NCBI RefSeq assembly: GCF_011927725.1
Contig: NZ_JAATJC010000001.1
Coordinates: 2,549,001-2,613,000, forward strand
Reading direction: 5' to 3'
Length of the DNA stretch: 64,000 bases
DNA from: Sphingomonas kaistensis
GTDB taxonomy: Bacteria > Pseudomonadota > Alphaproteobacteria > Sphingomonadales > Sphingomonadaceae
A program made the position numbers and the translations under genes. The notes under the pieces are model-generated. The model saw only the letters and a program-made list of their open reading frames with translations, did no database searches and had not been told where the DNA came from. Shown here one piece after another: positions 1 through 64,000 of the stretch (its first letter is position 1; every line of letters begins with the position of its first letter).

Positions 1-350
1 ATCGCGACACTGAGCGCCAGCGCCATCGCCGCGGTCATCCCGAACAGCGCCGCAACTGGGCGGTAGCTCGTCTCCCCCGGTTCGGCGACGCGCAAGCCCA
101 GGAAGCGGCGCAGGTCGTCGTGCCCGCCGATCCGCTGGCCATCGATGAACACTTGCGGGGTCGTCTTCACGCCCATCTCCGCCTTGAAGGCGTCGGTCTC
201 CTCATGCGTCGTGAGATGCCGGTCCTCGACCTCGTAGCCGCGGCTCTTCAGCAGATGCAGCGCCTTCAGCCCGAACGGGCAAATGTGATCGGGCATGACC
301 ATCCGGACCAGGGTGGCGCGGGGTCGGAGCGGGCTTGATTCGCTATTCAT
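1..350 (-). CDS. Glutaredoxin fused to a MauE/DoxX-like membrane domain (partial, runs off left edge)
   Basis: The reading frame starts at ATG 350 and is still open at base 1, so the C-terminal part is missing. Residues 18-85 form a monothiol glutaredoxin fold: a CPFG active site after MPDHI, then TTPQVFIDG and GGHDDLRRFLG, the usual TxPxVF and GG-D glutathione-site motifs. A hydrophobic helix begins about 25 residues later (VAALFGMTAAMALALSVA). That fits the known glutaredoxin plus MauE/DoxX redox membrane-protein fusion, but the membrane part is mostly outside the window. The gene is divergent from merR and its promoter is a Mer-type operator, so it is probably induced by a thiophilic metal or thiol stress. 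With the -10 hexamer only 7 bases from ATG 350, the transcript may be leaderless. Methionines 17 and 19 are alternative starts. Confidence 0.75.
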   Translation of the reverse strand, partial: MNSESSPLRPRATLVRMVMPDHICPFGLKALHLLKSRGYEVEDRHLTTHEETDAFKAEMGVKTTPQVFIDGQRIGGHDDLRRFLGLRVAEPGETSYRPVAALFGMTAAMALALSVA

Positions 351-357
351 CGCCTTC

Positions 358-388
358 CTATAGCTTCCGTACCATGGTACAGAGTCAA
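358..388 (-). promoter_or_regulatory. MerR-type operator/promoter for the glutaredoxin gene
   Basis: Read on the minus strand, TTGACT (388-383) is followed by exactly 19 bases (382-364) and then CTATAG (363-358). The spacer holds the dyad GTACCATGGTAC and ends in GGAAG. The TTGACT box, the 19-bp spacer and the GTAC...GTACGGAAG core match the classical mer operator of Tn501, in which an over-long spacer is corrected by MerR-induced DNA distortion. merR starts 3 bases beyond the -35 box on the other strand, so the same site probably also autoregulates merR. Confidence 0.85.
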
Positions 389-390
389 TC

Positions 391-2417
<2,027 letters not shown>

Positions 2418-2502
2418 TTAGGGGTGAGGTGGGGACAGGGGCAAGGAGAATCTCACCCGCTCGTCGCGCGGCTGACGCTCCCCGACTGACGAAAGCCGGC
2501 GC

Positions 2503-2868
2503 TTACTGGGCCAGCGGCACCGCGCCATTGTCGGCCGGAGCGGCCGGGGCCGTGACCGGAGCGGTCGTCACCGGGCCCTGCTGGACCGGCGCGGTCTGGA
2601 TCGGCGTATTGGCAATCGAGGCGTCGATCGACTGGCCGTTGTTGCGGGTGCCGGCAATCGCCGCGAGCGCGATGCACAGGATGATGAACGCGCCGCCCAG
2701 CCAGGACGTCGCCCGGCTCAGGAAATCGGCCGCGCCGCGCGCCGTCATGAACCCTGCCGACGAGCCGCCCACGCCAAGTCCGCCGCCTTCGGAACGCTGC
2801 AGCAGGATCACGGTGCACAAGGCAACCGCGACAATGGTCTGGACGATGAGGAGGAAGGTGAAGAGCAT
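2503..2868 (-). CDS. secG: Preprotein translocase subunit SecG
   Basis: 121 residues. SecG is the small accessory subunit of the SecYEG channel in the inner membrane. Two hydrophobic helices (about 2-22 and 56-73) flank the conserved cytoplasmic loop with QRSEGGGLGVGGSS and the FL.RAT motif. The C-terminal 35 residues are a Pro/Ala/Val/Gln-rich tail, common in alphaproteobacterial SecG and probably disordered. It lies between tpiA and pyrG on the same strand, with roughly 70 and 97 base gaps, and is likely cotranscribed with them. Confidence 0.93.
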   Translation of the reverse strand: MLFTFLLIVQTIVAVALCTVILLQRSEGGGLGVGGSSAGFMTARGAADFLSRATSWLGGAFIILCIALAAIAGTRNNGQSIDASIANTPIQTAPVQQGPVTTAPVTAPAAPADNGAVPLAQ

Positions 2869-2939
2869 GACGACTTTCGGGTAAAATATGTTCGGCTGGG
2901 CACTTAGCGGCGACGGCCGCGAAGTTCAATCGCCAGCCC

Positions 2940-3683
2940 TCAGGCTGCTGCCGCCTCGACGATCGGCAGGAAGTCCGCTGCCTTGAGGCTGGCCCCACCG
3001 ACGAGAGCCCCGCCAACCTCCGGCACGGCGAAGATCTCGCCCGCATTGTCGGGCTTGACCGACCCGCCGTAGAGGATCCGGACGCCCGCCCCCGCCTGCC
3101 CATAGGCCGCGACCAGCCGCTGGCGGATGGCGGCGTGCATTTCCTCGATATCGTCGGTGCCCGCGACGCGGCCGGTACCGATCGCCCAGATCGGCTCATA
3201 GGCGACCGCCAGCCGACCATGGTCGATATCGCCTTGGGGAAGCGAGGCATCGACCTGTCCCGACACGGTCGCCACCGCCCTGCCCGCTTCGCGTTCGGCC
3301 AGGCTTTCGCCGACGCAAACGATGACTCGCAGGCCGGTGGCCAGACCGGCCTCGGCCTTGGCACGAACGTCGGCATCCGACTCGCGATGTGCTTCGCGCC
3401 GCTCGCTGTGGCCGACGATCACCAGGCCCGCGCCGGCGTCGTGAAGCATGGACGCGCACAGGTCGCCGGTGTGCGCGCCCTTTTCCTTGTGATGCATATC
3501 CTGCGCCCCGATCGCGAAGCCCGGCACCGTCTCGGCCGCGCGGTGGATCAAAGTCGCGGGCACGCACAGGGCCACCTCAACCCGCCCGCCAAGCTCCGCC
3601 GACCGCGCCGCGATCGCCCGCACCTCGCCCAGGTCGGCCGACGTGCCATGCATCTTCCAGTTGCCCGCGATCAGCTTCGTCAT
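2940..3683 (-). CDS. tpiA: Triosephosphate isomerase
   Basis: 247 residues, standard TIM-barrel length. It interconverts dihydroxyacetone phosphate and glyceraldehyde 3-phosphate. Visible catalytic motifs are NWKMHG (Asn and Lys, residues 7-12), GHSERR (electrophilic His), AYEPIWAIGTG (general-base Glu followed by the flexible loop) and the phosphate-binding LYGGSVKP. It is the first gene of the tpiA-secG-pyrG run and divergent from ppiD across 117 bases that must hold both promoters. Confidence 0.97.
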   Translation of the reverse strand: MTKLIAGNWKMHGTSADLGEVRAIAARSAELGGRVEVALCVPATLIHRAAETVPGFAIGAQDMHHKEKGAHTGDLCASMLHDAGAGLVIVGHSERREAHRESDADVRAKAEAGLATGLRVIVCVGESLAEREAGRAVATVSGQVDASLPQGDIDHGRLAVAYEPIWAIGTGRVAGTDDIEEMHAAIRQRLVAAYGQAGAGVRILYGGSVKPDNAGEIFAVPEVGGALVGGASLKAADFLPIVEAAAA

Positions 3684-3736
3684 GCCCAGCTTTCCGTTCA
3701 GTTCCGCTCAACCGGCCGCCTAGCAAGGCCGTCTGC

Positions 3737-3765
3737 TTGAAGGAAGGCGGCGCCGCCCCTAAAGC
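3737..3765 (+). promoter_or_regulatory. Possible sigma-70-type promoter for ppiD
   Basis: TTGAAG (3737-3742) and TAAAGC (3760-3765) are separated by 17 bases, 36 bases upstream of the ppiD start. The hexamers are only moderate matches to consensus, so this is a tentative assignment based on spacing and position. Confidence 0.3.
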
Positions 3766-3800
3766 GCCGTGCAACCGTTCCACAGGATCACAGCCGACCC

Positions 3801-5747
3801 ATGAAAAGCTTTCGCCGCCTGTCCAAGTCCAAGCTCGGGACCGGCATCCTGATCCTGTTCCTGCTGCTCATCCTGGCGAGCTTCGCGATCGCCGACATCA
3901 GCAACCTCAGCCAGGGCGGGTCGCTGCCCCAGACCACGCTGGCCAAGGTCGGCAAGGTCGAGCTGACCGCCAACGAGCTCGACACCGCCATGCAGCGGCG
4001 GCTCGCCATCCTGCGCCAGCAGAACCCGCAGGCGACCTATGCCGATCTGGCGCCCGAGTTCGACGCCATCGTCGAGGCGCTGATCCAGGAGCGGACCTTG
4101 TGGGCCTATGCCCAGAAGCATGGCTTCGTGGTGTCCAAGAAGCTGGTCGACGCCGAGATCGTCAAGCTGCCGGGCGTACGCGGGCTCGACGGGCGCTTCA
4201 GCGAAGCCTCCTACCAGACCTTCCTCCAGCAGGAGCGCATCACCGATGCCCAGCTGCGCCGCGAGATCGAGACGAGCCTGCTTCAGCGCCTGGTGATCGC
4301 GCCCGTCGCCGCCAACGTCCGCATCGCGCAGGGCCTGGCGCGCCCTTACGCCGACATCCTGCTCGAACAGCGCAGCGGCAGCCTCGGGCTGCTGCCCTTC
4401 GCCGCCTTTGCCAACGGTCCGGCCCCGACCGCGGCCGAGGTTTCGACCTTCTACCGCCAGAACCTCGCCCGCTACACGGTGCCCGAGCGGCGCAGCTTCC
4501 GAATGGCGCGGATCACTCCGGCACAGCTCGGAACCGTTGCGGCCACCGATGCCGAGATCGCCAAATATTACCAGGACAACCAGGCCACTTACGGCGGGGT
4601 CGAGCGGCGCGTGCTGAGCCGGGCGACCCTGCCCGACCAGGCCGCAGTCGCCGCCATCGCCGCGCGCGCCAAGGCCGGTGGCACCTTCGCCGCCGCCGCC
4701 GCGCCTGCCGGCTTCTCCGCCTCGGATGTCAGCGTCGGCCCGCAGACCCGCGCCCAGCTCGGCGCCACCGCCGGCGAAGCGGTTGCCGCCCAGGTCTTCT
4801 CCGCGCCGTCGGGCGCGGTGATCGGCCCGGTCCAGTCCTCGACCGGTTTCGACGTCATCAAGGTCGAGAGCATCCAGGCCGGCGCAGGCCGTAGCCTCGC
4901 CGATGCGCGCGCCGAGATCGCGACCCAGCTTACCGCCGAGAAAGCCAAGAACGCGCTCGCGGACCTCGTCGGCAAGGTCGAGGACAGCCTCGCCGATGGC
5001 CGCACCTTCGAAGAGGTCGCTGCCGAGAACAAGCTGCCGGTGCTCGCCACCCCTGCGCTGACCCGCGCCGGCGCCTCGTTCGACCAGCCCGACTTCAAGC
5101 TTCCCGCCGATCTCACCGCGGTCCCCGGCGCCAGCTTCGACATTGGGGCCGACGACGACCCCGTGGTCGAGCCGCTCCCGAACGAGGCCGGCTTCGTGCT
5201 GGTCGACGTGGCGGAAGTCGTCCCCGCCGCGCCCGCGCCGCTCGCCCGCATCCAGGCGCAGGTCAGCGCCGACTTCGCCGCCAAGCGCGCGCAGGACCAG
5301 GCCAATGCCGCTGCCACCCGCATCCTTGCGGCCGTGCAGGGCGGCAAGTCCCTCGCCGCCGCCGTCGCCGAGGCCGGGGTCGCCGGGGTCCGCCCGCCCG
5401 AAGCGGTGGAGCTTCGCCGCGGCGCGCTCGCCCAATTCGCCCAGCAGGGACAGGAAGTGCCGCCGCCGCTGCGCATTCTGTTCAGCCTTGCGCCCGGCAA
5501 GGCGCAGCGCGCTGCGGGACCGTCGGGCATCTACCTCGTCCAGCTCGACAAGGTCGTGCCCGGCAACGCCGCCTCCAATCCGCAGCTGATCGCCGGCGAA
5601 GTCACAAGCCTCCAGCGCAGCGCTGGCCAGGAGCTTGCCCTGCAGTGGCTCGCCGCCGCCCAGCGCGAGCTCAAGGTGACCCGCAACGCCGAGGCGATCC
5701 AGGCCGCCCGCAACCGCATTCTCGGCGGGGGCGGCAGCGCGGAATAA
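3801..5747 (+). CDS. ppiD: PpiD/SurA-type periplasmic peptidyl-prolyl isomerase (foldase)
   Basis: 648 residues, close to E. coli PpiD (623). A short basic N-terminus (MKSFRRLSKSKLGTG) precedes one membrane anchor (about 16-35). A SurA-like helical chaperone region follows (TLAKVGKVELTANELDTAM onward, about 50-190), typical of SurA_N_3 proteins. The central parvulin region (about 240-365) is degenerate, but its last strand still reads GPVQSSTGFDVIKVESI. It is anchored in the inner membrane and should help outer-membrane and periplasmic proteins fold. It is divergent from tpiA and followed 34 bases later by trpG. Confidence 0.9.
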   Translation: MKSFRRLSKSKLGTGILILFLLLILASFAIADISNLSQGGSLPQTTLAKVGKVELTANELDTAMQRRLAILRQQNPQATYADLAPEFDAIVEALIQERTLWAYAQKHGFVVSKKLVDAEIVKLPGVRGLDGRFSEASYQTFLQQERITDAQLRREIETSLLQRLVIAPVAANVRIAQGLARPYADILLEQRSGSLGLLPFAAFANGPAPTAAEVSTFYRQNLARYTVPERRSFRMARITPAQLGTVAATDAEIAKYYQDNQATYGGVERRVLSRATLPDQAAVAAIAARAKAGGTFAAAAAPAGFSASDVSVGPQTRAQLGATAGEAVAAQVFSAPSGAVIGPVQSSTGFDVIKVESIQAGAGRSLADARAEIATQLTAEKAKNALADLVGKVEDSLADGRTFEEVAAENKLPVLATPALTRAGASFDQPDFKLPADLTAVPGASFDIGADDDPVVEPLPNEAGFVLVDVAEVVPAAPAPLARIQAQVSADFAAKRAQDQANAAATRILAAVQGGKSLAAAVAEAGVAGVRPPEAVELRRGALAQFAQQGQEVPPPLRILFSLAPGKAQRAAGPSGIYLVQLDKVVPGNAASNPQLIAGEVTSLQRSAGQELALQWLAAAQRELKVTRNAEAIQAARNRILGGGGSAE

Positions 5748-5781
5748 GGCCGTCACGGGCGAAAACAGCGGGCAGCGCGCG

Positions 5782-6366
5782 ATGAGCGACGCGCGACGTC
5801 TCCTCGTCGTCGACAATCACGACAGCTTCACCTTCACGCTGGTCGATTATTGCCGCCAGCTCGGGGCCGAGGTGACCGTCGCCCAGGCCGATGCGATCAC
5901 GGTTTCCGACGCGATGGCGCACGAGGGCGCCGTACTGATCAGCCCCGGCCCCGGCCATCCCGCCGACGCCGGCGTCTCGGTCGCACTCGCCGCCGCCTGC
6001 ATCGCCGCACGCCGGCCGTTGCTCGGCGTCTGCCTCGGCCACCAGGCGATCGCGCTTGCTTCCGGCGCCGCGATCGTCCGCGCAGCCCCGATGCATGGCA
6101 AGACCGACGCCATCGCCCACGGCGGCGACGGCCTGTTCGCCGGCCTCCCCACGCCGCTGACCATGACCCGCTATCACAGCCTGGTCGCTGCGGACCTGCC
6201 GCCGACGCTTCGCGCGACGGCCCATGGCAGCGACGGGACCATCCAAGCGCTCGCCCATGCCAGCGCTCCAGTCCACGGCGTGCAGTTCCACCCCGAGAGC
6301 ATCGCCAGCGAGCATGGCCTGCACCTCATCGCCAACTTTCTTCGGCTCTCGCACCGTCCCGCTTGA
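5782..6366 (+). CDS. trpG: Anthranilate/aminodeoxychorismate synthase glutaminase subunit
   Basis: 194 residues, a complete class I glutamine amidotransferase. Motifs are VVDNHDSFTF at the N-terminus, the oxyanion strand ISPGPGHP, the nucleophile C84 in GVCLGHQ, and H170/E172 in VQFHPES. The protein supplies ammonia to TrpE (tryptophan) or PabB (folate), and sequence alone does not separate the two roles. No trpE, trpD or trpC gene is adjacent: ppiD lies directly upstream and lexA directly downstream. An amphibolic or PabA-only role is therefore plausible. The lexA -35 box overlaps its stop codon. Confidence 0.88.
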   Translation: MSDARRLLVVDNHDSFTFTLVDYCRQLGAEVTVAQADAITVSDAMAHEGAVLISPGPGHPADAGVSVALAAACIAARRPLLGVCLGHQAIALASGAAIVRAAPMHGKTDAIAHGGDGLFAGLPTPLTMTRYHSLVAADLPPTLRATAHGSDGTIQALAHASAPVHGVQFHPESIASEHGLHLIANFLRLSHRPA

Positions 6367-6405
6367 CACCCCTGTATCCGTTCCTTACTCGTTCTCCGTC
6401 TGTTC
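6363..6405 (+). promoter_or_regulatory. lexA promoter with three GTTC half-sites (overlapping SOS boxes)
   Basis: A perfect TTGACA (-35) lies at 6363-6368. GTTC occurs at 6380-6383, 6391-6394 and 6402-6405, each separated by exactly seven bases. This gives two overlapping copies of GTTC-N7-GTTC, the LexA operator known from alphaproteobacteria. The boxes cover the expected -10 region (about 6385-6391), so LexA binding would block RNA polymerase. This indicates autoregulation of lexA. Confidence 0.88.
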
Positions 6406-6425
6406 ACTACAGGGCCTCGTGAACC

Positions 6426-7082
6426 ATGCTCACCGTCAAACAACGCGAACTGCTCACCTACATCGACCAGCAGCTCAAGGCGTCGGGCGTCAGCCCCAGT
6501 TTCGACGAGATGCGCGAGGCACTCGACCTCAAGAGCAAGTCGGGGGTCCACCGCCTGATCTCCGCGCTGGAGGAGCGGCAGTTCATTCGCCGCCTGCCCA
6601 ACCGCGCCCGCGCGCTGGAGGTGGTTCGCCTGCCAGAGACGCAAGGCTCGACTCCCGCCCCTGCGGCGCCGCAGCCGCGTCCGGTGGTCGCTGCCAACGA
6701 CACCATTGACCTGATGATGGCCGGCCGCATCGCCGCCGGCACCCCGATCGAGGCGCTGCAGGGTCAGGACAGTTTCCCCGTCCCAGCGGCCCTGCTCGGC
6801 CCGGGCGAGCATTATGCGCTGGAAGTGTCGGGGGATTCGATGGTCGACGAGGGCATTCTCGACGGCGATTATGTGCTGATCCGCAAGGTCGACGTCGCGC
6901 GTGAGGGGGAGATTGTGGTCGCCCTGATCGACGATGCCGAAGCGACGCTGAAGACCTTCCGCCGCGAAGGGCAGATGGTCCGTCTCGATCCGGCCAACCG
7001 CGCCCACGAAGCGCAGCGCTACGACCCCCGCCGGGTCAAGATCCAGGGCAAGCTCGCCGGCCTGATCCGCCGCTACCACTGA
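6426..7082 (+). CDS. lexA: LexA repressor, SOS regulator
   Basis: 218 residues. The N-terminal winged helix-turn-helix (about 1-68, [14 protein letters not shown] and a [16 protein letters not shown] recognition helix) is of the alphaproteobacterial type. After a Pro/Ala linker comes the autoproteolytic S24 domain, with cleavage site A104-G105 (RIAAGTP), nucleophile S138 ([10 protein letters not shown]) and general base K176 (EATLKTF). All self-cleavage residues are present, so it should be inactivated by RecA filaments. Its promoter carries triple GTTC boxes. A second box of the same type lies upstream of uvrA in this window. Confidence 0.97.
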
Positions 7083-7281
7083 GCCGTCGAACAACGTCCA
7101 GCTTGCGCGCAGGTCGCGACAGGCCGGAGGTCGCCCGACCCATTCGTACCGGCCTGGCGTCGTTAATGGCCAGTCGTGGCGCACGCCTGCGCCAATCCGC
7201 CGGATGAGGCGGGTGGCCCGCGGAACGCCCTGCCCCCGTCCCGCTTTATCCTTCTGCACTGTGCAGCAGGAGGAACCCGCA

Positions 7282-7827
7282 ATGGCCTACGACCGCTATC
7301 CCGACGATGACCGCCGCGACGGCGCCTTCGATGACCGCCTTGACCGCGACCGTGAACGCCCGCGTGGCCGCGGCTTCTTCCGGGGTGGCCGCGACGATCG
7401 TGGCCCGTCCCGCTACGACGGCGACCGCGACGGGCGCCGCGACAGCCCGCGCATTGCGCGCGACGACGACCATCGCGCCCGACGCGGCGTTCCGTATGAC
7501 GAGACCAGCGACCTCATCGCTTCCAGCAAGGTTGAGGGCACGCCCGTCTACGGCCGCGACGACCGGCGTCTCGGCACCGTCAAGGCGCTGATGATCGACA
7601 AGGTCCGCGGCGAGGTGCGCTACGCCGTCCTCAGCCACGCAACCGGTTTCCTCGGCCTCGACGAAGAGGTTGTGCCCGTTCGCTGGGAAGAACTCCGCTA
7701 CGACGAGCGCCGCGGCGGCTACCGCGTCGACTTCACCTCCGAAGACGTCGCTTTCACCATCGAGAATCGCAGCCGCACCCGCACCGAGGCCCGCAACCTC
7801 GACCGCGAGGGCCGCATCCGGCGCTAG
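7282..7827 (+). CDS. PRC-barrel domain protein with Arg/Asp-rich disordered N-terminus
   Basis: 181 residues from ATG 7282, chosen because AGGAGG at 7268-7273 sits 8 bases upstream. Residues 1-75 are low-complexity and charged (Arg, Asp, Gly), probably disordered. Residues 80-165 look like a PRC barrel (LIASSKVEGTPVYGRDDRRLG, quoted in part: KVEGTPVYGRDDRRLGTV; then GEVRYAVLS...GFLGLDEEVVPVRWEEL). PRC barrels occur in RNA-processing and photosynthetic reaction-centre proteins and in many small stress proteins. The exact role is unknown. It sits alone between lexA and the TIR gene. Confidence 0.75.
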   Translation: MAYDRYPDDDRRDGAFDDRLDRDRERPRGRGFFRGGRDDRGPSRYDGDRDGRRDSPRIARDDDHRARRGVPYDETSDLIASSKVEGTPVYGRDDRRLGTVKALMIDKVRGEVRYAVLSHATGFLGLDEEVVPVRWEELRYDERRGGYRVDFTSEDVAFTIENRSRTRTEARNLDREGRIRR

Positions 7828-7968
7828 GCCGCGAAGGGGGGTGGCGGCATCAAGCGCGGCCGCCCCCTGACGCCGCCGCATCGAGACCTTGCCGCCGGGC
7901 ATTGACGCCCATTGATTTTGCGCTTGCCCGCGTTCACCCTCGGTCGAACGGTGAGGGGTGGCGTCAGC

Positions 7969-9972
7969 ATGGAACAAGCGGAGCTCGGCCCGGCTGCCGA
8001 AGCCGGCGAGCGGTCGGTCTTCATCAGCTACGCCACTGCTGATCGCGACAAGGCGCTCGCCATTTGCGAGGCGATGGAGCGGCGCGGCGTGTCATGCTGG
8101 ATCTCCTGCCGCGACGTCGAGCCAGGCGAGAACTACCAGGAGGCCATCGTCCACGCCATTCGGGGCGCGCGGGCGCTCGTGCTGGTCTTCTCCGAAGCCG
8201 CCAACAACAGCAACGAGATCAAGAAAGAGCTGTCGCTGGTCAGTCGTTTCGGCATCCCCTTGCTCGCGCTGCGGATCGAGGATGTCGAGCCGAGCGATGC
8301 CTTCGCCTACGAACTCTCCACCCGCCAATGGATCGACGCCTTCGCCGGCTGGGACCGCTCGATCGACGCGCTGGTCGCCCGGGTCGCGCGATTGGGCGGT
8401 AAGCCTGCCCACCACTCCCCTTCCACCACGCCCCTGCCGCTCCATGACGCCGGGCGGGATGCCAACGGCAGCAGGAAGCGGCTCGGCCTCGTTGCAGCCG
8501 GTGCCGCCGGTTTCCTTGCGCTTGCCGGCGGACTGGGCTGGCACTTCACCCGCACCGAGGCGGCCGCCTCGCAATCGCTCGCGGTTCGTCTGACCGGCTT
8601 CGAACAGCTCTCGTCCGACCTCGGCGCGGGAATGACGGGCGCGATGAAGGACGAAGTCGGCGCTGCGTTCGGCGAGGACGGCGTGGTCAGCGCCTCCACC
8701 GCCGCAGCGCCGCCCGCCGGCACTGCGCCGGCCTATGCGATTGGCGGGTCGGTCCGCCACGAAGGCGACAAAATCAAGGTCATCACCCGCCTCGTCAACG
8801 AGCGGACCGGCGCCAATCTTTGGTCGGCGAGCTTCATCTACGATCAGGCACAGGCCAATCACGTGCCCCGCCTCGCCGCGGTCGCCGCCACTAACGTCGT
8901 TCGCTGCGGCCTGTACGCCACCTCGACCTATCCCAGGGCGCTGCCCGACGCGACGCTAACCAACCTGATGAGCGCCTGCAACGAATTCGAGGTCGAGGGC
9001 GGAGAGCCCTCCAAGGCGCTGAATTTCGCGCGCAAGGCCGTCGCGCTGACCCCCGACTTCTCCGCCGGCTGGTCGATGATCACCATCGCCGGAGCGGTCG
9101 CGGCAATGCGCCTGCCCGATGGTCCGCAGCGCGACGCCTTCAACAAGGAAGCGCTCGACGCCGCGAACCGCGCGATCGACCTCGATCCCAAGAACAGCGA
9201 GGCCTATGCCTACAAGAGCTATCTGATCGGCACCAACGACCTCGTCGGCCGTGAGAAGTTGCTCAAGCAGGCGCTCGAGGCCCGACCCCTCGCCTGCGGC
9301 TGCGAACATCATTTCTACGGCAATCTGCTCGCCGAAACCGGGCGCATCGACTACGCGCTGCTCGAATTCCAGCGCGCGGTGGACGTGCTGTCGCTCAACA
9401 TGAGTTCGCAGCTCTCCTACGCCGACCTCCTCTCGCAGGTCGGCCGCCGCGATTCAGAGGTGAAGGAGCATGTCGATGCCGCCCTCGACCTCGTTCCCAA
9501 GCCGAAGATGCTCTCCGATCAGATCGACATCTATCTGGCGCCGATGACGGGTGATTATACCAAGGCCCTCCAGACCGTTCGCACAACGACCCAGCCGGTC
9601 CCGCCGAATGTCATGCCCGCCCTCGAAAAAGCGATCCTCGCCTTGCAGGGCAAGGATGCGGCGGCGCGGCGAGAGGCCGCATCGGCCATCGCCACGCTTC
9701 CCCAGCCGCTGGACGACATAAAGGTCCGCTATCTTGCGGCACTCGGTGACTACCCCGCCGCGCTCCGCCAGGTCGGCACTTCCGTCCTGAAGAACAAGGA
9801 CCCTTCCGGACGGGCCTGGCTGTTCACGCCGGTCATGGCGCCTGCCCTCCGCGATCCCGGCTTCCCCGCGCTCGCCCGGCAACTCGGGCTAATGGACTAT
9901 TGGAAGAACAGCGGGACAAAGCCCGACGTCTGCAAGTCTGCGCAGACGCCGCCCTTCTGCGGCATGATCTGA
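7969..9972 (+). CDS. Membrane-anchored TIR-domain protein with TolB-like and TPR regions
   Basis: 667 residues from ATG 7969 (an in-frame upstream extension to 7912 lacks a ribosome site). Residues 16-125 are a TIR domain: SVFISYATADRDKA, CWISCRDVEPGENY, VLVFSEAANNSNEIKKEL. E87 of the last motif is the likely equivalent of the NADase glutamate. A membrane helix spans about 174-192. Next is a TolB/FlgO-like region (AIGGSVRHEGDKIKVITRLV), then TPR-like helices from about 335 (EGGEPSKALNFARKAVALTP, ANRAIDLDPKNSEAYAYKSY). The layout resembles sphingomonad sensor proteins in which TIR replaces a cyclase or HTH head. Whether it signals, hydrolyses NAD or acts in defence is not shown. Confidence 0.85.
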   Translation: MEQAELGPAAEAGERSVFISYATADRDKALAICEAMERRGVSCWISCRDVEPGENYQEAIVHAIRGARALVLVFSEAANNSNEIKKELSLVSRFGIPLLALRIEDVEPSDAFAYELSTRQWIDAFAGWDRSIDALVARVARLGGKPAHHSPSTTPLPLHDAGRDANGSRKRLGLVAAGAAGFLALAGGLGWHFTRTEAAASQSLAVRLTGFEQLSSDLGAGMTGAMKDEVGAAFGEDGVVSASTAAAPPAGTAPAYAIGGSVRHEGDKIKVITRLVNERTGANLWSASFIYDQAQANHVPRLAAVAATNVVRCGLYATSTYPRALPDATLTNLMSACNEFEVEGGEPSKALNFARKAVALTPDFSAGWSMITIAGAVAAMRLPDGPQRDAFNKEALDAANRAIDLDPKNSEAYAYKSYLIGTNDLVGREKLLKQALEARPLACGCEHHFYGNLLAETGRIDYALLEFQRAVDVLSLNMSSQLSYADLLSQVGRRDSEVKEHVDAALDLVPKPKMLSDQIDIYLAPMTGDYTKALQTVRTTTQPVPPNVMPALEKAILALQGKDAAARREAASAIATLPQPLDDIKVRYLAALGDYPAALRQVGTSVLKNKDPSGRAWLFTPVMAPALRDPGFPALARQLGLMDYWKNSGTKPDVCKSAQTPPFCGMI

Positions 9973-9981
9973 CCGAGGCTC

Positions 9982-10002
9982 CGGCGGGCCCTCCGCCCGC
10001 CT
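9982..10002 (+). terminator. Possible weak terminator hairpin after the TIR gene
   Basis: GGCGGG and CCCGCC pair around a 7-base loop just downstream of the TIR-gene stop. A short T-containing stretch follows but there is no clean T-run, so termination is uncertain. Confidence 0.35.
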
Positions 10003-10062
10003 TGCCTTGAGGGCCCCTCGTTCCCATTTCGCTCGCTTGCTCGCGCTCGGCGCTTGCCTCCA

Positions 10063-10077
10063 GAACGAAAACGGAAC
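10063..10077 (+). promoter_or_regulatory. SOS box (LexA operator) of uvrA
   Basis: GAAC (10063-10066), seven bases, GAAC (10074-10077): this is the reverse complement of GTTC-N7-GTTC, the same operator seen at lexA. It ends 11 bases before the uvrA start codon, so bound LexA would block transcription or early elongation. Confidence 0.85.
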
Positions 10078-10088
10078 AAAATCCCTCC

Positions 10089-13130
<3,042 letters not shown>

Positions 13131-13191
13131 TTCTCCGCGTTCAAAGCGAGAGTGGCTTAGCGAAGGTATTTGCCCTTAGGCAGAAGGCTAC

Positions 13192-14001
13192 TCACACAAC
13201 CCTTATGTTTCTGAAGGTAAGATTAAAACGAGAACCTTTGACGCCCTTGCGCTTCGGAACGCTGTGTACCCAGTTCTGCTGAGTCTCACCCTTCATCACT
13301 ACAAGACTGCCCGGCAACAAATCAAACGATAGCTGAGTCTTGGAGGCATTCTTAGGTTTAAATAGAAACTGGCGAGTTTCACCAAAACTAACAGATGCTA
13401 TGGTGGGACAAGTTCCGAGTTCCGGTTCATCATCCGCATGCCAATTAAGGCTGTCACTGCCATCCCTGTACCAATTTAGCAGTACACTATTGAAAGTTAC
13501 GTCGAGAGCAGCTTCTAGACGTGCTTTGAGATATAGTAGTCCGTCGTTCCACGGATTGGGGTCAGAGCGAATGCCCGAGTAGGCGTATGATGCTCCCTTA
13601 TCCCCGTACCACGCTGTTAAGCGTGGTAAGGGGTGCGTCTTCCCGAAGAACTTTATGTAGTCCTGCTTCCAGTTTACGTTTTCAAATTCTACTTCCTTTA
13701 GTTGGTCTGCAGGTACTTGCGCCCAGTCCACAACTTTCCATTGAAAATTCCTGCTTTCTTGTAGGTACTCAATCATCCTCTTACAAACTTTGTCGGAGAA
13801 AAAGTGCTCCGAGAACAGCAGCTCGCCACCCTCAAGAAGGATCCGCTCTCCCCCAATCTCTGGCGCGCTCTCGACTTTTACTCGAGCCTGAGGAGCGATA
13901 TCGATGCACCGCGAGAGGAGATTAGAGGGAGGAAACAGATCATCCACGATTGATCCCCAGAAATGCGTTCCAGCCAATGGCAGGGAACTTCCCTCCATCA
14001 C
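13192..14001 (-). CDS. AlkB-type 2-oxoglutarate/Fe(II) dioxygenase (nucleic-acid dealkylase)
   Basis: Up to 269 residues. The double-stranded beta-helix core has the iron ligands H188 and D190 (LNWHADDEPELG) and H246 (NWVHSVPK), with R258 and R264 (SRFNLTFRNI) for 2-oxoglutarate. The segment PRLTAWYGDKGASYAYSG resembles the nucleotide-recognition lid of ALKBH2/3-like enzymes. It should oxidatively remove methyl groups such as 1-methyladenine or 3-methylcytosine. The longest frame (GTG 14001, ATG 13998) overlaps the upstream methyltransferase by about 60 bases. GTG 13947, with GGGGA upstream and an 8-base overlap, is the alternative start and gives 251 residues. AT-rich; likely acquired with its partner. 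Confidence 0.88.
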   Translation of the reverse strand: MMEGSSLPLAGTHFWGSIVDDLFPPSNLLSRCIDIAPQARVKVESAPEIGGERILLEGGELLFSEHFFSDKVCKRMIEYLQESRNFQWKVVDWAQVPADQLKEVEFENVNWKQDYIKFFGKTHPLPRLTAWYGDKGASYAYSGIRSDPNPWNDGLLYLKARLEAALDVTFNSVLLNWYRDGSDSLNWHADDEPELGTCPTIASVSFGETRQFLFKPKNASKTQLSFDLLPGSLVVMKGETQQNWVHSVPKRKGVKGSRFNLTFRNIRVV

Positions 14002-14749
14002 CGCACGTGAATTCTCTTATATCGGATTCTTTGACGTCGATCCACGAGCGATACTTGGCTTTATCGAGCTCATCCTTGATACCTCGTAGCCGCCCGGCGC
14101 CTCCAGCGAACTCCCGATTATGGCTCACTGCGAGTACAATATGCTCACCCTCCGTCAGCAAAGCACTGAAGAGAGCACCAAGCTCAAACCCAGTTATGTC
14201 TAAAATATTTGAGAAGAGATGCAGTGTCTTGCTATCCGAAGCTTCGAAATCACTTTTCTCAAGATCACCGAGCTTTTTACTCAGGCAGGTAATCTCGGCC
14301 TTACTAAAAAGGTTCTGATAGACAGCTTCAGCTCGAATAAGTGCTTCGGGAGAGGGCTCAACCAGTAACACTTCCTTAACGCTCTTACGGAATTCGCTGC
14401 CAAATTTATCCGAAAGCAGAATGCCAGCTAAGCCCTGTCCGCAACCATAATCGACTACGCGTAGCGGCTCAGGCTTGAACGTTAAGTTGGCAGTAAACTC
14501 CTGCCACTGGGAGCAAACCATCTTTCCATAAGTATATAGATACTGATCCAGCTGATCTACATCAGACAAGATAGCCTTTCCCCAGTCAAGACTTTCCTTG
14601 ATGTCGTGATCCCTCTTAAAGGCTCCTCGCATCCACGTGAAAGATATTGGAGTGCTTTGTCCAGCGATGACTTTGATGGCTGGATCAGCACTGCGCAGGA
14701 CCTTAATCCGATCAGCACTCAAATCTAAATACTTGGAAGCCACAAGCAT
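13940..14749 (-). CDS. Uncharacterised class I SAM-dependent methyltransferase
   Basis: 269 residues. Motif I is VVDYGCGQGLAGILL (98-112), and the acidic end of strand 2 is VLLVEPSPEAL (127-137). Motif IV/post-IV is less clear (LHLFSNILDITGFE), and no DNA-methylase DPPY/NPPY motif is seen. The N-terminal 95 residues are helical and contain LDQYLYTYGKMVCSQWQEF. I do not recognise the subfamily, and the substrate (protein, RNA, nucleotide or small molecule) is open. It is the first gene of a two-gene unit with the AlkB gene, which it overlaps, so the two are almost certainly cotranscribed and may act in one process. AT-rich, unlike the host genes. Confidence 0.75.
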   Translation of the reverse strand: MLVASKYLDLSADRIKVLRSADPAIKVIAGQSTPISFTWMRGAFKRDHDIKESLDWGKAILSDVDQLDQYLYTYGKMVCSQWQEFTANLTFKPEPLRVVDYGCGQGLAGILLSDKFGSEFRKSVKEVLLVEPSPEALIRAEAVYQNLFSKAEITCLSKKLGDLEKSDFEASDSKTLHLFSNILDITGFELGALFSALLTEGEHIVLAVSHNREFAGGAGRLRGIKDELDKAKYRSWIDVKESDIREFTCGDGGKFPAIGWNAFLGINRG

Positions 14750-14910
14750 CTCACTTCACTGAAATTCGACACGGCACAACTCATCAAAGCACTTTTCGCG
14801 TTATTTGGAAATCCGAGCTTAAGGTGCACGCTCAGCGAGCGCTAGCATAAGCTTCAGTTGTATGGCGACTTCCAAGCCATTCCACTTGCCAAGCCAATTC
14901 TGAGTTACGT

Positions 14911-15654
14911 TCAACTCCCAGAATTTTCTCTCTGCCGCACCCCAAACGTCTGCTGCACCCCGGCCCCAGCCATCACCCGCGCCACCACCTGCGCCAGTTC
15001 CGCCGGCCCGTCGCCCGCGAACACCTCGCCATAGCCGACGCCTGCCCGCCGCAGCGCTTCCTTCTTGACCGCGTCGCGGGCGGCCGCCGCGCCCTGGTGG
15101 TGCCCCTGCCCCTGATATTCGATCGCCAGCCGCGGGCGCTGGTCGGCGTCGACCAGCAGGAAGTCGACGCGCTTGGCATTGATCGTGTTGAACGCCTCGA
15201 CCGTGCCGCCGTCCAGCACCTCGCCCAGGCTCACCTGCGTCCACACCCGCCAGCCGGGCTCCAGCCGCGCGACGATCGGCTCCAGCGCCGCCAGCACCTT
15301 CTCCTCGCCCTTGTTGAGCAGGCGCTTGGGCTTGAACTCCGACGCCATGACGATCCGCAATTGCTCGGCGGCGTCGTTGACGTTGGCGCGGATCGGCGGC
15401 GCCGGCTCGGCGGACCCGCCGACCTGACCCGGCCACGGCCCGCGCCATCCCGGCGGCGCGCCCTTGCGCGGGCGCTGGTTCCACTCGCCCTTGTGCCGCC
15501 ACTTGCCGCGACCCCGGGGCTTGTTCGTCCCGAACATCTGACTGAGCGCGGCAAAGGCCGCCACACTGACGAAGACAAAGACTGTCAGCGGAACAAGGTG
15601 CGGTAGGGCTTGGCCTGCGGCCGTCACCAGCATCTCCATGTAGGGATTGCTCAT
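14911..15654 (-). CDS. DUF2726 (PD-(D/E)XK-like) membrane-anchored protein, 3' end altered
   Basis: 247 residues from ATG 15654, chosen for the AGGAGGAGG just upstream. One N-terminal membrane helix (about 16-36) is followed by an Arg/Gly/Trp-rich linker. The DUF2726 domain (about 105-225) contains VWTQVSLGEVLDG, AKRVDFLLVD, LAIEYQGQGHH and AVKKEALRRAGVGYGEVF. That pattern matches the restriction-endonuclease-like fold (Asp, Glu, Lys). The substrate is unknown. The last about 15 codons (QQTFGVRQRENSGS) lie in AT-rich DNA of the adjacent island, so the native C-terminus was probably replaced when the island inserted. Confidence 0.75.
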   Translation of the reverse strand: MSNPYMEMLVTAAGQALPHLVPLTVFVFVSVAAFAALSQMFGTNKPRGRGKWRHKGEWNQRPRKGAPPGWRGPWPGQVGGSAEPAPPIRANVNDAAEQLRIVMASEFKPKRLLNKGEEKVLAALEPIVARLEPGWRVWTQVSLGEVLDGGTVEAFNTINAKRVDFLLVDADQRPRLAIEYQGQGHHQGAAAARDAVKKEALRRAGVGYGEVFAGDGPAELAQVVARVMAGAGVQQTFGVRQRENSGS

Positions 15655-15811
15655 GCCCTCCTCCTGCCACGACAAAGTTATTTAGAAGTTGATCCAGAGC
15701 GAGAAAAACGCCCCGTCACGGACTGAATCCATGTAAATTACTCGCGACGACTCCGCCGCATACCCCGGCGCTTCGCCCTGTCCCCTCGCGCAGCAGGAAG
15801 GTACCGGCCCC

Positions 15812-16661
15812 ATGTCCAACACCATCCTCCTCATCCACGGTGCCTGGCTTAACTCGCGCAGCTGGGAGGCGGTGAAGGCGCGGTATGAGGGGCGCGGCTT
15901 CACCGTGGTCGCGCCCGACTGGCCCTATGACGACCGCTCGCCCGAGGAACTGCGCGACATCCCCGACGACAAGCTCGCCACCCTCGGCATCGCCGAAATC
16001 CTCGACCATTATGCCCGGATCATCGGCGACTGCCCGCAGGAGCCCATCCTGATCGGCCATTCGGCCGGCGGGGTGTTCGTCCAGCACCTGCTCGACCGCG
16101 GCCTCGGCGTCGCCGGCGTCGCGATCGATCCCGCGCCGACCCCCGGCGTCGGGCTCGGCCCGCACGCCATCGTCTCGGCCCTGCCCGTCTTCTTCGACTG
16201 GGGCAGCTGGAAAAAGGCCGAGACCATGTCGCGCCACTTCTTCCGCACCCGCTTCGCCCAGCTCATCCCCGAAGGCGAGGCCGACGCCCTCTACGACCGC
16301 TACATCGTCCCCACGCCCGGCAAGGTCTATTGGGACGGGATCGTCCACAAGACCCCGATCGACTGGACCAACCCCCAACCGCGCCCCGTTGCTGCTGATC
16401 GGCGGCGAGCTCGACCTCATCGCCGATGCCAGCATGACCCAGGCGATCTACGAAAAGCAGCGTCAGGCGCCCTCGCTGACCGAACTCAAGGTCTTTCCCG
16501 GCCGGACCCACTGGACCCTGCTCGATCCCGGCTGGGAAGAGGTCGCCGACTACGCGCTCGACTGGGCGGTCCGCCATGCCCGCCCGGCCCGCGCCACCGC
16601 CGCGCCCGGGTTGTCCGGTTCGGCGGCGGGCCACAACGACTCAAACCCTTCCCCTATGTGA
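15812..16661 (+). pseudogene. Alpha/beta hydrolase, disrupted by a +1 frameshift in a C tract
   Basis: The first frame reads MSNTILLIHGAWLNSRSWEA through the nucleophile elbow GHSAGG (S84) to KTPIDWTNP, then turns to Arg/Pro-rich nonsense. The +1 frame continues the protein from about 16375: APLLLIGGELDLIADASMTQ, then GRTHWTLLDPGWEEVADYAL, giving the missing Asp and His of the triad. The switch falls at a run of five C at 16372-16376; one C fewer would restore a single frame of about 282 residues. Either the gene is a recent pseudogene or this is a homopolymer sequencing error. It would be a small soluble hydrolase of the YdeN/RBBP9-like group. Confidence 0.8.
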
Positions 16662-16682
16662 CCTTCGGGACCTTTGTGACCC
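16651..16682 (-). repeat. Short GGTCAC tandem repeat, copy 1
   Basis: On the minus strand three imperfect 9-base units of the form NAAGGTCAC occur in a row, followed by ATAGGGG. A second copy, with the same order and the same AT-GGGG tail, lies at 40305-40338 on the plus strand. Both sit in intergenic DNA right after gene ends. Confidence 0.6.
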
Positions 16683-16809
16683 TGGCGGTGCATCGATTTG
16701 GCACCGCGATCCGCCGTTATCTCCCATTCATGCGACTGATTGGCCCTTCCGCTTGTTGACTGCCTGAACTCCCCCGGCGTTCTCCGGGTCGAGACCAAGG
16801 AACAGTCCC

Positions 16810-17367
16810 ATGCGATCCATCGCACTCCTCGCCGCCGCGCTTGGCGCGGTCGCCACCACCGCCGGTGCCCAGCCCTATCCGGGCCAGACCCCGCAGCCCT
16901 ACCCCGGCCAGCCCGGCTACGGTTATCCCCAGCAGGGCTATCCGCAGGGCGCCTACCCCCAGCAGCAGGGCGGCCTTGGCGGGATCATCGGCCAGCTGCT
17001 CGGCGGCCGTAACTATGGCGCCACCGACCAGCAGCTCATCGGCCAGTGCGCCGCCGCCGCCCAGAACGACGTCCTGCGCCGCAACCAGGCCGCCTACGGC
17101 CAGAACCGCTACGGCCAGCAGCAGCAGGCCTACGCCGGCCAGCCCCGCGTCACCGCCATCACCGCCGTCGAGCGCCGCAACCGCACCAACCTGCGCGTGA
17201 CGGGCCTGATCGACAGCGGCATGACCGGCTACGCCCAGCCGCCCTACGGCAACGCCTACGGCTACAACCGCAACCAGGCCTACGCCAAGCAGGGCGACAT
17301 GCGCTTCGTCTGCACCGTCGACACCGCCGGCCGGGTCACAAACCTCCGCCTCACCCGCAACCGCTAA
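16810..17367 (+). CDS. Secreted Pro/Gln/Tyr-rich hypothetical protein
   Basis: 185 residues with a clear signal peptide (MRSIALLAAALGAVATTAGAQ) cleaved near residue 20. Residues 20-60 are low-complexity PYPGQ/YPQQG repeats. The remaining part holds two cysteines (GQCAAAAQND and RFVCTVDTAGRV) and ends in VTNLRLTRNR. Its last strand resembles the repeated C-terminal motif of small periplasmic sphingomonad proteins. I recognise no named family. It stands alone between the broken hydrolase gene and rppH. Confidence 0.65.
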   Translation: MRSIALLAAALGAVATTAGAQPYPGQTPQPYPGQPGYGYPQQGYPQGAYPQQQGGLGGIIGQLLGGRNYGATDQQLIGQCAAAAQNDVLRRNQAAYGQNRYGQQQQAYAGQPRVTAITAVERRNRTNLRVTGLIDSGMTGYAQPPYGNAYGYNRNQAYAKQGDMRFVCTVDTAGRVTNLRLTRNR

Positions 17368-17465
17368 GCCCCGGGGCGCGCGGGCCCCGGCTCGCGCGCC
17401 CACCGTTCCAGTCTCAACCGTAGCAACGGATTGCGTCGATCCGCCGCCCCGCGCATTGATCCGGA

Positions 17466-17951
17466 ATGACCGAAACCAATGCTTATCGCCGCGGAGTCGG
17501 CGTCATGCTCCTCAACGCCGAGCGCAACGTGTGGGTCGGGCGGCGGATCGACCGGACCGACGAGGCCTGGCAGATGCCGCAGGGCGGGATCGACCCGGGG
17601 GAGGAGCCCTGGGCCACCGCCCTTCGCGAGCTGGAGGAGGAAACCGGCATTCCGCCGCATCTGGTCGAGCGGATCGCCGACCATCCCGAACGTCTGCGCT
17701 ACGACCTCCCCGCCGACCTTGCACCCAGGCTGTGGGGCGGCAAGTGGAAGGGTCAGGAGCAGGACTGGTTCCTGTGCCGCTTCCTCGGCCGGGAGAGCGA
17801 TATCGACATCGCCACCACGCATCCCGAATTCGATGCCTGGAAGTGGGTTGAGCCGTCGGCGCTTCCCGACCTCATCGTGCCCTTCAAGCGCGACCTGTAT
17901 CGCTGCCTGGTCGAGCAGTTCCGCGAGCACATCGACCTGCCGCTGCCTTAG
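17466..17951 (+). CDS. rppH: RNA pyrophosphohydrolase
   Basis: 161 residues, the usual length of alphaproteobacterial RppH/NudH. It converts the 5' triphosphate of mRNA to monophosphate, which starts RNase E-dependent decay; related enzymes cleave dinucleoside polyphosphates. The Nudix box at 40-62 is complete (GGIDPGEEPWATALREL...EETGI). RRGVGVMLLN and WQMPQGG before it, and the KWKGQEQDWFLCRF segment after it, are characteristic of RppH. A hairpin terminator follows at 18007. Confidence 0.94.
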   Translation: MTETNAYRRGVGVMLLNAERNVWVGRRIDRTDEAWQMPQGGIDPGEEPWATALRELEEETGIPPHLVERIADHPERLRYDLPADLAPRLWGGKWKGQEQDWFLCRFLGRESDIDIATTHPEFDAWKWVEPSALPDLIVPFKRDLYRCLVEQFREHIDLPLP

Positions 17952-18006
17952 CCCACGCCAGAACCAGCGGCCTTCGCCACACCGCGATCCGAAGCCCGCG
18001 AGAAGC

Positions 18007-18035
18007 GGGGAGCGGCAACGCCACTCCCCTTTCCT
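18007..18035 (+). terminator. Probable rho-independent terminator of rppH
   Basis: GGGGAGCGGC and GCCACTCCCC pair around an AAC loop with one mismatch (18007-18029), followed by TTTCCT. The minus-strand gene ends at 18037, so the hairpin may serve both directions. Confidence 0.6.
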
Positions 18036-18036
18036 G

Positions 18037-18360
18037 TCACGCCGGCTGCTTGGCGCCCATCGCCTCGGCGAGCTTGCGGACCTTTTCCGCGACCTTGGGA
18101 TCCTCGGCGCGATCGGCGGCCTTGGCGGTGTCCTCGCCGATCTTCTCAAGCAGGGGCTTGATCTTGTCGAGGTCGGGCTCGTCCGCGCCGAGCAGCTTTT
18201 CGAGCCGCTCCAGCTCGGCGGCAAGGCCCTTCGAACCGGTGAAATCGGCCTTGCGCAAAGCCTCGGCCCATTCGCCGGCCAGCTTGGCGCCCTGCTTCGG
18301 GGTGGTCTTCTCGATGCCCTTGTCAAAGGCGTTCTCGGTGGCGGTAAAGCGCTGCGGCAT
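18037..18360 (-). CDS. Small helical hypothetical protein
   Basis: About 107 residues. Three ATG codons in a row (18366, 18363, 18360) follow AGGAG at 18372-18368; the third gives the best spacing. The protein is charged and almost wholly helical: FTATENAFDKGIEKTTPKQG, then LAAELERLEKLLGADEPDLD, then DPKVAEKVRKLAEAMGAKQPA, possibly forming coiled-coil or helical-hairpin structure. There is no signal peptide and no cysteine. No family is recognised. It is convergent with rppH. Confidence 0.6.
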   Translation of the reverse strand: MPQRFTATENAFDKGIEKTTPKQGAKLAGEWAEALRKADFTGSKGLAAELERLEKLLGADEPDLDKIKPLLEKIGEDTAKAADRAEDPKVAEKVRKLAEAMGAKQPA

Positions 18361-18483
18361 CATCATACTCCTGTCGACTGGGCGGCGGCTCAGGGTCGCC
18401 ACATGGTCAACGAAGCGTCTGCATGAAAGCCGCTACGGGCCATCGGGCAGGAGGCGTGTTAGGAACCTCCTGCCCTGCCAGGG

Positions 18484-19008
18484 TCAACCGGCCGGGCTAA
18501 GTACCGCGCAGGCGATGCGATCGCCGCTGTTGCCGGAAGGATCGGTGACATTGTCATCCTCGCCGGCGTGGATGACCAGCGCAGATCCGTCGGCATCGCG
18601 CAGCGCGGCCAGGCTTGCGCCGGTCAGCACCACCGTCTCGCGCAGCGTGCCGTTGGCCGCCACGGGGACGTTCGGAAGGTCCCCGGCGTGCGGGCCCTGG
18701 GGATTGGCCAGGCCATGCTTGCGTGAGGCTGGGTTCCAGTGCGAACCGGCCGTGGTGAAGCCCGGCGCATCGCAGCGCCCGACGGCGTGGACGTGAAGAC
18801 CCTTGCGGCCCACCGCGATCCCGTCGCCCTCGATCCGGAAACTGACCGCGCCCGGCGTCTCCCACATGCGGACGGTCCCGATCTGCGCGCCGCTGCCGCC
18901 GACAAGCGGTACCGCGACCGCGCCCGCGGGAGCATCGACAGGCGTTGCGCAGGCGGCGAGCGAGGCGGCTCCGGCAAGGATGAGGCAAAGGCTGGTCGGC
19001 GTGCGCAT
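18484..19008 (-). CDS. sodC: Cu/Zn superoxide dismutase, lipoprotein form
   Basis: 174 residues from ATG 19008, with AGGAG about 11 bases upstream. It detoxifies periplasmic superoxide. Residues 1-20 are a lipoprotein signal ending in the lipobox LAAC (C20). Metal ligands are all present: H72 and H74 (HVHAVGRC), H90 (GSHWNP), H98, H107 and D110 (HAGDLPN), and H147 (VIHAGEDD). The C79-C167 pair can form the family disulfide. The chain is compact with no extra domain. It follows the tonB-exb operon but lies beyond that operon's terminator, so it probably has its own promoter in 19009-19063. Confidence 0.93.
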   Translation of the reverse strand: MRTPTSLCLILAGAASLAACATPVDAPAGAVAVPLVGGSGAQIGTVRMWETPGAVSFRIEGDGIAVGRKGLHVHAVGRCDAPGFTTAGSHWNPASRKHGLANPQGPHAGDLPNVPVAANGTLRETVVLTGASLAALRDADGSALVIHAGEDDNVTDPSGNSGDRIACAVLSPAG

Positions 19009-19063
19009 GGGGTAGTGGCTCCTGGGTTTGGCGATCTCGATCACCACCCAACGCGCGACCACG

Positions 19064-19100
19064 AAAAAAGGGCGGCCCTCCCATGTAGGGAAGGCCGCCC
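19064..19100 (-). terminator. Strong rho-independent terminator of the tonB-exbBDD operon
   Basis: On the minus strand GGGCGGCCTTCCC pairs with GGGAGGGCCGCCC around a short loop and is followed by TTTTTT (19069-19064). It lies 43 bases after the last exbD stop. Confidence 0.93.
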
Positions 19101-19142
19101 AGGATCATTCGGGATGGTTCCCGAACCTCTTGGCCGTGGGCC

Positions 19143-19574
19143 TTAGAAGGCCTTTGCGTAAGCCTCATTGCCCACGAAGCCCATCTTGGACACGTTGGCC
19201 TGCTTGGTCACCACGAGCACCTGGTCGACCAGGTCGTAACGCGCGTCCGCTTCCGGCTGCAGGTGCAGTTCGGGGATCGGATTGAGCTGCTGCGTGATGT
19301 CGAGATACTGCCGCAGCTGGACCTGGTTCACGGGGGCACCATTCCAGAGGATGGCATTGCCCGCGGTCACCACGATCTTGTTCTTGACCGGGTCGATGAT
19401 CTCCTGCTGCGGGCTGTCGCCCTGCGGGAGATCGAGCTTCACGGCGTGCGTCTGCGGCGGGATGGTGATGATCAGCATGATGATCAGCACCAGCATGACG
19501 TCGATGAGCGGAGTGGTATTCATCTCCATCATCGGTTCGCCTTCGGAATTATTCGAAGTCGTCTGCATCGCCAT
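19143..19574 (-). CDS. exbD: ExbD/TolR-family biopolymer transporter (second copy)
   Basis: 143 residues from ATG 19574, with AGAAGGAA upstream. It is a subunit of the proton-driven ExbBD motor that energises TonB. The N-terminus is short and cytoplasmic (MAMQTTSNNSEGEPMMEMN), followed by the canonical TTPLIDVMLVLIIMLIIT helix, whose Asp is the proton-carrying residue. The periplasmic domain ends with DLVDQVLVVTKQANVSKMGF, the typical ExbD C-terminal helix-strand. It lacks the two periplasmic cysteines of the first ExbD. It is the last gene of the operon, 17 bases after its paralogue. Confidence 0.92.
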   Translation of the reverse strand: MAMQTTSNNSEGEPMMEMNTTPLIDVMLVLIIMLIITIPPQTHAVKLDLPQGDSPQQEIIDPVKNKIVVTAGNAILWNGAPVNQVQLRQYLDITQQLNPIPELHLQPEADARYDLVDQVLVVTKQANVSKMGFVGNEAYAKAF

Positions 19575-19591
19575 TGGGCGAATTCCTTCTC

Positions 19592-20080
19592 TTACAGCCG
19601 GGTGACGCCAGTGCCGGGGGGCGGTTCCGACACGAAGCCGACACGGGCAAAGCCGGCCCGCTGCATGGTGAAGATGGTCCCGCCGATGCACTTGTACGGC
19701 GTGCCCACGTCACCGCGGATATGAGCCTCCGGCATGGTATCGTCGGTCAGATTCTCGGCACCGCCGACCTTGGCGATGGCGTCTTCAAGCGACTTAACCG
19801 AACGGTCGAGCAGGGTCTGGCTGTCGATCGGGGTCATGCCCCAATAGACTTCGCAGGTGCCGCCAGGGCCACCACGAACCGTCAGTTCGACGTTCTCCGG
19901 CTTGGTTTCACGTGCTTCGTAGGCAGTCGCCGGAAGCGCGATGGGAACGGTTTCCACCACGACCGGAACCGCGATGAGGAAGATGATCAGGAGCACCAGC
20001 ATCACGTCCACGAGGGGCGTGGTGTTGATGTCGGACATCGGGACGTCTTCGCCGTCTTCCTTGCCGACACTCATTGCCAT
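19592..20080 (-). CDS. exbD: ExbD-family biopolymer transporter (first copy)
   Basis: 162 residues. It has the ExbD layout: cytoplasmic MAMSVGKEDGEDVPMSDIN, then the membrane helix with the proton-relay Asp in NTTPLVDVMLVLLIIFLI, then a periplasmic domain. That domain is longer than in the other copy and contains two cysteines (GGTCEVYWGM and TPYKCIGGTI), which could form a disulfide. The C-terminus GFARVGFVSEPPPGTGVTRL is typical of the sphingomonad/xanthomonad ExbD1 type. It is the third gene of tonB-exbB-exbD-exbD. Confidence 0.92.
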   Translation of the reverse strand: MAMSVGKEDGEDVPMSDINTTPLVDVMLVLLIIFLIAVPVVVETVPIALPATAYEARETKPENVELTVRGGPGGTCEVYWGMTPIDSQTLLDRSVKSLEDAIAKVGGAENLTDDTMPEAHIRGDVGTPYKCIGGTIFTMQRAGFARVGFVSEPPPGTGVTRL

Positions 20081-20177
20081 GGGATGATACTTCCCTTTTC
20101 AGTGTAACAGGTTGGCACGCTTACCGAAGGTGGAGGCCAGGCACTCGAGAGAATGCCCGGCCCCCATGAACCTTCGC

Positions 20178-21044
20178 TTAGCGGCGGTCCACCGTGGTGG
20201 TGCCAGTGCCGCCGGCCTGCTGGCCGGTCGAGGTCTGGCCGGTGGTCAGCGGCTGGGTGCCGGCCGGGGTCGGAGCAGCGGCCGAACGGGTCTGGGCGCC
20301 CTTGGCGACCGGAGCGGTGGTCCCGGCAGCGACGATCGCCGGCTTAACCTTACCTTCCGACATGACGTAGCCGTGCAGGTCGTTGGTGAAGGCCGCGAGG
20401 TCTTCCATGATCGACTTGTTGCGGCGGATCAGCCAGTTGTAGGCAAGCACGGCCGGAACGGCGACGACGAGGCCGAGCGCGGTCATGATGAGCGCTTCAC
20501 CGACCGGGCCGGCGACGGTGCTGATCGAGGCCTGGCCCGACGCGCCGATCTTGATCAGCGCGCGGTAGATGCCGACGACGGTACCGAACAGACCGATGAA
20601 CGGCGCGGTCGAACCGACGGTCGCGAGGAAGGCGAGGCCTTCACCGAGACGGGCGCCGATGCCGCCCTGCGAGCGGGCGAGGCTGTTGGCCATCCAGTCG
20701 TGCTGGTCGACCGGGTTGGTCAGCTTGCCGTGCTGCTCCTGGGCGACGAGCGTGTCGTCGACGATCGCACGATAGGCGCTCTTGGCGTCGAGCTTGCTCG
20801 AGGCTTCGCGCAGGTTGGGCGAGTTCCAGAAGCTGGAACGGACCTTGTTGCCCTGGCTGATGATCTTCTGCTGTTCGAAGAACTTGGTGAACAGGATGTA
20901 GAACGTGCCGATCGACATCGCGACCAGGATCACGAAGGTGGCCCAGGAGATCAGACCACCCTCGTTCAGCGCCTGCATCAGGCCGTAGGGGTTGTCACCT
21001 GCCGGAGCGGCTGCGGCGGCGGCCATCAGAGAGACGAAAGTCAT
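20178..21044 (-). CDS. exbB: MotA/TolQ/ExbB proton channel protein
   Basis: 288 residues. ExbB forms the pentameric inner-membrane stator of the TonB system. Three membrane helices are visible: about 30-55 (LISWATFVILVAMSIGTFYI), 135-160 (GLAFLATVGSTAPFIGLFGTV) and 175-205 (EALIMTALGLVVAVPAVLAYN). The second and third carry the conserved Thr/Ser-lined proton path and GT-VGIY segment. The N-terminus may be a cleaved signal (FVSLMAAAAAAPAG). The C-terminal 45 residues form a Thr/Gly/Ala/Gln-rich tail, probably disordered and variable. It lies between tonB and exbD. Confidence 0.93.
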   Translation of the reverse strand: MTFVSLMAAAAAAPAGDNPYGLMQALNEGGLISWATFVILVAMSIGTFYILFTKFFEQQKIISQGNKVRSSFWNSPNLREASSKLDAKSAYRAIVDDTLVAQEQHGKLTNPVDQHDWMANSLARSQGGIGARLGEGLAFLATVGSTAPFIGLFGTVVGIYRALIKIGASGQASISTVAGPVGEALIMTALGLVVAVPAVLAYNWLIRRNKSIMEDLAAFTNDLHGYVMSEGKVKPAIVAAGTTAPVAKGAQTRSAAAPTPAGTQPLTTGQTSTGQQAGGTGTTTVDRR

Positions 21045-21091
21045 AGTGCGTATCCTTAAGTGGAAACCGTTGGCTTAAAGGTCGAGGTCGA

Positions 21092-21772
21092 TCAATCTGC
21101 GGGCAACTGCCACCGAATCCGTCCCGTGACGGAGTCCGAGGTCTTGGCCCCGCTGCTGTCCGATGCCGGGGTGAACCGGGCACGGCTGCGAAGCAGTCGG
21201 CAGGTCGTGTTGTCGAGCGAGCTCGACCCCGACGAACTGGTCACCGTGCAACCGGTGACCCGGCCGTCCGGTCCGACGTCCAGGCGGAAGCCGGTGGTGC
21301 CCTGCTGCTCGTTACGAATCGCGTCCTGCGGATAATCGTCATCCGTGATGTAGGAAGCGAGGTTTGCACGCGCCTTGGCCGGCTGCACCTTCACCGCGGG
21401 TGGCGGCGGGGGCGGCGGAGCAGGCGGTGCCGGCGGAGCCACCGGAGCCGTCGGCGTGATGACCGGCGGCGGTGCCACGTTCACCGTGCTGACCGGCGGC
21501 GGCGGCGTGTTGGTGCGCACCAGCGGCGGCGGCGAGACCACCGGCGGGGGTGGCGCTTCAACCTGCTGCTCGGGCGGGGGCGGCGGCTCTTCGGGCGGGG
21601 GTGGTGGCTCCTCCTCAACGTCGAAGGTCTTCAAATCTTCAGCGGCCTTTTTCACGACATTGTACGCGAGGCCGGTGATGATCGCATATCCGAGCAGCAC
21701 ATGCAGCAAGGCCACAAAGACGATCGAAACCGTCCTGTTCCCGCTCATCTGCCTGCGATTGGCGTAAGACAT
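21092..21772 (-). CDS. tonB: TonB energy-transducing protein
   Basis: 226 residues from ATG 21772. The N-terminus is cytoplasmic with one membrane anchor (about 12-34, TVSIVFVALLHVLLGYAIIT), including the His expected for ExbB contact. Residues 50-145 are a long Pro/Glu- and Pro/Val-rich spacer that can span the periplasm. The C-terminal TonB domain (about 150-226) contains YPQDAIRNEQQGTTGFRLDV and ends SVTGRIRWQLP. Two cysteines in it (GCTVTSSSGSSSLDNTTCR) are positioned for a disulfide. It energises TonB-dependent receptors and is the first gene of the operon with exbB and two exbD genes. Confidence 0.94.
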   Translation of the reverse strand: MSYANRRQMSGNRTVSIVFVALLHVLLGYAIITGLAYNVVKKAAEDLKTFDVEEEPPPPPEEPPPPPEQQVEAPPPPVVSPPPLVRTNTPPPPVSTVNVAPPPVITPTAPVAPPAPPAPPPPPPPAVKVQPAKARANLASYITDDDYPQDAIRNEQQGTTGFRLDVGPDGRVTGCTVTSSSGSSSLDNTTCRLLRSRARFTPASDSSGAKTSDSVTGRIRWQLPAD

Positions 21773-21954
21773 CCTGCCGCAATTCTCCTCAGGGGTGACC
21801 TTCCTCCAGGTCCGGAGCCGCCTAAGAGGCAAGCGGTCCCGATCTGGTGGGCCGACGTATCAACATATCATCGGCGGTCGGCGCGCTTCCTTAATGTGGC
21901 CTCAATGGCGGTGCAATCATATTGTTCCGCCTCCTCAACCTAACTCAAGTCTCG

Positions 21955-22383
21955 TTACGGTGCTGAACCAGAAAAGCTGGCAATCTCAACGCCAACTCCT
22001 CGCGCGTTCGGATAGACGTCGGGCTTGCTCGTTCCCACCCTCAACGCACTCACTCCAGCCCGCGCAGCGATCCAGTCGTAGATTTCGCGGACCAGCGTCT
22101 CCTGAAGGTTGAATCGGCGCGACGAGGCGATTCGCTCGACCTCGAGCCGCAGGTGATCGTAATTCCACGCGTTGACGGCGAGATCCCCGTCGGGTGCCGC
22201 CACCTCGTCGAGCCAGACCTCGACCGAAATCAGCAACCGCTGCGGCGTTCCGACCTCGAAGTCGTGAAAACCGATGTCGGTCATCACCGCCAGGCCGTCG
22301 AGATGGATCTTGGCGGACCGCACCGCGAGATGGGGCGGCACCATGCCCTCGAGGCGCGGGGAGAACGGGATCACGTCGGTCAT
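21955..22383 (-). CDS. folB: Dihydroneopterin aldolase family protein
   Basis: 142 residues. FolB cleaves 7,8-dihydroneopterin in tetrahydrofolate synthesis. The FolB fold is recognised by the strand LDGLAVMTDIGFHDFEVGTP (with the catalytic Glu), the helix FNLQETLVREIYDWIAA, and VGTSKPDVYPNARGVGVEI carrying the conserved Lys. The N-terminal 20 residues extend beyond the usual start. Its ATG overlaps the stop of the upstream short-chain reductase (ATGA, 22380-22383), so the two are translationally coupled. Confidence 0.88.
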   Translation of the reverse strand: MTDVIPFSPRLEGMVPPHLAVRSAKIHLDGLAVMTDIGFHDFEVGTPQRLLISVEVWLDEVAAPDGDLAVNAWNYDHLRLEVERIASSRRFNLQETLVREIYDWIAARAGVSALRVGTSKPDVYPNARGVGVEIASFSGSAP

Positions 22384-23108
22384 CGGCTATTCGGCTCCAG
22401 GAATTGCACGTCGCGGGGCAAGCGCCAGAAACGCTGCCCGCCATCGAGGGTCAGCGTCTCGCCGGTGAGCGTGGGCGAGTCCACCAGGAATCGGAGGGCG
22501 CGCAGGACGTCGGCCGGCTCCACTCCGCGATTCAGCGGATTGAACCGGTGGGTCGCCTCGAAATTGGCCGCGCTCTGCCCTTCCGACAGCAGCATCAGCG
22601 CCGGGGCGATGGCGTTGACCCGGATACCGTCGGCGCCAAGCGCCTGCGCGCTCAGCGTGGTCAGCGCCGCAAGCGCGGCCTTGGACAGGGTGTAGCTCAG
22701 GAAATCGGGATTCGGCGCGGCCAGCTTGGCATCGAGGATGTTGACCACCAGCCGGTCCCCTTCCCCGCCCGCCGCGGCAAAACCGGCCGTCAGCAGCGCC
22801 GGGGCGGCCACGTTGACCGCCATATGGGCGCCCAGTTCCTCCGGGGAAAAATCGGCAAAGCTGTCGGCGGCGAAGCGCGCCGCATTGTTAACCAGCAAAG
22901 TCGGCGGCGCCGGACAGGCCGCGAGCACCGCCTCCGCCGCCGCTTTGCCCTGCGCAAGGTCGGCGGCGACGCGGATCGCTCCCACCGGGACCTCGTCTTC
23001 CGCATTGCGGACGTGCGTGACGACTTGCCAGCCTTCGGCCAGCAGCCCTTCGGCAAGGATCCGGCCTACCCGCCTGCCTGCCCCGGTGATGATCGCGACG
23101 TTGCTCAT
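22380..23108 (-). CDS. Short-chain dehydrogenase, FolM/pteridine-reductase-like
   Basis: 242 residues, a single-domain Rossmann reductase. The cofactor motif is TGAGRRVGRILAEGL; the basic residue after the glycine suggests NADPH. Further motifs are LLVNNAARF (NNA), the catalytic SYTLSK (Tyr and Lys) and RVNAIAPALML. The GAGRRVG start and the close link to folB are typical of FolM-like dihydromonapterin/dihydrofolate or pteridine reductases; substrate assignment is an inference from these two points. It is the first gene of a two-gene folate unit with a 4-base overlap and is divergent from the DUF1285 gene. Confidence 0.83.
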   Translation of the reverse strand: MSNVAIITGAGRRVGRILAEGLLAEGWQVVTHVRNAEDEVPVGAIRVAADLAQGKAAAEAVLAACPAPPTLLVNNAARFAADSFADFSPEELGAHMAVNVAAPALLTAGFAAAGGEGDRLVVNILDAKLAAPNPDFLSYTLSKAALAALTTLSAQALGADGIRVNAIAPALMLLSEGQSAANFEATHRFNPLNRGVEPADVLRALRFLVDSPTLTGETLTLDGGQRFWRLPRDVQFLEPNSR

Positions 23109-23167
23109 GCCTGCCGTCCTAGCGGCTGCCCTTGCCTAAACAAACAGCTGGCCTATCTGCGGTGCCG

Positions 23168-23716
23168 ATGCCGGAAACCCGCCCACCGCTTGAGCTTGCC
23201 GGGCGCAGCCTCGACGAGATCGCAGCGGCCGCGGCTGCGCGTGGCGGTCCGCCGGTCGAGCGCTGGAACCCCTCGCATTGCGGCGACAGCGGGATGCGCA
23301 TCGACCGCGAGGGCCGCTGGTTCCACGACGGCAAGCGGATCGAACGGGACGCGCTGGTGCGCTTGTTCGCCTCGGTCCTGCGCCGCGAGTCCGATGGCCG
23401 GCACGTACTCGTGACCCCGGTCGAGAAGCTCGACATCGCGGTCGAGCTTGCCGCGCTGCGGATCACCGCCATGACCCATGAGGGCGAGGGCGAGGGACGG
23501 CGCATCGCCTTTCAGGTGAGCGACGGAACCGCGCTGATCCTCGGGCCCGACCATGGCCTGCGATTTGTCGACGGCCTACCCCTGGTGACCGTTCGCGGCG
23601 GGATCGAAGCCAGCTTCGAACGCCCGGTCTGGTATGAGCTCGCCGAGCTTGCACTGGCCTCCGATCCGCCCGGCCTGTGGAGCGCCGGGGCCCGGTTCCC
23701 TTTCCCGCTCTCGTGA
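23168..23716 (+). CDS. DUF1285 family protein
   Basis: 182 residues from ATG 23168. The DUF1285 hallmarks are WNPSHCGDSGMRIDREGRWF and HDGKRIERDALVRLFASVLR near the N-terminus, then VTPVEKLDIAVE and a second small beta domain. The family has a known fold but no established biochemical function. The short leader has no strong ribosome site. Its stop overlaps the GTG start of the next gene (GTGA), and it begins the DUF1285-Nudix-cca operon that recurs in alphaproteobacteria. Confidence 0.85.
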   Translation: MPETRPPLELAGRSLDEIAAAAAARGGPPVERWNPSHCGDSGMRIDREGRWFHDGKRIERDALVRLFASVLRRESDGRHVLVTPVEKLDIAVELAALRITAMTHEGEGEGRRIAFQVSDGTALILGPDHGLRFVDGLPLVTVRGGIEASFERPVWYELAELALASDPPGLWSAGARFPFPLS

Positions 23717-24294
23717 CCCTCGCCGAACGGCTCCGCGCTGCACTCGCCCTGCCCGCCCCGTCCACGCTTCTCCCTGGCGACCTGCTCGAAGGCGCAAGCG
23801 GGGATGCGGTTCCGGCGGCGGTGCTGGTGGCGATCACCCGGCGCCCCGAACCCGGCGTCCTGCTGACCGTCCGGCGCGAACATATGCGCACCCATGCCGG
23901 CCAGATCGCCTTTCCCGGCGGAAGGGTCGATGCGGAGGACGCCGACCTCGCCGCGGCCGCCTTGCGCGAGGCGGAGGAGGAAATCGGCCTTCCGCGCTCG
24001 GCCGTCACCCTGTGGGGCACGGCGGACCCTTATCGCACCATCACCGGCTATCACGTCGTTCCCGTCCTGGGCGAGGTCGATGCGGACCTCCCGTTGCTCC
24101 CGCACGAACAGGAGGTCGCTGACATGTTCGAGGCACCGCTTGCCTTTCTTCTCGACCCCGCCAATCAGCGCCGCATGTCAGCCGAATATCAGGGCGTTCA
24201 GCGCCATTATTACGAAATTGCATGGGAGGGCCGCCGGATCTGGGGCGCCACCGCGGCGATGCTCGTGAACCTTCGCCGGCGGCTGGACGCGTGA
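23713..24294 (+). CDS. CoA pyrophosphatase (Nudix hydrolase, UPF0035 type)
   Basis: 193 residues from GTG 23713. The extension before the Nudix box, LLTVRREHMRTHAGQIAFPGG, is the UPF0035 signature of NUDT7/PCD1-like CoA diphosphatases. The Nudix box at 70-92 (GGRVDAEDADLAAAALREAEEEIGL in outline; REAEEEIGL end) is complete. It should split CoA or acyl-CoA into phosphopantetheine and 3',5'-ADP. Overlaps of 4 bases on both sides (GTGA at 23713 and at 24291) couple its translation to DUF1285 and cca. An in-frame upstream start lies inside the previous gene and is not favoured. Confidence 0.9.
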   Translation: MTLAERLRAALALPAPSTLLPGDLLEGASGDAVPAAVLVAITRRPEPGVLLTVRREHMRTHAGQIAFPGGRVDAEDADLAAAALREAEEEIGLPRSAVTLWGTADPYRTITGYHVVPVLGEVDADLPLLPHEQEVADMFEAPLAFLLDPANQRRMSAEYQGVQRHYYEIAWEGRRIWGATAAMLVNLRRRLDA

Positions 24295-25475
24295 ACAACG
24301 TGCACGAACTCCGCGCCCTCGTCGCCAGGCCCGGGATCGCGGCGGCCTTCACCGCACTTGGCGAAGGGCAGGCCCGGCTGGTCGGTGGAGCGGTGCGCGA
24401 CGGCCTGCTCGGGATCGCCGTGTCCGACGTCGATGTCGCGACGATGCTCAGCCCCTATGAGGTGATGCGGCGGTGCGGCGCCGCCGGGATCAAAACCATC
24501 CCGACCGGCATCGCCCATGGCACCGTCACCGCGGTCAGCGCCGGCGAAACGCTCGAGATCACGACCCTGCGCGCGGACCTCGCCACCGACGGGCGCCACG
24601 CGACGGTGGGCTTCACCGACGACTGGCGCGAGGACGCGGCGCGCCGCGACTTCACCATCAACGCGCTTTACTTCGACCCGGCCACCGGTGAGGTGCATGA
24701 TTATTTCGGCGGGCTGCCCGACCTTGCGGCCCACCGCGTCAGGTTTATCGGCGAGCCGCTCCAGCGCATCGCCGAGGATCACCTCCGCATCCTGCGCTTC
24801 TTCCGCTTCACGGCCCGGTTCGGAAGCCAGGTCGACGCGGACGGACTTGCCGCCTGCGCGGCCCGGGCCAACGACCTCATGGCGCTGTCACGCGAACGGA
24901 TCGCCGACGAGTGGCTGAAGTTGCTGGCGCTGCCCGACCCGGTCGCGACCGTCGCATTGATGCTCGGTCACGGCCTCCTCGCACCGGTCCTGCCCGAGAT
25001 CGGCGGCGACGGAAGCGAGCGGCTGGCACCGCTGGTCGGCGCTGAACGGACGGCAAAGCTCGCACCCGACCCGCTGCGACGCTTCGCCGCATTGCTGCCG
25101 CAGGACCCTCTCGTTGCCGAGAAAGTCGCGGCCCGGCTCAAGCTCAGCAACAAGGCCCGCAAACGCTTGGCGTCCGCCGCGGTCCCCTATGCCGGAGAGC
25201 ACCCTCGCGCACTCGCCTACCGGATCGGCGTTGCCGAAGCGCAGGACCGGCTGCTGCTCGGCGGCGCGGTGGATGCAGCAGCGGCGCTGGAGGGCTGGTC
25301 GCCGCCGCGCCTGCCGGTCGGCGGCGGCCAGCTGATCGCGCGCGGGCTGACGCCCGGCCCAGCGGTCGCGCGCACCTTGAAGACTATCGAGGATCAGTGG
25401 GTGAACGAGGGCTTCCCCGACGCCGACCGGCTCGACCAGCTGGTCCAGCACGCGCTTGGTCGATCGGCGGGCTGA
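24291..25475 (+). CDS. cca: CCA tRNA nucleotidyltransferase (poly(A) polymerase family)
   Basis: 394 residues from GTG 24291. It adds or repairs the 3' CCA end of tRNAs. The class II nucleotidyltransferase head has GGAVRDGLLG (32-41) and the metal-binding D46 and D48 (VSDVDVATML), then RRDFTINALYFDP and the tRNA-binding LRFFRFTARFG. The helical C-terminal part is the short alphaproteobacterial form without an HD domain. It is last in a translationally coupled three-gene unit, and a long hairpin follows at 25484. Confidence 0.92.
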   Translation: MNNVHELRALVARPGIAAAFTALGEGQARLVGGAVRDGLLGIAVSDVDVATMLSPYEVMRRCGAAGIKTIPTGIAHGTVTAVSAGETLEITTLRADLATDGRHATVGFTDDWREDAARRDFTINALYFDPATGEVHDYFGGLPDLAAHRVRFIGEPLQRIAEDHLRILRFFRFTARFGSQVDADGLAACAARANDLMALSRERIADEWLKLLALPDPVATVALMLGHGLLAPVLPEIGGDGSERLAPLVGAERTAKLAPDPLRRFAALLPQDPLVAEKVAARLKLSNKARKRLASAAVPYAGEHPRALAYRIGVAEAQDRLLLGGAVDAAAALEGWSPPRLPVGGGQLIARGLTPGPAVARTLKTIEDQWVNEGFPDADRLDQLVQHALGRSAG

Positions 25476-25483
25476 CAAGGCAA

Positions 25484-25519
25484 AGGTGCCGGCCACAGGA
25501 GGGCTGCAAGCCGGCACCT
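25484..25519. terminator. Long hairpin between convergent cca and the LOV-HTH gene
   Basis: AGGTGCCGGC (25484-25493) and GCCGGCACCT (25510-25519) form a perfect 10-bp stem with a 16-base loop. No T-run follows on either strand, so if it terminates transcription it is not of the classic type. It sits 8 bases after the cca stop. Confidence 0.45.
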
Positions 25520-25660
25520 CGCGTCGAGCGCCCATCAAGCACGACCCGAACCGTTCCAGCGTCACCCAAGGGGAATGCGCGATCCCTGGAACGCCTCGAT
25601 CATTGCATCATGCGGGGGCCTGCCCGCTAGCTAGGCCAAGGGCCATGCCGGAGCCGGCTG

Positions 25661-26272
25661 CTAGAGCCCGGCTTCGACAGCCAGGCGGATGAGGTCGGCG
25701 CTGGTCGGCACGCCCAGCCGCTCCATCAGCAGCGCACGGTGCATCTTCACCGTCTTCTCGCTGATTTTGAGTTCCCAGGCGATCTGCTTGTTGAGCAGGC
25801 CCTTGGCGATCAGTTCCAGCACCTGACGCTGGCGCGGCGGGAGGGTGTTCACCGCCAGGATCGCCCGCTCGCGGCGGCCGCTGAACACCGCGGTGCTCTC
25901 CATGCCAAGCTCCACCTGGCTGCCGAGGAACCAGGCGAGTTCGCCGTTGGCGTCGAATAGCGGCGTCACCAGCACCGCATTGCGGAATGGCGTGCCGTCC
26001 TTCTTGTAGTTGAGGATATCGACCAGGACCGACTTGCGGTTGCGGACGCCTTCGCGGATCCGTTCCGTCAGCCAGGGTTCCGTCGCGGCGCCCGACAGGA
26101 AGCGGCAATTACGGCCGAGGATTTCGCCTTCCGCATAGCCGGTGAGCTCGCAGAAGGCCTGATTGGCGACCTCGAGAGGATTGTCCGCCTTGCGCGGGTT
26201 GCTCAACACGGTCGCGATGGGACTGAATCCCACCGTTTCGACCAGACGCTCTTCATCCACCGAAGCCAGCAC
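25661..26272 (-). CDS. LOV-domain blue-light transcription factor (EL222-like LOV-HTH)
   Basis: 203 residues. Residues 15-122 form a LOV-type PAS domain with the photoactive cysteine C56 in GRNCRFLSG and the flavin contacts N88 (ILNYKKDG), N98 (TPFRNAV) and Q119 (FLGSQVEL). All residues needed for a flavin-cysteinyl adduct are present. Residues 143-203 are a LuxR-type helix-turn-helix ([36 protein letters not shown]). The layout and size match EL222, in which light frees the HTH to dimerise and bind DNA. Start GTG 26272 has GGAGGAG very close; a GTG 12 bases further in is possible. It is divergent from the outer-membrane protein gene. Confidence 0.9.
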
Positions 26273-26610
26273 TGCTCCTCCGCATTCCCCGCGTCACGAC
26301 CACTACACTTCCTCGCGGAAGGACGCGAGGGCTTTGCAAAATGGAGCGCAACGCACCCCCGACCGCGAAACCTGCCGCGAATGATTTGTCCCGGGCCAAC
26401 GACCCGACGAGATTGTTTACGAACAGGAAATTTCGTTTCACATCCGTATTTTGCGGGCGATATTGCCCCTCCACCCCTCCGAGTTACCGTTGCACAGATG
26501 TCACAGTTCTTGGGAGATGGGTTTTCAGCTTTCGCTTGACCGAAACTAATCGGCTGCTCTACAGGTTCGGGGCGCCATCAACACTAACTCTCGAGCGAGA
26601 AGGGGAAAGC
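26273..26610. other. 338-base divergent intergenic region (LOV-HTH / outer-membrane protein)
   Basis: The stretch contains no convincing gene. The right end carries a promoter-like pair (26536-26564) and the ribosome site GAGAAGGGGA before ATG 26611. The middle (about 26385-26520) is relatively AT-rich, as expected for regulatory DNA. The left end holds the GGAGGAG of the LOV-HTH gene and the imperfect palindrome CCTCGCGGAAGGACGCGAGG near 26311-26330. An open frame continuous with the outer-membrane gene runs back to 26341 but lacks a start signal. Confidence 0.6.
26536..26564 (+). promoter_or_regulatory. Putative promoter of the outer-membrane protein gene
   Basis: TTGACC (26536-26541) and CTACAG (26559-26564) are 17 bases apart. 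This places the transcript start near 26571, about 40 bases before the ATG. The -35 is good and the -10 moderate. Confidence 0.5.
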
Positions 26611-27435
<825 letters not shown>

Positions 27436-27444
27436 GCGAAAGGG

Positions 27445-27466
27445 GCAGGCTCCTCCGGGAGCCTGC
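27445..27466 (+). terminator. First hairpin after the outer-membrane protein gene
   Basis: GCAGGCTCC and GGAGCCTGC pair around a short loop ten bases after the stop. Only a weak T stretch follows. It may stabilise the mRNA 3' end ahead of the stronger terminator at 27493. Confidence 0.5.
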
Positions 27467-27492
27467 TTCCTGCAGCAAGGCAGAACAAAGAA

Positions 27493-27526
27493 ACGGGGTG
27501 GAGCTTCGGCTCCGCCCCGTTTTTTT
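27493..27526 (+). terminator. Strong rho-independent terminator of the outer-membrane protein gene
   Basis: ACGGGG-T-GGAGC and GCTCC-G-CCCCGT pair around a TTCG tetraloop (27493-27520), followed by an uninterrupted T-run to 27526. Confidence 0.95.
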
Positions 27527-27573
27527 GTGCCTGCAGCGCTCGATCAGCGCCGGATAATGGGCGCAGGCAAAGC

Positions 27574-27606
27574 AAAAGGACGGAGCGCCTGTCCGGCACT
27601 CCGTCC
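27574..27606 (-). terminator. Rho-independent terminator of the L,D-transpeptidase gene
   Basis: On the minus strand GGACGGAGTGCC pairs with GGCGCTCCGTCC (one G-T wobble) around GGACA and is followed by TTTTGCTTT. It lies 36 bases after the transpeptidase stop. Confidence 0.85.
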
Positions 27607-27641
27607 CTTGCTAATTTCCGGCCGTCACGGTCAGGGGTGCG

Positions 27642-28973
27642 TCAGGGCGCCCCGCGGGTCGGGCTGGTGTAGGTCGCCGCCGCAAGCTGCCGGTCAGGAC
27701 GCCCATCCCATCCATAAGGGTCGCCACGCGACGCCAGGCGCCCGTCAGCGCCCTGTTCCTGAGTCAGGTAGGTCAGGTAGATCGGAACGCCCTGGGGAAG
27801 CTTGACGAGCACGTCAGCCTCCTTGGTGGTCGGCGCGGGGCTATTGCCGTGCAGCCAACGGTAGAAGCGCTGCGCATCCTCCAGCCGCACGCAGCCGTTC
27901 GACAGGTGGCGGTCGGTCTTCAGGAACTTCGCCTTGTCCAGCGTGTCGTGAAGGAAGATGTCCTGCCCGCTCGGGAACGGGACCTTCATCCCCGCAAGGC
28001 TGTTCAGCGGCCCCGGCCGCTGCCGGACCCGCACCAGGCCCGGATCCTTCGCCAGCGCCGCCCACTTCACGTCGCCCGCGGGAACCACCGTCGCATCGTT
28101 GGTCCAGTTGCTCATCACCTCATAGCCATTGCGCTTGAGATAGGCGTCGCCGCCCTTCAGCACGCCCGGCGCGATGATCTTCTTGGTCAGGCTCGGCGGC
28201 ACCTCCCAATAGGGATTGAGCACCGCATAATGGATGATGCTGGCGATCATCGGCGTCTGCGTCTCGCCGGTGCCGACGATGACCTTCATCCGGTCCACGG
28301 CCTGCCCGTTCTCGTACATGGTGAGGGTCGCATTGCCGGCATCCACCAAGGCGAAACGGCCCCCGGCGGGAAGCGCGCGTGCCCGCTCCAGGTTGGACAG
28401 CAATTGCGGGTCAGCACTGGTCACGCCGCTTGCCAGCGCAGCGTCACGCAGCGAGCGATAGACCGGATTGACGTCCGACAGGCGGATGATCGCGGCGCGC
28501 AGGTCGGGAGAGGCAGCGGTTGTCAGCAGGATCTGGTCCGGCCGGCTCTGCGGCTTGAGCAGCTCGTAGCCGTAGACCAGGCCCTTGGGCGGGGTGCGCA
28601 GATACTGCATGTAGGCGACCCACGCCTTGCTGATCCGCACCTCGGCCTGGCGGGTCGCTTCGGCATTGCCGGGCGCGGCCGAGGCTAGGGCCGCGTCGAC
28701 GTCGGCTGCAAGGGCCGGACCAGCCGCAAAGCCGTCGATGCTCGAGCGGCGCAGGACTGACGACAGCTGGCCGACCGCGGAACGGGTCGCATCGTTGCGA
28801 AGCCAGATCGGCGCCTCGCCATGCTGGAAGTAGTAGAGTTCGACCGGATCGGTCGGCGCGACCCGCACCACCGGAGCAGCGGCGGGCGCGGCCTTAGGCT
28901 TTTTGCGGGCGTCAGCGACACCCGGCACCGCCAGGAGCGCGAGAACAGTTGTTGAAAGCAGGAGCTTGTTCAC
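27642..28973 (-). CDS. L,D-transpeptidase (YcbB/LdtD-like), periplasmic
   Basis: 443 residues with a signal peptide (MNKLLLSTTVLALLAVPGVADA). It makes 3-3 cross-links in peptidoglycan or attaches proteins to it. The YkuD catalytic domain (about 210-400) begins LVDAGNATLTMYENGQAVDR and carries the motif with catalytic residues HLSNGCVRLEDA, preceded by FLHDTLDKAKF. The insertion around residues 300-345 is typical of YcbB-type enzymes. The N-terminal half contains the scaffold-like region but no clear LysM or PG_binding repeat. The tail after 400 is unstructured. It is last in a same-strand run after the receiver gene and is followed by a terminator. Confidence 0.92.
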   Translation of the reverse strand: MNKLLLSTTVLALLAVPGVADARKKPKAAPAAAPVVRVAPTDPVELYYFQHGEAPIWLRNDATRSAVGQLSSVLRRSSIDGFAAGPALAADVDAALASAAPGNAEATRQAEVRISKAWVAYMQYLRTPPKGLVYGYELLKPQSRPDQILLTTAASPDLRAAIIRLSDVNPVYRSLRDAALASGVTSADPQLLSNLERARALPAGGRFALVDAGNATLTMYENGQAVDRMKVIVGTGETQTPMIASIIHYAVLNPYWEVPPSLTKKIIAPGVLKGGDAYLKRNGYEVMSNWTNDATVVPAGDVKWAALAKDPGLVRVRQRPGPLNSLAGMKVPFPSGQDIFLHDTLDKAKFLKTDRHLSNGCVRLEDAQRFYRWLHGNSPAPTTKEADVLVKLPQGVPIYLTYLTQEQGADGRLASRGDPYGWDGRPDRQLAAATYTSPTRGAP

Positions 28974-29069
28974 CGAGGATCCCCGTTAACCGATGGTTTC
29001 CTCAGCCTTTTACCGGTGCAGGACTGTCGGGCAAGTGAACCAGTCGCACGGATCGAACGAATTAACGGT

Positions 29070-29423
29070 TCAACCGGCAGCCTGTTCGAGGACCGGGCCG
29101 ATCCGATCGATGGTGTAAGGCTTCTCGAGCAGGGGCGCTTCGGCAAAGCTCGCGGGCGGCGGCTCGACATGACCGCCGCTGGCGATCACGAAGGGGACGC
29201 CGCGATCGCTCAGCGCTTCGGCAACCGGCCAGACCAGCTCGCCCTTCAGGTTGACGTCGAGAATGGCGACATCAAAGCCCCCCTCCTCACACGCCTTCAT
29301 GGCATCGGCGAGATTGTCGCAACTGGCATGAATGCGATGGCCCAGCGTCTCGAGGAAGTCCTCGAGCATCATGGCGATCAGCGGCTCGTCTTCGACGACG
29401 AGAATGGAGTGTGCAGTACCCAC
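29070..29423 (-). CDS. Single-domain response regulator (receiver only)
   Basis: 117 residues, one REC domain. The acidic pocket is E11-D12 (VVEDEPL), the phospho-acceptor D56 lies in VAILDVNLKGE, and the switch Lys is K101 (LLEKPYT). The VNLKGELVWPVAEAL and GVPFVIASGG segments resemble receivers that work with HWE/HisKA_2-type kinases rather than CpdR or ChpT-dependent ones. No output domain is present. It starts 41 bases after the cckA stop on the same strand, so it may be cotranscribed, but a CckA partnership is only an inference. Confidence 0.85.
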   Translation of the reverse strand: MGTAHSILVVEDEPLIAMMLEDFLETLGHRIHASCDNLADAMKACEEGGFDVAILDVNLKGELVWPVAEALSDRGVPFVIASGGHVEPPPASFAEAPLLEKPYTIDRIGPVLEQAAG

Positions 29424-29464
29424 GCACCGGCCTTTGCAGGTCCGAAATGGTAAGGCAATACTTT

Positions 29465-31843
29465 TCAGCGGGCGGCCAGGATCCGCCGGGCGGCTTCGGA
29501 AAGTTGCTGTACGGAGAAGGGCTTAGGCAGGAAGGCGACGTTGTCGAAGTCGATCGAGCGGCGCAGCTGTTCCTCGGCGTAACCCGACATGAAAAGGATC
29601 GGCAACTCGGGCCGGGTCAGGCGTGCTTCGCGGACCATGGTGGGCCCGTCCATGATCGGCATGACGACGTCGGTGATGAGCAGGTCGATCACCTCTCCGC
29701 GCCCGACGATCTCGAGCGCTTCCTCGCCGTTGGCGGCCGTCAGCACCGTATAGCCCTGGCGGGTCAGCGCGCGCTCAGCCACGGTGCGGACCATCGCCTC
29801 GTCCTCAACCAGCAACACCACGCCGGTTCCCCACGTCTCCTCCACCTTGGGTGCGGGGGCGGCGGCGCGGACCGCCACGGTGCGCTCTTCCTGGTGCACC
29901 GGCAGGTAGATGACGAAGCTGGTGCCCTCGCCTACCTTGCTGTCGGCGAAGATGAATCCGCCTGACTGCTTGACGATGCCGTAGACGGTCGACAGCCCGA
30001 GCCCGGTCCCCTTGCCCACTTCCTTGGTGGTGAAGAAAGGCTCGAAAATCTTGCCCAGCACGGACGGCGGAATGCCGCAGCCGGTATCCGAGATGCTGAG
30101 CGCGGTGTAATCCGCGATCGGCAGGATGTCGGACCCGAGCTCGGCGACCTGGTCGGCGCGTACCGCATAGGTCTGGATGATCAGCTTGCCGCCGCCGGAC
30201 CCCAGCATAGCGTCGCGCGCGTTGACCGCGAGGTTGACGATCACCTGCTCGAGCTGCCCGGGATCGGCCCTCACCGCTCCCAATTCGCGCCCGTGCTTGA
30301 CCTGCAGCACCACCGTCTCGCCCAGCAGGCGTTTGAGCAGGTGGCTGACCTCGCTGACCACATCGGGCAATTGCAGCACTTGCGGACGCAGGGTCTGCTG
30401 GCGCGAAAAGGCGAGCAGCTGGCGGGTGAGGCCCGCTGCGCGGTTGGAGTTCGACTTGATCTGCTGGATGTCGTCGTAATCGCTGTCGCCCGGCGTGTGC
30501 CGCATCAGCATGAGGTCGCAGTGGCCGATGATGGCGGTTAGGATGTTGTTGAAGTCGTGCGCTACGCCGCCGGCGAGCTGGCCCACTGCCTGCATCTTGG
30601 TCGCCTGCGCGACCTGCCGCTTCAGCTTGGCTTCCTCGCTATTGTCCTTGAGCAGGAGGAGGACGCTCGCCTCGCCGAGATTGCGCAGCCCCGCGATGGT
30701 CAGCGCGACCGGCTCGCCCGGCTGGTGCGGCAGGCGCACGGCAAGATCGCCCGACATCGCCGGGCCGCGGCTGTTGCGGCGCACGGCGTCGGCCACTGCG
30801 GCCTTGTCTTCCTTCACCACCAGGTCGCTCGGAAAAGCCGGCAGCGCCTTGTCCTCGTCGAGCGAAGCGGCCCGGCGGAATGCCTTGTTGCTGGTCAGGA
30901 ACCGGCCATCGCGGTCGACCAGCGCAAGGCCGAGCGGAAGGAGGTCGAGCAGCGCCTGGAGGCTTGCCGGTTCGGCCAGGCCGGGCGTTTCCCCGGTCGC
31001 GAACAATAGCGCCAGTCCGGCGGGCTCACCGGACCCGGGTTCGACCGGAATGTGAAGCAGGCGAAGCATCGGACCGCTTGCGCCCTCGGCAGCAAGCCGT
31101 ACCCGTCCCTCGCCAGCCCCTTCGAGCAGGCTGTCCATCCGGACGCCGGGGCCCGCGGCGGCTTGTGCCCGGCGACAGAACAACGGGTTGGCGGCGATGA
31201 CCTGCCCATCGGCATCGACCGCTGCGGCAAGCACGCCGGCCTCGCCCAGCACCTCCCCTTCCGCGCTGGTGAGCCGCGCCACGAGGACGTCGAGCGGCGA
31301 GCGTGGCGAGGGTGGGAAGCGCCACAGCAGGAGATCGCGGCCCTGTCCCACCCTCTCGACGGAGACGGTTAGCGGTCCGCTGTCGCCAGACAGGTCGACC
31401 GCCATGCTCTCGCCGTCGCGCAGGGCATGGAGCCGCGCGTCCGACAGGGCCGCCAGCCCCTCGTCGCCGGACCCAAGGTGAGCGGGCGCCGGGAGATCGG
31501 GAAAGCGATCACGGTACGCCCGGTTGAGGCTGAGCAGGGCGCCGTCGCTATCGGTCAACGCCACTGGATCGGGGCAAAGGTTCAGCCCAGCCGCTACCAG
31601 CGCAAAATCGGGCGCAATCGCCAGGGCTGCTTGGGACAGGTCGGCCGGCCGGCGCCGTACCCATCCAAGCAGGGCGGCAGCAACCGCAGCAGCCCCAAGC
31701 GCTACGGCCACCAACAGCTCGGCAAACGCCAGCGCCAGCAAGGCAAGGCCGCCGAGCAACGCGGCAAGGATCAACGGCACCAGCCAGGGCTCGCCGCGCG
31801 ATACGGGTTCAGCATCGATCGCGGCGAGCCTGGCGTGGAGCAT
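29465..31843 (-). CDS. cckA: CckA-type hybrid histidine kinase, cell-cycle master regulator
   Basis: 792 residues. Two membrane helices (about 20-60) are followed by PAS-like sensor regions (about 75-395; [22 protein letters not shown] is quoted in part as [18 protein letters not shown]). The HisKA box is [20 protein letters not shown], and [20 protein letters not shown] is the CckA signature. The ATPase domain follows ([31 protein letters not shown]). The C-terminal receiver has LLITDVVMP and LPKPFS. In Caulobacter it phosphorylates CtrA and CpdR through ChpT. It starts 4 bases after the M13 peptidase stop, so the two share a transcript. Confidence 0.93.
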
Positions 31844-31847
31844 CAGC

Positions 31848-33920
31848 CTACCATACGCGGACGCGCTGCTCCGGCGCCAGATAAAGCTTTTGGCCCGCCT
31901 GTACGTTGTAGGCGTTGTACCAGCTGTCGAAATTGCGGACCACGAATACGCGCTGTTCCGAAGGGCTGTGCGGATCGGTCAGCAGACGGTTGCGAAGATT
32001 GGCCTCGCGATAGTTGCGCCGCCAGACCTGCGCCCAGCCGAGATAGAAACGCTGGTCGCCGGTGGTGCCGTCGATGGCCGGCGCCGGCTGGCCATTCAGG
32101 CTGTGCTGGTAAGCGTCGTAGGCGACGGTCACGCCGGCCAGATCGCCGATGTTCTCGCCCAGCGTGAAGCGGCCGTTGACCTTGGCGCCCGGGAAGACCT
32201 CGTAAGCGTCGTACTGCGCGACCAGCTTGTCGGTCGCCGCCTTGAAGGCGGCGACGTCGGCCGGGGTCCACCAGTCGGCAAGACGGCCGTTCTCGTCATA
32301 TTTCGAGCCCTGGTCATCGAAGTGGTGGCTGATTTCGTGGCCGATCACCGCGCCGATACCGCCGTAATTGACTGCCGGGTCGGCGTTGGGATCGAAGAAG
32401 GGCGGCTGCAGGATCGCCGCCGGGAACACGATCTCGCTCATCGAGAAATTGGCATAGGCGTTCACCGTCATCGGGGTCATGCCCCATTCCCAACGGTAGA
32501 TCGGCTTGCCGAGCTTGTTCATGTTGTAGGCGACGTCGAAGCGGTTCGAACGCAGCGCATTGCCGAAGGCGTCGCCCGGCGCGACCTCGAGCCCGCTCAT
32601 GTCGCGCCACTGATCGGGATAACCAATCTTGGTCTTGAAATTGGCGAGCTTGAGGCGGGCGCGCTGCTTGGTCTCCGGGGCCATCCAGGCGAGGTTGTCG
32701 ATCCGGCGGCCCATCGCCTCGACCACGTTCTTGACGAGCGCGTCCGCCGCGGCCTTGGTTTCCGGCGGGAAGTAGCGGGCGACATACAGCTTGCTGACGT
32801 CGTCCTGGAGCGTGCCGACGGTGAAATCGACGCCGCGCTTCCAGCGGGCTTCCTGTTCCGGCGTGCCGCCAAGCGCGGTGCCGTAGAAAGCGAACTGCTC
32901 CTTGTCGAACGCGCTCGGCAAGACCGCGGCATAGGCATTGAGCGAACGGACGAGCAGCTGGTCCTTGAGGACGCCAAGCGGGGCGCGACTGACGATCCGG
33001 GCCATGCCGGTGATCGCCGACGGCTGGGCGACGAGCAGGTCCTTGCTCGCACCAGCGCCGATCTCGCCGAACATGCGGCCGAAATCGAAGCCGGGGGCAC
33101 GGGTCCGAAGCTGCGCCAGGGTCAGCTTGTTATAGGTCTTGGTCGCGTCGCGGCTGTCGACGCGGGTCCAGTGCACGCGGGCGATTGCGGTTTCGTGCGC
33201 GAGCACCGCCTTGGCGCGGGTGGCGGCGTTGGCCTCACCGGCCAGCGTCAGGACGTTGGTGAGGTGCTGGAGATATTTGGCGCGGACTTCGGCAATCTTG
33301 GCGTCGTTCGACAGGTAATAATCGCGGTCGGGCATTCCGAGCCCGCTCTGGTAGAGCGAGAGGATGTAGGAATCCGGGTTCTTGTCGTCCTGGCCGACAT
33401 AGGCGGCGAACGGCGTTCCGACCCCGTTCTTGGCGGCCTCGGCATACAGGCTGGGCAGCGCCGAGCGATTGGACAGTCCCTTGACCTGGTCCAGCCACGG
33501 CTTGATCGGCGCAAGGCCCTTCGCCTCGATCGCGGCCTGGTCCATGAAGCTGCCGTAGACAGTTCCGATCCGGCTGTTCGAATCCTTGGCGGCTTCCTCG
33601 ATCAGGGTCTTGGTGCGCTCCTTGGAAAGGTCATCGAGCGCGCCGAACATGCCGTAGTTGGACTTGTCCGCCGGGATCGGCGTGTTCTTGGCCCAGGTGC
33701 CATTCGCAAAGGAATAGAAATTGTCGCCGGGGAGGACGGTGGTGTCCATGCCCTTGGCGTCGAACCCGTAGGTTCCGAGCTCGGGCTTCGGCTGGGCGGG
33801 GGTGGCGGCGGCAGGCGCGGCGGGCGCAGGCTCGACGGCAGCGGTGTCGACCGGGGCCGGGGTGGTCGCGCAGCCGGCAAGCGCAGTGGTGGCGGCAAGG
33901 GCAAGAAGAAGTCGCTTCAT
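31848..33920 (-). CDS. M13 family (neprilysin-like) metallopeptidase lipoprotein
   Basis: 690 residues. The signal MKRLLLALAATTALAGC ends in a lipobox. An Ala/Pro linker is followed by the M13_N domain (NFYSFANGTWAKNTPIPADK, then YLSNDAKIAEVRAKYLQH). The peptidase domain has VIGHEISHHFDDQG (the HExxH zinc site) and LGENIGDLAGV, which supplies the third ligand Glu and the conserved Asp. The C-terminal W is normal for the family. It probably degrades peptides outside the inner membrane. It is directly upstream of cckA (4-base gap) and downstream of the DUF2062 gene. Confidence 0.94.
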   Translation of the reverse strand: MKRLLLALAATTALAGCATTPAPVDTAAVEPAPAAPAAATPAQPKPELGTYGFDAKGMDTTVLPGDNFYSFANGTWAKNTPIPADKSNYGMFGALDDLSKERTKTLIEEAAKDSNSRIGTVYGSFMDQAAIEAKGLAPIKPWLDQVKGLSNRSALPSLYAEAAKNGVGTPFAAYVGQDDKNPDSYILSLYQSGLGMPDRDYYLSNDAKIAEVRAKYLQHLTNVLTLAGEANAATRAKAVLAHETAIARVHWTRVDSRDATKTYNKLTLAQLRTRAPGFDFGRMFGEIGAGASKDLLVAQPSAITGMARIVSRAPLGVLKDQLLVRSLNAYAAVLPSAFDKEQFAFYGTALGGTPEQEARWKRGVDFTVGTLQDDVSKLYVARYFPPETKAAADALVKNVVEAMGRRIDNLAWMAPETKQRARLKLANFKTKIGYPDQWRDMSGLEVAPGDAFGNALRSNRFDVAYNMNKLGKPIYRWEWGMTPMTVNAYANFSMSEIVFPAAILQPPFFDPNADPAVNYGGIGAVIGHEISHHFDDQGSKYDENGRLADWWTPADVAAFKAATDKLVAQYDAYEVFPGAKVNGRFTLGENIGDLAGVTVAYDAYQHSLNGQPAPAIDGTTGDQRFYLGWAQVWRRNYREANLRNRLLTDPHSPSEQRVFVVRNFDSWYNAYNVQAGQKLYLAPEQRVRVW

Positions 33921-33941
33921 GGAGGTCCTTGGCTTTCTCGA

Positions 33942-34514
33942 TCAGTGGGTATGTCGAAACAGATCTCGCCGCACGCGCCTGCGCCACTTGGCCCCGACCC
34001 ACCAGCGCCAGACGACGATCGACACTCCCCATCCTACGAACGCACAGGCCACGGCGATGAAGAACAGACCGGTGACCATCGCCGGGGCGGCATCCGACAG
34101 CAGCCAGGCGGTCCATTCGGAGGCCCCGGCGCCACTGTCGTAAAGGCGGTTGAAGGCGGAAAGGTCGGCGTGGAAGCCGAGCTTGTTGCCGAGCGCCAGC
34201 GCCGCGATCAGGAAAAAGGGCGTCGTCGCGGGGTTGGACAGGAAGGTCATCGCCGCTGCGACCGGGATGTTGCCGCGAAGCGGAATACACAGCAGCGCCG
34301 CGCCGACGATCTGCAGCCCGGGGACCATCAGGAAGATCCCGATGAACAGGCCGGCCGCGACCCCGCGGGGCACCGAGCGGCGGGTGAAACGCCACAGATC
34401 GGACTGGCGGACACGCGTGCCGAACGGCTTCAGCCAGCGACTTTCCAGCACTTCCTCGCGGCTCGGCGTGGCCTTGTCGGCGAGGCGGCGGAAGAAGCCG
34501 GGCCGGTCAGCCAT
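33942..34514 (-). CDS. DUF2062 membrane protein
   Basis: 190 residues. The DUF2062 signature is [19 protein letters not shown] and [21 protein letters not shown], with several hydrophobic helices (about 50-75, 85-110, 150-175). Related proteins occur beside glycosyltransferases and acyltransferases, but the function is unknown. Its start overlaps the smpB stop by 8 bases, so the two are coupled. Tryptophan-rich termini suggest interfacial helices. Confidence 0.85.
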
Positions 34515-34995
34515 TCGACTTCATCAGCCGCTGCTGCTCACGCTTCCAGTCGCGTTCCTTGATCGTCTCGCGCTTGTCGTGAACCTTCTTGCCGCGGGCC
34601 AGCGCCAGTTCGACCTTCGCCTTGCCCTTGCCGTTGAAGTAGATGCTGAGCGGCACGAGGGTCAGGCCCTGGCGGTTGATCGCGCCCATCAGCCGACCGA
34701 TCTCGCGCTTCTTGAGCAGCAGCCGGCGCTTGCGGCGCGGCTCGTGGTTCATCCAACTGCCGTTCTTATATTCGGGGATGTGGCTGTTGATCAGCACCAC
34801 TTCCTCGCCCTCGACCGTGGCATAGCTTTCCGCGATCGACCCTTCGCCATTGCGCAGCGCCTTCACCTCGGTGCCCTGCAGCGCGATCCCGGCCTCGAAC
34901 CTTTCCTCCACGAAATAATCGAAGCGGACGCGGCGGTTGTCGGCCACGACCTTCTGCTTGTCGAATTCTGGTGAGGGAGGGGCAAATTTGGGCAT
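34507..34995 (-). CDS. smpB: SsrA-binding protein SmpB
   Basis: 162 residues from ATG 34995, chosen over a longer open frame because [20 protein letters not shown] is the expected N-terminus. SmpB binds tmRNA and brings it to stalled ribosomes. Motifs are [44 protein letters not shown] and the basic tail [20 protein letters not shown]. No tmRNA gene is visible in the window. The downstream DUF2062 gene overlaps it. Confidence 0.96.
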
Positions 34996-35141
34996 GGGGG
35001 CTTTCCCGACCGCACTTAGGCGCTGCACTCCCCGGGCGGAAGCCACCCAGCCGCAAAAGAGTCGGGTTAATTGACAGATAACCATCAGCCTTAATGAGAA
35101 AAGCGCGGAACACGGCCATTGGCACGGCCGTTGCTTAACCA

Positions 35142-35510
35142 ATGGCTATGGATCCCAAGAACTGGGCGCGACGGGCTGGTCGCTTGTTCGTCATCAGGAC
35201 GCGCTGGGAAGCGTGGGCCGTGACCTGGGCGATTGCCCTGGGCGCGGCCGAGCGCGGCAAATATTATCTCGCCCTCTACCCTGGGGCGCTCGGATGGACG
35301 TTCTTCGTAGTGTGCTGCGGGGTGGTCTTCGTCGCCGGCGCGAAGCTGCTGGACGCGACCCGCCGCGAGGACAAGGTCGTCACATCGCCGGGCGCCCCTG
35401 CCCTCGCCTCCGCGCCGATGCGGAGGCTCCGCCCGCTCAGTCGTAATCGACCCAGAGCGTTCCGTCCGCTCGACGGTTCAAGGTTACGATCCGCACATCG
35501 CAGAGATTGA
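35142..35510 (+). CDS. Small membrane hypothetical protein
   Basis: 122 residues from ATG 35142 (ATG 35148 is an alternative). Residues 25-70 contain two hydrophobic segments ([16 protein letters not shown] and [20 protein letters not shown]) and the text looks protein-like to about residue 85. The C-terminal 40 residues ([16 protein letters not shown]) are basic and overlap the convergent gene at 35437-35510, which suggests that the true product may be shorter or that the end has drifted. No family is recognised. It is divergent from smpB. Confidence 0.5.
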
Positions 35511-35760
35511 CCGACGTCCAGGTGATCTCGGACCCCGCAAGGCGGGCGCGCAGATCGAAGGCGCACAGGTCGCCGCCCGGAGACGGCACGGAAACGCGCG
35601 ACCTTGCAGGCAAGGCAACCCCGCCAACCGAACGCCACGGGGCGCTGCCATTGGCGGGGCGGATCGCAAGTTCTTCGATGGAAGCGCCGGTCCCGTTCAC
35701 CAGCACGAACGGGCCGGGGGACCCAAGGGTGGCAACAATCAGAAGCAGGGCTCCGACCAT
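35437..35760 (-). CDS. Small secreted hypothetical protein
   Basis: 107 residues with a short signal-like N-terminus (MVGALLLIVATLGSPGPFVLVN). The rest is beta-rich: GTGASIEELAIRPANGSAPW, then [20 protein letters not shown] and a C-terminal [12 protein letters not shown]. Two cysteines (LCAFDL and NLCDVRI) may pair. No named family is recognised, though the pattern is that of a genuine extracytoplasmic domain. It overlaps the preceding plus-strand gene tail to tail by 74 bases. Confidence 0.6.
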   Translation of the reverse strand: MVGALLLIVATLGSPGPFVLVNGTGASIEELAIRPANGSAPWRSVGGVALPARSRVSVPSPGGDLCAFDLRARLAGSEITWTSVNLCDVRIVTLNRRADGTLWVDYD

Positions 35761-35798
35761 GCTTCCTTATAGCAGAAAACGGCGGTTGCCGCGAGCGG

Positions 35799-36044
35799 TC
35801 AGGCCGCCCGGCTGAGCATTCCCGTCCCATGGCGGAACAGCGGCGCCGCGGCGCTGCGCGAATAGCTTTCCGACAGGGGCAGTGCGGTTCCGCAGAATCC
35901 GCATTCGGCCAGCATGCGCCCGATCAGCCAGTGGGTCCGCCCGCAGCCGGGGCAGTGATTGACGGCATTCTCCCGGTAGACGGCATGGTAGCCGCGCATC
36001 GAGGGATTGAAATTCCGCGTCGTCGAAATGTTCGAAGTCAGCAT
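35799..36044 (-). CDS. Small zinc-ribbon-like protein
   Basis: 81 residues from ATG 36044, with AGGGA upstream. It holds a four-cysteine zinc ribbon (CPGCGRTHWLIGRMLAECGF, ending ECGFCGT) between a basic N-terminus (NISTTRNFNPSMRGYHAVYR) and a short Ser/Ala tail. Spacing is CxxC...CxxC. It could bind nucleic acid or protein. It has no neighbour of related function and is divergent from the 50-residue gene at 36257. The family is unnamed to me. Confidence 0.65.
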   Translation of the reverse strand: MLTSNISTTRNFNPSMRGYHAVYRENAVNHCPGCGRTHWLIGRMLAECGFCGTALPLSESYSRSAAAPLFRHGTGMLSRAA

Positions 36045-36256
36045 GGCTGTCCCTCGCTCCAAAAGTTAAGTTCAGGTCTGTAACGAGCGGCGAGTCGTTC
36101 GGTTTCAGCGACGATCTGCTTTTGGGCCGGTCCTGTCACCCATCTGCAACGTCCTGTGCCGTGGCGGGACGGCTGTGGATATTAACTGATTCTACACCAA
36201 TGGAGCGCAGTTTTTGGGAAACAGCGCCGCCTGTCCTTCGTCGTGGAGCCGGAAGA

Positions 36257-36409
36257 ATGGAGTCTAATCAGCGCTATTATGCCCGCCGGGCGGCCGAGGA
36301 ACGGATGGCGGCGAGCCGTGCCATCACCCTCGCCGCGCGCGAATGGCATGCGCAACTGGCCCAGCAATTTGCGGTGCGTGCCGCCGAGTGCGTCGCCGCT
36401 GCCGCCTGA
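36257..36409 (+). CDS. Small helical protein, 50 residues
   Basis: 50 residues from ATG 36257, with GGAGCCGGAAG upstream. The open frame runs back to 36122, but the upstream part looks non-coding. The product is one amphipathic helical domain rich in Ala, Arg, Glu and Tyr (MESNQRYYARRAAEERMAAS, then AAREWHAQLAQQFAVRAAEC). Short proteins with a YYxRRAxEE start recur in alphaproteobacteria as I recall, but no function is known to me. Confidence 0.55.
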   Translation: MESNQRYYARRAAEERMAASRAITLAAREWHAQLAQQFAVRAAECVAAAA

Positions 36410-36466
36410 GGCCGCTCCATCCGGCCAGCTTGGCAAGAGCCGCGCTGGTCTGACATAGTCCACTCC

Positions 36467-36841
36467 ATGTTGACGCTCCTCCTCGCTACCGCCGCATCGT
36501 TCCAGAGTGCGGCTGTGCCGGCACCGATGATGATTTTCTTTGACAGTGGCGGTCACGAGATCAGGCGTGAATGGGAGCCCGTCCTCGACCAGGCCGCAAC
36601 GGCCGCATCGAGCGGTTCCAGGCTGCGCATCACCGGCCATAGCGATCGCCCCGGCAGCCCCGCCGTCAATCGCCGCTTCGCGCTTCAGCGCGCGCAGGTC
36701 GTCGCCGACGCCCTGGTCGCCCGCGGGGTGCAGCGCTCGGCCCTGACGGTCGTGAGCGAGGGCGAAGAGGCGCCGTTCATCCCCACTGCCGACGGCGTCC
36801 GCGAGATCCAGAACCGCCGGGTGGATATCCGGCCCGAGTAG
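36467..36841 (+). CDS. OmpA-domain protein, small periplasmic/outer-membrane form
   Basis: 124 residues. A short hydrophobic N-terminus (MLTLLLATAASFQSAAVPAP) is followed by one OmpA/MotB domain: MIFFDSGGHEIRREWEPVLD, RITGHSDRPGSPAVNRRFAL, QRAQVVADALVARGV and EIQNRRVDIRPE. The Asp in GHSD and the Arg in NRRVDI are the meso-diaminopimelate contacts. It probably binds peptidoglycan. No barrel is attached, so it is a free domain, perhaps secreted into the periplasm. It stands upstream of the monooxygenase gene without obvious coupling. Confidence 0.82.
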   Translation: MLTLLLATAASFQSAAVPAPMMIFFDSGGHEIRREWEPVLDQAATAASSGSRLRITGHSDRPGSPAVNRRFALQRAQVVADALVARGVQRSALTVVSEGEEAPFIPTADGVREIQNRRVDIRPE

Positions 36842-36904
36842 ATCGCCCGGAAACAAGCGCGACATGCCGCTTGCCTGTGGCCCGGTGTCGGGCAAAGCAG
36901 GCAC

Positions 36905-38422
36905 ATGACCACGCCGCCGCCTAGTGATTGCGAGACCGATGTCGACGTCTTGGTTGTCGGCGCGGGGCTGTCCGGCATCGGCACCGCCTGGCATCTGCAG
37001 ACCTATTGCCCGCAACATCGCTATGCGATCGTCGAGGCGCGCGGTGCGATCGGCGGGACCTGGGACCTGTTTCGCTATCCCGGACTGCGCTCCGACAGCG
37101 ACATGTACACGCTCGGCTACAGCTTCGAGCCGTGGACCGAGGCCAAGGCGATCGCCGACGGTGCGACGATCCTCGCCTACGTCAACCGGGTCGCGGACAA
37201 ATATGGCATCCGGGACAAGATCCGGTTCGGCCACAAGCTGGTTTCCGCCGATTTCGACAGCCGGGCGGCGCGCTGGACGGTATCGCTCGAAACGACCGAT
37301 GGACTTCGGACCCTGACCTGCCGCTGGCTGCACATGGGCACCGGTTATTACGATTATGACGAGGCGCACTGTCCCGCCTTCGCGGGGGCGGCCGGTTTTA
37401 CGGGCGCCTTCTTCCACGCCCAGTTCTGGCCGGAAGGGCTCGACCTGGCGGGTCGCAAGGTGGTGGTGATAGGCAGCGGCGCCACCGCCGTGACCATCGT
37501 CCCCGAATTGGCCAGGCAAGGCGCTGAGCACGTCGCCATGCTGCAGCGCTCGCCGACCTACATGGTCAGCCATCCCTCGGTGGACAAAGCAGCCGGGCGG
37601 ATTCGCCGCTTGCTTGGCGACCGCCTCGGCCACGCCCTTGTCCGCACCCGCAACGTCCTCCTGCAGCAGGCTTTCTATCAGCTTGCGAGGAGGCGGCCGG
37701 CCCTCACCCGAAGACTTCTTCGCAAGGGCCTGACCCGGGAACTACCGGCCGACTACGCCATCGATACCCACTTCAATCCGTTGTACGATCCATGGGACCA
37801 GCGGCTGTGCCTGGTGCCTGATTCAGACCTGTTCAAGGGCATCCGCGAGGGCAAGGTGTCGGTGGTCACCGATGAGGTCGATCGCCTCACGACTGACGGC
37901 GTTCTCCTGAAAAGCGGACAGGTCCTCGAGGCCGACGTGATCGTGGCGGCCACCGGCCTCAAGGTCAGGCTGCTCGCCGATGCGGCCTTCAGCATCGACG
38001 GCGAGCAGCGCAAGCTGGGCGGCGCGATGACCTACAAGGGCATGATGTTCGGCGGGATACCGAACCTCAGCTACAGCTTCGGCTACACCAATGCGTCGTG
38101 GACGCTGAAGGCCGACCTGTCTTCCCGCTACCTGTGCCGGCTGCTGAATCGCCTGGCCGCGAAAGGGCAGTCGATCGCCGTGCCAGAACCCGATCCGCGG
38201 GTGCAGGCGGTGCGATTTCTCGACTTCACCTCGGGCTACTTGCGGCGCGCCGAAGCGATGCTTCCGGTCCAGGGTGATCGCGGGCCGTGGAAGCTTCACC
38301 AGAATTACGCGCGCGACGTCCTGGCGTTGAGGTTCGGCCGGATCGACGATGGCGTGATGCGCTTTTCCGAGCGGGCAGAGCGGCAGCCGCCTTTACCCAC
38401 CCTTTCGGCCGGCGCGACCTGA
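36905..38422 (+). CDS. Flavin-containing monooxygenase (Baeyer-Villiger type)
   Basis: 505 residues. FAD is bound by VVGAGLSGIGTAWHL near the N-terminus and NADPH by VIGSGATAVTI (about 190-200). Between them the BVMO fingerprint FTGAFFHAQFWP (FxGxxxHxxxWP) is intact. The substrate-side segment FRYPGLRSDSDMYTLGYSFE is typical of the FMO-like class. It should oxidise a ketone or a soft nucleophile. The second half contains a hydrophobic substrate-binding part rather than a transmembrane domain. Substrate unknown; no pathway partner lies beside it. Confidence 0.88.
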   Translation: MTTPPPSDCETDVDVLVVGAGLSGIGTAWHLQTYCPQHRYAIVEARGAIGGTWDLFRYPGLRSDSDMYTLGYSFEPWTEAKAIADGATILAYVNRVADKYGIRDKIRFGHKLVSADFDSRAARWTVSLETTDGLRTLTCRWLHMGTGYYDYDEAHCPAFAGAAGFTGAFFHAQFWPEGLDLAGRKVVVIGSGATAVTIVPELARQGAEHVAMLQRSPTYMVSHPSVDKAAGRIRRLLGDRLGHALVRTRNVLLQQAFYQLARRRPALTRRLLRKGLTRELPADYAIDTHFNPLYDPWDQRLCLVPDSDLFKGIREGKVSVVTDEVDRLTTDGVLLKSGQVLEADVIVAATGLKVRLLADAAFSIDGEQRKLGGAMTYKGMMFGGIPNLSYSFGYTNASWTLKADLSSRYLCRLLNRLAAKGQSIAVPEPDPRVQAVRFLDFTSGYLRRAEAMLPVQGDRGPWKLHQNYARDVLALRFGRIDDGVMRFSERAERQPPLPTLSAGAT

Positions 38423-38476
38423 TCCTCGATTCGGGCGAAGGTTGAAGGTGGGAGGCAATCGCGCCACATGGGCGCC

Positions 38477-39055
38477 ATGCTGATCACCACCGAACTCACG
38501 CCCAACCCTTCGACCCGCAAGTTCCTGCCGGGAACCGACGTCATGGAAGCGGGCAGCCGCGATTTCCCTGACGCCGCCAGCGCGGAAGCGAGCCCGCTTG
38601 CCGAGGCCCTGTTCGCGACCGGCGACGTGGAGGGCGTTTTCTTCGGGCGCGATTTCGTGTCCGTCACCGCTGCGCCGGACGTCGACTGGGCCGGGCTCGA
38701 AATCGACGTGGTTCAGATCCTGCTCGATCATTTCGTGTCGGGCGCGCCGCTGTTCCGGATGGGGAGCGCTGGCGGGATCCAGGTCGCCGCCGACGAGGAT
38801 GCAAGCTACGACGAGGATCCGGCCGACGCCGAGATCGTGGCGCAGATCAAGGAACTGCTGGAGACGCGAGTCCGTCCGGCGGTGGCCCAGGATGGGGGCG
38901 ACATCGTTTATCGCGGCTATAAGAGCGGCACCCTGTTCCTGGCGATGCAGGGCGCCTGCGCCGGTTGCCCGAGCTCGGCGGTGACGTTGAAGCGCGGGGT
39001 CGAGAACCTGATCCGCCATTACGTGCCTGAAGTGGAGACGGTGGAAGCGGTCTAG
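38477..39055 (+). CDS. Nfu-type Fe-S cluster carrier protein (NifU family)
   Basis: 192 residues from ATG 38477 (an ATG nine bases upstream is also in frame, but homologues begin MLI.TE.TPNP). The N-terminal Nfu_N domain (1-85) starts MLITTELTPNPSTRKFLPG. The C-terminal NifU domain (about 118-190) has the cluster-binding cysteines C161 and C164 in GACAGCPSSAVTLKRGVENL. It transfers [4Fe-4S] clusters to apo-enzymes. It precedes the thiolase gene with a 57-base gap. Confidence 0.93.
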   Translation: MLITTELTPNPSTRKFLPGTDVMEAGSRDFPDAASAEASPLAEALFATGDVEGVFFGRDFVSVTAAPDVDWAGLEIDVVQILLDHFVSGAPLFRMGSAGGIQVAADEDASYDEDPADAEIVAQIKELLETRVRPAVAQDGGDIVYRGYKSGTLFLAMQGACAGCPSSAVTLKRGVENLIRHYVPEVETVEAV

Positions 39056-39112
39056 GCTTCCACCTCCTGCCGCTTCGTGGCTAGGAAGGGGCTCCCTGTC
39101 CGGAGCTTGTCC

Positions 39113-40288
39113 ATGCCCTCAGCCTATATCGTCGCCGCCGCTCGCACTGCCGGGGGCAAGAAGGGCGGAGCGCTCAAGGACTGGCACCCGGCCGACCTCG
39201 GCGCCAAGGTGCTCGACGCGCTGGTCGAGCGCGCCGGGATCGACCCGGCGGTGATCGAGGACGTGATTGCCGGTTGCGTCGGCCAGGTCGGCGAACAGAG
39301 CTTCCACATCGGCCGCAACATGGTGATGGCCTCAAGCCTGCCGGACAGTGTGCCGGCGGTGTCGATCGACCGCCAGTGCGGCTCCTCGCAGCAATCGATC
39401 CACTTCGCCGCCCAGGCGGTGATGAGCGGGACGCAGGACGTGGTGATCGCTGCCGGCGTCGAGAGCATGACGCGGGTTCCGATGGGGCTTGCGGTGATGC
39501 TGCCGATGCAGGCGGGGATTGGCATCGGTCCGTGGCCGCAGTCGATCAAGGACCGCTACGGCGTGACCGAGTTCAGCCAGTTCACCGGGGCCGAGATGAT
39601 CGCCCGCAACTTTCAGATGAGTCGCAAGGAGCTGGACGCCTTTGCGCTGGAAAGCCATCGGCGCGGGGCGGCGGCGACCGGGCGGGGCGATTTCGACGAG
39701 GAGATCGTGCCGCTGACGATCGTCGACGCCGACGGCAAGGAAACGCAGCACGTCCGTGACGAGGGCATTCGCGCCGATGCGTCGATGGAGGGCCTCGGCG
39801 CGCTCAAGACTCTGAAGCCCGACGGGGTCATCACCGCCGGCAATGCCAGCCAGATCTGCGACGGCGCGTCCGGCGTCATGGTGGTCAGCGAGCGGGCGCT
39901 GAAGGAGCATGGCCTCACTCCCCTTGCCCGGATCGACCATCTGACTGTCACCGCCGGCGACCCGGTGATCATGCTGATCGAACCGATCCCAGCCACCCGC
40001 CGCGCGCTGGAGCGGTCGGGCCGGAAGATCGAGGACATTGATCTCTACGAGGTCAACGAAGCCTTCGCGCCCGTCCCGTTGGCGTGGCTGCGCGAGATCG
40101 GCGGCGATCCGGAGAGGCTCAACGTCAATGGCGGGGCGATCAGCCTCGGCCATCCGCTGGGCGCAAGCGGGACCAAGTTGATGACGACCCTGGTCCACGC
40201 CCTACGCAAGAAGGGCGGCGGCTATGGCCTCCAAACGATGTGCGAAGGCGGCGGCATTGCCAACGTCACCATCATCGAAGCGCTCTGA
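39113..40288 (+). CDS. Acetyl-CoA C-acyltransferase (thiolase)
   Basis: 391 residues from ATG 39113, where thiolases begin (MPSAYIVAAARTAGGKKGGA). The active-site nucleophile is C89 in IDRQCGSSQQSIHFAA. The His/Cys pair is in GGAISLGHPLGASG and TMCEGGG. It condenses or cleaves acyl-CoA; degradative and biosynthetic roles cannot be separated from sequence alone. The C-terminus is followed by 188 bases containing a short tandem repeat. Confidence 0.92.
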   Translation: MPSAYIVAAARTAGGKKGGALKDWHPADLGAKVLDALVERAGIDPAVIEDVIAGCVGQVGEQSFHIGRNMVMASSLPDSVPAVSIDRQCGSSQQSIHFAAQAVMSGTQDVVIAAGVESMTRVPMGLAVMLPMQAGIGIGPWPQSIKDRYGVTEFSQFTGAEMIARNFQMSRKELDAFALESHRRGAAATGRGDFDEEIVPLTIVDADGKETQHVRDEGIRADASMEGLGALKTLKPDGVITAGNASQICDGASGVMVVSERALKEHGLTPLARIDHLTVTAGDPVIMLIEPIPATRRALERSGRKIEDIDLYEVNEAFAPVPLAWLREIGGDPERLNVNGGAISLGHPLGASGTKLMTTLVHALRKKGGGYGLQTMCEGGGIANVTIIEAL

Positions 40289-40304
40289 CCGGGCGGGCCG
40301 CTTC

Positions 40305-40338
40305 GAAGGTCACAAAGGTCACCAAGGTCACATGGGGG
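40305..40338 (+). repeat. Short GGTCAC tandem repeat, copy 2
   Basis: Three 9-base units (GAAGGTCAC, AAAGGTCAC, CAAGGTCAC) run in tandem, followed by ATGGGGGGGG. It begins 16 bases after the thiolase stop. The copy at 16651-16682 is the same unit with the same tail. Confidence 0.7.
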
Positions 40339-40476
40339 GGGGTCGCTTCGCCCGGTCGAGCTGCCCCGCCCTGCAGAGAGATCGGCGGCAAGGAGCAGGC
40401 TTGAACCATATGGGTTCATAGGACCGTGCCTTGTCCTACATTGCAAGCCCCTTCGGGCGACCCTAGATGCCTGCCC

Positions 40477-40929
40477 ATGAAAAGCCTTTCCCTTCTTGCG
40501 GCGGCCGTGGCCGTCGCGGCGCCCGCGAGCGCCCAGGCCCCTGCCCTTCACGTCAGCGGCTGGGCCCGCGCCGGAGTGAGCAGCAGCGCGGCTTATGTCA
40601 GCGTGCACAATGGCGGCGCCGCCGATCGCTTGCTGGGTGCGAGCAGCCCGGCGGCCGGGCAAGTGTCGATCCACGACAGCCAGAATAGCGGCGGCGTGAT
40701 GCGGATGCGGGCGGCGGGCGCGGTGCCGGTGGCCGCCGGTGGAAGCATCGCGATGAAGCCGAGTGGGCTGCACATCATGCTGTCGGGGCTGAAGACGCCG
40801 CTCAAGCCCGGGGCCAGGCTGCCGATCGTGCTTCGGTTCGAAAAGGCCGGGCTGGTACGGGCGAGCCTGCCGATCCTGCCGCCGGGAGCGCAGGGTCCGG
40901 CCGCCGCGGGGGCGCACCATGGCCACTGA
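40477..40929 (+). CDS. Periplasmic copper chaperone PCu(A)C
   Basis: 150 residues from ATG 40477 with a signal peptide (MKSLSLLAAAVAVAAPASAQ). The copper-binding motif H66-X10-M77-X21-H99-X-M101 is exactly of the PCuAC form: HDSQNSGGVMRM and KPSGLHIMLSG carry it. It delivers Cu(I) to the CuA centre of cytochrome oxidase. The C-terminal HHGH can bind further copper. It overlaps the SCO gene by 11 bases, and the two are a known functional pair. Confidence 0.95.
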   Translation: MKSLSLLAAAVAVAAPASAQAPALHVSGWARAGVSSSAAYVSVHNGGAADRLLGASSPAAGQVSIHDSQNSGGVMRMRAAGAVPVAAGGSIAMKPSGLHIMLSGLKTPLKPGARLPIVLRFEKAGLVRASLPILPPGAQGPAAAGAHHGH

Positions 40930-41560
40930 GGCGCCAGCGTCGAAGCTGAAGGTGCTGCGCCTCGTCCTGTGGTCGCTGGTAGGCCTTGCCGCCGTCGCCT
41001 TCGCTTGGCTGTTGCTGGTGCGGCCGGAAGGGCCGACGGTCACCAGCCGGGCCGACCCCGGCATGCCCGGCTTCACCATCGGCGCGCCGTTCACCTTGAC
41101 CGGCAGCGACGGGAAGCCCTTCAACAGCGCGCAGGCGCTTGCCGGGCGCCCCTATGCGATGTTCTTCGGCTTCACCAATTGCCCCGATGTGTGCCCCAAT
41201 ACACTGGGCAAGCTGGCCAAGCTGCGCGGACAGCTGGGCAAGGGTGACCAGGCGTTCGACATCGTGTTCGTGTCGGTCGACCCCAAGCGCGATACGCCGA
41301 AGGTCGTTGGGGACTATGTCGAGCTGTTCGGAACCCCGATCATCGGCCTGACCGGAAGTGAGGAACAGGTGGCAGCGGTGGCCAAGAGCCACGCCATCTA
41401 CCAGGCGCGGGTGCCCGACAAGGCGGCGCCCGGCGGCTACACCGTCGACCATGGCAGCCAGGTGCTGCTATTCGGGCGCGACGGCAAGTTCGTGTCGACC
41501 ATCGCGCAGGAGGAGGCCGACGCCCCCGCCCTCGACAAGCTGAAGCGGATCGTCGCCTAG
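40919..41560 (+). CDS. SCO1/SenC family copper-delivery protein
   Basis: 213 residues. One N-terminal membrane anchor (about 12-34) tethers a thioredoxin-like domain. Copper is bound by C88 and C92 (NCPDVCPNTL) and H178 (YTVDHGSQVLL). These are the defining residues of SCO proteins, which metallate cytochrome oxidase with PCuAC. It is the second gene of the copper pair and converges with the gene ending at 41572, only 11 bases away. Confidence 0.95.
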   Translation: MATEAPASKLKVLRLVLWSLVGLAAVAFAWLLLVRPEGPTVTSRADPGMPGFTIGAPFTLTGSDGKPFNSAQALAGRPYAMFFGFTNCPDVCPNTLGKLAKLRGQLGKGDQAFDIVFVSVDPKRDTPKVVGDYVELFGTPIIGLTGSEEQVAAVAKSHAIYQARVPDKAAPGGYTVDHGSQVLLFGRDGKFVSTIAQEEADAPALDKLKRIVA

Positions 41561-41571
41561 GCCTTCGCGCG

Positions 41572-42237
41572 CTATCTGGTGCGCATGGCGAGGCCGAAGG
41601 TCGTCGCGCTGAGCATATCGGCCATCAGGTTGGGCTGGGCATTGGCCGCACTGTCACTCCGCTCGGTCAGCAGCCAGCCACGCACCAGTCCGGTCTGAAC
41701 CCGGACGTTGCGTGCGCGCCCGCTCGCCTTGCTGGAGAATTGAAGGGTGCGGTGTTCGATGGCGTCGCTCCCCCGCTTCGGCCTGGCGGTCAGGAGCATG
41801 CCGGTCCACGGCTTGTAGCCAGGCTCTTTCACGGCAGCAGCCTGCGCATATTGCTCGGCCCAGTCGAGGGTCGCGTCGGCCGGGGCGCGTTCGACCGACG
41901 CGCGGAACAGGCTTCCGTTGCCGCTGGTCTCGCACGCCGCCGCAGTGGCGGTCGCATACAGGATCCGCTGCCCCTTCTTGCCGAGCGGGCAGCTCAGGCC
42001 CGAGGGAAGGTGTCGGGCCTTGCCCCCATTCACGTCGCTGGCGTCCTCGAACAGCCCGCTCGCACCGGCCCGCGCGATCTCCGCGGCGACTGCCTGCCTT
42101 GTCCGGGCGAGTTGCTCGGCCGACATCGGCTCGACGATCGTGATCCCCATGCTCTTCAGCAAATCGTCCTGCCGTTGCTGGGCCGATGCGGGGATGGCGA
42201 CGGCAAGAGCAGTCGCGGCAAGAAGATGGATACGCAT
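41572..42237 (-). CDS. Secreted hypothetical protein
   Basis: 221 residues from ATG 42237 with a clear signal peptide (MRIHLLAATALAVAIPASA) cleaved near 19. Residues 25-85 have LLKSMGITIVEPMSAEQLAR and end in a cysteine (LSCPLGKKGQR); a second cysteine (AACETSGNG) follows. The C-terminal part is beta-rich (LTARPKRGSDAIEHRTLQFS, VRVQTGLVRGWLLTERS) and ends in a hydrophobic helix. I recognise no family. It is convergent with the SCO gene and followed upstream by a repeat-rich AT segment. Confidence 0.65.
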   Translation of the reverse strand: MRIHLLAATALAVAIPASAQQRQDDLLKSMGITIVEPMSAEQLARTRQAVAAEIARAGASGLFEDASDVNGGKARHLPSGLSCPLGKKGQRILYATATAAACETSGNGSLFRASVERAPADATLDWAEQYAQAAAVKEPGYKPWTGMLLTARPKRGSDAIEHRTLQFSSKASGRARNVRVQTGLVRGWLLTERSDSAANAQPNLMADMLSATTFGLAMRTR

Positions 42238-42334
42238 GGTTACTCTCCGAACTGAATGTTGCGGGAGGCTATGCTCGGTGTGTCGCGTTGGCAATTGATG
42301 TGCGGGATTGGATTGATTGCAGGTTACTGGCGGC

Positions 42335-42369
42335 GAATGTCTGCAATGGGTGGAAAGCGGAATGTCTGC
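42335..42369 (+). repeat. Short dispersed repeat, left copy flanking the methyltransferase gene
   Basis: GAATGTCTGCAATGG (42335-42349) is followed by GGAATGTCTGC (42359-42369). The 15-mer recurs with one change (C for T at position 8) at 43388-43402, on the other side of the methyltransferase gene. Confidence 0.7.
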
Positions 42370-42434
42370 CTTGGTCAGAATAGGCTCTCTTCAGAGCTTA
42401 CGTCGGGACATCATACCCTAGCTTGTTGAAATGC

Positions 42435-43307
42435 TTAGTCTGGCGCACGACGGGCAACCAAGAGACAGCTTGATCCGAAAGGCACGGAGCGTCGGCCAGA
42501 GATTCGATCAGCTTCCCACGCAAACGAGCGTGAGAATCCTTTGCCAATCGTTCCCGATGGTAATCTATGATCGGCATCCACCGAAGACGGGCTGCCAGCA
42601 TTCGTAAGCCTTAGCCAGCTTGGGATTGAACGGAGCGCAAATATCGGCGCCACTAGCGAGGAGAAGAAGTAGGTCCCGAACTCAACCTGAAAGCCTGCGG
42701 ACGAAACCAGCTTGCTCAGAGAGGCCAGAGTGTACCGCCGGAAATGGCCCGCGTAATCATCTTCTGTTGACCACAACCATTTGAATGCGGGCACCGTTAG
42801 ATAGATTCTCCCTGCGGGTTTGAGGGACGCACGCAGATGGCCGAGCGCAGCGGCATCGTCTTCTATGTGTTCCAGAACGTCGAAAAGGCCGGCGGCCCCA
42901 ACGGATGCTGAAGGTATTTCAAGATCCTGGAATGGAGCCATGAGGACGGGCAACCCTCGCCCGTAGGCGCATTCCGCACCGGCCCTTCCGGGTTCGATGA
43001 CAACACTTTGGAAGCCAGCCTCGCGGAGGCCGAGGGAAACATATCCGTTTCCTCCACCAATATCGATGATTATCCCTTCTGGTGGAAATTGCTGAACGAC
43101 GGACGAGATGATCGCGTTTCGGTGTTTGAACCAATACGAGGCTTCTTCAACGTGAGCCAGACTGGTGTGGCCGCCAGGAGGGTAGGAGATGCCGTCGCCA
43201 TTGCTGAATTCCCAAAAACCCGGCCGCGGCGCGCGCAATCCTGATATTCCGGAGCTAAAGTCGCAAGCTGCCTCGAGCGTTTGCTGACTTACCGTCTGCC
43301 TACTCAT
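42435..43307 (-). CDS. Class I SAM-dependent methyltransferase in AT-rich segment
   Basis: 290 residues from ATG 43307. The open frame extends upstream, but that part translates the intergenic repeat. Motif I is IIDIGGGNGYVSLGLREAGF, strand 2 ends in VVIEPGRAGAE, motif IV is AAGLFDVLEHIEDDAAAL and post-motif is LKPAGRIYLTVPAFKWLWS. This is a Methyltransf_11/23-type enzyme, often for sugar or lipid methylation. The substrate cannot be named. The local AT content is higher than in neighbours, and a short repeat lies on each side, suggesting recent acquisition. Confidence 0.78.
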   Translation of the reverse strand: MSRQTVSQQTLEAACDFSSGISGLRAPRPGFWEFSNGDGISYPPGGHTSLAHVEEASYWFKHRNAIISSVVQQFPPEGIIIDIGGGNGYVSLGLREAGFQSVVIEPGRAGAECAYGRGLPVLMAPFQDLEIPSASVGAAGLFDVLEHIEDDAAALGHLRASLKPAGRIYLTVPAFKWLWSTEDDYAGHFRRYTLASLSKLVSSAGFQVEFGTYFFSSLVAPIFALRSIPSWLRLTNAGSPSSVDADHRLPSGTIGKGFSRSFAWEADRISGRRSVPFGSSCLLVARRAPD

Positions 43308-43387
43308 TCGATAAACGCTCCCCTCGCGACATGGCGCCCTTGCCCAGCAGGGTAATTCGCCCGGGAAAGGCAGATGCGGATCAACCC

Positions 43388-43419
43388 GAATGTCCGCAAT
43401 GGCACAAGAGCAGACATTC
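43388..43419 (+). repeat. Short dispersed repeat, right copy flanking the methyltransferase gene
   Basis: GAATGTCCGCAATGG (43388-43402) followed by GCAGACATTC (43410-43419) forms an inverted pair: GAATGTCYGC against its complement. The left copy carries the same 15-mer but as a direct repeat. Confidence 0.7.
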
Positions 43420-43452
43420 GCATCAGGCGTCGCGCTGCGGTAGGGCTCGCTC

Positions 43453-43641
43453 ATGACAAGGCCCGCTTCCATTGAACGCGCGTTCGAACTCGCCCGGTCG
43501 GGCCGATGCCGCAGCGTGGCGGCCATCGTGCGGCTGCTGGGCGACGACGAGCGGGCAGCCGTCGAGGAGTATCTCAAGACGCCGGCGGCGAGACGGGAGC
43601 TCATTCTGGTCTGCAGCGACGCGTGGCTCGCGGTGCGGTAG
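43453..43641 (+). CDS. Small conserved-looking protein, 62 residues
   Basis: 62 residues from ATG 43453. It is helical with no signal peptide: MTRPASIERAFELARSGRCR, then AAIVRLLGDDERAAVEEYLK, then ELILVCSDAWLAVR. The FELARSGxC segment followed by a charged helix is reminiscent of short alphaproteobacterial proteins of unknown function. The first ATG lies 34 bases after the repeat. It has no neighbour of known role. The ribosome site is weak (GGGCTCGCTC). Confidence 0.5.
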   Translation: MTRPASIERAFELARSGRCRSVAAIVRLLGDDERAAVEEYLKTPAARRELILVCSDAWLAVR

Positions 43642-43678
43642 GATCGGCGTCGCAGCGCGGTCCTTCGCCGCTGCGCCG

Positions 43679-44182
43679 TCAGTAGTCGAACCGCAGGCCC
43701 CGGCAGGGTGTCGGGCGCAGGTGGTAATCCGCGAAGACGGACGAGGGCTTGTCCCTGGTCTGTTCGGTGATCGTCCAGCGCCAGCCGGTGCCGACGCGGC
43801 TGAAGCGATTGAGATAGGTCGCGTCGGTGAAGCGGTAGCGCTGGACGAAGCCGCCCGCTTCCAATTCGCCGAGGCCAAGCGAGGGTTCGTACAGGCCGCC
43901 GAAGGTGTCCAGGAAGACCGATCCAATCGCATTGGGCTTCTCGCCCGCGCCATAGGTGATCGCCGCTTCATACGGGTCCGACCCGAGGGCGCGCAGGTTG
44001 AGCGTGAAATAGCGCTGGCCCAGATGCCATTGGCCCCGCGCGATCGAAGGAGAGTCCTTGCCCTGCACCTGTCCGCTGACCCGCCAGCAGCCTTGCAGGC
44101 CAGCCACGCCGGCGAGACCGGGCGGCACGGTGTAGGCCGGAGTCGCCAGCATGAGGGTCAGCGCCAGCATCGTCATCGACAT
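43679..44182 (-). CDS. Secreted hypothetical protein (lipocalin-like)
   Basis: 167 residues from ATG 44182, in a frame open further upstream into the hydrolase gene region. The signal peptide is MSMTMLALTLMLATPAYTVP. The mature part begins with LQGCWRVSGQVQGKD and is beta-rich (GQWHLGQRYFTLNLRALGS, YEAAITYGAGEKPNAIGSV, FVQRYRFTDATYLNRF, GWRWTITEQTRDK), suggesting a lipocalin-like or DUF1579-like barrel. Cysteines GCW and PCRGL could pair. The fold assignment is an inference. It lies 23 bases after the hydrolase stop. Confidence 0.65.
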   Translation of the reverse strand: MSMTMLALTLMLATPAYTVPPGLAGVAGLQGCWRVSGQVQGKDSPSIARGQWHLGQRYFTLNLRALGSDPYEAAITYGAGEKPNAIGSVFLDTFGGLYEPSLGLGELEAGGFVQRYRFTDATYLNRFSRVGTGWRWTITEQTRDKPSSVFADYHLRPTPCRGLRFDY

Positions 44183-44205
44183 CTCCGGTACACCCGAGCT
44201 TGGGT

Positions 44206-45069
44206 CTAATCCGTGACCCGCGCCAGCAGGCGTTCGACGGCGGCGATGCTTTCGGGTTCGTCGAAGCTGGGGGCGTGGCCGACCTCCTCGATCGTGACGA
44301 GCTCGGCGTCGTCGCCCAGCTCGCGGACCATGCGCTCGGCGGTGGCGGCGGAGAACAGGTCGCTGGTGGCGCCGCGCAGGATGGTCACCGGGCGGCCCTT
44401 GAGATGGTCGAGCCACGGCCACAGGTTGGGCTGGGTCGCGTCATTGGCCTCGGCAAAGGGTTCGGCGATGCGCATGTCATAGTCGTAGACGACCTGCGGC
44501 CCTTCCTCGCGGCAGCAGCGGCGGGCGAAGCGTTCCCATTCGGCCACGCCCCAGCGCGGGTAGACGTCGCCCATCCGTGCCATCATCGCCGTGGCGGCGT
44601 CGGCGAAGCTGGTCCAGGTCACGGGCTTTCCGACATAGGTGCGAATGCGCTCGATGCCCTTCGGGTCGACTTCCGGCCCGATGTCGTTGAGAAGGGCGCC
44701 GGCGAGGCGCTCATTCTCCATCGCCGCAATCAGCATGGTGACGAGGCCGCCGAGCGAGGTGCCGATGAACACCGCGTCGGCGATCCCGAGCTGGTCGAGC
44801 AGCTTGATCACGTCGCGGGCATAGGTGGCGGGCATGTAGCGCGAGGGGTCGGGGTCGGCCGCGCTTCCGCCGCGACCGCGGAAGTCGAGCGCGAGGACGC
44901 GCCATTCGCCGGCGAAGCGGTCGGCCAGCGGCTCGAAATCGCGGGCATTGCGGGTCAGGCCCGGAAGGCACAGGATCGGGGGCTGGTCGGGATCTCCCCC
45001 CGCATAATCGCGGTAATGGAGCCGAAGGCCGTCCGTGCTGTTGTAGTTCCGGTCCTCGTACCGAGCCAC
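44206..45069 (-). CDS. Alpha/beta hydrolase
   Basis: 287 residues. A complete catalytic triad is visible: nucleophile S105 in FIGTSLGGLV, an Asp in GATSDLFSAAT, and His in VEEVGHAPSF (VGHAP). The oxyanion loop is LPGLTRNARDF. DFRGRGGSAADPD is the usual strand-4 motif of epoxide-hydrolase/esterase-like proteins. The substrate is unknown. It is the first gene of a pair with the secreted hypothetical protein and is divergent from selO. Confidence 0.9.
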   Translation of the reverse strand: MARYEDRNYNSTDGLRLHYRDYAGGDPDQPPILCLPGLTRNARDFEPLADRFAGEWRVLALDFRGRGGSAADPDPSRYMPATYARDVIKLLDQLGIADAVFIGTSLGGLVTMLIAAMENERLAGALLNDIGPEVDPKGIERIRTYVGKPVTWTSFADAATAMMARMGDVYPRWGVAEWERFARRCCREEGPQVVYDYDMRIAEPFAEANDATQPNLWPWLDHLKGRPVTILRGATSDLFSAATAERMVRELGDDAELVTIEEVGHAPSFDEPESIAAVERLLARVTD

Positions 45070-45110
45070 TCGCTGCTCCCTTTCTGATCGCCTGCCTCTA
45101 TCCGGACAAG

Positions 45111-46502
45111 ATGACGCCTGTGCAACCCTACCGACCCGATCCGCGCATCCTGGAGCTTGGCGAGACGTTTTACGACCCGGTGCGCGCAGCGAATTTCCCG
45201 GCGTGCACGGCGCGGTTCGTGAACACGCGCGCGGCGGCGGAGGTCGGATTGGAGGGGACCGACTGGGCGCGGCACTTCTGCCGGTTCGAGCCGCTGCCTG
45301 GAAATCTCGAGGCGCCGCTGGCGCTGCGCTACCACGGGCACCAGTTCCGATCGTATAATCCTGAGCTCGGCGACGGGCGCGGATTTCTGTTCGCGCAGCT
45401 CCGCGACGGGGCCGGGCGGCTGATGGATCTTGGCACCAAGGGGTCGGGGCAGACGCCGTGGAGCCGGTTCGGCGACGGCCGGCTGACGCTGAAAGGAGGG
45501 GTGCGCGAGGTGCTGGCCACCGAGATGCTGCAGGCGCTGGGGGTGAACACCAGCCGCAGCTTCGCGCTGTTCGAGACGGGCGAGGAGCTGGAGCGCAACG
45601 ACGAGCCCTCCCCGACCCGCTCGGCGGTGCTGACGCGGCTGAGCCACGGGCACATCCGCATCGGCACCTTCCAGCGGCTGGCGTTCGGCGAGGATGTCGC
45701 GGGGCTTGAGCGGCTGGTGCGCTATTGCCTCGAGCATCTGTATGGCGAGGCGGCCGATGGCGGGGCCGAGCGGCTGTTCGCGCTGGTGACGGAGCGGACC
45801 GCGGCGCTGGCGGCGAGCTACATGGTGGCGGGGTTCGTCCATGGGGTGCTTAACACCGACAACATCAACATCACCGGCGAGAGCTTCGATTACGGGCCGT
45901 GGCGGTTCGCGCCGAGCTGGGACCCGGCCTTCACCGCCGCCTACTTCGATCATGCCGGGCTGTACGCGTTCGGCCGGCAGCCGGAGGCGATCCAGTGGAA
46001 CCTGGCGCAGCTTGCTGGATGCCTTGCGCTGATGACCGACGGGCACGACGGGCTGCAGGCAATCCTCGAGGGCTTCGCCGGACAATTCCACGCGGCGCTG
46101 GCGGCGGGAATGGTGGGGCGGCTGGGACTGGCCCCGGCCGGGGCCGAGGAGGACCGGGTGGTGGCGCGAACGGCGGTGGCCGCGCTCGGGACCGGCGCAA
46201 TTGGCATCGACCGCTTCTTCTTCGACTGGTTTGGCGGCGAGCGGCCGGGGGGCGAGGCCTATGCCGACCCGGCGTTCCAAGCTTTGGCGGAGGCGATCGG
46301 CGAGCGGCGCGGCGCGCGGGCGCATCCCTACTGGTCGGACCCGGAGCCTTGCTCGCTGTTGATCGACGAGGTGGAGGCGATCTGGGCTTCGATTGCCAGC
46401 GACGACGACTGGGCGCCGTTCGAGGCCAAGGTGGCGGCCATACGGCGGATGGGCGAGGCCTTGACGGGGGCGGCGGGCTCGGCTTCTTCGCCACTCGCAT
46501 GA
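45111..46502 (+). CDS. selO: SelO-type protein adenylyltransferase (YdiU/UPF0061)
   Basis: 463 residues, slightly shorter than E. coli SelO (478). SelO is a pseudokinase that AMPylates Ser/Thr/Tyr of other proteins, part of the redox response. The family motifs YHGHQFRSYNPELGDGRG, DLGTKGSGQTPWSR, TLKGGVREVLATEM and VHGVLNTDNINITGESFDYG are all present. The last holds the metal-binding Asn and Asp. The C-terminus lacks the Sec/Cys motif of some homologues. Its stop overlaps the astD start (ATGA, 46499-46502), so both are made from one message. Confidence 0.92.
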   Translation: MTPVQPYRPDPRILELGETFYDPVRAANFPACTARFVNTRAAAEVGLEGTDWARHFCRFEPLPGNLEAPLALRYHGHQFRSYNPELGDGRGFLFAQLRDGAGRLMDLGTKGSGQTPWSRFGDGRLTLKGGVREVLATEMLQALGVNTSRSFALFETGEELERNDEPSPTRSAVLTRLSHGHIRIGTFQRLAFGEDVAGLERLVRYCLEHLYGEAADGGAERLFALVTERTAALAASYMVAGFVHGVLNTDNINITGESFDYGPWRFAPSWDPAFTAAYFDHAGLYAFGRQPEAIQWNLAQLAGCLALMTDGHDGLQAILEGFAGQFHAALAAGMVGRLGLAPAGAEEDRVVARTAVAALGTGAIGIDRFFFDWFGGERPGGEAYADPAFQALAEAIGERRGARAHPYWSDPEPCSLLIDEVEAIWASIASDDDWAPFEAKVAAIRRMGEALTGAAGSASSPLA

Positions 46503-47923
46503 CATTGATTTCCCTTGCGCCGGCGACCGGCGACTCCCTGTGGTCCGGTGAGATCGGCGATGCGGCGGCCGAAGTGGCGGCGGCGCGCGACGCGTTCCCT
46601 GCCTGGGCCGCGCAGCCGGTCACCTATCGCGCCGAAACGCTGCGCCGCTTCGCCAATGCGGTGCGGGCGCGCGAGGCCGAGTTCGCCCGGCTGATCGCGC
46701 TCGAAACGGGCAAGCCCCTGTGGGAAGCGAAGACCGAGGTGGGGGCGGTCGTGAACAAGGTCGAGATTTCGATCAGCGCCTACATGGAGCGCACAGGTAC
46801 CACGCGGCAGGAAGCGGCGCTGGGGTCGAAGATCGCGGTGCGGCACAAACCGCACGGGGTGCTTGCGGTGCTCGGACCCTATAATTTCCCCGCGCACTTG
46901 CCCAACGGGCATATCGTGCCGGCGCTGCTGGCCGGGAACACGGTGGTGTTCAAGCCGTCGGAAAAGACCCCGGCGGTGGGCGAGATGCTGGTCCAGCTCT
47001 ACCACGAGGCAGGCGTGCCGGAAGGCGCGGTCCGGTTGTTGATCGGCGGACCGGATGAGGGCCGCGCCCTGGCCGGCGAGGAGGGCATCGACGGACTGCT
47101 GTTCACCGGCTCGGCCCGGGCCGGGCAGGCACTTCACCGGCAATTCGCCGACATGCCCCACAAGATCCTGGCGCTGGAGCTGGGCGGCAACAACCCGCTG
47201 GTGGTGTGGGATGCCAGCGACACCGCCGCTGCGGCAACCATCGCGGTGCAATCGGCCTATCTGTCGGCAGGGCAGCGCTGCACCGCCGCGCGGCGCCTGA
47301 TTGTGCGCGAGGGCAAGGCCGGCGACGACCTGGTCAAGGCGATGCTGAAGCTGATGGACCGGCTGATCGTCGGTGAGCCGTTCGCCCAGCCCCAGCCCTT
47401 CATGGGGCCGGTGATCGACAATGCCGCGGCCGATCATGTCCAGGCGCAGTTCCTCGACCTGATGATCAAGGGCGGGCGGGTGATCCGCCGGCTTGACCGG
47501 CCGCAGGAAAGGCAGCCGTTCCTGACCCCGGCCCTGATCGACGTGACCGACGTGGCCGGACGGCCCGACGAGGAGATGTTCGGCCCCGCGCTGCAGCTGG
47601 TCCGGGTGCCCGATTTCGACGCCGCCATCGCCGAGGCCAACAACACCCGCTTCGGCCTTGCCGCCAGCCTGGTCGGCGGATCGCCTCAGCAGTTCGACCG
47701 CTTCTGGAGCGAGGTCCGGGCCGGGGTCATCAACTGGAACAAGCCGACCAACGGCGCGCCCTCCAACGCGCCCTTCGGCGGCGTCGGCCTCAGCGGCAAT
47801 CATCGGCCGAGCGCGGCCTATGCGGCCGATTATTGCGCTTATCCCGTCACCAGCAGCGAAGCCGAGATTGCCCGCGCCGCCATCAACGAAGGCCTGCGCG
47901 ACCCCAACATGCTGGAAGACTGA
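46499..47923 (+). CDS. astD: Succinylglutamate-semialdehyde dehydrogenase
   Basis: 474 residues from ATG 46499. It is an ALDH of the AstD type: IAVRHKPHGVLAVLGPYNFP, the catalytic Glu in LALELGGNNPLVVWD, the catalytic Cys in SAGQRCTAARRLIV, and NWNKPTNGAPSNAPFGGVGLSG near the end (quoted in part: NKPTNGAPSNAPFGG). That last segment is diagnostic of AstD. It oxidises N-succinylglutamate semialdehyde in the arginine succinyltransferase pathway. The other ast genes (astA, astB, astC, astE) are not in the window. It overlaps selO by 4 bases and ends at a hairpin. Confidence 0.92.
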   Translation: MTLISLAPATGDSLWSGEIGDAAAEVAAARDAFPAWAAQPVTYRAETLRRFANAVRAREAEFARLIALETGKPLWEAKTEVGAVVNKVEISISAYMERTGTTRQEAALGSKIAVRHKPHGVLAVLGPYNFPAHLPNGHIVPALLAGNTVVFKPSEKTPAVGEMLVQLYHEAGVPEGAVRLLIGGPDEGRALAGEEGIDGLLFTGSARAGQALHRQFADMPHKILALELGGNNPLVVWDASDTAAAATIAVQSAYLSAGQRCTAARRLIVREGKAGDDLVKAMLKLMDRLIVGEPFAQPQPFMGPVIDNAAADHVQAQFLDLMIKGGRVIRRLDRPQERQPFLTPALIDVTDVAGRPDEEMFGPALQLVRVPDFDAAIAEANNTRFGLAASLVGGSPQQFDRFWSEVRAGVINWNKPTNGAPSNAPFGGVGLSGNHRPSAAYAADYCAYPVTSSEAEIARAAINEGLRDPNMLED

Positions 47924-47931
47924 GGCCATCG

Positions 47932-47964
47932 CGGGCCGGAGCGCAGGAACGCGCTTCCGGCCCG
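47932..47964. terminator. Hairpin between convergent astD and dnaB
   Basis: CGGGCCGGA and TTCCGGCCCG pair, with an inner GCGC/GCGC step and an AGGAAC loop. It is symmetric, has no T-run, and lies 9 bases after the astD stop and 23 before the dnaB stop, so it could act on both strands. Confidence 0.5.
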
Positions 47965-47986
47965 CGGCCCACCCCCGGGCGGCGGC

Positions 47987-49477
47987 TTAGTGGAATTCGG
48001 GCGCGTGGCCTTCTTCCACCAGATCGGAGAATTTGGTGATCCGGGCGTCGAACTTGAGCTTCACCTTGCCGGTCGCGCCGTGGCGCTGCTTGGCGATGAT
48101 CAACTCGGCCGTGCCGTAGATCTTGGCCATTTCCTCCTGCCATGAAGGCAGGTCGGGATGGTCGTCGGGCGGCTGCTTGGCCATCAGATAATAGTCGCCG
48201 CGATAGATGAACCAGACCATGTCGGCGTCCTGCTCGATCGAGCCGGATTCGCGAAGGTCGGAGAGCTGCGGACGCTTGTCCTCGCGCTGTTCGACCGCAC
48301 GGCTGAGCTGGGACAGGGCGACCACGGGGACGTGGAGTTCCTTGGCGAGGCTCTTGAGGCCGCGGCTGATCTCCGAAATTTCCTGCACGCGGTTGGAATC
48401 GCCGCCCTTGCCGCCACCCGACAGGAGCTGGAGGTAGTCGACGATCACCAGGCCGATGTTCTTCTGGCGCTTGAGCCGGCGGGCACGGGCGCGCAGCGCG
48501 GCGATGGTCAGGCCGGGGGTGTCGTCGATGTAGAGCGGAAGGCTGTTCAATTCCGCCGCGACCCGCGCGAATTCCCGGAACTCGTTGAGGTTCATCTGCC
48601 CGGTGCGGATATTCTGGCCGGAGATGTTGCTCTGCTCGGCAAGGATGCGGGTAGCGAGCTGGTCGGCCGACATTTCGAGGCTGAAGAAGGCGACCGATGC
48701 GCCGGCCGAGCGCTCGGACGTGATGCCGTCGGCATTGTCCTGCAGCATCCGCCGGGCGGCGTTGAACGCGATATTGGTGGCGAGCGAGGTCTTGCCCATG
48801 CCTGGACGCCCGGCGAGGATGATGAGGTCGGAGCGGTGCATGCCGCCCATCCGCGCGTTGACGTCGGTGAAGCCGGTCGTGATGCCCGACAGCGCGCCGC
48901 CCGAATTGAGCGCCGCCTCCGCGATCAGCAGCGCTTCTTTGGAGGCGTCGGCGAAGGTCTTAACCTTGCCCTCGCCCCCGCCCTGCTCGGCGACCTTGTA
49001 GAGTTCGGTTTCGGCCCGCTCGATCTGCTCGAGCGGCTTGACGTCCTCGCTGGTGTCGAGCGCCCCGGTGACGAGGTCGCGGCCGACCGCGACCAGGCTG
49101 CGCAGCAGCGCGAGGTCGTAGATCTGGGCCGCAAAGTCGCGCGCCGCGATCAGCGCCGCGCCAGAACCGGTCAGCTGGGCAAGATAGGACGGCCCGCCGA
49201 CCTGCCGCATCGCCTCGTCCGCTTCGAACAAGGGTTTCAGCGTGACCGGGTTGGCGATCATGTTGCGGTCGGTGAGGCGGAGGATCGCGTCGTAGATGCG
49301 GCCATGGAGCGGCTCGAAGAAATGATCGGCACGCAGCTTCAACTGGACGTCCTCGACCAGCCGGTTGTCCATCAGCAGCGCGCCTAGCAGCGCCGCTTCG
49401 GCCTCGACGTTGTGGGGGAGCTGCTGGACCGGGGTCTCGGCAGGTCCGGCGCCCGGGTGAAGGAGGATTTCGGCCAT
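47987..49477 (-). CDS. dnaB: Replicative DNA helicase DnaB
   Basis: 496 residues from ATG 49477. It is the hexameric fork helicase. The N-terminal domain begins LPHNVEAEAALLGALLMDNR. The RecA-like domain contains the Walker A motif ILAGRPGMGKTSLATNIAFN, FFSLEMSADQLATRI, VIVDYLQLLSG (Walker B) and LSQLSRAVEQREDKRP; IVAVGRDLVTGALDTS belongs to the linker. An upstream extension to 49696 is open but lacks any DnaB character. No intein is present. It is divergent from dcd. Confidence 0.97.
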   Translation of the reverse strand: MAEILLHPGAGPAETPVQQLPHNVEAEAALLGALLMDNRLVEDVQLKLRADHFFEPLHGRIYDAILRLTDRNMIANPVTLKPLFEADEAMRQVGGPSYLAQLTGSGAALIAARDFAAQIYDLALLRSLVAVGRDLVTGALDTSEDVKPLEQIERAETELYKVAEQGGGEGKVKTFADASKEALLIAEAALNSGGALSGITTGFTDVNARMGGMHRSDLIILAGRPGMGKTSLATNIAFNAARRMLQDNADGITSERSAGASVAFFSLEMSADQLATRILAEQSNISGQNIRTGQMNLNEFREFARVAAELNSLPLYIDDTPGLTIAALRARARRLKRQKNIGLVIVDYLQLLSGGGKGGDSNRVQEISEISRGLKSLAKELHVPVVALSQLSRAVEQREDKRPQLSDLRESGSIEQDADMVWFIYRGDYYLMAKQPPDDHPDLPSWQEEMAKIYGTAELIIAKQRHGATGKVKLKFDARITKFSDLVEEGHAPEFH

Positions 49478-49601
49478 GACCGTTCCTCTACGCTTTTCGC
49501 ACGGGCCGCCAAGCTGTGGATAACGAGGATAGCGTGGGCATCGCGGATTTCCGCGCGGCGGGAATCGACGAACCGTTGGGCGCACGGCTAAGCCCGCTTG
49601 C

Positions 49602-50156
<555 letters not shown>

Positions 50157-50162
50157 TTTCGC

Positions 50163-50480
50163 CTATGCCGTGAGGCGGATGAGGGTACCCGCAAGCACAA
50201 GCAGGAAACCCGCTGCGAAAAGGATGGCGAAGAAAATACGCACACGCTCAAGATGTCGGCGCAGCATCCGGTCATAGGCCGGCAGGTCGAGCCAGTAGCG
50301 GCCCGGCTGTTCCTCGTGCACCGCGCCTGCGCTCCGCAGCCGCTCGAACTGGCGCCGTTCGAAGCCATTGTCGGGCGCGAAGGCGATGGCCCGGTCGGGA
50401 CGGACGGCATCGGCCGAGAAGAAGGCGTGCTGGATTTCCCGGCGCGCCCGTGCCGCCAACGCCGCTGCCGCCGTCGCCAT
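50163..50480 (-). CDS. Small membrane hypothetical protein
   Basis: 105 residues from ATG 50480 (GTG 50489 is also possible). The N-terminal part is Ala/Arg-rich and soluble (MATAAAALAARARREIQHAF, then APDNGFERRQFERLRSAGAV). A single C-terminal membrane helix spans about 82-103 (IFFAILFAAGFLLVLAGTLI). It resembles a tail-anchored cytoplasmic domain. No family is recognised. It ends 6 bases after the convergent dcd stop. Confidence 0.6.
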   Translation of the reverse strand: MATAAAALAARARREIQHAFFSADAVRPDRAIAFAPDNGFERRQFERLRSAGAVHEEQPGRYWLDLPAYDRMLRRHLERVRIFFAILFAAGFLLVLAGTLIRLTA

Positions 50481-50548
50481 TCTGCCCACTCCCCGTCGTG
50501 CGCCCGCAGAGTGGCGCCTGGCGAAGTGCCGCGCAATAGCTCGACCCG

Positions 50549-50725
50549 TCAGGTGGCGTCGTGAACCTCGGCCATGGGACCGTTCTTCTTGATCGAGTCG
50601 ATCGCACTCTGGGCCGAGGATTTGCTCTTGTAGGTCTCGGTCCAGAAAATCTTTTCGCCATTATATTCGAAGCTGGCGACATATTCGCCGTTCGACGACT
50701 TCTTGATCACGAACTTGTGAGCCAT
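50549..50725 (-). CDS. DUF1508 (YegP-like) protein, 58 residues
   Basis: 58 residues, from ATG 50725 to TGA 50549. The repeat FVIKKSSNGEYVASFEYNGE, FWTETYKSKSSAQSAIDSIK matches DUF1508/YegP, here with a single repeat unit. YegP-like proteins are small and abundant and respond to stress, but their biochemical role is not established. GGAGG lies before the ATG (TTTCAATGG context: GGGAGGTTTCA). It is same-strand with the small membrane protein 60 bases downstream. Confidence 0.82.
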   Translation of the reverse strand: MAHKFVIKKSSNGEYVASFEYNGEKIFWTETYKSKSSAQSAIDSIKKNGPMAEVHDAT

Positions 50726-50794
50726 TGAAACCTCCCGTCAGCTTCGACGACGCTAACATGGATCAAGGGCTTTCGAAACGGCCGGCAGGGGCGA

Positions 50795-51349
50795 TCAGCC
50801 CTGCTTGTCGACCCAGGCGACAAAGGTGTCGGCGAAGCCGTCGATCAGCTTCTTCAGCCCTGAGTCGCTGACCCTGCCGTCCTCGCCGAACTTGTCGGCC
50901 GACAGATTGCCGACGTACATTTCGGGCTGTCCGAGGACGATGGCGTCGAGGTGGACCATGCTCTGGCGCAGGTGGTGGTTGCAGCCGAAGCCGCCGGTGC
51001 CGCCGGTCGACTGGGTGACGACCGCGGCGGGTTTCTTCTGGAACACGCCCTGGCCGTAGGGCCGCGAGCCGATGTCGATGGCGTTCTTGAGGCCGCCGGG
51101 GACCGAGCGGTTCCATTCGGGGCTGACGAACAGCAGGCCGTCGCAACCCTTAACCGCGGCGCGGAAGGCGTCCCAGGCGGGGTGGGCCGCATCCTTCTCG
51201 AGATCGGGATTGTAGAGCGGCAGGTCGTGGATCTCGATGTCCTTGAACGTCAGCCGGTCGCCGACCGCCAGTTCGATGCCCCGGGCAAGCTTCTTGGTCA
51301 GGCTGTCGGCACGCGGGCTGCCGCGGAGGACGGCGATGGTCTTGGGCAT
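50795..51349 (-). CDS. NADPH-dependent FMN reductase
   Basis: 184 residues from ATG 51349. Flavodoxin-like fold with phosphate-binding LRGSPRADSLTKKLARG near the N-terminus and the signature VSPEWNRSVPGGLKNAIDIG, then AAVVTQSTGGTGGFG. It should reduce FMN, quinones or azo compounds with NADPH. The YefN/ChrR group is closest by motif. It lies 13 bases downstream of the rnr stop on the same strand and may be cotranscribed. Confidence 0.9.
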   Translation of the reverse strand: MPKTIAVLRGSPRADSLTKKLARGIELAVGDRLTFKDIEIHDLPLYNPDLEKDAAHPAWDAFRAAVKGCDGLLFVSPEWNRSVPGGLKNAIDIGSRPYGQGVFQKKPAAVVTQSTGGTGGFGCNHHLRQSMVHLDAIVLGQPEMYVGNLSADKFGEDGRVSDSGLKKLIDGFADTFVAWVDKQG

Positions 51350-51362
51350 GGGTGGGCTGTTC

Positions 51363-53594
51363 CTAGCGCTTGCGGGATTGATGGCGGATGTTTGCCGGGC
51401 GGCCTCGGCGACCGCCAGCAGGCTTAAAGACGCGGTCACGCCGTTGTTCCCTGGGTCCGCCGGCGGGGCGGCCGTAACTGCCCTCGGGAAGCTCGAAGCG
51501 AAGCGCGCCGCTGACCGGATTGGCTTCGGTCAGGCGCAGCTGGAGGCGCTGGCCGATGCGATAGGTCTCACCGGTTTCGTCGCCGACCAGCTGCCGGGCG
51601 GCTTCGTCGTACCGGAAATATTCGCGGCCAAGGTCGGCGGCGAGGATCAGGCCGTCGCCGCCAAGGCCGTCGACCGTGGCGAAGAAGCCGAACGGCTGGA
51701 CGCCCGAGATGCGGCAGTTGAGCAATTGCCCGACGTGATCGGCGAGATAGGCCGCGACATAGCGGTCGATGGTGTCGCGCTCGGCCTCCATCGCGCGGCG
51801 TTCGAGCATGGAGATGAGCTCGCCGATCTCGGTGAAGCGAACGGCGTCGTCGGCGGGCAGGCCGCCCTCGCCCAGCCTGTAGTGGCTTACCAAAGCGCGG
51901 TGGACGAGGAGGTCGGCGTAGCGGCGGATCGGCGAGGTGAAGTGGGCGTAGGACGGCAGCGCCAGGCCGAAGTGGCCGAGCGGATCGGGCGAATAGCGGG
52001 CCTGGGTCTGGGTGCGCAGGATCTGCTCGGTGATCTCGGGCTTGGATTCGCCGTCGCCGACCCGTTCGAGGATGCGGTTGAAGGTGGCGGGGCGGATCAC
52101 CTGGCCGAGCGCGAATTCCATGTCGAAGGTGGCGAGATAATCCTTGAGCGCGGTCAGCTTCTCGCGGCCGGGGGCTTCGTGGACGCGGTACATGACCGGT
52201 GCCTTCTTCGCCTCCAGCGCCTTGGCGGCGGCGACGTTGGCGGCAATCATATAGTCCTCGACCAGCTTGTGCGCGTCGAGCCGCTCGCGCGGGGCGACCG
52301 ACATGATGCGGCCCTTCTCGTCGAGCACAACCTGCCGTTCGGGCAGGTCGAGCTCGAGCGGCTCGCGCTTCTGGCGGGCGGCGTAGAGCGCGGCCCAGCA
52401 GTCCCACAGCGGACGGAGCGCGGTGTCGAGCAGTTCGGGCTCGACCCCGCCCTCCCCGTCGATGGCGCGCTGGGCGTCTTCGTAGGCGATGTTGGCGGCG
52501 ACTCGGATCACAGCGCGGGTGAAGCGGTGCGCCTTGAGGCTGCCGTCGGGTCCGACGTGGAGGTGGCAGGCAAGCGCGGCGCGGTCCTGCCCTTCCTTCA
52601 GGGAGCAGATGTCGGACGACAGTTCGTGCGGGAGCATCGGCACGACACGGTCGGGGAAATAGACGCTGTTGCCGCGGCGGCGGGCTTCGCGGTCGAGGGC
52701 GGAGCCGGGGCGGACGTAGAAGCTGACGTCGGCGATGGCGACGATGGCGTCCCACCCGCCGTCCTCGCGGGGGCTGGCCCAGATGGCGTCGTCATGGTCG
52801 CGCGCGTCGGCGGGGTCGATCGCGACGATCGGCAGGTGGCGCAGGTCCTCGCGGTCCAAGCCGAGCGGTAGGGTCGAGACCTCGCGCGCTTCCTCGACCG
52901 TCTCCTCGGGGAATTCGTGGGGAAGCCCGTGCTTGTGGATGGCGATCAGGCTGAAGCTGCGCGGGGCGAAGGGGTCGCCGAGCACGGCGTCGACCTTGGC
53001 CGAGATGCGGGGCGGGCGGCCGGAGGGCTCGGCCAGCACCAGGTCGCCGGTCTGCGCCTCGCCGAGGTCAGAGAGCGGGAGCTGGCGGCGTTCGCGCTTG
53101 TCGACCGGCTTCAGCCACTTGGCGCCCGCCTCGTCCTCGTGGACGACGCCGAGGATGAGATCGGCCGAGCGCTGTAGCTTCTTCATCAGGTGAGCGACAT
53201 GCCCGTTCCCGCGCTCCTCGGTGCGGGCGAGGATGCGGTCGTTGAGCGCGAGCGCCGAGCGGCGGCCTTTCTCAATGACGCGCAGCTTGGGCGGCGGCCC
53301 TTCCCCCTGCCAATTGTCGGGTACCGCGACCGCCTGCTCCTCGACCGCGACGATGCGCAGCACGGTGACCCGGGGCACGCCGCCCGCCTTGTGGAAGGCG
53401 CGGCCGGGCGCGCTGTCGATCAGCCCTTCGTCGGCCATGTCCTTGAGCAGGGCCTTGAGCGCGATCTTGTCATGACCGTGGAGGCCAAAGGCGCGGGCAA
53501 TCTCCCGCTTGCCCGCTGGCTGTCCCGACTTCTCGATGAAGTCGAGGATCTGCCTGGGGGTAGGGAGGCCGGTGTGGGCGGGTTTGCGGGGCAT
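51363..53594 (-). CDS. rnr: Ribonuclease R
   Basis: 743 residues from ATG 53594 (MPRKPAHTGLPTPRQILDFI); an upstream open extension lies in the transporter gene. It is a processive 3'-5' exoribonuclease of structured RNA. An N-terminal winged helix is followed by cold-shock folds. The RNB catalytic domain contains VAIDPADARDHDDAIWA (metal-binding Asp cluster), FYVRPGSALDREARRRGNSV, YFPDRVVPMLPHELSSDIC and YAHFTSPIRRYADLLVHR. The C-terminal S1 domain has GVQPFGFFATVDGLGGDGLI. The tail is basic (GRRGRPANIRHQSRKR). It is downstream of the DMT transporter gene by 8 bases. Confidence 0.95.
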   Translation of the reverse strand: MPRKPAHTGLPTPRQILDFIEKSGQPAGKREIARAFGLHGHDKIALKALLKDMADEGLIDSAPGRAFHKAGGVPRVTVLRIVAVEEQAVAVPDNWQGEGPPPKLRVIEKGRRSALALNDRILARTEERGNGHVAHLMKKLQRSADLILGVVHEDEAGAKWLKPVDKRERRQLPLSDLGEAQTGDLVLAEPSGRPPRISAKVDAVLGDPFAPRSFSLIAIHKHGLPHEFPEETVEEAREVSTLPLGLDREDLRHLPIVAIDPADARDHDDAIWASPREDGGWDAIVAIADVSFYVRPGSALDREARRRGNSVYFPDRVVPMLPHELSSDICSLKEGQDRAALACHLHVGPDGSLKAHRFTRAVIRVAANIAYEDAQRAIDGEGGVEPELLDTALRPLWDCWAALYAARQKREPLELDLPERQVVLDEKGRIMSVAPRERLDAHKLVEDYMIAANVAAAKALEAKKAPVMYRVHEAPGREKLTALKDYLATFDMEFALGQVIRPATFNRILERVGDGESKPEITEQILRTQTQARYSPDPLGHFGLALPSYAHFTSPIRRYADLLVHRALVSHYRLGEGGLPADDAVRFTEIGELISMLERRAMEAERDTIDRYVAAYLADHVGQLLNCRISGVQPFGFFATVDGLGGDGLILAADLGREYFRYDEAARQLVGDETGETYRIGQRLQLRLTEANPVSGALRFELPEGSYGRPAGGPREQRRDRVFKPAGGRRGRPANIRHQSRKR

Positions 53595-53602
53595 TCGGGT
53601 CC

Positions 53603-54532
53603 TTAGGCGGAAGTGGCGGCCTGCGCCGAAAGGGCAGCGCGCCGGGCAAGATGATGTTCCCGCCAGACGATCACCAGTCCGCTGGCGATAATCACCGGGG
53701 CGCCGATCCAGACCGAGGAGGTGGGCAGTTCGGCGAACAGCCAGACGCCCAGCAGGGTCGCCCAGAGCAGGGAGCTGTAATCCATCGGCATGACCAGCGC
53801 GACCGGGGCCAGGCGGAGGCTGGCCGTAAGGGTCAGCTGAGCAAGACCACCAGCAAGTGCCATGCCGGCGAGGATGGCGAAGGTGGTGCCGTCGTGCGCC
53901 TGTCCGAAGCGGAGCATCAGCAGACCGAGCGGTACCAGGCTGCTGGCAGCGAACCAGAAGACGGTGGTCGATGCCCGTTCGGTCGCGCCGAGGCGGCGGA
54001 TGACGATGGTGACGGCGGCGGTCATCCCGGCGCCAACCAGCGCCACCGCGGCGCCGCTGAGCGGTACGCCGCCTTCGCCGGGATGGATGATCAGCAGGAC
54101 ACCGACAAAGCCCGCGACCACCGCGGCCCACCGCCAGCGCCCAGTCGCTTCGCCAAGGACAAGGGCGGCGAGGATGGTCGCGAAGATCGGCACGGTGAAG
54201 CCGATGGCGGTGGCGTCGGCCAAGGGAAGGAGCAGGATGGCGAGGAAGTTCATGGCCATCGAGGACAGGCCAAGTGCCATGCGGCCGATATGCGCACCGA
54301 CCCTCTTCGTTCGGAGCGAGGCGAGCCCGGGCCCGGCAAGCACCAGGCCGGTGGCGCAGACGACCGAGCCGATCTGCCGGTAGAACAGGCTCTCGACGAC
54401 GTTGACGCCGCGGTTGCCGGCCAGCTTCACCCCCGCGAACATCAGCGCCAGCAGCAGCGCCGTCAGCAGCCGCAACAGGATGCCGGCAAGCGGGCGCTGG
54501 GTGGCCGGACGGTCGGTTTCCTCGGCAGTCAT
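53603..54532 (-). CDS. DMT-superfamily (EamA) transporter
   Basis: 309 residues from ATG 54532. Ten hydrophobic helices in two EamA repeats are visible (LLRLLTALLLALMFAGVKLA, IGFTVPIFATILAALVLGEA, AGMTAAVTIVIRRLGATERA and MDYSSLLWATLLGVWLFAEL among them). It is an inner-membrane exporter of metabolites or amino acids, with unknown substrate. It starts 20 bases after the M28 peptidase stop and ends 8 bases before rnr, so all three may be on one message. Confidence 0.9.
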   Translation of the reverse strand: MTAEETDRPATQRPLAGILLRLLTALLLALMFAGVKLAGNRGVNVVESLFYRQIGSVVCATGLVLAGPGLASLRTKRVGAHIGRMALGLSSMAMNFLAILLLPLADATAIGFTVPIFATILAALVLGEATGRWRWAAVVAGFVGVLLIIHPGEGGVPLSGAAVALVGAGMTAAVTIVIRRLGATERASTTVFWFAASSLVPLGLLMLRFGQAHDGTTFAILAGMALAGGLAQLTLTASLRLAPVALVMPMDYSSLLWATLLGVWLFAELPTSSVWIGAPVIIASGLVIVWREHHLARRAALSAQAATSA

Positions 54533-54551
54533 GCCCCCGGCGACGGTGCGA

Positions 54552-55991
54552 TCACTTGGTCTCCGGCGCGACGTAGGGCTTGAACGCGCCGCCCGGGACC
54601 GCGCTGGCGACGGGGCTTTCCCAGCCATCCTTGCTGACCGAGGACACGCCGAACACCCAGTCGTCGACGCGGATTCCCTTCAGCACCGATTGCTTCTGCG
54701 CGCCCTCGACCCGGCCCATGGTCGCCGTGTTGGACGGGCGGTTGGGATTGGCCGAGGCACCGGCCGGCGGGGCTTCGTTCGTGACCACCACGTCCGAAAC
54801 CGCGGTCGACGACTTGGTCCAGTTGTTCTCGTCCGTCCGGCGCCAGTGCACCTTGTAGGCAGGGACGCCAGCGAGCGGCGCCCAGTTGACCGTGGTGTCG
54901 GTGCTGACCGCACCCTGCGCGACCGGTGCTGGCGGCGGCGGGGCGTTGGCGATGGCGACCAGCGCCGCGACGTTCAGGCGGGTGACCTTGGCGAGATAGG
55001 GAAAGTCCATCTCGTCGATGGTGTCGCCGAATTTCCTGCCGTTTTCGGTGCGCAGGTCCTGGTGCTGATGATCGTAATCCTCGACCGCGACCGAGAAGCG
55101 GACGGCCGGGAAACCGGCATTGAGGAACTCGGTGTGATCGCCGCCGCGGCCGAAACGGTCGTTGCGCCACACCTGGCGGACGTCGAGACCGATCTGCGGC
55201 AGGCGTTCGGCCAGCCGGTCTAGGAAGCGACTGATGTTGCGGCTGGGGCTGTCATTCTCCCCGCCGAGGCTGCGCTGGGAGGCGGCAAGCGCTTCGCGGC
55301 CCTGCCAGCGCGGCCCTTCGGAAAAGACCCGCACGGTCCTGACGTCGCAGACGCGATCGGAGCCGCAGCTGTTGCCGATGATATCGTTGTTGAGATTGGC
55401 GACGACGTTCCAACCCTGCGCCTTGGCATAGTCGGACAATATCTTGCCGCCGAGCAGGCCCTGCTCCTCGCCCGACAGCACGCCGTAGACGATCGTCCCG
55501 CCGAACTTGCCGCCGCGCAGCGCACGTGCCGCTTCGAGCACGGCGACGGTGCCCGAGCCGTCGTCGTTGGCGCCCGGCGCGTCGCTGGTGAAGTCCATCA
55601 CGTCGGTGACGCGGCTGTCGATGTGGCCGGTAATGATGACGACGTCGTTGGGACGCTCGGTCCCGCGCTGGATACCGACGGCGTTGCAGACCCGGGTGGG
55701 CTGCGGCACGCGGCGGCCGGTAACGGTGTCGCAGGTCTGGAGCGTCTGGAGGCCGAGCGCCTTCAACTCCGCCTCGGCCCAGCGCACCGAAGCGCCGATC
55801 CCGCGCCTGGGGTCGGTCTGGCTGGAGAGGGTGTGACGGGTGCCGAAGCCGACCAGTTTCGCGACATCTGCACGAAGCCGCGCTTCACTGACCTTGTTCG
55901 CCGCCGCCATCATCTGCTGTTCGGGAGTCGCCGCAGTCGTGGTGCTCGACAGGAGGGCGGCGGAAAGGGTCAGCGCCAGCGGCTTCAGCAT
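54552..55991 (-). CDS. Secreted M28-family metallopeptidase
   Basis: 479 residues from ATG 55991, with a signal peptide (MLKPLALTLSAALLSSTTTA). It is a two-zinc aminopeptidase-type enzyme: ITGHIDSRV (zinc His and Asp), PGANDDGSGTVAVLEAAR (bridging Asp), YGVLSGEEQGLLGGK (catalytic Glu and Glu), LNNDIIGN (Asp) and GDHTEFLNAGFPAVRF (His). A C-terminal fibronectin-III-like beta region (about 365-470) begins WAPLAGVPAYKVHWRRT. It probably hydrolyses peptides in the periplasm or outside the cell. It is upstream of the transporter gene. Confidence 0.92.
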   Translation of the reverse strand: MLKPLALTLSAALLSSTTTAATPEQQMMAAANKVSEARLRADVAKLVGFGTRHTLSSQTDPRRGIGASVRWAEAELKALGLQTLQTCDTVTGRRVPQPTRVCNAVGIQRGTERPNDVVIITGHIDSRVTDVMDFTSDAPGANDDGSGTVAVLEAARALRGGKFGGTIVYGVLSGEEQGLLGGKILSDYAKAQGWNVVANLNNDIIGNSCGSDRVCDVRTVRVFSEGPRWQGREALAASQRSLGGENDSPSRNISRFLDRLAERLPQIGLDVRQVWRNDRFGRGGDHTEFLNAGFPAVRFSVAVEDYDHQHQDLRTENGRKFGDTIDEMDFPYLAKVTRLNVAALVAIANAPPPPAPVAQGAVSTDTTVNWAPLAGVPAYKVHWRRTDENNWTKSSTAVSDVVVTNEAPPAGASANPNRPSNTATMGRVEGAQKQSVLKGIRVDDWVFGVSSVSKDGWESPVASAVPGGAFKPYVAPETK

Positions 55992-56082
55992 CGAATACTC
56001 CCGGATCATGCAGTCGCAGAGGGACTAGGTGTTTCGCGATGGCCGGTCTAGGCTGCCTTCTTTCATTACTGGGGGCAGTAAC

Positions 56083-58056
56083 ATGAATTCAGCGGGTCGA
56101 TTGCTGGCGGCAGGTGCGATGCTGGGCGTGGCGAGTTCGGTGGGCGCGCAGACCCTGCCGCCGATCCTGTCAGGTGCGCCGACTGCGGCGGCCGTGACCG
56201 CCCGCTGCAACGAGATGCTCGGTCGCAGCGCCGCGCTTCGCACGAAGCTGGAAGCACCCGGGTCGAGCGCGACGGCGCTGCAGCAGTTCGACGATCTGCT
56301 CAACGTGCTGATCGGCGCCAATGGCGAAGCGGGCCTGTATCGCGAAGTGCTGGTCGACGAGGCGGCGCGCAGCGCGGCGCAGGATTGCGAGGTCAAGGTC
56401 GGCACCGAGTTCAATGCCGTCACCCTGTCACGCCCGATCTACGAGAAGCTGAAGGCGCTGCCGGCTCCTGCCGACAAGCCGAGCGCCTTTTATCTTCAGC
56501 GCACCTTGCAGGCCTTCGAACTGTCGGGCGTGGCGCTGGATGCCGACAAAAGGGTCGAGGCGCGCAAGCTGGCCGACCGCATTTCGGAACTGACCACCAG
56601 CTTCCAGGCGAACATTCCCAAGAACCAGCGGTCGATCACGGTCACCGCGGCCGAACTGGACGGGCTTCCGGCCGACTTCATCGCGGCGCGCAAGCCGGGT
56701 GCCGACGGCAAGATCACGCTGCGCACCGACAGCGCCGACTTCGTGCCGGTAATGACCTATGCCAAGAGCAGCGCGCTGCGCGAGCGGTTCCTGCGGGAGT
56801 ATGCGCAGGTCGGCTATCCCGCCAACGACGCGGTGCTGCGCGACCTGATCAACGCCCGGCAGGCCTTCGCCAGGCTGATCGGAAGACCCGATTTCGCGAC
56901 CGTCGATTTCGAGCCGCGGATGCTCAACACGCCGGCCAAGGTCGAGGCGCTGCTGGCCGAGATGGCGGCGGCGGCGCGCCCGGCGGCGCAAAGCGATTAT
57001 GGCAAGAAGCTGGCGGTGCTCCGGCAGACGGAACCGGGCGCGACCACCATCGCCCCGTGGGACAATAGCTACCTGACCCCGATCGTGCAGAAGCAGAGCT
57101 ATGGCTTCGACCGGCAGGAAGCGCGCAAATATTTCAGTTACCCCAAAGTGCGCGACGGGATCCTGCAGCTGAGCGAGGACCTCTTCGGGGTCGACATCAA
57201 GCCGTGGCAGACCGCGCTGTGGCACCCCAAGGCCGAAGCCTATGAGATGTTTGAAGGCGGCAAGCTGATCGGCCGCTTCTACCTCGACATGCACCCGCGG
57301 CCCGGCAAGTACGAGCATGCCAATGTGGTGCCGATCCGCCAAGGCATGGCCGGCCAGGTGCCGGTGATCGCGCTGGTGATGAATGCTCCCGACGGGCTGA
57401 TGGAGCATGGCGACGTGGAGACGTTCCTGCACGAATATGGTCACTTGCTGCACGGCATCTTCGGCGGGCAGAACCAGCGCTGGGCCGGGCAAAGCGGGAT
57501 CGCGACCGAGGCCGATTTCGGTGAGGCGCCCAGCCAGATGCTGGAAGAGTGGGTCTATGATTACGACACGCTGAAGCGGTTCGCGACCAATGACGCGGGC
57601 CAGCCGATCCCGCAGGAACTGGTCGCGCAGATGAACCGCGCGCGTCATTTCAACATGGGCATGGGAGACATGGGCCAGCTTGGCTACAGCGAGGCGGCGT
57701 TGCGCTTCTACCAGGGCGCGGCACCGGCCGACCTGGGCGCGGCCTATCGCAAATATGTCGACACCTACAGCATGATTCCGCAGCCGAGCTGGTCGCAGGG
57801 TCAGGCCAGCTTTCCGCACCTCGCCGGGTATGGCGCGAGCTATTACACCTATCGCTGGTCCAAGGTGATCGCCGACGACTTGTTCACCCGCTTCGCCAAA
57901 GAAGGTCTGCGAAACCCGAAGACCGCTTCCGATTACCGGCGGCTAGTGTTGGCGCCGGGCGGGACCAAGCCCGCGGCCGAGCTGGTGCAGGATTTCCTCG
58001 GGCGGCCGATCAGCACCAATGCCTATAAGGCAGAGATGGCCAAAGCCGCGCGCTGA
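56083..58056 (+). CDS. Secreted M3-family oligopeptidase
   Basis: 657 residues from ATG 56083 with a signal peptide (MNSAGRLLAAGAMLGVASSVGAQ in outline; LLAAGAMLGVASSVGA core). The thimet-type zinc site is FLHEYGHLLHGIFGG, with the third ligand Glu in GEAPSQMLEEW. The N-terminal half is helical (LADRISELTTSFQANIPKNQ). It digests short peptides in the periplasm or outside, unlike cytoplasmic oligopeptidase A. It is divergent from the M28 gene. Confidence 0.93.
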   Translation: MNSAGRLLAAGAMLGVASSVGAQTLPPILSGAPTAAAVTARCNEMLGRSAALRTKLEAPGSSATALQQFDDLLNVLIGANGEAGLYREVLVDEAARSAAQDCEVKVGTEFNAVTLSRPIYEKLKALPAPADKPSAFYLQRTLQAFELSGVALDADKRVEARKLADRISELTTSFQANIPKNQRSITVTAAELDGLPADFIAARKPGADGKITLRTDSADFVPVMTYAKSSALRERFLREYAQVGYPANDAVLRDLINARQAFARLIGRPDFATVDFEPRMLNTPAKVEALLAEMAAAARPAAQSDYGKKLAVLRQTEPGATTIAPWDNSYLTPIVQKQSYGFDRQEARKYFSYPKVRDGILQLSEDLFGVDIKPWQTALWHPKAEAYEMFEGGKLIGRFYLDMHPRPGKYEHANVVPIRQGMAGQVPVIALVMNAPDGLMEHGDVETFLHEYGHLLHGIFGGQNQRWAGQSGIATEADFGEAPSQMLEEWVYDYDTLKRFATNDAGQPIPQELVAQMNRARHFNMGMGDMGQLGYSEAALRFYQGAAPADLGAAYRKYVDTYSMIPQPSWSQGQASFPHLAGYGASYYTYRWSKVIADDLFTRFAKEGLRNPKTASDYRRLVLAPGGTKPAAELVQDFLGRPISTNAYKAEMAKAAR

Positions 58057-58134
58057 GCCTTGCCGGCATTGGCAAGCGGCGCTGACCGGGGCTAGGGGGA
58101 GCGGCACCCCCCTTCCCTAGTCAGGACGCGTCTC

Positions 58135-59637
58135 ATGCTTCGTCAGATCGATCATTTCATCGGTGGCACCTCGGTTGCGGCCGGGGACCGTTCGGGCGAG
58201 GTGTTCAACCCGTCCGCGGGCGACGTGCAGGCGACCGTCCGCCTCGGTTCGGCGACCGATCTGCAGAAGGCAGTCGACGCCGCCAACGCCGCGCTCCCCG
58301 GCTGGGCCGCGACCAATCCGCAGCGCCGCGCCCGGGTGATGTTCAACTTCAAGGCGCTGGTCGAGAAGAACATGGACGAGCTCGCCGGAATCCTCTCGAG
58401 CGAGCATGGCAAGGTGATCGCTGACGCCAAGGGCGACATCCAGCGCGGGCTGGAGGTGATCGAGTTCGCCTGCGGCATCCCGCACGCGCTGAAGGGTGAG
58501 TATACGCAGGGCGCGGGGCCGGGGATCGACGTCTACTCGATGCGCCAGCCGCTTGGCATCTGCGTCGGGATCACCCCGTTCAACTTCCCGGCGATGATCC
58601 CGATGTGGATGTTCGGCGTCGCCATCGCCTGCGGCAATGCGTTTATCCTCAAGCCCTCCGAGCGCGATCCGACCGTGCCGGTGCGCCTCGCCGAACTGAT
58701 GACCGAGGCCGGGTTGCCCGATGGTATCCTCAACGTCGTTCATGGCGACAAGGAGATGGTCGACGCGGTCCTCGACCACCCCGACGTCAAGGCGATCAGC
58801 TTCGTCGGGTCGAGCGACATCGCGCAGTACATCTACTCGCGTGGCACCGCCAACGGGAAGCGGGTCCAGGCGTTCGGCGGGGCCAAGAATCACGGCATCG
58901 TCATGCCCGACGCCGATCTCGACCAGGTGGTCAGCGACCTGACCGGCGCGGCGTTCGGCTCGGCCGGCGAGCGCTGCATGGCGCTGCCGGTGGTGGTGCC
59001 GGTCGGCGAGAAGACTGCCGACGCGCTGCGCGCCAAGCTGATCCCCGCGATCGAGGCGCTGCGGGTCGGTGTGTCGACCGATCCCGACGCCCATTACGGC
59101 CCGGTGGTCAACGAAGCGCACAAGAACCGGGTCGAGGAGTGGATCCAGACCTGCGCCGACGAGGGCGGCGAACTGGTGGTCGATGGCCGCGGCTTCAGCC
59201 TGCAGGGCTCGGAGAAGGGCTATTTCGTCGGGCCAACCCTGTTCGACCATGTGAAGCCGCACTTCCGCTCGTATCAGGAAGAAATCTTCGGGCCGGTGCT
59301 GCAGATCGTGCGCGCTGCCGACTTCAACGAAGCGGTGCGCCTGCCGAGCGAGCATCAATATGGCAACGGCGTCGCCATCTTCACCCGCAACGGCCATGCC
59401 GCGCGGGAATTCGCGGCACGGGTGAATGTCGGAATGGTCGGGATCAACGTGCCGATCCCGGTGCCGGTCGCCTATCACACCTTCGGCGGCTGGAAGCGGT
59501 CTGGCTTCGGCGACACCAACCAGCACGGGATGGAAGGCGTCAAGTTCTGGACCAAGGTCAAGACCGTGACCGCGCGCTGGCCCGACGGCGGGGTCGGCGA
59601 CGGCGGCAACGCCTTCATCATCCCGACCATGGGGTGA
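58135..59637 (+). CDS. mmsA: Methylmalonate-semialdehyde dehydrogenase (CoA-acylating)
   Basis: 500 residues, standard length. It converts methylmalonate semialdehyde to propionyl-CoA in valine catabolism, using CoA instead of water. Visible features are GICVGITPFNFPAMIPMWMF, LKPSERDPTVPVRLAEL, QAFGGAKNHGIVMPDADLDQ (FGGAKNH where ordinary ALDHs have ELGGK) and GSAGERCMALPVVV with the catalytic Cys. The lack of the general-base Glu fits the CoA-dependent class. An acyl-CoA dehydrogenase of the same pathway type lies at 62879. Confidence 0.95.
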   Translation: MLRQIDHFIGGTSVAAGDRSGEVFNPSAGDVQATVRLGSATDLQKAVDAANAALPGWAATNPQRRARVMFNFKALVEKNMDELAGILSSEHGKVIADAKGDIQRGLEVIEFACGIPHALKGEYTQGAGPGIDVYSMRQPLGICVGITPFNFPAMIPMWMFGVAIACGNAFILKPSERDPTVPVRLAELMTEAGLPDGILNVVHGDKEMVDAVLDHPDVKAISFVGSSDIAQYIYSRGTANGKRVQAFGGAKNHGIVMPDADLDQVVSDLTGAAFGSAGERCMALPVVVPVGEKTADALRAKLIPAIEALRVGVSTDPDAHYGPVVNEAHKNRVEEWIQTCADEGGELVVDGRGFSLQGSEKGYFVGPTLFDHVKPHFRSYQEEIFGPVLQIVRAADFNEAVRLPSEHQYGNGVAIFTRNGHAAREFAARVNVGMVGINVPIPVPVAYHTFGGWKRSGFGDTNQHGMEGVKFWTKVKTVTARWPDGGVGDGGNAFIIPTMG

Positions 59638-59642
59638 GGCGG

Positions 59643-60581
59643 ATGCGCCTGATCCCCCTGCTGCTGGCGCTGCTCCTCACCGGTGCGCCGGCAGCAGCGG
59701 CGGACAAGCGCATCGCCCTCACCTTCGACGACGCGCCCCGGCAGCGCGGGGCGTTTTTCACTCCGGACGAACGGGCAAAGCGGCTGATCGCCGGTCTCCG
59801 CAGGGCGAAGGTGCGTCAGGCCGCTTTCTTCGTGAATCCGGGTAACTTCGGGAAGAATGACGGGGTAGGCGGCGAACAAAGGATCGCCGCCTATGTCCGG
59901 GCCGGGCATGTCATCGCCAATCACAGCTGGAGCCATCCGGCGCTGACCGACGTCCCGGCGACCGATTACATCGCCAATATTGACAAGGCCGAAGAGTGGC
60001 TAAAGCGGCGGCCCGGCCACCGCCCGTGGTTCCGCTTTCCGTACCTTAACGAAGGCCGCGCCGACAAAGCCAAGCGCGATGCGGTCCGTGCGGCGCTCGC
60101 CCAGCGAGGGCTGCGCAACGGCTATGTCACCGCCGACGGCGCCGACTGGAACATGGAAGCACTGACGACCGACGCGGTGAAGGCGGGCAAGCGCGTCGAC
60201 CGCGAGGCGCTGCGCGCCCTCTACGTCGAGACGATGGTCGGCGCGGCGGAATATAGCGACGCCCTTGCCCGCAAGGTGCTGCGCCGGGCCCCGGCGCAGG
60301 TTCTTCTGCTGCACGAAACCGACCTTGCCGCCTTGTACATCGCCGATCTGGTCAAGGGGCTGCGCGAGGCGGGCTGGACGATCGTCACCGCCGACGAGGC
60401 TTATGCGGACCCGCTTGGGTCCAGCCAGCCGGACGTCCCGTCGACGCAGGGCACGCTGACCGAGGCTCTGGCGTGGGAGCAGGGCCTGCCCGCTCCGCGC
60501 TGGTATGACCGGGTCGCTCCCAAGGTCGCCGATCCACTGTTCCGCGCCCGGGTGCTGCACGAAGGCGACACGCCGAAATAA
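59643..60581 (+). CDS. Secreted polysaccharide deacetylase
   Basis: 312 residues from ATG 59643, five bases after the mmsA stop. The signal peptide MRLIPLLLALLLTGAPAAAA is cleaved near 20. The NodB fold has IALTFDDAPRQRG (catalytic base Asp and metal Asp) and IANHSWSHPALTD (metal His pair). RFPYLNEGR and LLLHETDLAAL are the later motifs. It removes N- or O-acetyl groups from a glycan, perhaps peptidoglycan or an exopolysaccharide. The close spacing suggests cotranscription with mmsA. Confidence 0.9.
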   Translation: MRLIPLLLALLLTGAPAAAADKRIALTFDDAPRQRGAFFTPDERAKRLIAGLRRAKVRQAAFFVNPGNFGKNDGVGGEQRIAAYVRAGHVIANHSWSHPALTDVPATDYIANIDKAEEWLKRRPGHRPWFRFPYLNEGRADKAKRDAVRAALAQRGLRNGYVTADGADWNMEALTTDAVKAGKRVDREALRALYVETMVGAAEYSDALARKVLRRAPAQVLLLHETDLAALYIADLVKGLREAGWTIVTADEAYADPLGSSQPDVPSTQGTLTEALAWEQGLPAPRWYDRVAPKVADPLFRARVLHEGDTPK

Positions 60582-60691
60582 TCGCGCTTCCACAATCGTT
60601 TCGGCGCTATCCTGTCGTTGACAGTCAAACCCGGATTTTGCTCCATCCGCCTGGGGTGCCGCGCGTCACGCGGCCAAAGGGGGTTTGATTG

Positions 60692-61918
60692 ATGACTGTT
60701 TTTCTGCGTTCGTCGGCCGCGCTGGTGGCTGTGTTCTTCGCATTGCAGGCGGCGCCGGCAGCGGCGCAGCCCAAGGTCGAGAACGGCGACAGCGCCGAGG
60801 AGATCGCCAAGGATGCGGCGCGCGACCTCAAGGACAATCGCTTCTACAACAAGCCGGGCGCGACGCGCGCGCAATATGATGCCGACTGGCAGGAATGCCG
60901 CCTGATCGCGCGCGGCAGCCAGCTGCCGCGCGGATCGAGCAGCTATTACAATCCGATGATGTACAACCCGTCCATCTCGCCGCTCGCGGCCGGGATCGGC
61001 GGGGGGATTGGCGCCGCCATTGCCGCGGCCATTGCCGAAGGCGCGGCGCGGCGCGAGAATCGCAAGCGCTGCCTGCTGATCCGCGGCTGGCAAATGGTGA
61101 AGCTGCCGCAGGACAAGGCGCAGGCGATCGCGGCGATGACCGACGAGGCCAAGGAAGCTTATTTCAACTCCATCGTCGGCGCGGCGCAAGTCAGCGGCGA
61201 GATCGAGCGGAAGGACAAGTTCACACCGCTCGAGGATCCGGCGCTCGCGGTCGGAGCAGGCCTCGCTTCACCCGCGACATTGTGGCTGCACAAGGACCCG
61301 GCCAAGGCCGTGATGCCGGTGCTTGCCGAGGGCCAGGGCGCGGTGGTGGTCGCGTTCAACCGCAACAACCCCGCCGCCAAGGATCGCTTCGGCCGGATCG
61401 AGCTCTACCGCTACGACGCCGCCAAGGGCGACCTCCACTACCAGCCGCGCGACTGGAAGAAGAAGGGCGACCTCACGACCTACGTCGTGCCGATCATCGC
61501 AGGTGACCGCCGCGCGGGCTACGAGCTGCGCGTGATCCCGGTCACCGCGGGCGATTACGTGCTGGGCGGCTGGACCGTCGGCACCAACACGCCGGCCGCC
61601 AGCAGCTATTGCTTCGGCGCCCCGACCTTCAGCGTGAAGGCGGGCGAATATGTCTATCTCGCCGACGCCACCCCGGTGATGGGCGCGCAGCTGGCCGACG
61701 GCAGCAAGACCTCGACCATGGTGCTGACCCGCAACATGGCGCAGGCGCAGGGCGAGCTGGCGAAGCTCCGCCCCGAGCTTGCCGGCAAGCTGACCGAAGC
61801 CTCGATCCGCAATCGCGCTTCCTACAGCTGCGCGTCGGTGACGATGGACCGCTACGACTGGCCGGGCGCCGCGGACGTTGCCGCAGTCGAGGCCGAAGGC
61901 GCCGAGGGCGGCCGCTGA
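60692..61918 (+). CDS. Secreted hypothetical protein
   Basis: 408 residues from ATG 60692 with a signal peptide (LRSSAALVAVFFALQAAPAAAQ region). Two parts are visible. The N-terminal one has a cysteine and a basic helix (YDADWQECRLIARGSQLPRG), then a glycine/alanine-rich segment (AAGIGGGIGAAIAAAIAEGA), possibly membrane associated, followed by KRCLLIRGWQMVKLP. The C-terminal one is a beta-rich domain (VVVAFNRNNPAAKDRFGRIE, VVPIIAGDRRAGYELRVIPV, GDYVLGGWTVGTNTPAASSY). I recognise no family. The next gene overlaps its stop through a CTGA. Confidence 0.65.
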   Translation: MTVFLRSSAALVAVFFALQAAPAAAQPKVENGDSAEEIAKDAARDLKDNRFYNKPGATRAQYDADWQECRLIARGSQLPRGSSSYYNPMMYNPSISPLAAGIGGGIGAAIAAAIAEGAARRENRKRCLLIRGWQMVKLPQDKAQAIAAMTDEAKEAYFNSIVGAAQVSGEIERKDKFTPLEDPALAVGAGLASPATLWLHKDPAKAVMPVLAEGQGAVVVAFNRNNPAAKDRFGRIELYRYDAAKGDLHYQPRDWKKKGDLTTYVVPIIAGDRRAGYELRVIPVTAGDYVLGGWTVGTNTPAASSYCFGAPTFSVKAGEYVYLADATPVMGAQLADGSKTSTMVLTRNMAQAQGELAKLRPELAGKLTEASIRNRASYSCASVTMDRYDWPGAADVAAVEAEGAEGGR

Positions 61919-62301
61919 GGCGGACGGAAGGCAGCTCGCCCTACGAGGCGGCCTACGGCTTTTCCCGGGCGGTGCGGGTGGGCGAGCGGATACTCGTCTC
62001 CGGCACCGCGCCGGTGGAGCCGGACGGCAGCTCGACCCCGGGTGATGCGGCGGCGCAGGCGCGTCGCTGCTTCGCGATCATCCTGAAGGCGGTCGAGGAC
62101 CTCGGCGGCTCGGCGGCGGATGTGGTGCGCACTCGCATGTATATCGTCGACCCGGCCGATGCCGATGCGGTGGGCCAGGTGCATGGCGAAATCTTCGGTG
62201 GGGTGCGGCCCGCGGCGACCATGGTCGTCGTGAGCGCACTTCTTCGTGCCGAATGGTTGGTCGAAATCGAAGCCGAGGCGTTGGTCGGGGATGAAGTCTA
62301 G
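61915..62301 (+). CDS. RidA/YjgF-family protein, possible CTG start
   Basis: About 128 residues if it starts at CTG 61915 (CTGA overlapping the previous stop). The usual N-terminus SPYEAAYGFSRAVRVGERI would then be kept; GTG 61972 or 61978 would cut the first strand. Family motifs are VSGTAPVEPDGS, VVRTRMYIVDPADADAVGQV (the Arg of the active site) and the final LVEIEAEAL (Glu). RidA proteins hydrolyse reactive enamine/imine intermediates. The lipoprotein gene begins inside its 3' end (11-base overlap). Confidence 0.85.
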   Translation: MRRTEGSSPYEAAYGFSRAVRVGERILVSGTAPVEPDGSSTPGDAAAQARRCFAIILKAVEDLGGSAADVVRTRMYIVDPADADAVGQVHGEIFGGVRPAATMVVVSALLRAEWLVEIEAEALVGDEV

Positions 62302-62854
62302 CCTCATCCCCCTTCTCGCCGCCCTTCCCCTCCTCGCCTGCACCCCCGCTGCGGACAAAGCCGACACCGGCGAAGTCATCGCCCAGCAAGGCGGGGTCGG
62401 CGACGGTCCGACCGGCCGGGTCGGCAATCCCGTCGCCAAGGGCGCGGAGAAAGGCCCGATCCCCGACGATATCGACGAAGGCGTCGCACCAGCCGCCAAT
62501 TCTGCAGCGAACGAGGCCGCGCCGGCCGCGAAGCCGACCTCCATTCCGGCCCGGTTCCACGGCCGTTGGGGTCTGACCGCCAACGATTGCAAGCCGGAGT
62601 TCGCAAGCGCCGCCAAGGGGCTGATGGTGGTCAATGACAGCCGCCTCACCTTCTACGAAAGCCGCGGCACGCTCGACCGGATCGACAGCTGGACCCCGGC
62701 CAACCGCTTCACCGCCAATTACGGTTTCTCGGGCGAAGGCATGACCTGGGAGCGGGTCGTCACGTTCGAGCGCAACGGGGCCAAGTTGCGACGGACCGAG
62801 AAGGGAGGCGACGAAGGACCGGTCGACCTCACCTACACCGCTTGCCCGGCCTGA
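62291..62854 (+). CDS. Hypothetical lipoprotein
   Basis: 187 residues from ATG 62291. The N-terminus MKSSLIPLLAALPLLACTPA is a lipoprotein signal with lipobox LLAC. Residues 20-80 are Ala/Pro/Gly-rich and probably disordered. The C-terminal domain (RFHGRWGLTANDCKPEFASA, then FYESRGTLDRIDSWTPANRF and WERVVTFERNGAKLRRTEKG) has two cysteines and a beta character. It is a small extracytoplasmic beta domain of unknown family. Its start overlaps the RidA gene. Confidence 0.7.
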   Translation: MKSSLIPLLAALPLLACTPAADKADTGEVIAQQGGVGDGPTGRVGNPVAKGAEKGPIPDDIDEGVAPAANSAANEAAPAAKPTSIPARFHGRWGLTANDCKPEFASAAKGLMVVNDSRLTFYESRGTLDRIDSWTPANRFTANYGFSGEGMTWERVVTFERNGAKLRRTEKGGDEGPVDLTYTACPA

Positions 62855-62878
62855 TGCGCCTGCGCTAACGCGCGCGGC

Positions 62879-64000
62879 ATGTCCCAGTTCGACCTCACCG
62901 ACGACCAGCGCCAGATCCAGGATCTGGCGCGGCAATTCACTGCCGCCGAAATCACGCCCAATGCCGCCGAGTGGGACGAGAAGCATCACTTCCCCCGCGC
63001 CACCGTGCAGAAGGCGGCGGAGCTCGGTTTCGGCGCGATTTACGTGTCGGAGGAGAGCGGCGGGATCGGGCTCGGGCGGCTCGAATCGGCGCTGATCTTC
63101 GAAGCGATGAGCTATGGCTGCCCGTCGACCAGCGCGTTCATCTCGATCCACAACATGGCGGCGTGGATGATCGACCGCTTCGGAAGCGCGGGCGTCAAGG
63201 ACAAGTATCTGCCGAGCATGATCGGGATGGAGCGCTTGGGCTCCTACTGCCTGACCGAGCCGTCGAGCGGATCGGACGCGGCGGCGCTCAAGACCCGCGC
63301 GGTGCGGGACGGCGACCATTATGTCGTCAGCGGCTCCAAGGCGTTCATCTCGGGCGGCGGCGAGAACGAGATCTACGTCACCATGGTCCGCACCGGCGAG
63401 GACGGTCCCAAGGGGATCACCGCGCTGGTCATCGAAAAGGACATGCCCGGCGTCAGCTTCGGCGCGCAGGAGCGCAAGCTCGGATGGCACAGCCAGCCCA
63501 CCGCGCAGGTCAATTTCGACGAGGTCCGGGTGCCGGTCGAGAACCGCGTCGGCGGCGAGGGCGAAGGCTTCCGCATCGCGATGATGGGCCTCGACGGCGG
63601 ACGGCTCAATATCGGCGCCTGCAGCCTGGGCGGGGGTCAGCGCTGCCTTGACGAGGCGGTTGCCTACACCAAGGAGCGCAAGCAGTTCGGCACCGCCATC
63701 GCCGACTTCCAGAACACCCAGTTCATGCTGGCCGACATGGCAACCGAGCTGGAGGCCGCCCGTGCGCTGCTCTATCTCGCGGCGGCCAAGGTCACCGACA
63801 ATGCGCCCGACAAGACCCGCTTCGCGGCCATGGCCAAGCGGCTTGCGACCGACACCGGGTCGACCATCGCCGATCGCGCGCTGCAGCTTCACGGCGGCTA
63901 CGGCTACCTGATGGATTATCCGATCGAGCGCTTCTGGCGCGACCTTCGGGTCCATTCGATCCTCGAAGGGACCAACCAGGTCATGCGCATGATCACCGCG
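62879..64000 (+). CDS. Acyl-CoA dehydrogenase, partial at right edge
   Basis: 374 codons from ATG 62879 to the edge, with the frame still open, so only a few C-terminal residues are missing. The ACAD fold shows YCLTEPSSGSDAAALKTRAV, VSGSKAFISGGGENEIYVT, and the late motif ERFWRDLRVHSILEGTNQVM, which carries the catalytic Glu. The sequence is of the isobutyryl-CoA/short-branched-chain type (ALDGGRLNIGACSLGGGQ region: MGLDGGRLNIGACSLGGG). With mmsA 3.2 kb upstream on the same strand it suggests valine catabolism. The next pathway genes would lie beyond the window. Confidence 0.9.
   Translation, partial: MSQFDLTDDQRQIQDLARQFTAAEITPNAAEWDEKHHFPRATVQKAAELGFGAIYVSEESGGIGLGRLESALIFEAMSYGCPSTSAFISIHNMAAWMIDRFGSAGVKDKYLPSMIGMERLGSYCLTEPSSGSDAAALKTRAVRDGDHYVVSGSKAFISGGGENEIYVTMVRTGEDGPKGITALVIEKDMPGVSFGAQERKLGWHSQPTAQVNFDEVRVPVENRVGGEGEGFRIAMMGLDGGRLNIGACSLGGGQRCLDEAVAYTKERKQFGTAIADFQNTQFMLADMATELEAARALLYLAAAKVTDNAPDKTRFAAMAKRLATDTGSTIADRALQLHGGYGYLMDYPIERFWRDLRVHSILEGTNQVMRMITA

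Follow-up and report, generated by a model that had tools for sequence, protein, structure and literature searches.

Two overlapping genes next to uvrA in Sphingomonas kaistensis, one for a methyltransferase without a family name (MT) and one for an AlkB-type dioxygenase, are foreign genes that move jointly between bacteria. The preferred reading, with a probability of roughly 0.6, is that they form a mobile two-gene module, probably anti-phage, in which MT marks nucleic acid and this mark is then removed or processed by AlkB. Since the pair travels together and occupies a chromosomal slot that in several sister species holds anti-virus-type genes, it may be an immune module not yet described in bacteria. 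The analysis started from one stretch of 64,000 nucleotides of the S. kaistensis chromosome, here called the window, and from an earlier note on its sequence.

The insert and its two genes

Table 1. Features of the window around the insert
Feature	Position	Strand	Remarks
AT-rich insert (hotspot cargo)	13131..14929	.	between uvrA and DUF2726 gene
MT, class I SAM methyltransferase, unnamed family, 269 aa	13940..14749	-	first gene of pair
AlkB, ALKBH2/3-like Fe(II)/2OG dioxygenase, 251 aa, GTG start	13192..13947	-	second gene of pair
uvrA	10089..13130	+	conserved left anchor of hotspot
DUF2726 gene	14911..15675	-	PF10881 1.8e-20; native right flank in close sisters

The earlier note had described a sharp drop in GC around two overlapping minus-strand genes, and this is borne out: GC falls from about 0.66 to 0.47–0.51 at the insert, which as a whole has 0.482. 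In 311 windows of 1,800 nt the mean is 0.665 (sd 0.032), and those covering the insert are the lowest of all 311. The comparison of local composition that the note had suggested also sets the pair apart in its codons. GC3 is 0.49–0.51 in MT and AlkB versus 0.80–0.90 in five neighbouring genes, and the correlation with the codon usage of a uvrA, nudix and sodC reference is 0.11 and 0.15 for the pair and 0.58–0.99 for the five neighbours (0.58 for the DUF2726 gene), which include the three reference genes themselves. The unit had been placed at 13131..14950; its left edge stands, but the right edge is nearer 14929, as the stretch with homology to the DNA of the two nearest sisters starts at 14930. 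Close sisters align on either side of the insert and not within it, and MT and AlkB are its only genes. A 17-nt inverted pair (I2) lies at 13030-13046 and 14930-14946 and is 88% complementary; no convincing insertion-site repeats were found at the insert, and promoter and terminator scans gave results at chance level. In the list of open reading frames the longest form of AlkB is 13192-14001 on the minus strand, and homologues favour the GTG start at 13947, giving an overlap of 8 nt with MT. The overlap means that the two genes are probably translationally coupled.

MT carries the motif I of class I SAM methyltransferases, DYGCGQG, as noted earlier, at residues 100–106. Residues D100 to G106 and E131, which we infer to be the acidic residue after the second strand, are conserved at 90% or more in 88 sequences. 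The best Pfam match of the window protein is Methyltransf_31 (5.5e-4, 20.1 bits, with a cut-off of 27), and no Pfam model reaches its cut-off; Methyltransf_31 matches at E 0.01 or better in 27 of the 88 family members, and a precomputed PF13847 label is found on 3 of 120 listed homologues. The description of the family as uncharacterised thus holds for the window protein. The DPPY motif reported missing is indeed absent: residues 177–184 read HLFSNILD with no PPY. MT has neither (D/N/S)PP(Y/F/W) nor any other recognisable motif IV of nucleic-acid methyltransferases. PDB searches gave nothing useful, the best values being 0.042 (ribosomal protein L3) with the single sequence and 0.11 with a profile, and a PADLOC match to mad2 is weak (2e-5).

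The AlkB protein matches PF13532 at 1.3e-30 and the ALKBH3 chain 2iuw at 5.3e-36, with 127 bits to human ALKBH3, and about 80 N-terminal residues fall outside the ALKBH3 alignment. The HxD motif is at residues 170–172, the distal histidine at 228 and arginines at 240 and 246; the earlier observation that HxD...H...R is intact can be extended, as H170, D172, H228, R240 and R246 are all invariant across 47 homologues. With the HxD...H triad and the 2OG-binding arginine of the AlkB family in place, oxidative dealkylation of nucleic acid is the predicted activity. The protein matches 18 PDB sequences, 16 of them ALKBH3 or ALKBH2, two an uncharacterised protein P8A3.02c and none named as an ALKBH8 chain. 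A Pfam scan found no RNA-binding domain in either protein of the window.

Linkage of the two genes across genomes

For the earlier note, its idea would have fallen if homologues of MT never stood next to AlkB in other genomes. They clearly do: all of the 15 closest among 80 fetched relatives have AlkB as the gene immediately downstream of MT. In each of the 19 other loci that were taken as pairs it is likewise the next gene on the same strand, and this set contains those 15. The distance between the genes is -71 to +33 nt in the 19 loci (longest ORFs) and 1–15 nt in three further Acinetobacter genomes. In a sample of 175 Acinetobacter genomes, MT occurs in six and AlkB adjoins it in each. MT comes first in the pair loci. 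The adjacency belongs to MT and not to AlkB; 7,699 AlkB relatives were scored, most of which need not carry this MT. In this clade of MT all loci read have both genes, and the pair is scattered patchily over several phyla, with 2 of 397 family genomes having it. One locus (L006) was counted as a pair on a tblastn match to an adjacent AlkB, though the tree, for which an antisense ORF was called there, labels it "none". Another (L011) bears the label Kurthia but hardly differs from the copies in Acinetobacter; it probably lies on a misbinned contig, and so is not an independent locus.

AlkB is not the only partner. Within 6 kb and on the same strand, 81 MT loci have AlkB only (21), DUF1848 only (55), both (3) or neither (2), so that 79 have at least one, and in most Bacteroidota relatives of MT it is DUF1848 that replaces AlkB. 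One DUF1848 protein sequence that was read has a CX3CX2C cysteine motif, presumably linked to radical-SAM chemistry. More distant relatives of MT are found in operons with AlkB and/or DUF1848, an SF1/UvrD-like helicase and an ADP-ribosyltransferase/glycohydrolase protein. Among 49 hits there are two apparent single-chain MT-AlkB proteins, P0241 (43% identity) and P0242 (34% identity), both at 95% coverage. They come from single short metagenomic contigs of 2,783 and 3,176 nt, in which a frameshift error in sequencing could have joined two adjacent genes.

In Acinetobacter both genes are under purifying selection, with dN/dS of 0.15–0.21 for MT and 0.05–0.11 for AlkB, in a set where the MT genes of two loci (L015 and L016) begin inside the longest ORF. 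In one metagenome-assembled genome (L009) the frame of MT, which may be shortened, stays open for 242 aa, while one stop breaks the AlkB next to it. A lethal toxin would not allow this arrangement, though an assembly error is possible. Plasmid records number two, both from one Moraxella strain, and phage records give a single weak MT hit. Viral contigs hold one distant MT relative, together with DUF1848 (L001), and no MT relative on them was confirmed by alignment scan.

The slot after uvrA and other neighbourhoods

Downstream of uvrA lies a hotspot for cargo genes. In the genus, uvrA has a best match of E = 0 in 51 of 61 genomes, including that of the window, and 49 downstream slots could be compared: AT-rich ORFs occur near uvrA in 24 of these 49, as against 1 of 41 further out, and the same slot carries different cargo in sister species. 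Because the cargo varies in this way, uvrA is the anchor of the slot and no functional partner. Of the earlier suggestion of a transferred cassette beside uvrA, the transfer is supported by the hotspot, but a role for uvrA does not stand. Of 17 stretches read from the genus and the family, 8 contain a DUF2726 match. Among 48 sisters read, cargo was scanned in 24, and 10 of these have defence-type matches. A macrodomain cassette occupies the slot in one sister (L151). The other 14 have no placeable match for their cargo, that of L104 and L108 has no matches, and the PADLOC scan covered cargo genes only, so that residence in the hotspot is no proof of defence.

Besides the uvrA-slot sisters, known defence genes lie near the pair at three loci (L083, L014 and L017). 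Viperin is found near it at some loci, a type I specificity subunit with an SspA-like protein at some, and CARF proteins at some, in certain Acinetobacter loci upstream. Scoring neighbourhoods for defence genes, which the earlier note had proposed, is thus positive for the hotspot and some pair loci; of 10 pair neighbours checked singly, 6 have no PADLOC match. Two further links were considered and rejected. One neighbour was tallied as RtcR, but 17 of 18 genomes have matches to the RtcR profile, nearly all of which start only from position ~120; being nearly everywhere and mostly partial, they are read as ordinary sigma-54 activators. An obligate link to type III CRISPR was dropped as well. 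Of 20 genomes, 6 have a match above the cut-off of the Cas10 palm model, S. kaistensis not among them. The match is strong in G930 alone (5.7e-30), and those in the remaining five, at ~1e-6, are taken for diguanylate cyclases.

Proposed function and alternative explanations

In the proposed scheme MT would transfer a methyl or related group from SAM onto RNA or single-stranded DNA, a nucleic-acid target suggested by analogy with the substrates of its AlkB partner. The ALKBH3-like AlkB would strip or process this mark, and the cell's own molecules would stay clean until infection upsets the balance. This would be a modify-and-erase pair in the manner of DarTG, with methylation instead of ADP-ribosylation. 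The parts of the scheme differ in strength: an anti-phage function of the pair is likely, and that AlkB erases the very mark set by MT is a tentative suggestion, with the odds somewhat against it. The earlier idea of an anti-phage or modification/erasure module gains from the transfer, the defence setting and the linkage, while its writer/eraser logic is what we infer. A wider version, speculative and rather doubtful, sees a new class of immune module based on controlled alkylation damage, in which one orphan MT works with direct-reversal enzymes that can stand in for each other. The partner would be AlkB in Pseudomonadota, cyanobacteria and part of the Bacteroidota, DUF1848 in most Bacteroidota, and in some cases both, with larger versions fused to helicases. 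Once infection is sensed, MT would place a growth-blocking methyl-type lesion on nucleic acid, and the partner would restrain MT.

Sequential hypermodification, as in ALKBH8, is an alternative that we consider unlikely but worth keeping in view. Here MT methylates and AlkB then oxidises, or AlkB readies the site, and the tRNA or DNA gains a complex base that shields it from phage- or toxin-borne nucleases. Two steps on one substrate would suit the apparent fusions and the place of MT as first gene, and the DUF1848 protein with its cysteine motif could be an alternative second-step enzyme, but the dioxygenase is ALKBH2/3-like by its PDB matches and the pair lacks an RNA-binding domain match. 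It is less probable that the pair repairs damage by phage effectors or toxins, with AlkB reversing an adduct and MT adding a protective methyl, for which Hen1 with Pnkp is the model. The operons of distant MT relatives with a helicase and an ADP-ribosyltransferase/glycohydrolase protein, and the upstream CARF proteins, fit such a role; the insert, however, has only two genes, and the likeness of MT to Hen1 is confined to motif I (E 0.8–0.9).

The closeness of AlkB to repair dioxygenases also fits a common adaptive response to alkylating agents in the environment, MT being unrelated or regulatory and the hotspot incidental, and the S. kaistensis genome has no AlkB match other than that of the pair. 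However, among 17 genomes with the pair, 6 contain another AlkB match at E 1e-17 or better, so that AlkB of the pair does not serve as the housekeeping copy in every case, and the patchy spread and hotspot cargo suggest conflict. The plain methyl-damage response of the earlier note is accordingly graded down to improbable. That two unrelated cargo genes share the insert by chance is hardly credible given their adjacency in the best 15 of 80 fetched loci and in all six Acinetobacter genomes with MT.

If the preferred reading of a mobile marking and processing module is true, alkylation and its repair, usually seen as damage chemistry, would also serve as weapon or mark in bacterial immunity. 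The unit is small and its MT family lacks a curated name. In the uvrA slot, further candidates for defence genes, as yet uncharacterised, are gathered in a small space.

Comparison with known systems

The dioxygenase resembles AlkB and ALKBH2-ALKBH3 enzymes in its catalytic residues and its 127-bit similarity to ALKBH3, and differs from them in its extra N-terminal residues (~80), its coupling to MT and its site in a cargo hotspot. ALKBH8 is a fusion of AlkB and methyltransferase, activities that are predicted to be combined in the window pair as well. Here, however, the dioxygenase is ALKBH2/3-like and the genes are separate; the window genes lack the ALKBH8-type AlkB and RRM that go with the methyltransferase in ALKBH8, and the domain order of ALKBH8 is the reverse of that in the apparent fusions P0241 and P0242. 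DarTG, an ADP-ribosyltransferase with a macrodomain eraser, is alike in the proposed outline of a modifying enzyme followed by its eraser in one small operon, and a macrodomain cassette sits in the uvrA slot of a sister. The chemistry of the pair, SAM methyltransferase and Fe/2OG dioxygenase, is different, and Pfam and PADLOC scans found no ADP-ribosylation domain in the window proteins.

In PADLOC, AlkB matches the dioxygenase half of CARF_2OG at 7.9e-59, over profile positions 136-350 of 353 only, and the N-terminal CARF domain fused to that half is absent in the window. The match does not count as evidence for regulation by CARF here, as it is to the generic half and a Bacteroidota AlkB matches too. 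Methyltransferases of restriction-modification and MADS systems share with MT the SAM dependence and the defence setting, but MT lacks a DPPY-type motif IV and the insert has no nuclease as partner. Chromosomal defence hotspots offer a further parallel, with a fixed anchor and variable AT-rich cargo that is partly defence-type in the sisters; in this genus, the anchor of the slot is uvrA.

The insert and its two genes

The insert holds two minus-strand genes, one for a class I SAM methyltransferase and one for an AlkB-type dioxygenase, which overlap, as the earlier note had described; the overlap measures 8 nt (table below). The GC content of the insert is 0.482, whereas 311 windows of 1,800 nt average 0.665 (sd 0.032). 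GC3 is 0.49–0.51 in the pair and 0.80–0.90 in five neighbouring genes, and codon-usage correlation with the native reference is 0.11–0.15 for the pair versus 0.58–0.99 for the neighbours. The GC drop described in the earlier note is confirmed. DNA homology to sister species breaks off at both edges. On the left, the matches of two sisters (G447 and G412) stop at the uvrA stop codon, 13130; on the right, homology of the two closest sisters (G447 and G410) restarts at 14930. Of the extent originally proposed, 13131..14950, the right edge is thus nearer 14929. A second, weaker GC dip lies elsewhere in the window; ORFs of 40801–43600 were listed there and no cargo was identified.

The methyltransferase carries motif I, DYGCGQG, and a conserved E131. 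That its family is unrecognised and that it has no DPPY motif were both borne out: the Pfam scan of the window protein gave no model at its cut-off, no NCBIfam model fits, and DPPY is absent, the presumed motif IV segment being HLFSNILD. Within the family, Methyltransf_31 is matched by 27 of 88 members at E 0.01 or better, and 3 of 120 homologues among those listed carry a precomputed PF13847 label. PDB searches gave 0.042 at best with the single sequence (ribosomal protein L3) and 0.11 or worse with a profile. The dioxygenase matches PF13532 (1.3e-30) and human ALKBH3 (5.3e-36), and is the sole AlkB match of its genome at E 0.001; its PDB matches also include two chains other than ALKBH2/3. 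The HxD...H...R motif reported as intact is indeed so: H170, D172, H228, R240 and R246 do not vary among 47 homologues.

Features of the window, of related loci and of the stretch downstream of uvrA
Locus	Coordinates	Strand	Feature	Remark
Window	13131–14929		AT-rich insert, two genes	Between uvrA and DUF2726 gene
Window	14749 to 13940	minus	Methyltransferase gene	
Window	13947 to 13192	minus	AlkB-type dioxygenase gene	
Window	41001–44400		Weaker GC dip	GC 0.60–0.64
L009	8606–10168		Broken AlkB gene with adjoining methyltransferase	
L162	10963–12228		Card1/Can2-like protein	
L018	9881–13651		Methyltransferase–repeat fusion	
L035	9962–15169		Methyltransferase–helicase fusion	
L073	9890–14398		Methyltransferase–helicase fusion	
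L028	5860–10663		Larger operon	
L054	5722–10657		Larger operon	
L067	1008–6931		Larger operon	
MT836254.1 (L084)	7561–8568 and 8639–9202		DUF1848 and methyltransferase relative	
LR756501.1, LR756503.1	319196–319978		DUF1848 homologue	
L102			Cargo: AriA-like ATPase, weak AriB match	PARIS-like
L103			Cargo: PDC-M31A/B	
L106			Cargo: HEC-07	GC 0.58, hence outside the 24 AT-rich slots
L113, L139			Cargo: two DRT-kind reverse transcriptases	Loci assigned from their sequences
L115			Cargo: OLD/HEC-01-like ATPase	Generic match
L111			Cargo: CD-NTase	2.5e-10
L133			Cargo: SIR2-type	Weak match, 8.7e-5
L151			Cargo: macrodomain protein	7e-37
L152			Cargo: dNTP triphosphohydrolase	1.2e-78

Pairing of the methyltransferase with AlkB

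The pairing of the two genes is real. Methyltransferase relatives were sought in one genome per species across 84,980 species; 275 were found and the best 80 fetched, and in all 15 top-ranked loci an AlkB gene follows immediately on the same strand. Adding L052 and L064 of these 80, a Moraxella plasmid, L109 (from the window's own family) and three further Acinetobacter genomes gives 22 pair loci beyond the window, each with the methyltransferase before AlkB and gaps of -71 to +33 nt. These 22 were picked for being pairs; the unselected count covers 81 loci (80 genome loci and one viral contig), of which 24 have a same-strand AlkB no more than 6 kb away (three also with DUF1848), 55 have DUF1848 alone, and two have neither, one of them on a 5.8-kb contig. 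In an Acinetobacter sample the methyltransferase is present in 6 of 175 genomes, always with an adjoining AlkB, and these pairs include two copies at 30% identity. The count of adjacent AlkB genes proposed as a check therefore came out in favour of linkage. Of the 120 best AlkB matches in the protein collection, 28 (the window's included) are on a contig of exactly the length found for one of the 120 best methyltransferase matches, versus an average of 2.3 and a maximum of 6 in a control with shifted lengths. A joined query gave 49 matches, of which P0241 and P0242 cover 95% as single chains; both stem from single short metagenomic contigs, where a frameshift may have joined adjacent genes. 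In L009 one stop codon breaks AlkB, and the adjoining methyltransferase is open over 242 aa. The copy may be decaying or the assembly may be wrong here; the locus counts against a strictly lethal methyltransferase.

Within the family, 2 of 397 genomes have the methyltransferase, one of them being the window's own; the phylum sample gave 2 of 398, with a weak and partial second match. Among 20 pair loci, the window counted, GC of the pair is at least 0.06 under that of the flanks in 12 and not in eight, some flanks being short. In a methyltransferase tree of 83 rows, 15 AlkB rows and L006, which is a pair locus too, form one branch (support 100/99), and this AlkB-linked branch mixes Pseudomonadota, Cyanobacteriota and Bacteroidota. 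Among five Acinetobacter-type copies dN/dS is 0.15–0.21 for the methyltransferase and 0.05–0.11 for AlkB, showing that both genes are kept. The methyltransferase evolves faster (dN 0.22–0.36 versus about 0.10 in L013, L015 and L016). Values of dS disagree between the genes, as for L013–L161 (0.17 for the methyltransferase, 0.80 for AlkB) and also among L013, L015, L016 and L161, which suggests recombination between the two or pressure on the methyltransferase. One contig labelled Kurthia (Bacillota), L011, has genes nearly identical to Acinetobacter ones and is probably a misbinned MAG contig.

Genomic neighbourhoods

Scoring the neighbourhoods for defence genes, as the earlier note had proposed, gave recognised ones at some pair loci and not at others. 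A viperin gene lies 3 kb from the Moraxella pair, and a segment with viperin, the pair and an SSB gene recurs on two plasmids from a single Moraxella osloensis strain. About 5 kb upstream of the pair, L014 encodes a type I specificity subunit; in L017 an SspA/DndA-like protein immediately follows AlkB. Four related copies have a Csx1/CARF-type protein, directly upstream of the pair in L011, L013 and L161 and farther upstream in L015. In L162 a Card1/Can2-like protein is encoded 1 kb upstream of the pair, and its contig (G930:C77) has a further match to Card1 as well as a Cas10-like gene about 15 kb away. Six of ten pair neighbours checked singly had no match at all. The neighbour tallies cover 145 of 174 neighbours from 19 loci and for most loci are not assignable to position.

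Across the genus, the gap that follows uvrA is a hotspot for cargo. All 61 genus genomes searched gave a uvrA match, with E = 0 in just 51; several of the others had weak ATPase matches only. The following stretch was read in 48 sisters and the window; another 12 sisters were set aside because their uvrA was unrecovered, incomplete or located at the end of a contig. Of the 49 slots, 24 have AT-rich ORFs (at most 0.56 GC and at least 130 aa) that begin no farther than 2.6 kb from uvrA; at 3 kb or more such ORFs occur in 1 of 41. Counted by ORF the figures are 40 of 142 versus 1 of 107, although single ORFs are not independent of one another, and L105 and L126 look doubtful. Some sisters, such as L107, have no AT-rich cargo. 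A PADLOC scan of the cargo of 24 sisters (5 + 19) and a PDB search with five unusual-looking cargo proteins gave defence-type matches in 10 of the 24 sisters, in a scan confined to the cargo. The PADLOC tallies of the remaining scanned sisters are not assignable to particular loci; cargo of L104 and L108 had no PADLOC match, and that of L140 no PDB match. Many AT-rich slot genes are without a recognised family, for example a 594-aa protein in L104 and a 547+197-aa pair in L108.

The wider methyltransferase family

In Bacteroidota a DUF1848 gene usually stands before the methyltransferase (identified as PF08902 in the one scanned and by sequence clustering in the others), and PADLOC places one DUF1848 model under DRT systems. 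One relative is fused to Sel1/leucine-rich repeats (L018) and two to a DEAD-box helicase with a PADLOC match to DpdF (L035 and L073); L073 has AlkB, not DUF1848, before the fused gene. Six loci (L028, L054, L067, L071, L079 and L080) combine AlkB, an SF1/UvrD-like helicase, an ADP-ribosyltransferase/glycohydrolase protein (PF22546/PF22545, scanned in L028) and a methyltransferase of about 488–490 aa, and three of them, L067 included, also have DUF1848. The operons of L028, L054 and L067 are a larger version of the two-gene module. DUF1848 lies directly upstream of a methyltransferase relative in MT836254.1, an unverified record of a phage from human faeces, and a DUF1848 homologue is present in a 735-kb phage genome record.

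Proposed function and comparison with known systems

In the open literature, a scope that leaves out most subscription journals, we found no publication on the methyltransferase–AlkB module, on DUF1848 or on AlkB in a defence island; for CARF domains together with AlkB there was one paper, on the modelling of RNA repair. Neither PMC9503650 nor PMC12458937 mentions AlkB. According to PMC13390031, 1mA and 3mC are substrates of AlkB, ALKBH2 and ALKBH3.

The genes overlap, the methyltransferase is almost always paired with a possible demodification enzyme, and apparent fusions exist; together this suggests that the two enzymes act on a common substrate. The likeness of AlkB to ALKBH2/3 points to nucleic acid as that substrate and to base methylation being removed from it. 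Because of these signs of a shared substrate and the ALKBH2/3 likeness, we favour a modify-and-erase pair that may serve defence. An ALKBH8-like or a Hen1-like arrangement fits the linkage equally well, and would differ from the modify-and-erase pair in its chemistry alone. The known systems compared with the pair are DarTG, ALKBH8 and Pnkp/Hen1.
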